Shown one piece after another: positions 1 through 36,091 of a stretch of DNA of 36,091 nt. The position numbers and the translations under genes are program-made. Below the pieces are notes generated by a model, which did no database searches, was not told the origin of the DNA, and saw only the letters and a list, made by a program, of their open reading frames with translations. Position 1 is the first letter of the stretch. Each line of letters starts with the position of its first letter. Origin of the DNA: a virus; the IMG/VR virus record IMGVR_UViG_3300050821_004344, positions 1 to 36,091 of that record; one strand, written 5' to 3'.

Positions 1-2
1 AA

Positions 3-161
3 GCCCGTAAGGCATTAGCAATGATATTTTATAATAAATTATCAGAGAAAGAACAAAATACAGTATTAAAAACATTAAAGATAAAGCGAATGGATGAAAC
101 TAAATTATTTAGTATCCCCGTAGAAGATTGGGGATACGCTATGAAAGGGTGGTTGAAATGA
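3..161 (+). CDS. C-terminal part of a small phage protein (5' end outside window)
   Basis: The frame is open from the left edge and ends in TGA, giving 52 residues. It contains a mainly helical, charged stretch rich in Lys and Glu (NKLSEKEQNTVLKTLKIK). Its TGA overlaps the ATG of the next gene (ATGA), the junction style used throughout this arm, which supports it being translated. I do not recognise the family and the N-terminus is missing. Confidence 0.55.
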   Translation, partial: ARKALAMIFYNKLSEKEQNTVLKTLKIKRMDETKLFSIPVEDWGYAMKGWLK

Positions 162-298
162 AGACACTTATTCTTTTTATATTAAATATTGGGTTAATGT
201 ATGTTATATTTCCCTGCAATACTTTACAATTCATAATTATGGGAATCGTATTGATTCTTGTAGATTTGGGAGTTTTAACTATACTTGACACATTTTAA
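158..298 (+). CDS. small membrane protein, 46 aa
   Basis: ATG preceded by GGGTGG about six bases upstream, and overlapping the previous stop as ATGA. The product is almost entirely hydrophobic, with two probable membrane spans, about residues 3-18 and 23-43, and a short acidic end (LDTF). It has no signal-peptide cleavage site that I can see. Small inner-membrane phage peptides of this kind can act in superinfection exclusion, lysis timing or host takeover, but nothing here says which. The promoter at 285-312 lies inside its last codons. Confidence 0.6.
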   Translation: MKTLILFILNIGLMYVIFPCNTLQFIIMGIVLILVDLGVLTILDTF

Positions 299-312
299 TA
301 ATATGCTATACT
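285..312 (+). promoter_or_regulatory. sigma70-type promoter P1
   Basis: TTGACA at 285-290, 16-base spacer, TATACT at 307-312, with an extended -10 TG at 304-305. It stands directly before the gene starting at 348 and could drive the RNA ligase and downstream genes. The -10 context ATGCTATACTTTA recurs almost exactly at 2791 and 21025. Seen in sequence; activity is inferred. Confidence 0.75.
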
Positions 313-347
313 TTAATTAACCACATAATAACATGAAGGCAAATAAA

Positions 348-533
348 ATGGGTAGAACACAACAATTAATAAGCAAAGAAGCATTACAAAATTTATTTAA
401 TGATTGCTTAACCCCCGCTGAACAAACACTTGTGGCAGCCACATTTAACACATCACCTGCGGGTTTATTTGAAAAAGATTTATTGGAAGTCAATAATGCA
501 ATAATGATATTTTTAAGAAGTGGGGGTGTATAA
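348..533 (+). CDS. hypothetical small protein, 61 aa
   Basis: First gene after promoter P1. An in-frame ATG exists at 333, but only the ATG at 348 has a Shine-Dalgarno sequence (GAAGG, 335-339, eight-base spacing), so 348 is chosen. The product is helical (RTQQLISKEALQNLF, then LTPAEQTLVAATF) and may be a small DNA- or protein-binding peptide. No family is recognised. It is followed two bases later by the next gene. Confidence 0.6.
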   Translation: MGRTQQLISKEALQNLFNDCLTPAEQTLVAATFNTSPAGLFEKDLLEVNNAIMIFLRSGGV

Positions 534-534
534 A

Positions 535-858
535 ATGTCTAAATTACATTTTACTCTAGCTCTAGCTAAACAGCATGATGCTTGTACAAGAGGGATAAAA
601 ACTTTCACACGATTCCTCAAAGATAATAATATTCAGTATGACGATAATACTGAATTTAATTTACTTACTTTGCTAGAAAGCAATGGGGTAGAGGATGCTC
701 AATGGGCGTTACGCTGTTGTGTAGAAAGTACTTATTGGGTTGTAAGAGTCAGCAAAGAGTTGTCTAAACGAGGCGCTGATAGAGCGGTTACTTATTCAAT
801 TGATGGTGAGAAAGCGGCACAGGAAAATGATCTAAAAGAATTATTGGAGGCAGATTAA
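535..858 (+). CDS. hypothetical helical protein, 107 aa
   Basis: Start placed at 535 because a G-rich ribosome site (GGGGGTG, 522-528) in the end of the previous gene is correctly spaced for it, whereas the earlier in-frame ATG at 520 has none. The region ACTRGIKTFTRFL, then LLESNGVEDAQWALRCC resembles the helical A-C-x(n)-F ... WA-R pattern seen in several small phage and bacterial proteins of unknown function. The tail is acidic (QENDLKELLEAD). The ribosome site of the RNA ligase gene (GGAGG) lies in its 3' end. Function unknown. Confidence 0.65.
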   Translation: MSKLHFTLALAKQHDACTRGIKTFTRFLKDNNIQYDDNTEFNLLTLLESNGVEDAQWALRCCVESTYWVVRVSKELSKRGADRAVTYSIDGEKAAQENDLKELLEAD

Positions 859-859
859 C

Positions 860-1717
860 ATGTTTCCTAAGATACGAGATAAATGTTTCCTTGATGGTAC
901 TGTTGATCAAACAAATTGTGAAATAACTGAAAAAATAGATGGTTCACAAATTTCATGGAGAAAGAAAAATGGAGAACTATCTATCTACAGTAAGAATTAT
1001 CAGATTTACCCTTCACTTAAACCAGTGCAAAAGACTTTTAAGCCGGCTGTCACATATTTACTAAGTATTTGTGACAAAATCGCAGTCGGATATATATATT
1101 ATGGTGAGACTTTAGCAACGCCTAGACATAATGTTATTCGCTATTCGCGAATTCCAAATAATAATTTAGTCTTATGGGCTGTTAATGACCTCCCTTTAAA
1201 TAAATGGTTAAACCAGTTTGAACTTAAACATGAAGCAAAGTCTCTAAGCATTGAGTATTTAATACCACTAAATACTGAAGAAGACCCCGTAAATGAATCT
1301 TGTCTAGGCGGTGTAATAGAAGGTGTCGTTTATTCTTATTTGATAAATAATTCTAGAGATATCATAAAGTTTAAAAAAGTAAATGAAGCTTTTTACGAAA
1401 TACGTCAACAATCAAAGGAAAATAAAAATTTACTACGTGGTGCTCAAACGGATACCTGGGGGGAATTTAAAAACAGATTTAAAACTGAGGCTCGTTGGAA
1501 TAAGGCAATTCAACATTTACGTGATCAAGGTGTATTAGAAAATAAAGAATCTGACATAGGATTACTTTGTAAAGAAACTATGTGTGATATTTTATTGGAG
1601 GAAGAAAAAACCATTCAAGACTTTTTTAACAAAACATTTCGTAAAGAGCTGTTAAAACATGCAATAACTGGTTTAGCAGATTATTATAAAAACTATTTAA
1701 TAGAGAATAAATCATGA
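860..1717 (+). CDS. ATP-dependent RNA ligase (Rnl2-like nucleotidyltransferase)
   Basis: Enzymes of this family seal nicked or broken RNA through a lysyl-AMP intermediate. All nucleotidyltransferase motifs are visible: motif I EKIDGS at 24-29 with Lys25 as the adenylated residue; the SKN element at 44-46; motif III YYGE at 80-83; motif IIIa around NLVLWAV at 102-108; motif IV EGVV at 154-157; motif V IIKFKK at 168-173. Residues from about 175 on are helical and fit the C-terminal domain of the Rnl2/RNA_ligase (PF09414) type. At 285 aa the length suits that family. In T4, RNA ligase repairs tRNA cut by a host anticodon nuclease, and a similar counter-defence or RNA-repair role is a reasonable inference. 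A DNA ligase is less likely because no OB-fold DNA ligase motif VI is evident. GGAGG lies nine bases upstream of the start. Confidence 0.85.
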   Translation: MFPKIRDKCFLDGTVDQTNCEITEKIDGSQISWRKKNGELSIYSKNYQIYPSLKPVQKTFKPAVTYLLSICDKIAVGYIYYGETLATPRHNVIRYSRIPNNNLVLWAVNDLPLNKWLNQFELKHEAKSLSIEYLIPLNTEEDPVNESCLGGVIEGVVYSYLINNSRDIIKFKKVNEAFYEIRQQSKENKNLLRGAQTDTWGEFKNRFKTEARWNKAIQHLRDQGVLENKESDIGLLCKETMCDILLEEEKTIQDFFNKTFRKELLKHAITGLADYYKNYLIENKS

Positions 1718-2358
1718 AAAAGTTATTAGCTGGTATTGCTATAGGAGCCTTAGGATTAAGTTTAGTAGGAGGTATTAATTTAAATGTGAACCCCGCTGTT
1801 AATTTAGATCAAGTACTAAACCCTTATCAAATAACAACCCATTTTCAATGGGTTGGTGAACATTACGATATCAATCTAGGTAATACTTTAGGTGATGCAG
1901 ATAGTGTGCAACCAGTGTTAACATTATTACAGAATGCTGGCCATAATGATACAATAACTTTTCATATTAAAGGTTATGGTGGAGATGTGGACGGTATGTT
2001 TGCATTAATTAATGCTATAAATAGCAGTAAAGCGCATGTCTTAATGTCTGTCGAAGGGAATTCTTATAGTGCATACGCAGGCCTTGCTACAAGCGCAGGC
2101 ACTCTTCATATTGATAAATATGCGTTGCTTATGTTCCATATGGGCAGTATTAATGGTGTTGATTGTAATACAGTTACGGGCATGTTTGACGGTATACCAG
2201 CAGCTGTTTCATGTCAAAATGACAAAAACGCCTACGTTACTGAGTTAACTACTATGATCAATAATGATAGGATATTAACAGCTTCTGAGAAACAATCAAT
2301 TTTAGCAGGAAATGAGCTATATTTAACGTCAGCACAAGTGCAGGCTAGAATATTATGA
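1714..2358 (+). CDS. exported ClpP/crotonase-fold serine peptidase
   Basis: 214 aa. Residues 1-20 form a signal peptide or membrane anchor (KK followed by a hydrophobic Ala/Gly/Leu stretch), so the enzyme probably acts in the periplasm or on the membrane. The rest has the ClpP-like landmarks: Gly-Gly at 89-90 before the oxyanion strand (GYGGDVDGMFALINAI), Ser119 in NSYSAYAG at the nucleophile position of ClpP (ASMGA), and His142 in MFHMGS. The third catalytic residue cannot be placed by eye. Soluble ClpP has no signal peptide, and phage ClpP-like head proteases sit in capsid operons, whereas this gene lies between an RNA ligase and a transporter-like gene. The start overlaps the ligase stop as ATGA. 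A second ClpP-like gene without a signal is at 6615. Substrate unknown. Confidence 0.8.
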   Translation: MKKLLAGIAIGALGLSLVGGINLNVNPAVNLDQVLNPYQITTHFQWVGEHYDINLGNTLGDADSVQPVLTLLQNAGHNDTITFHIKGYGGDVDGMFALINAINSSKAHVLMSVEGNSYSAYAGLATSAGTLHIDKYALLMFHMGSINGVDCNTVTGMFDGIPAAVSCQNDKNAYVTELTTMINNDRILTASEKQSILAGNELYLTSAQVQARIL

Positions 2359-3182
2359 AAATCTTTAACCGCAGAAAACTATATATTTATTTAATTGCTC
2401 TAGTTATTGTTGAGCTTTGCTTAACAATGTATCTTGCTAATTGGAGGAGTACATTTTGGAATGCGGTTTCATCCCATAATGAGAATGTTTTTATTGTTTA
2501 TTTGATATATTTTGCAATAGCAGCATTATCATTATGTTTTATAGGAAGTTATGAGGGCTATTTGATTACATTGATAGCCCTTTCATATAGAACTGAATTA
2601 ACTAAGAAAGCTTTAAAAACAACAATTGATCACATGGCTTTAAGCCAAATAAAACAGGAAGATTGTTTACTATATCCACAATTATTGTTAAATCTAATCA
2701 TTGGCATATTACGGAACGCTTGTTTATTAGTTATATACGGTTATTTTGTAGTATTAGTTAGTCCTTGGTATTTGCTTTATCCGGTTATTTATGCTATACT
2801 TAGTTCATTAGCAGGGTATAAATTAGCTTTCCCATTGATTAATTTAAACTATATTAATCAGAACATGGAGGCTAAATTTAGACAATGTTTAACAAAAAGA
2901 AACTATGGTAAAGCCTTTGTGAATAACTTTAATTTAGCTAAATCTACGAAATTATTAGGCTATTGGCAAATAGGTGTAAGCCAGCTTAGTGTTGTATTGC
3001 CCTACATTTGTTTAGCATCTTTATACTTTAGTTTTAGAATTACCTTTGGTATTTTGATGCAAGTAGCCAGTGCAATGAACTCTATGACTGATTGCTTAGG
3101 GTTCTATTTACAAAGTTTTAATGATATAAACAAACTATTGTCTTGTAGAAAACGATTACTTGAAATTGGAGTATTAAAATGA
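2355..3182 (+). CDS. SbmA/BacA-like peptide-transporter membrane protein, no ATPase domain
   Basis: 275 aa with about six membrane segments (roughly 9-28, 45-64, 66-78, 108-135, 138-158, 208-226). Family landmarks of the SbmA/BacA/YddA group can be followed: NWRSTFWNAV at 29-38 (SbmA has a D-W-Y-x-x-F-Y-x-A-L motif), a Q-x(n)-ED motif at 98-103, MEAKFRQCL at 171-179, PYICLASLYF at 215-224, then ITFGILMQVASAMNSM at 229-244 and a closing RKRL at 265-268. SbmA imports peptides, including microcins and proline-rich antimicrobial peptides, using the proton gradient and without its own ATPase, which fits the missing nucleotide-binding domain. The protein is shorter than SbmA (about 400 aa). ATGA overlap joins it to the exported peptidase gene. 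It could instead be a different transporter-fold protein used to modify the envelope. Confidence 0.6.
   Translation: MKIFNRRKLYIYLIALVIVELCLTMYLANWRSTFWNAVSSHNENVFIVYLIYFAIAALSLCFIGSYEGYLITLIALSYRTELTKKALKTTIDHMALSQIKQEDCLLYPQLLLNLIIGILRNACLLVIYGYFVVLVSPWYLLYPVIYAILSSLAGYKLAFPLINLNYINQNMEAKFRQCLTKRNYGKAFVNNFNLAKSTKLLGYWQIGVSQLSVVLPYICLASLYFSFRITFGILMQVASAMNSMTDCLGFYLQSFNDINKLLSCRKRLLEIGVLK
2772..2800 (+). promoter_or_regulatory. possible internal promoter before the primase-helicase genes
   Basis: TTGCTT at 2772-2777, 17-base spacer, TATACT at 2795-2800 with extended -10 TGC at 2792-2794. The -35 is weak, but ATGCTATACTT repeats the -10 region of P1. It lies inside the transporter-like gene and would serve the genes from 3179 onward. 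Confidence 0.35.
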
Positions 3183-3370
3183 GAAGTTATACTGTTAAGG
3201 ATGTAGAAGAGAAACTAATAATGAATCTTAATGATTTAAAAGAATTGTTATTAAAGCACCCTTTGGAATGCTCTGCTGATCAAGCAGTTCAATTATTAAA
3301 TAGATACGAAAGAATGGAAGAAGAAATATTAATGATGTTATCACCGGTGGAGAGAGATTATGTTAATTAA
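3179..3370 (+). CDS. hypothetical small protein, 63 aa
   Basis: ATG overlaps the upstream stop (ATGA) and is preceded by TTGGAG with seven-base spacing. The product is acidic and helical (DVEEKLIMNLNDLKELLL, then QAVQLLNRYERMEEEILMML) and may form a short coiled coil. It overlaps the primase start by 11 bases and carries that gene's ribosome site (GGAG). No family recognised; the position suggests a replication accessory or a simple coupling gene. Confidence 0.65.
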   Translation: MRSYTVKDVEEKLIMNLNDLKELLLKHPLECSADQAVQLLNRYERMEEEILMMLSPVERDYVN

Positions 3371-4058
3371 AGGAGGACAGCCATGTGATGATTGTGGATC
3401 TAGTGACGCATTAGCTCAATATGAAGATGGCACATACTGTTTTTCATGTGGCAACAGAACAAAACAGATAGATGGCACTTTAGTAAGTGATTGTCATATG
3501 TATCATGTACCACATACTGAACCCGTTGTAAAGGGTAGTATAGTAGATTGCTTTTTGAAACAAAGGCATTTTACGGATGGGATTATATTTGAATATGACT
3601 TACGTCAAACGATGGACGGCCAAAAGCTAGTAATTTTAGACCAATATTTAGGTATAGCAGATATTCGTAGTATTGGTTATAGCACTGGCCCTAAATATAT
3701 AGGCGTAGCATCGAAGAAGCATTTTTTTGGGAGATGTACATACAGTACTCGTTACATTATTCTTGTAGAGGATGCTATAAGTGCAATTCGTCTTTCAGCT
3801 GCGGGGTACCATTGTGTAGCGCTTCGTGGTACTAAGTTAAGTGAAACAATGCTACAAGAGTTGTGTGGATTTTGGGAAGGTACTCATATTGTTACCTGGC
3901 TAGATGATGATGCAGCTGGTCACCAAGGCGTTATAGATATTCTTCATAAATTAAACTGGTGTAACCTAAAATTTACGAACATTTTGACGGAAAAAGACCC
4001 TAAATGGTACACAGATAACGAATTAAAAGCGATATTGGAGAAACATAATGTTATTTGA
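3360..4058 (+). CDS. T7-like DNA primase (zinc-binding plus Toprim)
   Basis: 232 aa, corresponding to the primase half of T7 gp4. The N-terminal zinc finger has Cys9, Cys12, Cys27 and Cys30 (PCDDCGSSDA, then YCFSCG), which reads the priming site on the template in T7. A Toprim fold follows, with the metal-binding acidic residues at Glu137 (ILVEDAISAI) and Asp182/Asp184 (WLDDDAAGHQG). It would synthesise RNA primers for lagging-strand replication. In T7 the primase and helicase are one polypeptide; here they are two genes separated by a 65-aa gene. The ribosome site GGAG lies in the end of the preceding gene. Confidence 0.9.
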   Translation: MLIKGGQPCDDCGSSDALAQYEDGTYCFSCGNRTKQIDGTLVSDCHMYHVPHTEPVVKGSIVDCFLKQRHFTDGIIFEYDLRQTMDGQKLVILDQYLGIADIRSIGYSTGPKYIGVASKKHFFGRCTYSTRYIILVEDAISAIRLSAAGYHCVALRGTKLSETMLQELCGFWEGTHIVTWLDDDAAGHQGVIDILHKLNWCNLKFTNILTEKDPKWYTDNELKAILEKHNVI

Positions 4059-4245
4059 TGATGCAACAAGGTATAAGCTAACATTAGACGCAGAAATTAA
4101 ATATTTAACTAAGGAAGAAATGGCCATATTTTTGCATAAATGGAATCTATCCTATAGATATGTGGCAAAATCTGCACATAAAGGTATTTTAGAATTTTTT
4201 AATGATTACATAGATATCATATTTGATGTGGTGCTGTATGATTAA
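4048..4245 (+). CDS. hypothetical protein between primase and helicase, 65 aa
   Basis: Good ribosome site (GGAG, seven bases before ATG) inside the primase 3' end, with an 11-base overlap. The product has aromatic and charged residues (KWNLSYRYVAKSAHKG) and an acidic hydrophobic tail (YIDIIFDVVLYD). It has no recognised domain. It overlaps the helicase start at 4238 and sits exactly where T7 gp4 would join its primase and helicase halves, so a bridging or loading role is possible. That is inference from position. Confidence 0.6.
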   Translation: MLFDDATRYKLTLDAEIKYLTKEEMAIFLHKWNLSYRYVAKSAHKGILEFFNDYIDIIFDVVLYD

Positions 4246-5482
4246 TGAACTTACACTTTTAAAGATATTTTGCAAACAGAAGATATATCGTGAATATAAT
4301 TCGTATGTTCAAAATAAATTATTAGAGTATCATATCAAGGTAATTTTACAAGATTTTGAGGAATACTTTAATATATTCAACAAAGATATTGAGGACTTCT
4401 CCGAATTTTATACCTGGTTTTCACAAACCCGACATCCTAATATTCCAGAAGCAACAAGCATAATTTATAAAGAAATCATTAATAAATTATCCATTATTGA
4501 GGTTGGGATCGGTCCGGAGATTATAAAAGAATTTCAAAAGCGGCACCTTATCACTACTTTAGAAGCACACTTCAAGATAGGTTTTAATATTGATTTTGTT
4601 CAAGAATCTTTAGATTCTTATAAAAAAGATGTTGCAAGTTTATCGCAAGTTGATGAGGATGCTGACGTTATAGAATATTGTCTTAATGATTTATTAAATA
4701 ACATTAATAAAAATGAAGGTTTAAGGTGGCGCTTAAATATGTTAAATGACGGTATTGGCGCGATAAAGAAAGGGTACTTAATTATCGTGGGTGCTTTTGT
4801 TGATGTAGGTAAAACCTCTTTTGCTGTAAGTGAAGCTACCTATATGGCACAGCAATTAACTGAAGGTTGTGTACTTTGGTTAAATAACGAAGAAGAGGAT
4901 TATCGAGTATTACGTAAAATATGGAAATCTGTGTTAAATTGTACTGATGCGGAATTATTAGCTAATCCTGATAAAGCTACCGAAGTTTTTAACCGTAAAA
5001 TGCATGGAGACCCAAAAAGAATTCGTTTAGTAAATATAAGAAAAAAGAGTTTGAAGGGAGTAAGCCGCTTATTTGAGAAGTATAAACCGGCACTTGTTGT
5101 TATTGATCAAGCAGATAAAATATCTAACACATCTTTTAAAGCTTTTAGTGAACCTGGACAATTAAAAAATATTTATGGAGAATTGCGCACACTAGCTAAT
5201 ACATATTGCCCCGTTATTGCCATCAGCCAAGCAGATGCCACTGCAATGTATAAGGCCCGTGATTCTGAAGAGTACTCATATACTTTATATCCCCATCATA
5301 GACAACTTGATGGCTCTAAAATAGGAAAACCCGGGGAAGCAGACGCTATTATTATGATAGGCCGAAGAGCTGAGAACAACACTACGCGTGGGGTACATAT
5401 TTCAAAGAATAAGTTTGGAGATTCTAACTATAAACAAGAGGTCATATATAATGGGGAAAAATGCCGATATTCAAATCCATGA
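4238..5482 (+). CDS. DnaB-like replicative helicase (T7 gp4 helicase type)
   Basis: The ATG at 4238 gives 414 aa; upstream in-frame alternatives at 4223 (TTG) and 4226 (ATG) have no better ribosome site. The RecA-type core shows Walker A GAFVDVGKTSF with Lys192, an acidic NNEEEDYRV element after the beta strand LWL, Walker B ALVVID with Asp290, and a late segment with SQADATAMYKARDS and GEADAIIMIGRR resembling the DnaB motif H3/H4 region. Residues 1-150 are helical and not recognisable. A hexameric 5'-3' helicase unwinding the fork with the adjacent primase and the polymerase at 7458 is the expected role. It overlaps the previous gene by eight bases. Confidence 0.88.
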   Translation: MINELTLLKIFCKQKIYREYNSYVQNKLLEYHIKVILQDFEEYFNIFNKDIEDFSEFYTWFSQTRHPNIPEATSIIYKEIINKLSIIEVGIGPEIIKEFQKRHLITTLEAHFKIGFNIDFVQESLDSYKKDVASLSQVDEDADVIEYCLNDLLNNINKNEGLRWRLNMLNDGIGAIKKGYLIIVGAFVDVGKTSFAVSEATYMAQQLTEGCVLWLNNEEEDYRVLRKIWKSVLNCTDAELLANPDKATEVFNRKMHGDPKRIRLVNIRKKSLKGVSRLFEKYKPALVVIDQADKISNTSFKAFSEPGQLKNIYGELRTLANTYCPVIAISQADATAMYKARDSEEYSYTLYPHHRQLDGSKIGKPGEADAIIMIGRRAENNTTRGVHISKNKFGDSNYKQEVIYNGEKCRYSNP

Positions 5483-5503
5483 GTCTAAAATGGTGGTACT
5501 ATT

Positions 5504-5704
5504 ATGAAAACACTTAGAGAATACTATATTTGTTATGAAGAAATCGATCAATACTCGTTAAAGAGAAATGTTAAAAGTAGTGATGCATTTTTAACTAAAC
5601 TCATGGCATTAGCCCATTATGATAAGATTAAAAACATAGGACTAAACTATAAATTGGTTTCTACTTCAAAATGTGTTTATTTCAAAGACTTGGGTGCATT
5701 ATGA
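5504..5704 (+). CDS. hypothetical small protein, 66 aa
   Basis: ATG with an upstream GGTGG. The product is basic and aromatic (REYYICYEEIDQYSLKRNVK) without a recognised domain. Its stop overlaps the start of the aminopeptidase gene (ATGA), so the two are probably co-translated. It could be an accessory of that enzyme or an unrelated small early protein. Confidence 0.6.
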   Translation: MKTLREYYICYEEIDQYSLKRNVKSSDAFLTKLMALAHYDKIKNIGLNYKLVSTSKCVYFKDLGAL

Positions 5705-6618
5705 AAACTAAATCAACATTAGGTGAAAAGTTTCTTAAGACCTTTATAAACTTAAGACAACAGCATCCTGTAATTGTAGCTGATCTTATTGAAAATTGGT
5801 TATTAAAATATAGTATTAATTATACAATTTATCAGGATACTGAATGTCAGGGTTTATTACGAGATTTTTTTGGTGATGAATCTTATATTTTTCATATTAA
5901 TCCTCAAGTAAAAGTTGAAGATGAACCAATAATTATTGGTAAAGGTGTTTGTTTTGACACTGGCGGGTATAATTTAAAGAAAAGTATGGAAGATATGTAT
6001 TATGATAAAAACGGTGCCTTACTTGCAATAGCTGCCGGAATTGACAATAATACTCCTGCATTGGCTTTTATTGTTTCAAATTTTATTAATGATAATGTAT
6101 TACCAGGTCAGATTTTAAAAGATCCTTATACTGGTTTAAAAATCCTTATAGAAGACACGGATGCTGAGGGAAGAATGGGTTTAGCCCACTGTATAGGATT
6201 GGCGCATCATTTAAAATATAGGGCTATTTTAACAATCGCCACTCTGACGGGGCATGCTCATATGATTACTGGGGATAGGACATATGCAATGGTTCATAGT
6301 AATGAAAAAGGCGATTTGGCTGAGATATTAGTTGATATGTTAGATTGTGAAGAGCATGCACATTTAGAATTATGGCCGGCACCTTTTCATAAGGATTATG
6401 ACAAAAGTATAATAAGTAAAATAAAAGGCGCTGATATAGGAAACTGTGGCAGTTTTAAAGGTGCGGGGACTAGCACAGCATTTAGTTTTCTTAAACGGTT
6501 TAGTAAAGAAACTCATCATATTCATTTAGATATAGCTGCCATGATGCTTGATAAACAAAAGAATGGTTATGTATGGGGATTACCTGAAGTTAGTTATTTA
6601 TTGGAGTTATTAAAATGA
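5701..6618 (+). CDS. M17-family leucyl aminopeptidase (catalytic domain)
   Basis: The ATG at 5701 overlaps the previous stop (ATGA) and gives 305 aa. The protein matches the catalytic domain of PepA/leucyl aminopeptidase, a cytoplasmic two-metal exopeptidase removing N-terminal residues from peptides. Metal and catalytic residues are all in place: Lys81 and Asp86 in GKGVCFDTGG, Lys93 (counterpart of PepA Lys294), Asp102, and the family signature TDAEGRM with Asp154, Glu156 and Arg158. About 75 residues precede the catalytic region, against roughly 250 in PepA, so the N-terminal domain with its DNA-binding function is mostly absent. Next comes a ClpP-like peptidase gene, again with ATGA coupling. 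A peptidase of this family in a phage early operon is unusual; recycling of peptides to amino acids is the simplest reading. Confidence 0.88.
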   Translation: MKTKSTLGEKFLKTFINLRQQHPVIVADLIENWLLKYSINYTIYQDTECQGLLRDFFGDESYIFHINPQVKVEDEPIIIGKGVCFDTGGYNLKKSMEDMYYDKNGALLAIAAGIDNNTPALAFIVSNFINDNVLPGQILKDPYTGLKILIEDTDAEGRMGLAHCIGLAHHLKYRAILTIATLTGHAHMITGDRTYAMVHSNEKGDLAEILVDMLDCEEHAHLELWPAPFHKDYDKSIISKIKGADIGNCGSFKGAGTSTAFSFLKRFSKETHHIHLDIAAMMLDKQKNGYVWGLPEVSYLLELLK

Positions 6619-6620
6619 AT
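6601..6620 (+). repeat. gene-junction repeat, copy 1
   Basis: The 20-mer TTGGAGTTATTAAAATGAAT, holding the end of one gene (ELLK then stop), a ribosome site and the next start, is identical at 17976-17995. Close variants lie at 3166 and 19713. Confidence 0.6.
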
Positions 6621-7211
6621 AAAGAAATTATAACACAAGAAGATGATGATGAGGATTTTGAGGGAAGTTCTCAAGACGTTGTTAAGATTTATGAAGAAAA
6701 AATAAGTAGAAATAAATTAAGTATTTATCTTGATGATAGTTTTGATTCCTGCACGGCGGATTATCGGGAATTATTTCAGAAGTTTAGCAATGCAAAAGCA
6801 GACGATGAGATCCTTTTACATTTAGCATCTTATGGGGGAGATTGTCACGTAGGTTTCCAAATTTGTCACGCAATTAAAAATTGTAAAGCAAATATTATTA
6901 TCAAGGTTGATCAGCCATGTTATTCTATGGGTGCTGTAATGGCCTGTTGTGGGAAGAAATTAATTATGAATCCAGCCACTTTCTTAATGTTTCATAATTA
7001 TTCTGGTGGAAATCGTGGAAAGGGCGGAGAATTGTGTATGTCTATTCGCGAACAGGATAACTGGTTACATCGTTCATTCAAGCATTTTTGTAGCCCCTTT
7101 CTTAATGATGCTGAATTAGAAAGATTACATCAAGACCAAGATATTTATGTACGGGAATGGGATAAAAATTTAAAACAACGTATGAAAAGACATTTTGGAG
7201 TTAAAAAATGA
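6615..7211 (+). CDS. cytoplasmic ClpP-like serine peptidase
   Basis: 198 aa, close to ClpP length, with no signal peptide and an acidic N-terminus (QEDDDEDFEGSS). Landmarks: Gly74-Gly75 in ASYGGDCHVGFQICHAIK, Ser104 in QPCYSMGAVMACCG (the ClpP nucleophile site), His127 in MFHNYSGG. The C-terminal part (REWDKNLKQRMKRHFG) is basic. ClpP needs an AAA+ partner to degrade folded proteins and alone cuts short peptides; no ClpX/ClpA gene is in the window, so it may use a host ATPase or act only on peptides. Its ATG overlaps the aminopeptidase stop and is preceded by the junction sequence TTGGAGTTATTAAA. It is a distant relative of the exported enzyme at 1714. Confidence 0.8.
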   Translation: MNKEIITQEDDDEDFEGSSQDVVKIYEEKISRNKLSIYLDDSFDSCTADYRELFQKFSNAKADDEILLHLASYGGDCHVGFQICHAIKNCKANIIIKVDQPCYSMGAVMACCGKKLIMNPATFLMFHNYSGGNRGKGGELCMSIREQDNWLHRSFKHFCSPFLNDAELERLHQDQDIYVREWDKNLKQRMKRHFGVKK

Positions 7212-7456
7212 GTGCTTTAAAGCAAATACAAAACCCAAAAACAAAAAAATATATTTTAATTGATAGAGAAAAAGGCGTTATAGTAGAGCATCGAGAAATA
7301 GATGGGCCTTACCCTGATATTGAGATTATTACAAAACCAAAAAAACTCTGTACCGAATGTTTATCTAATGGTGTACCATTACTTGTAGTTGATATAATTA
7401 TTGCTCGCATAATAATAGAAAGGCGATCCGCAATAGAAGGTTTAGCGAAGAAATAA
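7208..7456 (+). CDS. hypothetical protein, 82 aa
   Basis: ATG overlaps the previous stop (ATGA), with TTGGAG upstream. The N-terminal part looks like a small beta-hairpin (KYILIDREKGVIVEHR); one Cys pair (LCTECL) follows and then a hydrophobic segment (VPLLVVDIIIARIIIERR). The family is not recognised. It separates the peptidase pair from the DNA polymerase gene. Confidence 0.6.
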   Translation: MSALKQIQNPKTKKYILIDREKGVIVEHREIDGPYPDIEIITKPKKLCTECLSNGVPLLVVDIIIARIIIERRSAIEGLAKK

Positions 7457-7457
7457 T

Positions 7458-9494
7458 ATGAAATACTTAGTTCTTGACTTAGAAACCAGCGGTAAAATTA
7501 CATACCGCCGTTTTTGTAACCCTTTAGATCCTACACATCAAGTGGACTTAGTGGGCTATAAATATCAAGGAGAAGATTTTAAATATATAACGTTAGAGCA
7601 AATACCATCAGTTTTTGATATTATTTGTTTAGATGATGTATCTGTTATTGTTGGTCAAAATATTAAATTTGATTTACTTTGGTTTTGGGGGGATAAGAAA
7701 CTACAAGCTTGGCTTAATAATGGCGGCAAAGTCTGGGACACCCAAACAGTGCAATATTTATTAGACGGCCAAAGACGAATTTCTAGAAGTTTAGACGATT
7801 TAGCCTTAAAATATGGCGGAACTGTTAAAGATTTTAATATGAAAGAATTCTATAAAAATGGAGGGCAATCTAAAGACGCCCCTTTTGATGTATTACTTGG
7901 ATATAATAAAGAGGATGTATTAAATACGAATCTTATTTTACAGGCTCAAATTAAATTAGCAAGACAAAAGAACATGTTACCTCTTATAGAGACTTATATG
8001 GAACATTACCTTGCAGTTATAGAAATGGAATATAATGGTATTTTTATTAATAATAATGATCTAAAAACTAAGGTAATGGTTTTGATTGATGAAAGAGATT
8101 ATTTATTAAAAAATTTACAATATTTTGCAAAGCTCCACGGATGGGAGTCTTTTAACCCTTTGAGTTTGGATGAATTAAGTTTATTTTTGTTTGGGGGAAT
8201 TTCTAAAATACGAGAGAAACGCCCTCAATTTGATGAAATGGGTTTCCCCATTATAGTAAAGTGTACTGGGCTTCAGAAAGAAAAATACGAAATACTTTCA
8301 ATTGAAAGTAAAGGTGTGTTAAATGCTAAAGATTATAAAGGGCTTAGTAAAAATAAAAAAGGGTATTATTTTTTAAAAGATGAGGATTTGACTTATATTA
8401 TCGAAGCGTATCCCGTTTCAAAAGAAGGTGAGTTTTGTTTTAATATTCTTGAGTATCGTAAGTTAGTAAAAAAGATTAGTACTTATTATGAAGGCCTACT
8501 TGAATGTTTATCCCCATACACTGGGTGTGTACATCCTGAATTTAAAACGGCTTTTACTGATACAGGTAGGCTTTCTTCTATAAATCCTAATGCTCAAAAC
8601 TTACTGCCTGAAGTTCTTGATTATGTTACTTCTCGTTATAAAGATGAAGGTAAGATTGTAGAGATTGATTTTTCACAATTAGAGGTTCGTTTACAAGCAT
8701 ATATCACAGGTTGTTATGAGTTTTCACAAGATATCATTAATGGTATTGATTTTCACACATTAAGACTATCTTACGCAGAAGGACTATCCTATGAAGAAAC
8801 TTTGAAAAGGGTGCATTCTGAGCATGAATGGGCATTAAAAAGAAAGAATGCAAAGACAATATCTTTTCAAAAGGCATATGGTGCTGCCCCCGCGAAGATT
8901 GCAGAAGAAACAGGAATTGATGAGAAAACAATAAGACATATTTTTGAACAAGAAGATTTACGATATCCTGAAATAAAAGGTTTTTATGAAAGTATTGTAG
9001 AAAATTGTACTAAAAATAAGATAGTTACAGCAGGCTTGCAAGTTATTAGAAATAAGTCAACCGGGTTAGAATTTACTAAGGACGGGGAACAAGCAGCACA
9101 TAGTGTATATAAAAGCATTACACAAAAAGAATATATTTTTAATGAAAGCGCCGTTTTAACTAAAACAGGGAAGATATTTCGCTACTTTAATATGCCAAAA
9201 ATACAGAATTCACCTGTGCAGGGGATCGCTGCTGATTTTGTAGATTGTCAAATAGGCCAGTTTTATCGTTGGCTTAAGAAAAATACTAGTAAATGTTGGA
9301 TGATTGACGAAGTACATGATAGTATTATTCTTGATTGCCATGTAGATGAATTGACAAATGTGATAAAGTATGCTAAGATAATATTAGAAAATACAGAAAA
9401 ATTTGAAGAACTAGCAGGTAAAGATTTTAATATACCAATGTTAGTTGATATAAAAATTGGTAATACATGGGGTGAAATAAAACAAAATGATTAA
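7458..9494 (+). CDS. family A DNA polymerase with 3'-5' exonuclease
   Basis: 678 aa, close to T7 gp5 (704). The N-terminal DEDD proofreading domain has Asp7 and Glu9 (LDLETSG), Asp72 (GQNIKFD) and the YNKEDVLNT motif. The polymerase domain has TDTGRLSSINPNAQNL, motif A with Asp404 (EIDFSQLEVRL), motif B RKNAKTISFQKAYG with Arg462, Lys466, Phe470 and Tyr474, and motif C with His620-Asp621 (DEVHDSIIL). Phe470 sits at the position that governs discrimination against dideoxynucleotides (Phe762 in E. coli Pol I, Tyr526 in T7). It is the replicative enzyme, expected to work with the primase, helicase and SSB of this arm. The start has only a weak ribosome site (GAAG). Confidence 0.95.
   Translation: MKYLVLDLETSGKITYRRFCNPLDPTHQVDLVGYKYQGEDFKYITLEQIPSVFDIICLDDVSVIVGQNIKFDLLWFWGDKKLQAWLNNGGKVWDTQTVQYLLDGQRRISRSLDDLALKYGGTVKDFNMKEFYKNGGQSKDAPFDVLLGYNKEDVLNTNLILQAQIKLARQKNMLPLIETYMEHYLAVIEMEYNGIFINNNDLKTKVMVLIDERDYLLKNLQYFAKLHGWESFNPLSLDELSLFLFGGISKIREKRPQFDEMGFPIIVKCTGLQKEKYEILSIESKGVLNAKDYKGLSKNKKGYYFLKDEDLTYIIEAYPVSKEGEFCFNILEYRKLVKKISTYYEGLLECLSPYTGCVHPEFKTAFTDTGRLSSINPNAQNLLPEVLDYVTSRYKDEGKIVEIDFSQLEVRLQAYITGCYEFSQDIINGIDFHTLRLSYAEGLSYEETLKRVHSEHEWALKRKNAKTISFQKAYGAAPAKIAEETGIDEKTIRHIFEQEDLRYPEIKGFYESIVENCTKNKIVTAGLQVIRNKSTGLEFTKDGEQAAHSVYKSITQKEYIFNESAVLTKTGKIFRYFNMPKIQNSPVQGIAADFVDCQIGQFYRWLKKNTSKCWMIDEVHDSIILDCHVDELTNVIKYAKIILENTEKFEELAGKDFNIPMLVDIKIGNTWGEIKQND
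9351..9379 (+). promoter_or_regulatory. possible internal promoter at the end of the polymerase gene
   Basis: Perfect TTGACA at 9351-9356, 17-base spacer, TAAGAT at 9374-9379 with extended -10 TGC at 9371-9373. It lies in the coding sequence about 110 bases before the next gene (9487). It could feed the diphosphohydrolase gene and the prkA cassette. Confidence 0.45.
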
Positions 9495-9705
9495 TTTTAT
9501 CGTAATGAATACTATGTTTGGTGTTCAAATATTAAATATAAATAATATATTAAAAGCATATTGCAGTACCGATGTGCAAGATCGTTATATAATCGTTTTT
9601 AGAGATGCAATTAATAATTGTGTCGAAGCGGTTTATGATACCCAAGCGTTACGAGATACCGCATTTGCTGAGCTATTAGATACCATAGGAGCTATAAGAA
9701 TATGA
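9487..9705 (+). CDS. hypothetical protein, 72 aa
   Basis: Overlaps the polymerase stop by eight bases and couples to the next gene by ATGA. The product looks like a small beta-sheet domain with a helical end: RYIIVFRDAINNCVEAVYD followed by ALRDTAFAELLDTIG. This strand-turn-strand and helix pattern is common in small phage and bacterial proteins that read like KTSC or WYL-associated pieces, but I cannot assign a family. Confidence 0.6.
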   Translation: MINFIVMNTMFGVQILNINNILKAYCSTDVQDRYIIVFRDAINNCVEAVYDTQALRDTAFAELLDTIGAIRI

Positions 9706-10202
9706 AAGAAGTATGTTTAGATCGGGAGTGTACCCGTACATATCCCTGTGGAAAATGCAGGGGAATAAAGGAGAAGGGATTAGTTGAAAGAGTAAAAGCA
9801 TTTCAAGAAATGATGGTAGGTTCCCCGTCTGTCGAGGAATTTATTGATAATAGAGAAAGATCCCCTAAAGACCATGCTATTAGGGGAGGTACCAAAAATG
9901 ATACAGGTAAACCAGAATATGATAGATTATCTTTTCAAGCTCTTGGGCAATTCAACGCAGTTCATAAATTTGGAGATAAAAAATATAATAAAGGGGATTG
10001 GAAAGAAGGTTTGCACTTCACGAGGCTACTCAATGCAGTTATACGGCATACCAGTGCTATGCTTAGTGGGGAACTATTCGATAAAGAGTCGGGTTTATTA
10101 CATTCAGCCCATGCGGGAGTCTGTCTTGAGATGGTTACACACTTTTTATTAAATCATCAAGAGTATAAAGATTTTGATGATTTGACAAATGATAAAACAT
10201 GA
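9702..10202 (+). CDS. dATP/dGTP diphosphohydrolase-like protein (DUF5664/MazZ family)
   Basis: 166 aa. Residues from about 66 carry the family pattern: KNDTGKPEYDRLSFQAL, then FGDKKYNKGDW, RHTSAMLSGELFDKESGLLH and a helical HAGVCLEMVTHFLL. The conserved RH-x(n)-GE-x-x-D-x-x-SG motif is the nucleotide- and metal-binding part of this MazG-related all-alpha family (PF18909). MazZ from Z-genome phages hydrolyses dATP/dGTP to monophosphates; many phages without diaminopurine DNA carry homologues, and no purZ is seen here. The N-terminal 25 residues have four cysteines (Cys5, 10, 16, 19) that could bind zinc. The start overlaps the previous stop (ATGA), and promoter P2 begins in the last codons. 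Confidence 0.75.
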   Translation: MKEVCLDRECTRTYPCGKCRGIKEKGLVERVKAFQEMMVGSPSVEEFIDNRERSPKDHAIRGGTKNDTGKPEYDRLSFQALGQFNAVHKFGDKKYNKGDWKEGLHFTRLLNAVIRHTSAMLSGELFDKESGLLHSAHAGVCLEMVTHFLLNHQEYKDFDDLTNDKT

Positions 10203-10210
10203 ACTATACT
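10182..10210 (+). promoter_or_regulatory. sigma70-type promoter P2 for the prkA-yeaH-spoVR cassette
   Basis: TTGACA at 10182-10187, 17-base spacer, TATACT at 10205-10210. The distance to the prkA start codon is 33 bases, giving a short leader with AGGGG as ribosome site. It is the best -35/-10 pair by consensus in the window and is placed exactly before the cassette, so the three genes probably form their own transcription unit. Cellular prkA operons use stress sigma factors; here the promoter looks like a housekeeping one. Confidence 0.78.
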
Positions 10211-10243
10211 ATAACAATATAATTTAAAACTAGGGGATAACTA

Positions 10244-12181
10244 ATGAACATTTTTGATAAATATAAAAAAGAACATGAGAAAGGGCAACTCTCTCACCTA
10301 TCTTTAGATGAATATTTAAAGATTTGTAAAAAAGACCCGTCTGCGTACGCAAGTGCGGCAGAACGTATTTTAAAGGCTATAGGAGAACCCGAATTAGTGG
10401 ATACTTCCCGTAATAGCAAATTAGCGGCAATTTTCTCTAATCGTATTATTCGTGTTTATAAACCTTTTGCTGATTTTTATGGCTTAGAAGATATTATTGA
10501 AAAAATTGTATCTTTCTTTAGACATTCTGCGCAAGGTTTGGAAGAAAGTCGACAAATACTTTATTTAGTGGGTGCTGTAGGTTCGGCTAAATCGTCTATT
10601 GCAGATAGACTTAAAGATCTCATGGAGCAAGAGCCTATCTATTGCCTTGCAGATGCCGACGGCAACGTAAGCCCGGTTCGTGAGTCTCCTTTAGGATTAT
10701 TTCATAGTTCAGATTCTGAGCTATTGGGAATACCTGAAAGAGCTTTATCGTATAAAGCTTCCCCTTGGGCATTAAAAAGAATGACCGAGTACGGTGGAGA
10801 TTTATCTAAATTTACAGTTATTAAAGCGTATCCTAGTTTATCTTATCAATTCGGTATTGCTAAAGTTGAGCCAGGTGATGATAATAACCAAGATATTTCG
10901 GCATTGGTTGGAAAGTTGGATATTCGGAAATTAGAAAAATTTCCACAAGATGATCCAGATGCTTATAGTTATTCTGGCGGGTTATGTAAAGCTAATAGGG
11001 GTTTGATGGATTTCGTTGAAATGTTTAAGGCACCTCTTAAAGTTTTACATCCTTTATTAACAGCGACACAGGAGCATAATTATAATGGAACTGAATCTAT
11101 TGGGTGTATACCTTTTGATGGTATTGTGGTTAGTCATTCTAACTTCTCTGAGTGGGATGTGTTCAAGGCTAAAAAAGGTGTTGAAGCTTTTCTTGATCGT
11201 ATCTATACTGTTCGCGTTCCTTACTGTCTTCGCGTAAGTGAAGAAGTAAAGGTATATCAGAAATTATTAAAATTAAGTAGTTTATCTCAGGCACCCTGCG
11301 CACCACAAACTTTAGAGTTATTAGCAAGATTTTGTGTTATGTCTCGGATTGATACATCGAAAGCTGCTGGTATTGTTAAAACTAAAATTGCTGTATATAA
11401 CGGTGAAAATGTAAAAAATAAAGATAATTTAGCTAAATCCTATGCAGATTATCAAGATTTAGTAGAAAAGCCCGAGGGATTCTCAGGTATTTCAACACGG
11501 ACTGCTTATAAAATTTTATCATTAGTATATAATTATGATGTAAATGAGGTCGGCGCCGATCCTGTACATATGATAGCTGTTATACGTCAAATGATTAAGG
11601 GGGAAGATTATTCCAAAGAACTTGGAGATACTTATGAAGCTTTTCTTGATAGGTGTTTAGCTGAGGATTATTTTAATTATATTGATAAAGAGATTAAAAT
11701 GGCTTGTCTAGATAGTTATGACGAGTTTGGACAAACTATGTTTGACCGTTATATTAAATTTGCAGATGCCTGGATTCAAGATAATGATATTAGAGACCAT
11801 GATACTGGGGAGTTATACGATATTAAACTTCTTGATCAAGAATTATCAAAATTAGAAAAGTCAGCTAACATATCAAATCCAAAAGATTTTCGGCATGAGG
11901 TAGTTAATTTTGCATTACGTTATAGGTCAAGCCATCAAGGTAATAATCCTAATTGGAGAAGTTACGAAAAGTTAAAATTGGTTATTCAATCTACTATGTT
12001 TGAAAAATTAACGGAACTATTACCTATTTTATCTTTTGATGGCCAAGGTAATAGTGCAGATCAAAAGAAACATGATCAGTTCGTAGATACTATGCAAACT
12101 CTCGGTTATACAGCACGCCAAGTTAAGCGCCTTGTGGAATGGTATTTAAGAGCTTCTCAACATAGGAGCAGTTCAAAATGA
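10244..12181 (+). CDS. prkA: PrkA/YeaG AAA+ serine protein kinase
   Basis: 645 aa against 644 in E. coli YeaG, and alignable from memory along the whole length: MNIFDKYKKEHEKG at the start, SAYASAAERILKAIGEPE, NQDISALVGKLDIRKLE, APLKVLHPLLTATQEHNYNG, NPKDFRHEVVNFALR and a final VEWYLRA. The N-terminal two thirds are an AAA+ module and the rest is the PrkA C-terminal kinase-like domain. In the Walker A loop (GAVGSAKSS, 110-118) the glycine before the catalytic Lys116 is Ala115, where YeaG has GPVGGGKSS. YeaG is produced in stationary phase and nitrogen starvation and phosphorylates protein substrates; B. subtilis PrkA has been reported to act as an ATP-dependent protease. The gene is intact. 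ATGA overlap with yeaH. A bacterial origin by transfer is inferred; base composition matches the phage neighbours, so transfer was not recent. Confidence 0.95.
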   Translation: MNIFDKYKKEHEKGQLSHLSLDEYLKICKKDPSAYASAAERILKAIGEPELVDTSRNSKLAAIFSNRIIRVYKPFADFYGLEDIIEKIVSFFRHSAQGLEESRQILYLVGAVGSAKSSIADRLKDLMEQEPIYCLADADGNVSPVRESPLGLFHSSDSELLGIPERALSYKASPWALKRMTEYGGDLSKFTVIKAYPSLSYQFGIAKVEPGDDNNQDISALVGKLDIRKLEKFPQDDPDAYSYSGGLCKANRGLMDFVEMFKAPLKVLHPLLTATQEHNYNGTESIGCIPFDGIVVSHSNFSEWDVFKAKKGVEAFLDRIYTVRVPYCLRVSEEVKVYQKLLKLSSLSQAPCAPQTLELLARFCVMSRIDTSKAAGIVKTKIAVYNGENVKNKDNLAKSYADYQDLVEKPEGFSGISTRTAYKILSLVYNYDVNEVGADPVHMIAVIRQMIKGEDYSKELGDTYEAFLDRCLAEDYFNYIDKEIKMACLDSYDEFGQTMFDRYIKFADAWIQDNDIRDHDTGELYDIKLLDQELSKLEKSANISNPKDFRHEVVNFALRYRSSHQGNNPNWRSYEKLKLVIQSTMFEKLTELLPILSFDGQGNSADQKKHDQFVDTMQTLGYTARQVKRLVEWYLRASQHRSSSK

Positions 12182-13344
12182 ACAAAGGTATAATAGTTGA
12201 TCGTCGAGATACTAAAAATAAATCAGCAGCTAACCGTAAAGCTTACATAGAACGCAGTAAGGAGGTTTTGAAAGAGCATGTGGAACGTTTAGCTAATGCT
12301 AAGAATCGGTCAATTACTGATATCGCCAAGAAACGTGATATAACTATTAGTAAGAAAACATTGAAGGAACCTCAATATCAATATGATATGGATTCTGGTA
12401 GTGTTGATAGGATCTTTCCTGGCAATAAAAAATATGTTAATGGCGACCATATTCCTATTGACCGTAGTGGAGAAGGGGGCGCTGGCGGTTTAGGCGGCGA
12501 CGGGGAGGAACACTTAGACGAATTTACATTTACATTAACGAAAGAGGAGTTTTTAAATATATTGTTTGAAGGTATTGAATTACCTGATTTTATTAAAAAT
12601 GGCATGAAAACTGTGGAATTTTCTCATATGCAGAGGGCCGGCTATACCAAAGACGGTTCCCCATGCCAATTAGATTTAAAGAAAACTTTCGAAAATGCTA
12701 TAGGCCGGAGAATTGCTACACGAACAGAAGAAAAAGAGCCCTCCTATTTAGATGAGATTGATTTAAGATATAAGAACTTTGCAGAAGTCTCTAAACCGAG
12801 CAGGGAGGCTGTTATGTTCTGCATATTAGATGTTTCAGGCTCCATGTCAGAGGTCTTAAAAAACTGGGCTAAAAAATATTTTCTATTACTTTATTTATTT
12901 TTAGAAAAACAATATACTAATACAAAGATTATATTCATCAGGCATCATGATATTGCTAGAGAAGTGGATGAAAAAAACTTCTTTTATGGTACAGATACTG
13001 GGGGTACGGTTATATCTAGTGCTTTAAGACTAACTGCTGATATTATAGCCGAACGTTTTAATGCGAATGACATTAATATTTATATTGCTGAATGTTCAGA
13101 TGGTGATAATACCACTAATGATAATGAGCTTTGTCTTGAAATACTAAAGAATGAACTTTTACCTGTAGTACAATATTATGCCTATTTAGAGGTTATAGAA
13201 GATGCGCGATATGCATCTTCTAGAACATGGGGTAATGTAGTTAAGAAAACATTGGAACCTTTGTATACTAATGTAAAATCTGACACTACTGGAAGGGAAG
13301 AGGATATTTTTAAAGTGTTTAGAAAACTGTTTAAAACAAAGTAA
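12178..13344 (+). CDS. yeaH: YeaH-like DUF444 protein with von Willebrand A domain
   Basis: 388 aa (E. coli YeaH 427). The N-terminal part keeps VDRRDTKNKSAANRKAYIER, a Gly-rich linker (SGEGGAGGLGGDGEEHLDEF) and SHMQRAGYTKDGSPC. The VWA domain holds the metal-ion-dependent adhesion motif DVSGSM with Asp218, Ser220 and Ser222, followed by LLLYLFLEKQYTNTKIIFIRH and GTDTGGTVISSAL, with SDGDNTTNDNE further on. The coiled-coil stretch that precedes the VWA domain in YeaH is mostly missing, which explains the shorter length. YeaH is the constant partner of YeaG; VWA proteins paired with AAA+ ATPases usually act as substrate adaptors or assembly factors. Ribosome site AGGAG, ATGA coupling to prkA. 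Confidence 0.93.
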   Translation: MNKGIIVDRRDTKNKSAANRKAYIERSKEVLKEHVERLANAKNRSITDIAKKRDITISKKTLKEPQYQYDMDSGSVDRIFPGNKKYVNGDHIPIDRSGEGGAGGLGGDGEEHLDEFTFTLTKEEFLNILFEGIELPDFIKNGMKTVEFSHMQRAGYTKDGSPCQLDLKKTFENAIGRRIATRTEEKEPSYLDEIDLRYKNFAEVSKPSREAVMFCILDVSGSMSEVLKNWAKKYFLLLYLFLEKQYTNTKIIFIRHHDIAREVDEKNFFYGTDTGGTVISSALRLTADIIAERFNANDINIYIAECSDGDNTTNDNELCLEILKNELLPVVQYYAYLEVIEDARYASSRTWGNVVKKTLEPLYTNVKSDTTGREEDIFKVFRKLFKTK

Positions 13345-13369
13345 ATATGTAAACTTAAGGTTGACTATT

Positions 13370-14872
13370 ATGAAACAAAATAAACTATTGTATGAAAATA
13401 ATGTTTGGACAGTAGAGATATTATCTAAAATGTGGGATGTTATTGATAATATTGGTTCAAAAGAACTAGGTTTGGATTATTATGCCCCACAAATCGAACT
13501 AATTACTTATGATCAAATGCTTGATGCCTATAGTTCTGTAGGAATGCCCATTATGTATAATCACTGGTCATTTGGAAAATCTTTCATAATGAATCACAGG
13601 CGCTATAAAGCCGGAGAAATGGGACTAGCTTATGAAATGGTTATTAATTCTGATCCAGCAGTGTGTTATTGTTTAGAGACAAACTCAGCTACAATGCAAG
13701 CTTTAGTCCTTGCCCATGCAGCTTGTGGCCATGTTCATTTTTTTAAGAATAATTATATGTTTAAAGATTGGACCGACGCAAGCGGTATATTGACTTATTT
13801 GAAATATGCTAAAAATTATATTGACTACTGTAGTACTACATATGGGGATGATATTGTTGAAAAATTATTAGACGCTTGCCATTCTTTACAAGATTATGGC
13901 ATTGATACTTATAAACGAGGAAAAAAGAAATCTCAGCAAGATATTTTAGATCGGGAAATAACTCGTTTAAAATTTAAAGAGGAAACTTATTCTAAGGAGT
14001 TAGAATCAATACCTGGATTTTCAAAAATAGCTGAGGAAAAGAAGAATGCAGAATTTTGGGCGTCATTCCATAACCGCCTAAAGAAAAATAAACCTGAGCA
14101 ATATACTCCACCCAGACCTTTCCCAGAGGAGAACTTGTTGTATTACTTTGAAAAAAGATCGCCTGTTTTATTTAATTGGGAAAAAGAAATAGTACGTATA
14201 GTTAGAATTATTGCTCAATACTTTTACCCGCAAAGACTTACTAAAGTAATGAATGAGGGTTTTGCTACTGCAATTCATTATACAATTATGAATACTTTAT
14301 ATGATCGCGGCTATATTACAGAAGGGAATATACTTGAATTTTTGCATTCCCATACGGGAGTATGTTGCCAGCCTCCATTATCTTCTATTAACCCCTATGC
14401 ACTAGGTTTTAATATTTTTATGGACTTGAAAAGAATGTGTTTAGACCCTACGGAAGAAGATAAAAAATGGTATCCTGATATAGCAGGTTCTCAAGATTGG
14501 TTAGCTTTGTGGAAAGATTGTGTAGCTAACTATCGAGATGAAAGTTTCATTCTTCAATTTCTATCTCCTAAAGTAATACGTGATATGAAATTGTTTAATA
14601 TATTCTTTACTGATGAAAATGATGAATTTTATACAGTAACTTCCACCCATAATGATGAGGATGTTCATGAAATTAGACTTAAATTATCTAAACAGCATTC
14701 ACTAGATTATTATAGACCCAATATACAAATAATAGAAATGAATTGGGAAGATAATACACTACATTTACTTTCTAAAACAGGAGATAGATATATAAAAGAT
14801 GACGACGAAGAAGAATTGCGAGCATATCTCATGCGTTTGTGGGGATATGACGTATTACTTCATCATGAATAA
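13370..14872 (+). CDS. spoVR: SpoVR/YcgB-like protein
   Basis: 500 aa from the ATG at 13370 (AAGG nine bases upstream); a TTG at 13361 is in frame but overlaps the ribosome site. E. coli YcgB is 510 aa, and long blocks agree: QMLDAYSSVGMPIMYNHWSF, GLAYEMVINSDPAVCY, MQALVLAHAACGHVHFFKNN, QYFYPQRLTKVMNEGFATA followed by IHYTI, INPYALGFNIFMDLKR, and SFILQFLSPKVIRDMKLF. SpoVR is needed for spore cortex formation in B. subtilis; in proteobacteria YcgB belongs to the YeaG-YeaH regulon. The biochemical activity is unknown; the Glu and His in NEGFATAIHY are reminiscent of a zinc hydrolase but not proof. It is 25 bases after yeaH and the last member of the cassette. Confidence 0.94.
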   Translation: MKQNKLLYENNVWTVEILSKMWDVIDNIGSKELGLDYYAPQIELITYDQMLDAYSSVGMPIMYNHWSFGKSFIMNHRRYKAGEMGLAYEMVINSDPAVCYCLETNSATMQALVLAHAACGHVHFFKNNYMFKDWTDASGILTYLKYAKNYIDYCSTTYGDDIVEKLLDACHSLQDYGIDTYKRGKKKSQQDILDREITRLKFKEETYSKELESIPGFSKIAEEKKNAEFWASFHNRLKKNKPEQYTPPRPFPEENLLYYFEKRSPVLFNWEKEIVRIVRIIAQYFYPQRLTKVMNEGFATAIHYTIMNTLYDRGYITEGNILEFLHSHTGVCCQPPLSSINPYALGFNIFMDLKRMCLDPTEEDKKWYPDIAGSQDWLALWKDCVANYRDESFILQFLSPKVIRDMKLFNIFFTDENDEFYTVTSTHNDEDVHEIRLKLSKQHSLDYYRPNIQIIEMNWEDNTLHLLSKTGDRYIKDDDEEELRAYLMRLWGYDVLLHHE

Positions 14873-14892
14873 TAACAACAAGAGGTATAAAA

Positions 14893-15141
14893 ATGTCAAT
14901 TGAGGCTTATATAGTAATTCATAGGACGGAGCACGGCGTAGATTACACTCCGTATTTAATGACTAAAGATGAAGCAAACGAGTATATTTTTAAAAACGAT
15001 AAATTAAATCGTTATCACGAATCCATGCCCATTTTGGCGAGGATACATTTATCAAAACAGGATTATAAACCTGTTTTTGAAGACGATAGAGTTTATGGTT
15101 TAACAACTTTAGGGGGGGGGAGTCATGTCAACAAGAAATAA
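14893..15141 (+). CDS. hypothetical protein, 82 aa
   Basis: AGAGG eight bases before the ATG. The product has a beta-alpha start (EAYIVIHRTEHGVDYTPYLMTKDEANEYIF) and ends in TTLGGGSHVNKK. The codons for LGGG fall in a run of nine G residues (15112-15120). The gene overlaps the next one by 17 bases. Function unknown. Confidence 0.6.
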   Translation: MSIEAYIVIHRTEHGVDYTPYLMTKDEANEYIFKNDKLNRYHESMPILARIHLSKQDYKPVFEDDRVYGLTTLGGGSHVNKK

Positions 15142-15340
15142 AAAAGAAAGGCGGAGGCAAAAATTATATACATCAATAAACAAGTCTCTTAAACAATTAG
15201 GATGGCTAGAACCATCCCTGCAAGGGTTTTCGATAGGTGGATTACATGCTTATGCTGGAATTTTAGCAGAGCGTCTTGTCCAAAAGCATTTATTTACAAA
15301 TCATTTAGAAATCGCGGAGAAAAAAGATGTCAACAACTGA
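15125..15340 (+). CDS. hypothetical basic small protein, 71 aa
   Basis: The start is preceded by the G9 run plus AG, which supplies GGAG as ribosome site. The N-terminal 20 residues are strongly basic (STRNKKERRRQKLYTS) and could bind nucleic acid or another phage protein; the rest is helical (LHAYAGILAERLVQKHLF). It overlaps SSB by 14 bases. No family recognised; the position suggests a replication or recombination accessory. Confidence 0.6.
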   Translation: MSTRNKKERRRQKLYTSINKSLKQLGWLEPSLQGFSIGGLHAYAGILAERLVQKHLFTNHLEIAEKKDVNN

Positions 15341-15920
15341 AATAGTAACAATATTAAATATAGACCAAAATATTGAAAAGAAAAAGAAAGATGGCGGACC
15401 ATATAAAGCTACCATTCTATTAGTAAAACCTATTAGTGGTGGTCAAGCAGGAGAACGTTTAATTCTACAAAGCATTGTAGATAAAGCTGCCGATATGCAA
15501 ACTGCATTAAACACTTTACAAACAGGGGATGTGGCTACCTTAGTGCATCAAGCACGAGAAGGCTCTACATTTACTAATATTGTGGGGGTATATGTAGGTA
15601 ATGTTCCCGATGCACAATCTCAACAAGCTGCTTGGAATGGTGCTGGTGGTGGAGGAGCTGGAAAATCTTATCAAAAAGATACTACAGGCATTCAAGTAGG
15701 AAATGCTTTAAATAATGCCGCCATTTTATTGGCTAATAAGGTGATGAAAGGTACCCTTGAAACAGTAGCTGAGCATGTTCTTATTATTGCTGAGAAACTC
15801 AAAGCTAAATTAAAAGCAGGTACTTATAAACATGTTGAAGGCGCCCCCGCTCAAGCCACCGCGTCTCGTACTTCTGTAGCAGAGACTTTTGTAGAAGATG
15901 ATGATGTACCCTTTAACTAA
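15327..15920 (+). CDS. ssb: single-stranded DNA-binding protein
   Basis: 197 aa. Residues 1-95 form a likely OB-fold with alternating strands (YKATILLVKPI, ERLILQSIV, ATLVHQAREG, TNIVGVYVG). A Gly/Gln-rich segment (GAGGGGAGKS) and a helical part (residues 115-165) follow, and the C-terminus is the acidic tip DDDVPFN, the SSB hallmark that recruits replication proteins. Usual SSB tips end in PF; here one Asn follows. It coats single-stranded DNA at the fork and in recombination with the exonuclease encoded next. Ribosome site GGAG, seven-base spacing. Confidence 0.8.
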   Translation: MSTTEIVTILNIDQNIEKKKKDGGPYKATILLVKPISGGQAGERLILQSIVDKAADMQTALNTLQTGDVATLVHQAREGSTFTNIVGVYVGNVPDAQSQQAAWNGAGGGGAGKSYQKDTTGIQVGNALNNAAILLANKVMKGTLETVAEHVLIIAEKLKAKLKAGTYKHVEGAPAQATASRTSVAETFVEDDDVPFN

Positions 15921-15923
15921 AAG

Positions 15924-16808
15924 GTGAATAAAATTAAAGCAATAATTGATGCTGATGTGCTAGTATATCAAACCGGGTTTAGCGCTCAGAAAACAAGTTA
16001 CCGGTTTGTATATGCTAATGGTCGTAAAATTGAATATGATGATTTAACTATTGGAGAAGTTAAGAAAGAACTTGTTAAGCAAGGTCTTTGTACCAATCAT
16101 GGTAAATTACAGAAGTTAATCCATCCTATACCAGTAGAGTACGCTTTACAGAGAGCTAAGATGCTTATAGAATCTATATTAGATAAAGTAAATGCAGATA
16201 CTTTTAAAGCGTTCTTAACCGCTAATGATAAAAGCAATTATCGATTTAAAGTTGCTACTATGCAAGAGTATAAAGGTAATAGAAAAAATTCAAAACGGCC
16301 AGTACATTATGATGTTATTAGGGAATACTTAATGACTCATTATGATGCAGAAGTAACTTACGATCAAGAAGCAGATGATGCTATGGGAATTGAGCAAATG
16401 CGTTCAGATGGTAATAGTATTATTTGCAGTATCGATAAAGATCTCGATATGATACCAGGACATCACTATAATTTAAATAGTGAAGAATCCTATATAGCTA
16501 CCGATCCAGGAGAGATATTTCTTGATGATAATCGGTCAGCCCTTCATGGTAGAGGTTTAAAATGGTTTTATGCTCAAATGTTATTAGGAGATACTGCCGA
16601 TAATATACCTGGAATTAAAGGTTACGGGCCTGTTGCTGTATATAATGCTTTGGGCAAAGCACGTGTGGAAAATGAATATATTAACATTACAAAAGAGGTT
16701 TATCAAAAAAATTATAAAAATACTTTTGAGAAAGCTTATAGAGAAGTGGCTAATCTATTATGGATTAGACGTTATCCAGGAGAGTTTAAAGGGGATGTGA
16801 TATGTTAG
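15924..16808 (+). CDS. 5'-3' exonuclease / flap endonuclease (T7 gp6/T5 type)
   Basis: The only plausible start is GTG at 15924, three bases after the SSB stop and with a poor ribosome site; no ATG occurs before the first catalytic segment (IKAIIDADVLVYQTG), so reinitiation after SSB is likely. 294 aa. FEN-type motifs: DAD near the N-terminus, MQEYKGNRKN, the acidic cluster EADDAMG, SIDKDLDMIPG, and the helix-three-turn-helix LLGDTADNIPGIKGYGPV. Such enzymes remove RNA primers and degrade host DNA to supply nucleotides. In T7 the exonuclease gp6 is also needed for concatemer processing. Confidence 0.9.
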   Translation: MNKIKAIIDADVLVYQTGFSAQKTSYRFVYANGRKIEYDDLTIGEVKKELVKQGLCTNHGKLQKLIHPIPVEYALQRAKMLIESILDKVNADTFKAFLTANDKSNYRFKVATMQEYKGNRKNSKRPVHYDVIREYLMTHYDAEVTYDQEADDAMGIEQMRSDGNSIICSIDKDLDMIPGHHYNLNSEESYIATDPGEIFLDDNRSALHGRGLKWFYAQMLLGDTADNIPGIKGYGPVAVYNALGKARVENEYINITKEVYQKNYKNTFEKAYREVANLLWIRRYPGEFKGDVIC

Positions 16809-17185
16809 GATTTATTAAAAAATATTTTGGCCAATCTGAATTTCATTTAGGAGGCACTACTAATGTACAATCGCCAGCGTATGACCCAATATATGAGTTC
16901 CTGCCAAAATGGGAGAAAAAATTCAAAACGCCCACAACACTATTTAAAGAGAGGTATAATATGAAAATGGATAAATGGTATATTGCTGAAACACATGTAT
17001 ATCTATTAATTAGATTTGAAAAGCATCATAATGAATGGGGTCCGGAATTTGAAGAAACAAGGGTAATAAGGGCTTATAAGTATAAGGCACAAGCTGATGA
17101 AGCTAGGGATAAAGCTAACGCACAAGCTAAACCGCTTAAATCTCCTTATCATTACAGTAGTATTACTGTTAAAATACAAAAATAA
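16802..17185 (+). CDS. hypothetical protein with possible internal second start, 127 aa
   Basis: ATG at 16802 with GGGG upstream. A second ATG in the same frame at 16961 has a stronger ribosome site (AGAGAGG, spacing seven), so a 74-residue short form may be made too. The C-terminal half (MDKWYIAETHVYLLIRFEKH, then TRVIRAYKYKAQADEARDKA) looks like a self-contained alpha-beta domain; the first 53 residues look extended. Family not recognised. Confidence 0.6.
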   Translation: MLGFIKKYFGQSEFHLGGTTNVQSPAYDPIYEFLPKWEKKFKTPTTLFKERYNMKMDKWYIAETHVYLLIRFEKHHNEWGPEFEETRVIRAYKYKAQADEARDKANAQAKPLKSPYHYSSITVKIQK

Positions 17186-17204
17186 ACATTTTGAGGTGTT
17201 TAAA

Positions 17205-17396
17205 ATGAATACTGAGAAACCTTTAAAAGGCTGGACACTTCAGCAATGGGAAGATTTTAAGAAAGAAGCTTTTCAATCATTTTGTAAGTGGTATGGCAGC
17301 CCTTTTTTTTCCCAAACTCCCGGTGACTTGCGGTTTGTTAAGAACAATTCCCCTACTCTTTGGAAACAATATTTGGAAGGTACGATAAATGACTAA
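17205..17396 (+). CDS. hypothetical protein, 63 aa
   Basis: ATG at 17205 with TGAGGTG upstream; the longer in-frame reading from 17097 lies mostly inside the previous gene and lacks a ribosome site. The product is Trp-rich (GWTLQQWEDFKKEAFQSF, KWYGSPFF, LWKQYLEG). No family recognised. It overlaps the next gene by eight bases. Confidence 0.6.
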   Translation: MNTEKPLKGWTLQQWEDFKKEAFQSFCKWYGSPFFSQTPGDLRFVKNNSPTLWKQYLEGTIND

Positions 17397-17646
17397 TGAA
17401 GATTTAAAACGGTTTGGTAGTTGGGAAGAAAACCCAACCCCAAATAATAAAGGGTACCATATAAGGCACACATCTCACAACTATCAGGATGAATTTTACT
17501 GTATTGCTAAAAACAATAAAAAAATCATATTTAAAACTATCGAAGACGCTAAGGCAGTCCTGGATATTCCTCCGTGGATTGGTGGATGGAGAGATGAAAT
17601 TATAGATATAGAAACTAACGAAGTAGTATGGAGTCAAGAGTTATGA
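17389..17646 (+). CDS. hypothetical protein, 85 aa
   Basis: GAAGG eight to nine bases before ATG. The sequence has an alpha-beta look with FYCIAKNNKKIIFKTIEDAK and PPWIGGWRDEIIDIETNEVV, resembling small phage proteins with a DUF1653-like beta hairpin only loosely. It precedes the nuclease gene with an ATGA overlap. Function unknown. Confidence 0.55.
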   Translation: MTNEDLKRFGSWEENPTPNNKGYHIRHTSHNYQDEFYCIAKNNKKIIFKTIEDAKAVLDIPPWIGGWRDEIIDIETNEVVWSQEL

Positions 17647-17993
17647 GCAGTCCAGGTTATTCAAAGGCTTTAGGTAGAGAGGGGCAAGTATTAGTAAGAG
17701 ATATTCTACTTAAACATTTTCCAGAGTTAGAAGAAGACGACATTTATAGTCGCCCTATGGGTAGCCAAGGCGAGGATTTAATGTTATCTCCTCGAGCTAG
17801 GGCCTTACTTCCTTTTAATATAGAGGTAAAATATGGCAAACAAGTTAATTTAATTAGAGCTTGCCAGCAATCTGCTGAAGAGGCAACTTGTAAAGGGCAT
17901 ATACCCATTTCTGTAGGTTGCTATCGTTTAGAGAAGCCGAAACAATTTTATGTTTGTTTAAAAATAGAAGATTTTTTGGAGTTATTAAAATGA
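17643..17993 (+). CDS. PD-(D/E)XK nuclease, possible Holliday-junction or branch endonuclease
   Basis: Start 17643 overlaps the previous stop (ATGA) and has GGAG nine bases upstream; 116 aa. The nuclease core is legible: Glu13 in GREGQVLVRD on the first helix, Asp45 in SQGEDLMLSP, and Glu61-x-Lys63 in FNIEVKYGKQ, with a following strand region (ISVGCYRLEK). Size and layout suit small phage resolvases, the role filled by gp3 in T7, where branched DNA must be cleared before packaging. A restriction-like or RecB-type nuclease is the alternative. Neighbouring SSB and exonuclease support a recombination role. Confidence 0.7.
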   Translation: MSSPGYSKALGREGQVLVRDILLKHFPELEEDDIYSRPMGSQGEDLMLSPRARALLPFNIEVKYGKQVNLIRACQQSAEEATCKGHIPISVGCYRLEKPKQFYVCLKIEDFLELLK

Positions 17994-17995
17994 AT
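17976..17995 (+). repeat. gene-junction repeat, copy 2
   Basis: Exact copy of 6601-6620, again joining a gene ending ELLK to the next gene through an ATGA overlap. A third variant with two mismatches is at 19713-19732. Confidence 0.6.
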
Positions 17996-18127
17996 AGATT
18001 TAGAGAATTTTTATCGATAATTGAAGACTATGGTATTGCATTAGTAATGGTTTCTTTTGGCATGACCACATGTTTTGGTCTGCTTTTGCTATTTATATAT
18101 GCATATCAACATGGAGTGGTAAAATGA
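17990..18127 (+). CDS. small single-span membrane protein, 45 aa
   Basis: The ATG overlaps the nuclease stop (ATGA) and has the junction TTGGAGTTATTAAA upstream. The product has a short charged start (NRFREFLSIIEDY) and one membrane helix (about 16-40). It ends with ATGA overlap to the next small membrane peptide gene. The role is unknown; holin-like or exclusion functions are possible. Confidence 0.55.
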   Translation: MNRFREFLSIIEDYGIALVMVSFGMTTCFGLLLLFIYAYQHGVVK

Positions 18128-18222
18128 TTTTATTATATGCATCGATTTTTATCCTAGGAATGTCCGCAGGACTTGCTATAGGATATTTTCTGATAGATTA
18201 TTTACTAGGGGTTACAAAATGA
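18124..18222 (+). CDS. membrane micropeptide, 32 aa
   Basis: ATG with GGAG seven bases upstream, overlapping the previous and the next gene by ATGA. One membrane helix fills most of the peptide (ILLYASIFILGMSAGLAIGY). Too short for family assignment; the ribosome site and tight packing support translation. Confidence 0.5.
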   Translation: MILLYASIFILGMSAGLAIGYFLIDYLLGVTK

Positions 18223-18488
18223 ATATTAAAACTGCTGTACAATTATTGCATGACCATTTAGAAAGAAAGCTATGGGATTTAAAAAATAATTATTCCAGAG
18301 ATCATATTAATAATACACGATTAAACAACAAGAATACCCAACTTGTTGCGAATCTTAATATTGCTATCAATTCTTTATTTAATAGTATAGAAGATCAGTT
18401 AATTGTAGATGAGAAAGAACGCAACGATGAGAGAAATCTTGAGGAGGACTTCCATGAACCTAAAATTGAAAGGGATGGGGATTTATGA
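18219..18488 (+). CDS. hypothetical protein, 89 aa
   Basis: Start overlaps the preceding micropeptide stop. The product is helical and charged (LLHDHLERKLWDLKNNYSRD) with an Asn-rich middle and a very acidic tail (DEKERNDERNLEEDFHE). It overlaps the exonuclease gene by four bases (ATGA). Not recognised; could be a small accessory of that enzyme. Confidence 0.6.
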   Translation: MNIKTAVQLLHDHLERKLWDLKNNYSRDHINNTRLNNKNTQLVANLNIAINSLFNSIEDQLIVDEKERNDERNLEEDFHEPKIERDGDL

Positions 18489-19246
18489 AACTACCATTAA
18501 AAACGGTATTCATTGATATAGAAACAAGCCCTATATTAGCCTATGTATGGCGAACAGGAAAGACTCAGATAACTATTGATGCACTTTTACCTGATTCTAT
18601 GGTCAAAATTATTTGTATTAGCTATAGATGGTCTACAGAAAAGAAAGCTCAATGTATTTACTGGGATGAGAATAGGAATGATAAACAATTATTAGTAGAT
18701 TTTCTTAAGGCTATAGAAGGCGCTGAATGTGTAATTGGACATAACGAAAAGAGCTTTGATATTAAAATCATCAATGCACGTATTGCGTATCATCAATTAA
18801 AGACTCAATTGCCTATTATGTTAATAGAGGACACTTTATTATTATTTCGTAAAGTAATGAATTTGCCTAGCATGAAACTAGATTACTTATGCCATTATTT
18901 TGGTATTAAAAGAAAAATAAAGACAACAATGGATTTATGGATTCAGGTTTGTTATTATAATAATAGAAAGAAGTTATTAGAAATGGGAAAATATTGTAAT
19001 GGAGATGTTAATATTCTTCATACACTTTATATGAAAACGAGACCGTACTTGACTTCTAAGATGAACTCCGCTATAATTAATGAAAATAATAGAATATGTC
19101 CCATGTGTGGTTTTACAAAGATACAGCATAGAGGCTTTAAATATACAGGCTTAGGAAAGTATCAAATCTTTCACTGCGTATCTTGTGGAAAATGGGGAAC
19201 ATACGGTAAAAATTTAATTGCGGGAACTGCCGCGTATCCGAGGTAA
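18485..19246 (+). CDS. DEDD-type exonuclease with C-terminal zinc ribbon
   Basis: 253 aa. A DnaQ/RNase H-like exonuclease core: Asp11 and Glu13 in FIDIETSP, Asp92 in IGHNEKSFDIKIINARI, and Tyr170/Asp174 in YCNGDVNIL. A zinc ribbon follows, with Cys205, Cys208, Cys231 and Cys234 (CPMC, CVSC). The polymerase at 7458 has its own proofreading domain, so this enzyme probably has another substrate, for example host or phage RNA, or single-stranded DNA tails. The zinc ribbon may guide substrate binding. A near-consensus promoter sits inside the 3' part of the gene. Confidence 0.8.
   Translation: MKLPLKTVFIDIETSPILAYVWRTGKTQITIDALLPDSMVKIICISYRWSTEKKAQCIYWDENRNDKQLLVDFLKAIEGAECVIGHNEKSFDIKIINARIAYHQLKTQLPIMLIEDTLLLFRKVMNLPSMKLDYLCHYFGIKRKIKTTMDLWIQVCYYNNRKKLLEMGKYCNGDVNILHTLYMKTRPYLTSKMNSAIINENNRICPMCGFTKIQHRGFKYTGLGKYQIFHCVSCGKWGTYGKNLIAGTAAYPR
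19049..19077 (+). promoter_or_regulatory. possible internal promoter for the micro-gene cluster
   Basis: TTGACT at 19049-19054, 17-base spacer, perfect TATAAT at 19072-19077. It is located in the exonuclease coding sequence about 180 bases before the run of small genes starting at 19254 and ahead of dUTPase. One mismatch from the sigma70 consensus. Confidence 0.55.
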
Positions 19247-19253
19247 AATTAAA

Positions 19254-19409
19254 ATGAATTATTTCTTAAACGAATTAAAAAATTGGTGTACGATTATAGG
19301 CTCTGTTATTTTATTGGCATGTATACCGATAATGGGCATACTTTTGTGGGTAGCTCCTTTGGCATTACTAGCCCTGATAGTTAAACATATATTTCTTGGA
19401 GGTTGGTAA
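19254..19409 (+). CDS. small membrane protein, 51 aa
   Basis: ATG at 19254 with GAGG about ten bases upstream; the earlier in-frame start at 19218 is inside the exonuclease gene. A short amphipathic head (NYFLNELKNW) is followed by two close membrane helices (about 13-30 and 31-46). Function unknown; the holin size range is met but there is no lysis context on this strand. Confidence 0.5.
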   Translation: MNYFLNELKNWCTIIGSVILLACIPIMGILLWVAPLALLALIVKHIFLGGW

Positions 19410-19410
19410 T

Positions 19411-19497
19411 ATGTGGAGCTGGGAAACATTACATAAAAAGCCTATATATAAATGGGATATTAAAAGAAAACTTTGGAGGAAATTAAAATGCCGGTAA
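19411..19497 (+). CDS. micropeptide, 28 aa, basic and Trp-rich
   Basis: Excellent ribosome site GGAGG eight bases before the ATG. The peptide has four Trp and about nine Lys/Arg (MWSWETLHKKPIYKWD, then KRKLWRKLKCR), a composition like a membrane- or nucleic-acid-binding peptide. It overlaps the next micropeptide by ten bases. Translation is inferred from the ribosome site alone. Confidence 0.4.
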   Translation: MWSWETLHKKPIYKWDIKRKLWRKLKCR

Positions 19498-19559
19498 ATG
19501 ATATATTTTTATTAATTTGCTTAGCTGGGTTTTTACTTGGCTTTTATTTTGGGGGATGA
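19488..19559 (+). CDS. membrane micropeptide, 23 aa
   Basis: TTGGAGG nine bases upstream of the ATG. The peptide is a single membrane helix (IFLLICLAGFLLGFYFGG) after MPVND. No family can be given for such a short product. It is one of several tiny membrane genes clustered between 17990 and 19560. Confidence 0.4.
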   Translation: MPVNDIFLLICLAGFLLGFYFGG

Positions 19560-19565
19560 TTAGAA

Positions 19566-19730
19566 ATGACTAAACAAGAATTAATAGAACATTATAAAGA
19601 GTATTTAAAGAATAGCCTTATCTTTAAGGATATTATATGCGCGCACGGAGATTGGGAAACTGCTTTCGCATGTGAAAAAGAAGTTGCCCTGCTTCAATGC
19701 ATTGTTAAAGATTTGGAGGGATTAAAATGA
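19566..19730 (+). CDS. hypothetical small protein, 54 aa
   Basis: ATG preceded by GGGGG about ten bases upstream, ending in an ATGA overlap with the next gene. The product is helical (TKQELIEHYKEYLKNSLIFK, then WETAFACEKEVALLQ) and may form a two-helix hairpin. Three Cys are present. Not recognised. Confidence 0.5.
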   Translation: MTKQELIEHYKEYLKNSLIFKDIICAHGDWETAFACEKEVALLQCIVKDLEGLK

Positions 19731-19954
19731 ATTTAGGCTGCTTACTAGGGCATGATTATCGTCATGTAGACGGACTATTAACCAAGGATGGAATGAATGG
19801 GCATGTTGTGTTACAAGTCGAAGTATGTGCGCGCTGTAGTAAACGACGCGCTATAGGGGAAGACTTTTATACTAAATCTAATTATTACCCTGAATTAATG
19901 GAGCGTATAATGGCTGACTTACGGACCGAAAAGAAACGAGACGGTGTAGAATGA
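19727..19954 (+). CDS. zinc-binding small phage protein (DUF1660-like)
   Basis: Ribosome site TTGGAGGG. 75 aa starting NLGCLLGHDYRH and containing EVCARCSKRR, the Cys-x-x-x-His ... Cys-x-x-Cys layout of small prophage proteins of the DUF1660 type; Cys5, His9, Cys34 and Cys37 are probable zinc ligands. The C-terminal part is helical and charged. Function of this family is not known to me. Confidence 0.55.
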   Translation: MNLGCLLGHDYRHVDGLLTKDGMNGHVVLQVEVCARCSKRRAIGEDFYTKSNYYPELMERIMADLRTEKKRDGVE

Positions 19955-19993
19955 AAAATTTATACAAGGCTATATGCAAAAGAGGTGTTTAAA

Positions 19994-20200
19994 ATGATTA
20001 TTTATAAATTATTACATACTAATGATTCTGGCAATTCAGTTCTATACGGGTATGTATCTTCATTTAAATTGGCTAATGAATGGTTATTAAAGAGGGGGAT
20101 TCTCTCTAGAGATGGCGATGATTATGGAACTGTATTCAGTGGTTATAAATGGGAGAAAATAGTTATAAAAATGGATGATATTAAAGATGATACAATATAA
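19994..20200 (+). CDS. hypothetical protein, 68 aa
   Basis: ATG at 19994 with AGAGGTG upstream; a GTG at 19985 is in frame but overlaps that ribosome site. The start IIYKLLHTNDSGNSVLYGYV resembles small phage proteins with a beta-hairpin and one helix. Its 3' end overlaps the dUTPase start by 14 bases, suggesting coupled translation. Not recognised. Confidence 0.55.
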   Translation: MIIYKLLHTNDSGNSVLYGYVSSFKLANEWLLKRGILSRDGDDYGTVFSGYKWEKIVIKMDDIKDDTI

Positions 20201-20750
20201 ATTAATTCACCCAAACGCTAAGTTTGGAGCTGAAAACAAAAAAACCAGCGGTAGTGCTGGTTATGATCTATATACAGTAGAAGATGTTATCGTACCCTTT
20301 GGTGGGGACGTAAAAGCGCATACTGGGGTTTGTTTAGATATGTCCGAAGAACGTATACAATTACCGGACAATTATAAGATATTCGGCCAATTAGTGGCGC
20401 GTAGTAGTCTGCACCATGCTTATTCTGTCGTGATGCCAAACGGGGTAGGGATTATTGATAATGACTATCAAGGGGAATTATTAGTACCCTTAATCTACAT
20501 TCATCATGTACCTGGAGAATTCCAAAGAATCCCTGCAGGTACAGCAATAGCCCAAATTGTATTTACAATATGTATTGTCCCTACTTTTAAGCAAGTAAGT
20601 ACATTTAGCCTCCCCACAGAACGCGGAGATGGTGGATTTGGCAGCACTGATATTGCTAATGATAAAAATTATAATCCTTACACTTACCATTGGTGGGACG
20701 GTTTTTGTGCTGGTATGATCCCTAGAGGATTAAATTTCCCCATGGGGTAA
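20187..20750 (+). CDS. dut: dUTP diphosphatase
   Basis: Start chosen at 20187, where the protein begins IQYKLIHPNAKFG as dUTPases do; ATG 20175 is in frame but adds only four residues, and neither has a clear ribosome site. 187 aa. The five trimeric dUTPase motifs are present: I AGYDLY (24-29), II ARSSL (71-75), III GVGIIDNDYQGEL (86-98, with Asp91 and Tyr94 for uracil and water), IV PAGTAIAQ (116-123), V RGDGGFGST (146-154). It hydrolyses dUTP to dUMP, keeping uracil out of DNA and feeding dTMP synthesis. About 33 residues follow motif V (YNPYTYHWWDGFCAGM), longer than the usual short tail. Confidence 0.93.
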   Translation: MIQYKLIHPNAKFGAENKKTSGSAGYDLYTVEDVIVPFGGDVKAHTGVCLDMSEERIQLPDNYKIFGQLVARSSLHHAYSVVMPNGVGIIDNDYQGELLVPLIYIHHVPGEFQRIPAGTAIAQIVFTICIVPTFKQVSTFSLPTERGDGGFGSTDIANDKNYNPYTYHWWDGFCAGMIPRGLNFPMG

Positions 20751-20754
20751 TATT

Positions 20755-20985
20755 ATGAAAACATTAGCTCAAGAGATAGCACAAGAACTACATCTTTTAC
20801 AATTTCAGGCAGACATGGCCGATAGGCGTTTTAAATTAGAAGAAAACTACATCTCTTTGAACTGTATACGTATATTAAGGGAAAGCGGTATAGAAAATTA
20901 CCATGAAAATTATTGTAAAATAGACGATATTTTACGAGAATTTTTTAGAGAAAAGTTTGCAAGAATACAAAAACGACCCTTTTAA
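20755..20985 (+). CDS. hypothetical protein, 76 aa
   Basis: GGGG seven bases before the ATG, four bases after dut. Helical throughout (AQEIAQELHLLQFQADMADR, ILREFFREKFARIQKR), basic at the C-terminus. No family recognised. It is the last gene of the long + operon before the promoter at 21007. Confidence 0.55.
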   Translation: MKTLAQEIAQELHLLQFQADMADRRFKLEENYISLNCIRILRESGIENYHENYCKIDDILREFFREKFARIQKRPF

Positions 20986-21006
20986 AGCGTTACAAAATGT
21001 CCAACC

Positions 21007-21034
21007 TTGCATTTTTTATATTATATGTTATACT
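21007..21034 (+). promoter_or_regulatory. sigma70-type promoter P3
   Basis: TTGCAT at 21007-21012, 16-base spacer, TATACT at 21029-21034 with extended -10 TG at 21026-21027. The sequence ATGTTATACTTTAA matches P1 closely. It serves only one 49-codon gene before the strand switch, and transcripts would then run antisense into the ejection-protein gene. Confidence 0.6.
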
Positions 21035-21063
21035 TTAAGTATCAAAATAATATAGAGACTATC

Positions 21064-21213
21064 ATGAAAACACTATTACAAACATCATTATTAATATTGA
21101 AATATATATTAGTAACTGCCGGGATTGTATTATGGTTAATAATCCCCTTTTCTACTCCCTTCATTGTTGCTATACTCGCAATAGCTTATATTCTTAAAGA
21201 TGGTAAATGGTAA
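21064..21213 (+). CDS. small membrane protein, 49 aa (possible holin-like)
   Basis: ATG at 21064 follows promoter P3; the ribosome site is weak (AGAG). A short start (KTLLQTSLLILKYIL) leads to two hydrophobic segments (about 8-27 and 29-44) ending in KDGKW. It is the last + gene and the only one with a private promoter. A holin or anti-holin would fit, but the lysis enzymes are on the other strand, so this is speculative. Confidence 0.5.
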   Translation: MKTLLQTSLLILKYILVTAGIVLWLIIPFSTPFIVAILAIAYILKDGKW

Positions 21214-22890
21214 TTAACTGGTAGATTCATTAGCTCCTGCTATACCTGCGGTATTTAATCCTTGTTGTATTCCCGAGAATGGCGACATATTTGTAGGCAA
21301 AGCTTTATTAAATAGACTATTAAAAAGTCCTTTATTTTCAGAAGCTTTCATTGCAACACTAGCCCCAGCCCCCGCTGCTGCTAGATGAGGGCCTAGGAAA
21401 TGTCCTACTATACCTAATTCCCCTAAATCCTTTAATGACACCCCTTCTCCCATACCTGCCTTACTACCTAATAATCCTTGTATTGGTGATTTCTGTAATC
21501 CATTTAATACAGTAGCATAGTCTTGTGCTTTCTGCACATCCCCTCCTAATGAACCCACTGAACGGATGAATGCCTTCTGTTTACCACTTGTTGATAGCAA
21601 TTTATTATAAATATCTTGAGTCGTTCCTGTAGTTTGTCCAGGTTTAGATAATTTAGCTCCACTCACTGCATTATTAAGAGACTTAACAAAGGATTGTTGA
21701 GCTACCATCTGCTTGGCTGCTGGATAAGTTCCGTTAGGGTCTACAGTACTCATAGCTTGTTCTATTGTATTCTTAGCATCCTGTAAATCCTGTTCGCCTG
21801 CACTCTTAGTACCAGAAGTAACACCCTTATTCACCGCACCGTTTACCGCGTTGCTTGCTGTCTTTATTCTATCATCAATATATTTATTGGTATTTAGCAA
21901 GTCTTCAAAAGAACCTGGCTGAACATTATCAAAATTTATATTCGATTTAGAGCTATGGGCAGCTTGATATAGTCTTTGTATATAACTATTGGGTTTATCA
22001 GCTTGTGGAACAATGTTTGTTAAATTTTCCGGGGCAATAATTTGAGGTTTTAAATTCTCATATATACCAGTAGATAAAGCATGAGATTGTTCTAGTGATA
22101 TTGGATTTCCTTGAGGGTCTTTTAATACAGATTGTCCTATCTCTCCTAATGTACCTTGCAGTTGCCCCTCACGGGCAGCCACTACTTTAGCTAATTGGCC
22201 GGCTTGTTCTGGATTAGTCTTTAATTGAGAGGCAACCATATTTTGAAAAGGTAAAGAATCATTCGTTTCTAGTGGTGATATTGGAACCCCTAAACGATTA
22301 CCTGCTTGTTGTAATCCAACGTTAGTATCTCCTTGAGATGCAGCGCTAGCTAATTTAGCGCTGGGTAACATTTCACCTATTTTGCCCGCTAACGCACCTA
22401 ATGCACCACCGACCGCGCCCATTGCACCACCAAAGAGAGTATTACTTGCCCTTGTTTGGTTACCTTCTGGTAATGTAGCAGCTCCATATGCTGCCCCTAA
22501 TCCTGTAGCGCCTAACATGCCCATTTCGGGCATGGCTACCGCAGCAGGTATGGCAGTCGCGATGTTACCAGCTAAACCACCTAACATACTAGCTGTAGGA
22601 TGTTGTTGTTCTGCTTCAGCAGCTGCATTAGCAAAGAAAGACCTGCCTTGTGCAACGGCCCTAGCAGAGAATAAAGGAGCTATTATACCCGTAGTTAATT
22701 TATTAACAGCATTATTAAAATTATCCACAAAGGCCATCCCTGATCCCATTTTTTGTGGAGGAGGTGTAGCACCCGGTGCTTGATAAGGTTGTACGTTAAG
22801 ATTGAATCCCGCTGTAGAAGTTACAGGAGCGGGGACAGCAGTTTGACCTGCTGGGGCCTGGTAAGGCTGAACATTCAAATTAAAAGGCAT
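21214..22890 (-). CDS. large internal/ejection-type virion protein, 558 aa (P22 gp16 position)
   Basis: Last gene of the virion operon. The N-terminus has a duplicated 11-residue motif, FNLNVQPYQAP, at 3-13 and 29-39, in a Pro/Ala-rich linker. Residues about 95-170 are Gly/Ala-rich and hydrophobic (GGLAGNIATAIPAAVAM, FGGAMGAVGGALGALAG) and could enter membranes; the rest is Gln/Asn/Lys-rich and helical. DNA-ejection proteins of podoviruses have this composition, and the position corresponds to P22 gene 16. Homology cannot be shown by eye. The stop abuts the + strand gene exactly. Confidence 0.55.
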   Translation of the reverse strand: MPFNLNVQPYQAPAGQTAVPAPVTSTAGFNLNVQPYQAPGATPPPQKMGSGMAFVDNFNNAVNKLTTGIIAPLFSARAVAQGRSFFANAAAEAEQQHPTASMLGGLAGNIATAIPAAVAMPEMGMLGATGLGAAYGAATLPEGNQTRASNTLFGGAMGAVGGALGALAGKIGEMLPSAKLASAASQGDTNVGLQQAGNRLGVPISPLETNDSLPFQNMVASQLKTNPEQAGQLAKVVAAREGQLQGTLGEIGQSVLKDPQGNPISLEQSHALSTGIYENLKPQIIAPENLTNIVPQADKPNSYIQRLYQAAHSSKSNINFDNVQPGSFEDLLNTNKYIDDRIKTASNAVNGAVNKGVTSGTKSAGEQDLQDAKNTIEQAMSTVDPNGTYPAAKQMVAQQSFVKSLNNAVSGAKLSKPGQTTGTTQDIYNKLLSTSGKQKAFIRSVGSLGGDVQKAQDYATVLNGLQKSPIQGLLGSKAGMGEGVSLKDLGELGIVGHFLGPHLAAAGAGASVAMKASENKGLFNSLFNKALPTNMSPFSGIQQGLNTAGIAGANESTS

Positions 22891-23390
22891 TATAGTAAAC
22901 TCTTAAATATTTGCAAACATCTGGCTCTATCGGCAAAACCGTTAAGCCCCCCATTAATAATACGCGTTATTTCTATACAATTATCTTGTAAAGCATATTT
23001 ATCAAGATCATGTTCTACCCAGAACCATAAAGATGCATTCATTGCATTCGTAGGATTATCTAATAAATTAGGATTGTTTATTAAATCAAGCATCAACGCT
23101 TGCCCGGCTTTATCATAATTAGTTCGTCCAGTAATTTGAATATATCCACGTCCTTTATATTTTACTCCATCGCCAGGTTGAGTATTACCTAAATCTTTTC
23201 TACCTTCGTATGCTGCTCCTGAAGCATACTCCTCAATTGTATGGAATCCATCAGATTCATGAGCTATTTGAGCTAAAAAATGACATCTAATTAAATAGGG
23301 TTCGTTGCTAGTGGCAATAGATAACACTGGTATTAATAGATTATCTAAGGCTCTTGGAAAATGTGTCTTTAAATCGACTATACTGATCAT
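22890..23390 (-). CDS. GH19 chitinase-like endolysin
   Basis: 166 aa, no signal peptide. Glycoside hydrolase 19 landmarks: catalytic Glu45 in LAQIAHESDGF, the second acidic residue at Glu54 (IEEYASGAAYEGR), and the substrate-cleft block YKGRGYIQITGRTNYDKAG (78-96). GH19 phage endolysins cut the glycan strands of peptidoglycan. It lies between a transglycosylase and an ejection-type gene rather than beside a holin, so it may be virion-associated or an ordinary endolysin expressed late. One-base overlap (TAATG) with the downstream gene. Confidence 0.85.
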   Translation of the reverse strand: MISIVDLKTHFPRALDNLLIPVLSIATSNEPYLIRCHFLAQIAHESDGFHTIEEYASGAAYEGRKDLGNTQPGDGVKYKGRGYIQITGRTNYDKAGQALMLDLINNPNLLDNPTNAMNASLWFWVEHDLDKYALQDNCIEITRIINGGLNGFADRARCLQIFKSLL

Positions 23391-24085
23391 GCTATGTTAC
23401 CCATAGAATTTTGTGAATTAAAAACATTATTAAACTTTTGAACATAAGTAGGTACACTAATACCGGTAGCTAAATCTTTAGCATTATTTCCATGTAAAGC
23501 CTTTCCTGATAACCACATGGAAGCTACATCTTGTGGGCTATACCCTTCATTCAATAATGTATTAATATGATAAATAGCAACTCTATCTTGTAATTCATGA
23601 TTAGATTGAAATTGCTGTACTGTTGCTGGTTGTCCGGCTTGAGCGGACCAAGTCCCTACATTCTCAGGCATAACTTGATACCGGCCTATAGCTTGTTGGC
23701 CATGTACTTGAGGACCTAAAGCATTATAATTATTGCTGCTCTCAATAGTACCTAGAGCATTCGCTACTTTTGTTGCTAATGGGAATTGTTTTTCTAAAGG
23801 ATCTTGTTGATTATTATCAACAGGAGCGATAGGATTTCCCAAAGGAGATACTACAGAAGAAGGGGTAGGTTGTGCTTCGGATGCAGGCGCGGCTGTGGAT
23901 GGTCCTGGTGTTCCCATGGCAGGTGCTGAAGGCATTACTGACGTAGGAGTATTATTTAACCACCCTTTAAAATCTTGACCTAATGATCCTAAAATCCCCC
24001 CTTGAGGATTATCTGGAGAAACTGTACCAGGTAGAGTACTTGAACTGTTTGCCATGCCTGAAGCAAGCCCTGATAAAAAACTCAT
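23387..24085 (-). CDS. virion lytic transglycosylase (SLT fold)
   Basis: 232 aa. The first 95 residues are a Pro/Ser/Ala-rich disordered region. The lysozyme-like domain follows: catalytic Glu115 in LGTIESSNNYNALGP, AIGRYQVMPENVG as the GxYQ motif, and helices with DRVAIYHINTLL and DVASMWLSG. Such enzymes in podovirus ejection operons open the cell wall during DNA entry (compare T7 gp16 N-terminal domain). A Pro-rich linker instead of a signal peptide argues for packaging in the virion. Coupled by ATGA to the endolysin gene. Confidence 0.8.
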   Translation of the reverse strand: MSFLSGLASGMANSSSTLPGTVSPDNPQGGILGSLGQDFKGWLNNTPTSVMPSAPAMGTPGPSTAAPASEAQPTPSSVVSPLGNPIAPVDNNQQDPLEKQFPLATKVANALGTIESSNNYNALGPQVHGQQAIGRYQVMPENVGTWSAQAGQPATVQQFQSNHELQDRVAIYHINTLLNEGYSPQDVASMWLSGKALHGNNAKDLATGISVPTYVQKFNNVFNSQNSMGNIA

Positions 24086-25746
24086 TATTGTTGACCTTTC
24101 TTTGGTTGTAGTGCTTGCGCTAGTGCTATAGCATCTTGTTGACTTAAGGGCCTACCTTGACCATTTGTTTTTGGATCTTGGTAGTACGCTATCTCTTGTG
24201 GACTAAATTGTAATTGCTGTAATTGATTTTGTCTAGCTTGCTCAGGATTCATACCACTACCTTTAGTAACGTCCAGAATATCCCCACCATGCGTAGCATA
24301 ATCTTTTAATTTATCAACCTGATTCCAATTAACTTGTGGACCATTGGGACCATTCTTAACAATATTCAAAGAACCGTTTAATAATTCATGAGTCATAGCC
24401 ATTTTAGCCTGTATAGTTTGATCAGTATCACCAGGTTGAGGTAAGAATTCCCGCTGTGCCATTTCTATTTGTTCGGGATTAGCAGCGGCTCTAGGAGAAA
24501 TTGATTTTAAAATACCGGATACCACGGCTGCATTTAAAGAAGCAACATAGGTGCCTTGGGTTCCTGGTATGGGTTGATCAAATCCCAATGGATTAGCTTC
24601 AATCAAAAGTTGACGAGTACCTTGTTTTACTACTTGCGTAGTATTCCCTTTAGCATCTGTTGATGTTCCTAAGACTACTTGACTCAGTTTATTGAATGCA
24701 CTTTGAGCGTCTTGCAAACCAGCAATTTTAGCCGCATCTTGAGGAGTAGAACCCGCTTTATAAGAAGCATTTACAAAAGATGTTGAACCATCAGGGTTAA
24801 CCATTGTTTCCGTTCCTGAGGGGGCTTTAAAACTAGCAATGAGACGTGATTGAGGACTGATATTATTCTTAGCATCAAATGCAGCATATTGCTGAGCCAT
24901 GCCATTATTTAAGGGTTGTCCTTGAATCAATACACCAGGTATTGGAGGTATTGTAGAACCAGCTCCTAAACCGACAGCGTTAGCTTTAGCATCAGTATCT
25001 CCTTGAAAAGTATCAGGAGCTATACCATTAACATTAATCCATTCCCCTGTTTGAGGATTTTGAATAAGTCCGGCTTTCATAATCTGACCAGCAAATACTT
25101 GCGCTCCTTCATGGTCACCTGCTGCCATAGCTTGCTTATATCCTGACAATAATTGACCTACTTGCCCATAACGACCAGCATTAGCATTTTGTTGTAAAGA
25201 TTGCCCTACAGCAATTTGTAAATAGTTTTCTGCCTGGGGACTATATTTATCAGGTGCATCTGGCCATACTTGTTTTAAAGTAGGTAAATAACGTTGATAT
25301 GCCATAGCTGGATCTTGTCCGCTTTGTACATCTTTAAAGTACATGGCACCCAAACCACCCAAAGCTTTTACTTGAGTTTGAAAGGCATTAATCTGAGCTA
25401 CTGAGGAATCAGCATTCATTTGATTAGTTTTAGCTAAACTTTGATTCAATGCTAATTGTTGTTGCTGCATATCAGCCGCTTCTTTAAAATGCCCTGTCTT
25501 TTGATTATATTGTAAAGCGCCACTAAACCCACCTGCTGCACCCGCTTGTAACACACCAGCTTGATACTGTTGTTGTATTGCCATTTGATTAGCAGTTAAC
25601 GCAGATACATTTGCTTGAGCATTCTCAGCATTTGTTTTTGCTTGTATTTCAGGTATTTGGGCGCCCATCATAGCGCGTTGATTAGAGATTGCGATACCTT
25701 GCTGCAATCCTCCTGCCATTCCTGAAAGAAACCCACCAGTCGCCAT
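24085..25746 (-). CDS. internal virion/ejection-type protein, 553 aa (P22 gp20 position)
   Basis: Ala/Gln/Asn-rich, mostly helical. The N-terminus FLSGMAGGLQQGIAIS matches the Gly-rich start of the neighbouring transglycosylase (SFLSGLASGM), hinting at a shared export or packing signal. A coiled-coil-like stretch with many Gln follows at about 25-130. Later parts have beta-like segments (LIASFKAPSGTETMVNPDG). No enzymatic motif is seen. The P22-like position and composition indicate a protein ejected with the DNA. Confidence 0.55.
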   Translation of the reverse strand: MATGGFLSGMAGGLQQGIAISNQRAMMGAQIPEIQAKTNAENAQANVSALTANQMAIQQQYQAGVLQAGAAGGFSGALQYNQKTGHFKEAADMQQQQLALNQSLAKTNQMNADSSVAQINAFQTQVKALGGLGAMYFKDVQSGQDPAMAYQRYLPTLKQVWPDAPDKYSPQAENYLQIAVGQSLQQNANAGRYGQVGQLLSGYKQAMAAGDHEGAQVFAGQIMKAGLIQNPQTGEWINVNGIAPDTFQGDTDAKANAVGLGAGSTIPPIPGVLIQGQPLNNGMAQQYAAFDAKNNISPQSRLIASFKAPSGTETMVNPDGSTSFVNASYKAGSTPQDAAKIAGLQDAQSAFNKLSQVVLGTSTDAKGNTTQVVKQGTRQLLIEANPLGFDQPIPGTQGTYVASLNAAVVSGILKSISPRAAANPEQIEMAQREFLPQPGDTDQTIQAKMAMTHELLNGSLNIVKNGPNGPQVNWNQVDKLKDYATHGGDILDVTKGSGMNPEQARQNQLQQLQFSPQEIAYYQDPKTNGQGRPLSQQDAIALAQALQPKKGQQ

Positions 25747-27140
25747 TAAATAAACCTCCCTAAAAGTGTGCCTGCAATAGAACCAATCCCTGACGCATTA
25801 GATGCAGCAGTTTGGGCATTTGCCATTGAAGCCTGTAATTGATTTTGAGCATTAGCAATACCCACTTGAGCGCCTATCTGACCTTGTGCAATAGCAGTTT
25901 GACCTTGTAAAACACCTACCTGATTTTGGGCGCCTGCTGTAGCTTGTGCTGGTGCTGTTGCCGCATTATAACTTGTTTGGCCGGTTGCATTAAGATTAGT
26001 GGCTGCATTCTGTGCAACGGGTAATGTTTGATTAGCCAAAGCGGCAGTGTTTTGAAATAATGTATTATAAACAGAACCAGATAGAGTCTGTCCAAAAGTC
26101 TCAGCAGCGGCTAAAGTATTCCCTGAATCTTCCATTCCAGAAGCAGCGGCCTGTCTTTGTAGTGTTTGTAATCCAACTCCATACTCAGATTGGTAAATAG
26201 GATTACTTTGTATCATATTTTGTAATGACTGTCCTGATAATGGCTGTTGCTGTTGTCCATAAGTGGACTGCATTTGTAATTGTAAATCTTGCAACTGGGA
26301 TTGGTATTGTGCCATGTTAGGCGTTTGGGGAGAACCTGGCGAACCAGAAGTACCGCCAGGAGCTGCACCATTAGGGCCTTGTGTTTGTAACCAATCAGCA
26401 AATTGCTGATTCGTCATAAAACCTTGCGCAGCACCTGCGGGAATACCTGACAATACTGATGAAGCTTGATTAGGGATAGTATCAGTATTTTTAACAAAAC
26501 CGGCAACAACATCTCCACCATTTTCACCGCCAGGACTAGCATTTTTAAATGCTGGTATATCCTGCATTAAACCAGCACCTGTTAAGTATTGCGTTGCTGT
26601 ATCTACATTTAAACGATTACCATTCTGTAATCCAGGATATTTATTAGCTGGTGCAGGGGTTCCAGCACTAGGTGGTATGCCTCCCAAAGCAGTGTTTAAA
26701 GTACCAAAGGTACTCATAGCTTGTTGATAAGCAGCTTGCTGTTGAGCCTGAGATAAATTAGGATTATAAGAAGCGCTTACTTGAGCATTTAATTGACTTA
26801 AAGCATCTTGTACTGGGGCTGTACGAGCATCTCCACCTAATTGCCCAAGTACATCGCTCTGATAAGCTTGTACTTGTTGGATCATAGCCTGCCCGTTTAA
26901 ATCGGTAGGCTTTTGCCCGAGCAATGCTTGTTCCATCTCAATGGATTGATTTGAAGCTTGTCCATAACCTGCTAGTAATGCATTTGATTGTAGAGATGAT
27001 TGATCTAAATTAACTCCGGCGCTTTGTAACGCAGGTACTAATGTAGCAGCAGATTGCAATATTGAATTGACTGCTGAAGAAATATCAATTTGTGGGGTTG
27101 CAATTGTAGGTGCTTTGACCTTTGACCCTCCACTACTCAT
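25746..27140 (-). CDS. internal virion/ejection-type protein, 464 aa (P22 gp7 position)
   Basis: Low-complexity Gln/Ala/Asn/Ser protein. Residues 275-320 are nearly pure Gln/Leu/Ser helix (YQSQLQDLQLQMQSTYGQQQ), and residues about 380-455 form a long Ala/Gln/Asn stretch (VGIANAQNQLQASMANAQTA) before GSIAGTLLGRFI, a terminal Gly/hydrophobic tail typical of phage internal proteins. It follows the gp14-like gene as P22 gp7 does. One-base junction with the downstream 553-aa gene. Confidence 0.55.
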   Translation of the reverse strand: MSSGGSKVKAPTIATPQIDISSAVNSILQSAATLVPALQSAGVNLDQSSLQSNALLAGYGQASNQSIEMEQALLGQKPTDLNGQAMIQQVQAYQSDVLGQLGGDARTAPVQDALSQLNAQVSASYNPNLSQAQQQAAYQQAMSTFGTLNTALGGIPPSAGTPAPANKYPGLQNGNRLNVDTATQYLTGAGLMQDIPAFKNASPGGENGGDVVAGFVKNTDTIPNQASSVLSGIPAGAAQGFMTNQQFADWLQTQGPNGAAPGGTSGSPGSPQTPNMAQYQSQLQDLQLQMQSTYGQQQQPLSGQSLQNMIQSNPIYQSEYGVGLQTLQRQAAASGMEDSGNTLAAAETFGQTLSGSVYNTLFQNTAALANQTLPVAQNAATNLNATGQTSYNAATAPAQATAGAQNQVGVLQGQTAIAQGQIGAQVGIANAQNQLQASMANAQTAASNASGIGSIAGTLLGRFI

Positions 27141-27574
27141 TTAAACACCTTTTGAAATAATAACATATCTGTTAATTCTCCTTTCCAGAGTATTGCTTTT
27201 TGTAAACAACCCGCTGGTTTAAATCCTACCTTCTTACAGGCTTTAATTGCTGCTTGTGCAGGTACTGGGCATAGTGTAACCAATGACTTTTCCCCCGCGT
27301 TCTTAAAAAACATTTCTAATACTTCGTAACATCTGAATACCATTTCAGTATGCCAGAACTTAGGATCCATTAGTGGATGGATTTGTATAGCATAATCGCT
27401 AAAACGTTCATATTTCACAATACCTATAAGTTTATCAAGTTCAATAAAAGCCATGTATAGAGATTGTGTTACCTCAAACCGAGGATTGGTTACACTAAAG
27501 CCTCGATCAACTAATTCCGGCTTAGTTAATACCCATCCCAAAGCCTGTTCTTTTGTAATTTGTATGATGTCCAT
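27137..27574 (-). CDS. GNAT-fold head/tail assembly protein (P22 gp14-like, DUF2824)
   Basis: 145 aa. The GNAT core is visible: strand pair AFIELDKLIGIVKYERF, the long helix HTEMVFRCYEVLEMFFKNAG, strand SLVTLCPV, then the helix AQAAIKACKKVGFKPAG that ends the acetyl-CoA fold, and a final strand LTDMLLFQKVF. P22 gp14 belongs to this small family and is needed for assembly although no acetyltransfer substrate is known. Position between the fibre and the first ejection-type gene matches the P22 order. Confidence 0.7.
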   Translation of the reverse strand: MDIIQITKEQALGWVLTKPELVDRGFSVTNPRFEVTQSLYMAFIELDKLIGIVKYERFSDYAIQIHPLMDPKFWHTEMVFRCYEVLEMFFKNAGEKSLVTLCPVPAQAAIKACKKVGFKPAGCLQKAILWKGELTDMLLFQKVFK

Positions 27575-28815
27575 TAAATACCGCTTATTCGAATTGCTGT
27601 TAAAAAATTAGCGTTAATACTTCCTGAAACAGATTGCGAACCAGAGCTACTAATTGCAAAAAGTTCTACATAATCCGTTGAACCATTTAAAGTCAATATT
27701 CCTGAAACTGTACTACCATTTGTTCCAGTACCACTATTTCGAGTGCCTCCTCTATAGACAACCGTGCCATTCTTATAGATTAGCGCCTCAACTAATGCTT
27801 GATCAGTTGCTGCCCCTATTTCAACTGAAGCAGAAATTTGATACGTTCCCGCAATCAATGGTGTAAATCGATGATTAGTAGCGTCCCAATACGAATGATT
27901 ATCATATAGCGCAGTCCCTAGAATCATTTTAGTAGGCGTGTTATCAGGTAGAGATGTTGTTGCTGCATCTTGTCGCGCACAATATACAGATATAGGAGAG
28001 ACTGGAGGTACTGGGGTAGTGTACCCAGTAAAATCTAAATTGGCATCTGGCCATGTAATTGTACGTAATGCGGTAGTAGCCGCAATATTATGTGTAAGTG
28101 CTGAATTACCCCCATTGATACCCCACAATACAGGTGTCGCTGAAGTCGAGTAACTTGCAAGTATTCCTGCACCTTTGGCATAAGTATTTAAACCGATATC
28201 TGAAGCAGGCCCAGAAGGGGAAATTATAGGACCACTCCCCGAAGCTGCGTTTTGTATAGCTACATAATTTACAGCTGATGTGGTTGCTGTGAAAGATAGT
28301 AGTATATTCCCATTAATATCTTTTAGAGTAGTTACACCAAAAAGAGATAATGCACCAGTCCCTTTAGGTTTTATTTGAATACCAATATTTGAATCGCTGC
28401 CTGCCGCGCCAAATGTTACAGGAGTCCCAGTAGTTGCGTTTGTAATTGTGGCATAATTAACGGCAGATGCCACTGCAATGTATTGTAGTAAAGTTTGCCC
28501 ATATTGATCGTAAACTCCGTTATCAAATTTAATATTATCCAGAGTCCAAATAGTATTCCCATTAATATCTTTTAAAATCACTTTATAAGAAAGCCCTGGA
28601 GATAATACTATTGCTGTAGCTGTGGGTTCTCCTAGTGTATTTAAGATAATAGGGTTTGAATTAGGATTAGTAAGTGCTATTGCATCGGCAATAGTTGGGT
28701 AAGTATTTTGAGGGGTTACCGTTCCAGCTATATAAAAATATAAGCTACCTCCTTTATAAGGTAACCCATTAGCGTCTGACTCCTTAAAATTTGGATTGTT
28801 GAAAAATTGATTCAT
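27574..28815 (-). CDS. tail fibre with tandem repeats and C1q-like head
   Basis: 413 aa. Residues 1-100 are the common phage fibre N-domain (GLPYKGGSLYFYIAGT, then NPNSNPIILNTLGEPTATAI and YKVILKDINGNTIWTLDN), probably attaching to the virion. Two 53-56-residue repeats follow (about 105-160 and 168-220) sharing a SAVNY...I-N-A core and a DSNIG/SDIG...KG-x-G end. After a linker the C-terminal 130 residues form a jelly-roll domain of the C1q/TNF kind (NHRFTPLIAGTYQISASVEI, then NGSTDYVELFA) that is shared with the tailspike. It is expected to trimerise and bind a cell-surface receptor. Confidence 0.75.
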   Translation of the reverse strand: MNQFFNNPNFKESDANGLPYKGGSLYFYIAGTVTPQNTYPTIADAIALTNPNSNPIILNTLGEPTATAIVLSPGLSYKVILKDINGNTIWTLDNIKFDNGVYDQYGQTLLQYIAVASAVNYATITNATTGTPVTFGAAGSDSNIGIQIKPKGTGALSLFGVTTLKDINGNILLSFTATTSAVNYVAIQNAASGSGPIISPSGPASDIGLNTYAKGAGILASYSTSATPVLWGINGGNSALTHNIAATTALRTITWPDANLDFTGYTTPVPPVSPISVYCARQDAATTSLPDNTPTKMILGTALYDNHSYWDATNHRFTPLIAGTYQISASVEIGAATDQALVEALIYKNGTVVYRGGTRNSGTGTNGSTVSGILTLNGSTDYVELFAISSSGSQSVSGSINANFLTAIRISGI

Positions 28816-28824
28816 AAAGTTTCC

Positions 28825-31347
28825 TTATGGTAAAAGTGAAAATGTAACCCAAGTTTGTCCTGTGCCTGCATTTATATTTTTAGCTACTCCAGATGTTTGG
28901 TAAGCATATATTTCTAAATAATCCGTTGAACCATTCATATCTACAGTATCATTAATTTGGCACGGGAAACTAGCCGCAAAGCCTGGGGTAAAGCCTGCTA
29001 AATTTTGTGAATAAGCACTCCCAGTTTTATAAATGATAAGTCCTAAAGTCTCTACAGTTGCGATTGTATCAAGCAATGCACTACTTGAGACCAGATATTT
29101 GCCGGCAACAGTGGGTGTAAACCTATGATTCGTTACACCATCAAAATTACTATTTGTATCAAAAGTAACTGCGTCAAATAATACTTTCGTAGCTGTCCCT
29201 GAATTAATAGACTGGTTCGTAGATAAATATGCGCGAGCTTTCGGATAAACACTTGTGCTAGCGGCAGTTACTAAACCTTTAGCATTGACTGTTATATTGG
29301 TATTTTTAAAAGAGCCTATATTACTGTTTACCGATGCAAGAGTAGTAGCATTCCCGCTACTAGTTACATCGCCTGTGAGATTAGCATTAGTGGTAACCGT
29401 TCCGGCTGTTAGTCCGGAGGCTGTACCCGTACAATTAGTTAAAACACCACTTGTGGGGGTTCCTAGTAAAGGTGTTATTAATGTGGGGGTGTTATTTAAA
29501 ACAATTAACCCAGTCCCTGTAGTTCCAGTGGATAAATCAGATAATGCCAATTGTCCTACTGTGACAGGCCCACCTACAGAGGTTTGTTTAAGTACTTGGC
29601 TTGTGCCTCCTGTAGCACTTAGATCAGCATTCGTACCACCATATGAAAGCCCTATCTTGGTACCGTTCCATACTCCTAAATCGACAGTCCCCATAACATC
29701 ATGAGCACCAATGTTTGCATAAATTCTTAAATTAGTATAGCTACTAACAGCAGCCCCAAAATAAATTGGCGCAGTATGTTGATTTACTAAATTATTATTA
29801 GCAATTAAAATATTTGCATTACTTCCATCTAATGAAATGGCATATTGAGAAGCGTTGGCCGATACTCTATTGCCAATGTAATTACCAATTATTGAAACTC
29901 CATTTTGTCCTGTTTTTAAACTTATTGTAGCAGTTCCGGTCGAGTTTTGATCAGATAATGTAAAATAAGATCCTAAAAACTGAATGCATTGTATTGGCAC
30001 TCCTGCATAAGAGTTAGCGGGTTGATTTAAATAAACTAAACTACCCCCGGAAATATCAATATCACATCCAATAAATTGAACATAATCACAATCACCGTCA
30101 ATATAAACCGCTGTAGTATTGACTAAAACCCCATTGGCATTTGTAGGATCAATATGGCAACCTATAAATCTAATATTAGTATAAGCTTTTGAATAAGTAG
30201 CAGCAGTCCCCGTAAGGATAACACCATATGTTCTACAACCATCAATTACACAATTAGAACACCAGACATCATCAATAGTATACCCATGATTAGCATCCAG
30301 TGTAATTCCTGCATTGCCGCTGAAATAACAATTAATAATTTGTATACCATCAGACGCTTGAATTAATAATCCATTAGTTAGACAATATCCGGCAGAGATA
30401 ACAATCCCGGCGGAAGTAGCTGAAGAATTGGAAATAATATGCCCATTTTGGTTACCTCCTCCAAATTCTATACCACTACGTGTAACATAAAAGGCTGATG
30501 ATTGGACATATGTGTATTTATCAATAATTCCTAAAGAACAATTCCCATCACAAAAAACACCTTGATACCCGTCAACTGATAAGATATTACTTATAGTAAA
30601 ACACGACCTATTGTTTATATGGATAGAGGCCCCAGACGACATTAAAATATTGCTATTAATGATGGTTAGATCTTTTATTTCAAAGTATCCCGCCAAAGGA
30701 TTAACTACGGTTGTAGAATAAATAATATCGCCTGAAGTAAAAGTCCCAGCACGGTGTAATGTTGTTGTACTCCTTCCACTTCCATAAAGACAAATCCCAG
30801 AGGCGGTTGTAGTAGGTATATTAATAGTTGCAGAAATAACATATATTCCTGCGGGAATATATACGCCTACGCCCGATCCGGAAGGATTTAGGGCAGCGGC
30901 AGCATTTAATGCTGCTTGTATAGCAATTGTAGCATCTGAACCATCCCCTAATGCTCCATAGTCTTTTACTGAGATAATTTCTATAAATTTATCTTTAACA
31001 TTTCTTGATGTATTTCCATTTACAGATTTTGCTAAGCTTACATCACCTGTGGTAATAGTGCCAAGAGTAGTTATACTTGTTTGTCCAGCATAATTAGAAT
31101 CTATGTCTATAATAGGATTTCCGAGAACTCCACCGCCATTAGTAACAGCTGTTCTATTTACTACTCCTTGAACCGTTCTAGCTACTACTGTCATAGCAGC
31201 GGTGACAGCAATTAGACCAAATCCCCCAGTTATTTCAGAAAATTGGATAGCATCATTTGTAGCACTTGTAAGACTTTCTAAATAACGTCTCGTACTTCGT
31301 TGATTAAATTTATTACTTCTTGGAGATAATGGGGCAATTTCAGACAT
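28825..31347 (-). CDS. tailspike with pectate-lyase beta-helix and C1q-like C-terminus
   Basis: 840 aa. The region from about 124 (IISVKDYGALGDGSDATIAI) is the start of the pectate-lyase superfamily fold (PF12708); residues to about 560 are Ile/Asn/Ser/Gly-rich beta-helix rungs. A fibre-type segment follows (LGTPTSGVLTNCTGTA, TGDVTSSGNATTLASV), and the last 125 residues are a jelly-roll domain like that of the fibre gene (TNHRFTPTVAGKYLVSSSAL, NGSTDYLEIYA). Phage beta-helix spikes commonly degrade capsular or O-antigen polysaccharide; active residues cannot be picked out by eye. It lies right after the gp10-like hub and overlaps it by eight bases. Confidence 0.85.
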   Translation of the reverse strand: MSEIAPLSPRSNKFNQRSTRRYLESLTSATNDAIQFSEITGGFGLIAVTAAMTVVARTVQGVVNRTAVTNGGGVLGNPIIDIDSNYAGQTSITTLGTITTGDVSLAKSVNGNTSRNVKDKFIEIISVKDYGALGDGSDATIAIQAALNAAAALNPSGSGVGVYIPAGIYVISATINIPTTTASGICLYGSGRSTTTLHRAGTFTSGDIIYSTTVVNPLAGYFEIKDLTIINSNILMSSGASIHINNRSCFTISNILSVDGYQGVFCDGNCSLGIIDKYTYVQSSAFYVTRSGIEFGGGNQNGHIISNSSATSAGIVISAGYCLTNGLLIQASDGIQIINCYFSGNAGITLDANHGYTIDDVWCSNCVIDGCRTYGVILTGTAATYSKAYTNIRFIGCHIDPTNANGVLVNTTAVYIDGDCDYVQFIGCDIDISGGSLVYLNQPANSYAGVPIQCIQFLGSYFTLSDQNSTGTATISLKTGQNGVSIIGNYIGNRVSANASQYAISLDGSNANILIANNNLVNQHTAPIYFGAAVSSYTNLRIYANIGAHDVMGTVDLGVWNGTKIGLSYGGTNADLSATGGTSQVLKQTSVGGPVTVGQLALSDLSTGTTGTGLIVLNNTPTLITPLLGTPTSGVLTNCTGTASGLTAGTVTTNANLTGDVTSSGNATTLASVNSNIGSFKNTNITVNAKGLVTAASTSVYPKARAYLSTNQSINSGTATKVLFDAVTFDTNSNFDGVTNHRFTPTVAGKYLVSSSALLDTIATVETLGLIIYKTGSAYSQNLAGFTPGFAASFPCQINDTVDMNGSTDYLEIYAYQTSGVAKNINAGTGQTWVTFSLLP

Positions 31348-32839
31348 TATTAACTTCTATATCAATACCGAGCTCTGCTAATGAAAACTTTATAGGATCA
31401 GAAATAACAAATTCAAATTTCCATTGACGTTCTGTGCCTAAGCGATACCATTTAACGCGATGGATATACTCCCCACCTTTTCCTAATGATTCCCATATTT
31501 CATTACTCCAATTAAACCCACCGTCATTAGACCATCTTAACATAACTTGTGGATCGTTCCCTTGACCTGTAGTTAGCCCTCTTCCAAACTCTCCATGTAA
31601 ATATAAGGAATTAATGGTAGTTAATAAATCTTCATTATGTAAAAAAGCCGTCGATATAAGTCTTCTTATAGATGTTCCATTATCTGTGAAATAATTATTA
31701 CTGTATGCGTATATATTTCCATTAGCATAATCACCACAAATATAGACATTTTGATATTTTGCAGCAACATTTGCACGATGGCGGCTATATGCTCCCGAAC
31801 CATCCCAATAACCTCTTTCATGTATATCCTGAGTAATTAAATCATATACCCAAGTTTTATTGGCTGTTGGGAAAGTGATTTGGTACATAAGTTGCCCAGA
31901 ATCTTCAAAAACAAATGCGAATGCATCCCCGACATAACTATATTTTGCCCATTCGTTTCTTATATCAGGGTTTATCAACACTGTTAAACCATTTGTTTGG
32001 TCAATAGAACATAAATATCGGTGATGATCTACAAAGAAAACGACATTATCAATATTTCGAATACTATTTTTTGCACAGCAGCCCACATCATAATATTCTC
32101 CTGGACGTATAGAAAAAGGGAAGCCCGTAGGATTCGCTGCATCATACCATACCTCAATACTATTTGTACCTAATACGATTAGTTCTTCTTTATCTACCAC
32201 AAGGCCTACAACAGTATCAGCTCTAGATTCTGCACTTGCTACATCTAATGCATTATAATCTATCCCATCGTTAATTTGACTAGCCCACATTTTTTGCGTA
32301 CCAGGTTGATTATAGATAAAATAAGTATCCATAAATACAACTGTATCACCTCCTACAAAGTTTGGGCTTGTGATTTTTGTTAAAGTGTTTGTTGAATAAG
32401 TTATAACCCATCCCCAGTTTTTTTCACCGTCTACCATGACGATTTGTGTAGGGTTATAATCCCAGCTAATAGGTGCAGTCGGGTTACCGTCCAAGGTTCC
32501 TATTGATGTGAGGGTTGTCGCTAAAGTTATTGTATTAATTGTCATTAGGTAAACGGTTAAATCTACAACAACATAAATAACACCTTGTAGATCTAATCCA
32601 TTATCTAATATAATGATCGCACGTACTACGTTACCCCCGGTAGCAGCTAATAATTGAAGCCCTGCTGACGGCAACAAAACATTAACACTAGGTAGCATAT
32701 AAGCGGATGAGATCTTAGGATCACCCCGACCCACATATCCGGCTGTTGCTGTAAAAACGTTAGTTTTCCGTTGTGTATTAACACTCTGGGAGGGGTTTAA
32801 AATAGTCGGCCCTGCAAGTGGGAAAGTAATAACTGGCAT
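31340..32839 (-). CDS. packaged-DNA stabilisation protein / tail hub (P22 gp10-like)
   Basis: 499 aa (P22 gp10 472). The recognisable blocks are VVFMDTYFIYNQPGTQKM, WASQINDGIDYNALDVASAE, LVVDKEELIVLGTNSIEVWY and GFPFSIRPGEYYDVGCC, typical of the Phage_stabilise family (PF11134). In P22, gp10 hexamers sit under the portal and gp4, closing the DNA-filled head and carrying the needle and tailspikes. The C-terminal part has NDPQVMLRWSNDGGFNWSNE, a common beta-propeller-like element in tail hubs. The gene follows the adaptor gene with a one-base overlap. Confidence 0.85.
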   Translation of the reverse strand: MPVITFPLAGPTILNPSQSVNTQRKTNVFTATAGYVGRGDPKISSAYMLPSVNVLLPSAGLQLLAATGGNVVRAIIILDNGLDLQGVIYVVVDLTVYLMTINTITLATTLTSIGTLDGNPTAPISWDYNPTQIVMVDGEKNWGWVITYSTNTLTKITSPNFVGGDTVVFMDTYFIYNQPGTQKMWASQINDGIDYNALDVASAESRADTVVGLVVDKEELIVLGTNSIEVWYDAANPTGFPFSIRPGEYYDVGCCAKNSIRNIDNVVFFVDHHRYLCSIDQTNGLTVLINPDIRNEWAKYSYVGDAFAFVFEDSGQLMYQITFPTANKTWVYDLITQDIHERGYWDGSGAYSRHRANVAAKYQNVYICGDYANGNIYAYSNNYFTDNGTSIRRLISTAFLHNEDLLTTINSLYLHGEFGRGLTTGQGNDPQVMLRWSNDGGFNWSNEIWESLGKGGEYIHRVKWYRLGTERQWKFEFVISDPIKFSLAELGIDIEVNNV

Positions 32840-33798
32840 TATTGATAAGGCTTCGTTTCAGGTTGTAAATTAATAGAAACTACTTCGCTATCCCAAGCTA
32901 ATAATTGTTGCAATAATACAGACGCTAATGGGGCTATCTCTTTATTGCACTTATCCTCACGTCCATAGGCGGGAGCTAAACGTACCGCTAATTGATAAGT
33001 TAATACTTCTAGCCATTCATCAGGAAAATCAGGGATAGTGTTGGCCGTATTTATATCCATTAATTGCCGTTCCATAGTAATTTCTAAATATGTTTGACAT
33101 GTGTTTGATGCGGGCCAAATATGAAATTGACTATATGTAGTTCTAGGTTGATGATAAAATACAATTGGCACGCTACTTAAGTTTCTTGTAGGTATGCGAA
33201 AATATTCATCATGACTGTATTGACTCATGGCAATAGCTGAAGGATTTGGTGCAGTTCCTAGAACACGTCTCACACTAGGAATTCGTAAAGGTTTATCTAT
33301 TAATGTAGTAAAACTATATACATTATTATTTACTGAGGATGCTTGAGTTAGTGCAACAGTGATCGTTACACTGGTTCCATTTGGTATGGTGGCGATTGTT
33401 GTCCATTGTATAGAGAAATCTTGTAAAACAACTCCAATATAATCCCCAATAGTCATGCCAGCACTGCTCGTTAAATTTAATGTAGTATCGCCTAATAAAG
33501 GGGCAGCTGATAGTTGAGTAATATGGGCCCCTTCTTTATAGCAAGCATACGCAGGAGAGCTTGCTTGATTTCCTAGATAATAGTCAGGCACACCTTTTGC
33601 TAAAAATAAGTAAGCTTCCTCTTCAGTCCAAACATGCAATCCTTGTGCTTGATAGGATTTAACCAACATATTTAATAATGTTGCTGCAAGATTAGCGTCT
33701 TCAGAACGTAATGTTTGTCCCGTACCTAAAACACCTAATAATATAAAGGCTGTATTAATAACCTCTGACTGGGTTTGTGAAAAATTGATTGTACTCAT
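32839..33798 (-). CDS. head-tail adaptor protein (P22 gp4 position)
   Basis: 319 aa. The N-terminal helical part (SEVINTAFILLGVLGTGQTL, ANLAATLLNMLVKSYQAQGL) resembles podovirus adaptors/gp4-like and tail tubular A-like proteins, which join the portal ring to the hub. The middle is beta-rich (TTLNLTSSAGMTIGDYIGVV), and the C-terminal part contains FHIWPASNTCQTYLEITMER and a helix PDEWLEVLTYQLAVRLAPAYG, a pattern repeated in adaptors of many podoviruses. It is twice the length of P22 gp4 (166 aa) because of the inserted beta domain. Homology is inferred from pattern and position. Confidence 0.65.
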   Translation of the reverse strand: MSTINFSQTQSEVINTAFILLGVLGTGQTLRSEDANLAATLLNMLVKSYQAQGLHVWTEEEAYLFLAKGVPDYYLGNQASSPAYACYKEGAHITQLSAAPLLGDTTLNLTSSAGMTIGDYIGVVLQDFSIQWTTIATIPNGTSVTITVALTQASSVNNNVYSFTTLIDKPLRIPSVRRVLGTAPNPSAIAMSQYSHDEYFRIPTRNLSSVPIVFYHQPRTTYSQFHIWPASNTCQTYLEITMERQLMDINTANTIPDFPDEWLEVLTYQLAVRLAPAYGREDKCNKEIAPLASVLLQQLLAWDSEVVSINLQPETKPYQ

Positions 33799-34106
33799 TT
33801 ACGCATTAACTCTTTAAAATTTTTTTCTCTTTGGTCACAAGTACACACTCGTTTATACCATTGCCAATGATGTCGACAAACCATACATCTTGTGTATGGA
33901 ATATGTCCAAAATATTGCCTACCATCTCGGGGACTACTCCATTCATTCCCGTATTCTTTATCAAGTGGGAGATTTTCATATTTACCCTTGAGCAAATATT
34001 GCTTTACTTTATGGCGTTTAGCTCGATTTTCTTGTTCACGATAAGGTTTAACACTTACGTGACCCCCCATTCCACAAATAGGTGTGTGGTATTTACTTCT
34101 ACTCAT
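33795..34106 (-). CDS. hypothetical Cys/His-rich basic protein, 103 aa
   Basis: Begins SRSKYHTPICGMGGHVSVK, a start seen in small phage proteins near structural genes, and contains CMVCRHH and VCTCDQ pairs near the end, so it may bind zinc. The middle is very basic (RENRAKRHKVKQYLLKGK-like, Lys/Arg-rich). It overlaps genes on both sides by four bases. The function is not known to me. Confidence 0.6.
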   Translation of the reverse strand: MSRSKYHTPICGMGGHVSVKPYREQENRAKRHKVKQYLLKGKYENLPLDKEYGNEWSSPRDGRQYFGHIPYTRCMVCRHHWQWYKRVCTCDQREKNFKELMRK

Positions 34107-34672
34107 GTGTGTATCGCTATAGGATTAGAATAAGGGCCTGTGCCAGCATAAGTGACCATAGCTACTTTATAATGGTATTGTGTATTAGGGATTACGGTTA
34201 TATCTGTATAGGTTAATTCTATTCTGTTTGTATTAGTAGTTAGTGTGCTATATGCACCTGACCCAGTATTTCGTTGAATGGCAAAGCCGATAGGTGTTCT
34301 TGAACCTGGTAATAATGGACTAATCCATCCAAACGTTACAATCGTATCAACTTCCAAACTATATAAATACCGGGGTTCACTTGGAAGAATACCCCCTACT
34401 ATTTCAGAGGTACCTTGCTCAATATCTGATGCTGTTTGAGCAATAATATATGAAGGTGGGATTTCTGGACGTACATATTTAGGATCAACTATAGATTCTT
34501 TCCAAGGAAAATCAGGATAATTTTGTGGATTAGTTTTGTCAATGTCTCTTTTGCAAACGACTAATCCATATAAAAAATTAAACGAATCTGTAATTCTGGT
34601 GACTTCTGTTCGTCGTACTTTTCTACCACAGACATCACAGATAACAAAATGATTGTAGATGTTTTTTTGCAT
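34103..34672 (-). CDS. structural protein: zinc ribbon plus Fn3-like domain
   Basis: 189 aa. The N-terminal part has CDVCGRKVRRTEV and LVVCKRDIDKTNPQNYP, a short zinc ribbon common in phage proteins of unknown role (Cys12, Cys15, then a later Cys). Residues from about 97 read as a fibronectin type III domain (GILPSEPRYLYSLEVDTIVT, FAIQRNTGSGAYSTL, YHYKVAMVTYAGTGPYSNPI). Fn3-like domains on phage structural proteins often bind weakly to cell surfaces or polysaccharide. Position before the adaptor gene suggests a head or neck decoration protein. Confidence 0.6.
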   Translation of the reverse strand: MQKNIYNHFVICDVCGRKVRRTEVTRITDSFNFLYGLVVCKRDIDKTNPQNYPDFPWKESIVDPKYVRPEIPPSYIIAQTASDIEQGTSEIVGGILPSEPRYLYSLEVDTIVTFGWISPLLPGSRTPIGFAIQRNTGSGAYSTLTTNTNRIELTYTDITVIPNTQYHYKVAMVTYAGTGPYSNPIAIHT

Positions 34673-34682
34673 TTACGATCAA

Positions 34683-35072
34683 TTATTCTTTTTTCTTTAA
34701 ATATAAAGTTATATCGTAACTATCACCGGTAGCTTGTCCGCCGGTAGTTAATAAAATATCTCCCGTGTTTCCAGTAGCTTTTAATAGAAGTCCACCGGAG
34801 CTTCGGTAGTCAATTTCACCAAAGCCTTTTAAGACAGCTAATGTTTGTGGAGTAGTTCTATCTAAATATAACTTAACATGCATTCCTTGCACATCATATT
34901 TAATCTTTTCTACGGAAAAGTTTGAAGGTTCCCCGCCTTTTGGGCCTACAAATAAATCTTTATCCACTTTAATTACGGCAGTTTCACCAGTACCGTCAGA
35001 TAAATTCGTAAGATGTACAACAAGTTTCTTTGTACCATCAAATAAAGTTGTATTTGTTACAGCATCAGCCAT
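34683..35072 (-). CDS. small beta-rich structural protein, 129 aa
   Basis: Ribosome site GAGG eight bases before the ATG. The start ADAVTNTTLFDGTKKLVVHL is a recurring beginning of small podovirus proteins coded near the capsid gene. The protein is beta-strand rich (ETAVIKVDKDLFVG, DITLYLKKKE) and Gly/Thr-rich. A decoration or head-completion role is possible; no domain name can be given. Confidence 0.6.
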   Translation of the reverse strand: MADAVTNTTLFDGTKKLVVHLTNLSDGTGETAVIKVDKDLFVGPKGGEPSNFSVEKIKYDVQGMHVKLYLDRTTPQTLAVLKGFGEIDYRSSGGLLLKATGNTGDILLTTGGQATGDSYDITLYLKKKE

Positions 35073-35097
35073 TTTAATTCCTCATTATAAAATATTT

Positions 35098-35120
35098 GCC
35101 GGAATTTTAGACTCTCCGGC
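35098..35120 (-). terminator. inverted repeat, possible attenuating terminator in the 61-base gap
   Basis: GCCGGA (35098-35103) and TCCGGC (35115-35120) form a six-bp G+C-rich stem with an 11-base loop, in an otherwise A+T-rich gap. On the - strand it is followed by AAATATTTTAT, not a clean T run. It could reduce transcription after the upstream structural gene or stabilise its mRNA end. Confidence 0.35.
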
Positions 35121-35133
35121 TGAGTATTTAATA

Positions 35134-36091
35134 CTATGCAAGTACAACGGCTGCATTTGGATCTAAAGATTTATATCTCAAATGAAGTTTATAGTTACCT
35201 GTATTTGAAGCAGATGTAATTATACCAATCGTACCAGGTGCGCAGAATACGCCCCCTAAAGCTCCATTACCAGTATTTGGATTTCCTAAGTAAGCTCCAC
35301 CAGTTGCCCCTACTACGGGTGCGGTGGATAAAGCTACTGGGTCTAATCTAAGAAATGAGCCTACAGCCATTGCAGAAATAGAAGCAGACGCACCGCTAAT
35401 TGTAGTAGTAGTACTAGATGCAGTATCTGTTAATGCAAATTGCACAGTACATGCTTGGGTTTGAACAACAGTAGTAATTTCCATAGACAACTCTTCAATA
35501 AGAATTGGGCCTCCGGTAATTGTAATTGCCGTAGTACCTGGGCTAGTTGCTGTTTGTGGTAATGCTTTAATAGCACTTACTAACGTAACATTAGCGGGTT
35601 GTTGTGCAACATAATGCACGCCAGCTTGGTCACTCGCAGCTACACCATCACCACCAAAGCCGTCGAAGCCGTCAAATGACCATGTAGAACTAGCACTATC
35701 AACTACGTCTTTAGATAAAGCAGCAGAAGCATTATAATACGTTCCTACAAACTTACAATCTTTACACGCAGTGGTACGCATATTAGCAACTGCAACAGAA
35801 GCCTTACCATAGAAATCTATGTTAAAACGTCCATCAACGACGCCAACAATATCTAACCCGCGGGTCATATGAGATCCCGTTGTAAATCCCCTATGTTTCC
35901 AGGTTACATCTACATTCCCTGCGGCAGCGGTGAATGAAATTGGATTAACAAATTCCATATTTGCAGCAGCGTCATTTGTTTCAATATCTAAAACAACACC
36001 AGCAGCAGATACTGTCATACCAACAGCAACCTGATCAATAGATGGGACCATTCGAAGGCCCTTAATTTGCATGCTAGCAGCAGATACCGGG
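35134..36091 (-). CDS. structural protein, 5' end beyond window
   Basis: The frame is open through the right edge (PVSAAS precedes the ATG at 36072, which has no ribosome site), so this ATG is probably internal and the gene starts outside. The visible 318 residues are Ala/Thr/Ser/Gly-rich and beta-structured (VAVGMTVSAAGVVLDIET, TWKHRGFTTGSHMTRGLDIV, GGPILIEELSMEITT). Four Cys occur, two in TACKDCKF. The highly expressed-type composition and first-in-operon position suggest an abundant head protein or fibre, but I do not recognise a coat-protein family. It is followed by an inverted repeat. Confidence 0.55.
   Translation of the reverse strand, partial: PVSAASMQIKGLRMVPSIDQVAVGMTVSAAGVVLDIETNDAAANMEFVNPISFTAAAGNVDVTWKHRGFTTGSHMTRGLDIVGVVDGRFNIDFYGKASVAVANMRTTACKDCKFVGTYYNASAALSKDVVDSASSTWSFDGFDGFGGDGVAASDQAGVHYVAQQPANVTLVSAIKALPQTATSPGTTAITITGGPILIEELSMEITTVVQTQACTVQFALTDTASSTTTTISGASASISAMAVGSFLRLDPVALSTAPVVGATGGAYLGNPNTGNGALGGVFCAPGTIGIITSASNTGNYKLHLRYKSLDPNAAVVLA

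Follow-up and report, generated by a model that had tools for sequence, protein, structure and literature searches.

Phage-borne peptidase genes and an SbmA-like membrane protein gene that fit a proposed protein-to-amino-acid recycling route

SbmA brings antimicrobial peptides into the cell and works through a ladder of six glutamates (E193, E203, E269, E276, E287 and E378), the loss of single members of which inactivates or impairs the protein (PMC13316013). Cytoplasmic peptide breakdown is represented by M17 leucyl aminopeptidases such as PepA, of about 500 aa, and phages themselves encode ClpP proteins of PHROG 1827, for instance Roseobacter phage CRP-143 and Alteromonas phage AD45-P1. In E. 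coli, YeaG and YeaH aid survival in sustained nitrogen starvation (PMC6299236), and spoVR, described as a sporulation gene, was earlier reported from viromes of oxygen-minimum zones. The literature on phage SbmA, phage-encoded ClpP and PrkA/SpoVR modules gave nothing equivalent to a phage gene set that brings such functions together, in agreement with the preliminary description of the DNA analysed here, whose author knew of no such phage system.

The window is a whole IMG/VR virus record of 36,091 bp, classed as 'linear' and probably incomplete, in which no tRNA genes were found. The preliminary description proposed that four of its genes, encoding an exported ClpP-fold peptidase, an SbmA/BacA-like membrane protein, an M17 aminopeptidase and a second ClpP-like peptidase, could together cut periplasmic protein, import the peptides and finish their degradation to amino acids. 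The four genes are open, all on the plus strand, and lie where it placed them, among the following features:

860..1717, + strand: RNA ligase-like gene (PHROG 548 RNA ligase, 3e-15), context outside the claimed set
1714..2358, + strand: ClpP1, serine peptidase-like protein with a ClpP fold, 214 aa (PF00574, PHROG 1827)
2355..3182, + strand: SbmA-like membrane protein of 275 aa (PF05992, PF06472)
3179..3370, + strand: 63-aa open reading frame overlapping the end of the SbmA-like gene
3360..4058, + strand: TOPRIM/zinc-finger primase (PF13155, 7e-7; PHROG 47, 5e-14)
4223..5482, + strand: DnaB-like replicative helicase (PF03796, 3.6e-9; PHROG 19, 1.5e-35)
5701..6618, + strand: M17 leucyl-aminopeptidase catalytic domain of 305 aa (PF00883)
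6615..7211, + strand: ClpP2, putative cytoplasmic ClpP of 198 aa (PF00574, PHROG 1827)
7208..7456, + strand: 82-aa open reading frame overlapping the end of ClpP2
10244..12181, + strand: PrkA, YeaG-type AAA+ kinase (PF08298, 9e-150; PF06798, 2.6e-51)
12178..13344, + strand: YeaH (DUF444; PF04285, 4e-117)
13361..14872, + strand: SpoVR, YcgB-type (PF04293, 1e-137)

Family matches agree that primase and helicase genes separate the ClpP1/SbmA-like pair from the M17/ClpP2 pair, and that PrkA-YeaH-SpoVR lies near the set, 3 kb from the end of ClpP2. Both ClpP genes are situated among replication genes, the structural genes being on the opposite strand. The two pairs had been described as directly coupled, and the 4-bp overlaps are real (2355-2358 and 6615-6618), as is another between ClpP1 and the RNA ligase-like gene directly 5' of it; but overlaps of 1-8 bp occur in 22 of the window's 50 same-strand neighbour pairs, and coupling is therefore by itself unremarkable. 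We rejected gene overlap as evidence for grouping, since overlaps are background in these genomes.

The ClpP fold of the first gene product is confirmed by matches to Pfam CLP_protease (PF00574, 1.3e-5) and to PHROG 1827 'ATP-dependent protease' (4e-25), and by a predicted model (pLDDT 85.5) whose best Foldseek matches are all ClpP (probability 1.0, whole-chain TM about 0.5-0.6). ClpP1 keeps Ser119 and His142, residues invariant across 20 phage ClpPs, and has a glutamate (E201) where ClpP has the catalytic Asp. Its export is putative: the N-terminus carries a hydrophobic stretch after KK without a clear cleavage site. Two cultured-phage relatives of ClpP1 have no signal-like N-terminus. The protein contains only two cysteines, 151 and 167, and conservation of this pair among the phage ClpPs predicted to be exported is consistent with an oxidising compartment.

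The membrane protein matches PF06472 (1.1e-8) and PF05992 (2.2e-8) with comparable strength, and the phage profile aligns with SbmA (7p34) at 7e-22. Structure prediction, by which the SbmA-like assignment was to stand or fall, supports it: the model (mean pLDDT 84) has the SbmA cryo-EM structures as its best PDB match (TMq 0.83, probability 1.0). With the SLiPT (SbmA/BacA) peptide importers the protein shares a type IV ABC-like transmembrane fold and the absence of an ATPase domain (NBD) in its 275 aa, and with SbmA a QED motif with equivalents of E193 and E276, two of the six ladder glutamates being kept (E102 and E172 in the SbmA-like protein). It differs from SbmA in the other four positions (E203 to L, E269 to N, E287 to N, E378 to K), in the absence of TM0, the alignment beginning at SbmA residue 94, and in an identity of about 16-18% in the structural alignment. 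Because TM0 and four of the six ladder glutamates are missing, this protein is no more than a candidate peptide importer. The transmembrane domains of the ABC transporter D family, YddA and Rv1819c are equally close by the PF06472 match, and an incomplete ladder has been reported for YddA too, but the phage protein, unlike these transporters, has no nucleotide-binding domain, and no ABC ATPase family was found among the window proteins scanned. An ABC-type motif pair, picked up by pattern search in a 197-aa open reading frame at 15327, was discarded, as Pfam shows no ABC family there. A search of 85k genomes for close cellular relatives returned only distant SbmA/ABC proteins, at or below 25% identity save one short segment of 27%, and none of 50,697 phage records matched. 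Full-length SbmA does occur in large marine phages, with all six ladder glutamates kept, as a separate and distant group; PrkA is present in 8 of the 34 contigs that carry it, too few to claim a link.

The M17 identity holds (PF00883, 4.8e-42; PDB M17 chains to 7e-23). The open reading frame opens at 5671, but the likely start is 5701, because the ATGA there overlaps the stop of the open reading frame 5504-5704. As in PepA, every metal ligand is present in the phage enzyme, along with the catalytic Lys and Arg, and K81, D86, K93, D102, D154, E156 and R158 are invariant in all six phage M17s; it differs from PepA in consisting of the catalytic domain alone, about 280-305 aa long, with the large N-terminal domain usual in such enzymes absent or very short. 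Matches in the 50,697 phage records are distant only, several of them in records resembling bacterial sequence. The fourth gene indeed encodes a second ClpP-like peptidase (PF00574, 5e-9; PHROG 1827, 5e-36), with the Ser-His-Asp triad kept, no export signal and nine cysteines, and is putatively cytoplasmic. ClpP2 resembles the ClpPs of CRP-143 and AD45-P1 in fold, catalytic residues and position among replication or nucleotide genes. What sets this locus apart from those phages is the M17 partner gene and the putatively exported paralogue, and several relatives add a ClpX of their own: no partner AAA+ unfoldase was found in the window, and ClpX homologues in seven relative contigs bear a ClpP-docking IGF-type loop (IGF in six, MGF in one).

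To see how these genes are distributed we compared 24 related uncultured phage contigs, found with alignments of relatives that SpoVR and ClpP2 had recovered; single-sequence scans of viral_contigs with the SbmA-like protein and with M17 had found no relatives, and no cultured relative was found. A cytoplasmic ClpP is present in most of the contigs. The putatively exported ClpP-fold protein occurs in seven phages (the window, G007, G008, G009, G025, G026 and G030) and a putatively exported M48 metallopeptidase in seven others (G001, G011, G013, G016, G018, G028 and G054), while none of the 24 contigs has both; for 7 and 7 of 15 this exclusion has a hypergeometric probability of 0.0012, phylogeny ignored. 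In the PrkA tree G030, with its exported ClpP, lies nested among phages with M48, an indication that one exported peptidase has replaced the other. The M48 proteins are predicted, like BepA and LoiP, to be exported or membrane-anchored HExxH enzymes, and differ from these periplasmic metallopeptidases in being short and, in some phages, adjacent to or near the SbmA-like gene; one of them gave no match in the 50,697 phage records.

M17 was found in six phages (the window, G013, G016, G027, G028 and G054) and the SbmA-like gene in the window, G010, G011, G013-G015 and G018. In four of five phages the SbmA-like gene adjoins a peptidase gene, a different one each time: exported ClpP in the window, cytoplasmic ClpP in G018, M48 in G011 and an HslV/proteasome-like gene in G010 (P about 0.0012, post hoc and from a small sample). 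According to our analysis the grouping of peptidase and SbmA-like genes is thus more than chance. The four genes had been expected to co-occur in relatives, and this is borne out in part. All four roles recur in a distant relative, G013, with M48 in place of the exported ClpP and with ClpP and M17 genes adjacent as in the window; no relative among the contigs compared has the same four genes in the same form. As M17 changes state five times and the SbmA-like gene four times on the PrkA tree, the genes do not move as one block.

From these data we tentatively suggest a modular phage proteolysis set, its probable purpose being amino-acid supply in starved hosts, which would be used early in infection by a phage family that also carries PrkA-YeaH-SpoVR. 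In the cytoplasm ClpP2 would cut protein to peptides, fed in several relatives by the phage ClpX and in the window phage presumably by host ClpX or ClpA, and M17 would trim the peptides to amino acids. The exported peptidase, ClpP-fold here and M48 in relatives, would cut envelope or periplasmic protein, a periplasm being assumed, and the SbmA-shaped protein may carry the peptides so released through the inner membrane, the likeliest direction being inward, to reach the cytoplasmic peptidases. The amino acids would then go into virion protein in a nutrient-poor host. The location and activity of the products, the direction and substrate of transport, the host and the benefit are what we infer. 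More doubtful is the fully elaborated form, a two-compartment salvage system with exchangeable exported peptidases, an SbmA-derived transporter without the canonical proton ladder, ClpXP plus M17 and a link to PrkA-YeaH-SpoVR. The salvage route as originally proposed is supported in part: recurrence in relatives and the SbmA fold speak for it; the lack of a single travelling block, the missing TM0 and incomplete ladder, the Glu at the catalytic-Asp position of ClpP1 and the occurrence of PrkA-YeaH-SpoVR in many other phages speak against it.

It is also possible, if somewhat questionable, that two functions are present, ClpP2/ClpX and M17 serving cytoplasmic takeover or turnover of host or phage regulators, and exported ClpP or M48 with the SbmA-like protein acting on the envelope without nutrient import, by modifying surface proteins or taking them away, by preventing superinfection or by making lysis easier. 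Some exported peptidase genes are late, with M48 beside lysozyme in G001 and beside TerL in G054 and a ClpP-fold gene beside lysis genes in G008, a hint that this subset may serve the envelope or lysis; for the M48 of G011 the nearest matches are BepA and LoiP, two proteases in the outer-membrane assembly pathway; the SbmA-like gene is much rarer than exported peptidases, most phages with such a peptidase having none; and ClpP is known beside replication or RNR genes in cultured phages, CRP-143 and AD45 among them. However, the window pair and several others are in the early replication region away from lysis genes, the four peptidase types adjoining the SbmA-like gene include cytoplasmic ClpP and the HslV-like protein, and for M17, which finishes peptide breakdown, a takeover role is not obvious.

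The patchy distribution of M17 and the SbmA-like gene, the background level of overlaps, the few phages and the post hoc statistics would all suit accessory genes that are loosely assembled in compact operons and share no pathway, the peptidases having been acquired independently and adjacency arising by chance. We consider this unlikely in view of the ClpP/M48 exclusion, which ignores phylogeny, the SbmA-like adjacency and the return of all four roles in G013. BacA shields rhizobia from plant peptides, and by analogy the SbmA-like protein might take up peptides from the periplasm, antimicrobial or made by the host, for the peptidases to destroy. Peptide import by SbmA (PMC13316013) and the adjoining peptidase genes agree with such detoxification, but these aquatic hosts have no known peptide source, the proton ladder is incomplete and the four proteins match known defence models nowhere beyond a marginal ClpP2 match (0.0014), and we regard it as very improbable. 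Least credible is a role as ClpP-type head-maturation protease for ClpP2 and, by extension, for ClpP1. Both find their best model in NCBIfam 'head maturation protease, ClpP-related', and several PHROG head proteases match, but the NCBIfam scores (63.8 and 38.7 bits) fall below the cut-off of 120, PHROG 1827 matches better, both genes lie in the replication region away from the structural genes, and relatives pair ClpP with a ClpX bearing the docking loop; we therefore rejected this role.

The neighbouring PrkA-YeaH-SpoVR genes keep the order of the E. coli yeaGH-ycgB starvation genes and differ in being phage-borne. They are not diagnostic of salvage, because they are widespread in phages that have none of these peptidases in the flanks of about 10 kb examined.

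Our analysis shows that the genes fit a phage protein-to-amino-acid recycling route, without proving it. If the suggestion is true, these phages would possess their own route for recycling envelope and cytoplasmic protein into virions in a starved host. We found no published report of phage growth being provisioned in this manner, and the suggestion predicts that burst size depends on amino-acid supply. Whatever their purpose, the alternation of a putatively exported ClpP-fold protein with M48 and the association of peptidase genes with an SbmA-fold protein recur in these phages.

The preliminary description had read an exported peptidase, a peptide importer, a cytoplasmic peptidase and an aminopeptidase of the window as a possible phage route from protein to amino acids. 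The four genes are real and lie at the positions given there, and their identities are backed by profile matches; those of PrkA, YeaH and SpoVR are certain:

1714-2358, plus strand: ClpP1, putatively exported ClpP-fold protein (PF00574, 1.3e-5; PHROG 1827, 4e-25)
2355-3182, plus strand: SbmA-like protein (PF06472, 1.1e-8; PF05992, 2.2e-8)
5701-6618, plus strand: M17 aminopeptidase (catalytic domain, 4.8e-42), start most likely at 5701
6615-7211, plus strand: ClpP2, cytoplasmic ClpP (5e-9; PHROG 1827, 5e-36)
10244-14872: PrkA-YeaH-SpoVR

The window is the whole IMG/VR virus record (36,091 bp, class linear), which is probably incomplete. The 840-aa product of its gene at 28825-31347 weakly resembles pectinesterase (2.7e-4) and may be a tail spike.

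IMG/VR scans with SpoVR, ClpP2, SbmA, M48 and PrkA yielded a phage family of up to about 49 kb, all metagenomic contigs (G-numbers below; L-numbers denote IMG/VR contigs), with common replication genes and PrkA-YeaH-SpoVR. Among the 24 contigs whose gene roles were assessed with iterated profiles, seven phages carry exported ClpP-fold proteins, seven carry exported or membrane-anchored M48 peptidases and none carries both (hypergeometric 0.0012, uncorrected for phylogeny). At least three changes of exported-peptidase type on the PrkA tree, and the nesting there of G030 (ClpP) within M48 phages, are compatible with one exported peptidase having taken the place of another. M17 is carried by the window, G013, G016, G027, G028 and G054, and the SbmA-like gene by the window, G010, G011, G013 and G018, as well as by G014 and G015, near-identical to G013. 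All four roles are present in G013, where M17 and ClpP adjoin as they do in the window.

The SbmA-like gene adjoins a peptidase gene in four of five phages (P about 0.0012 under random gene order, in a post hoc test on simple gene calls and a small sample):

Window: exported ClpP
G018: cytoplasmic ClpP
G011: M48
G010: HslV/proteasome-like Ntn protein (best PDB match a beta-proteobacterial proteasome homologue, 3.8e-6)

In G013 an M48 gene lies a few genes away. Overlapping starts are frequent in these genomes and add no evidence for coupling. The Ntn family of G010, annotated in cultured phages as 'peptidase HslV family', also occurs between PrkA and YeaH in G033 (L161/L242, 1645-2190).

PrkA-YeaH-SpoVR is linked to nitrogen starvation in E. 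coli (PMC6299236). Since many phages with this trio have none of these peptidases within the flanks fetched, its nearness is weak evidence. The trio is widespread in IMG/VR contigs, large phages included (L162-L225), and the spoVR reported from viromes as a sporulation gene may often belong to it.

In the PDB, the profile of the phage SbmA-like protein hits SbmA (7e-22), and the model (pLDDT 84.2, pTM 0.73) has SbmA as its best structural match (TMq 0.83). The protein departs from the canonical form: it is without TM0, and of the six glutamates of the SbmA proton ladder (PMC13316013) it keeps two, the equivalents of E193 and E276 (E102, E172), with E203 replaced by Leu, E269 and E287 by Asn and E378 by Lys. 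Its relatives in G011 and G013 have the same pattern. In large marine phages SbmA is of a separate, fuller type that retains all six glutamates. No close cellular relative was found in 85k genomes. Given these features, peptide transport by the protein, and its direction, are putative. The fuller form (about 340 aa) occurs in large marine T4-like contigs (L034, L040, L062, L070, L079 and others), often beside baseplate-like genes; the G018 protein (L032, 6013-6729) is short of some 35 residues in the region of E276, by deletion or assembly error.

Besides the first Met, G89, G90 (ClpP1 numbering), Ser119 and His142 are invariant in 20 phage ClpP sequences; the triad acid is Asp in ClpP2 and several exported ClpPs, and Glu in ClpP1. 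The N-terminus of ClpP1 is hydrophobic, and the protein contains just two cysteines; the other exported ClpPs likewise have a Cys pair (at matching positions in five of them, near the C-terminus in those of G007 and G008), while ClpP2 has nine cysteines. For the ClpP1 model, which has a mean pLDDT of 85.5 and a disordered N-terminal stretch of 30 residues, ClpP structures are matches at probability 1.0, with moderate whole-chain TM-scores of about 0.5-0.6. The M17 proteins of the six phages retain the full set of metal ligands as well as the catalytic Lys and Arg, but their N-terminus is only short. Seven relative contigs encode a ClpX homologue that has Walker A and a loop of the IGF type (IGF in six of them, MGF in the seventh), which argues that the cytoplasmic ClpPs would work as ClpXP-type proteases and speaks against a head-maturation role. 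In G028, G029 and G054 such a ClpX (IGF) occurs and no ClpP was found on the contig; it may dock on host ClpP. ClpP2 alone is ordinary, as ClpP is already known from replication or nucleotide regions of cultured phages.

As a single salvage pathway the idea stands only in part: its components recur, the SbmA-like gene adjoins peptidases and G013 has all four roles, but distributions are patchy, with five changes for M17 and four for the SbmA-like gene on the PrkA tree, and the latter is absent from most phages with an exported peptidase. Moreover, a subset of the exported peptidases lies in the late region, away from the early copies:

G001, 14869-15351: M48 beside lysozyme
G054, 30690-31178: M48 beside TerL
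G008, 1075-1722: ClpP-fold protein beside lysis genes

G011 has an M48 similar to BepA and LoiP, a likeness suggestive of work on the outer membrane. The main rival, in which turnover in the cytoplasm and functions in the envelope or in lysis are separate, draws on such cases, and we give it rather low credence.

We found no paper on an equivalent phage set in the open-access literature, whose coverage was incomplete. The simplest reading is a phage proteolysis set of modular make-up, one part of which would act in the envelope and the other in the cytoplasm; that its purpose is amino-acid salvage we put tentatively, at somewhat short of an even chance, and it would account for the aminopeptidase and the peptide-transporter-like protein that accompany the proteases.
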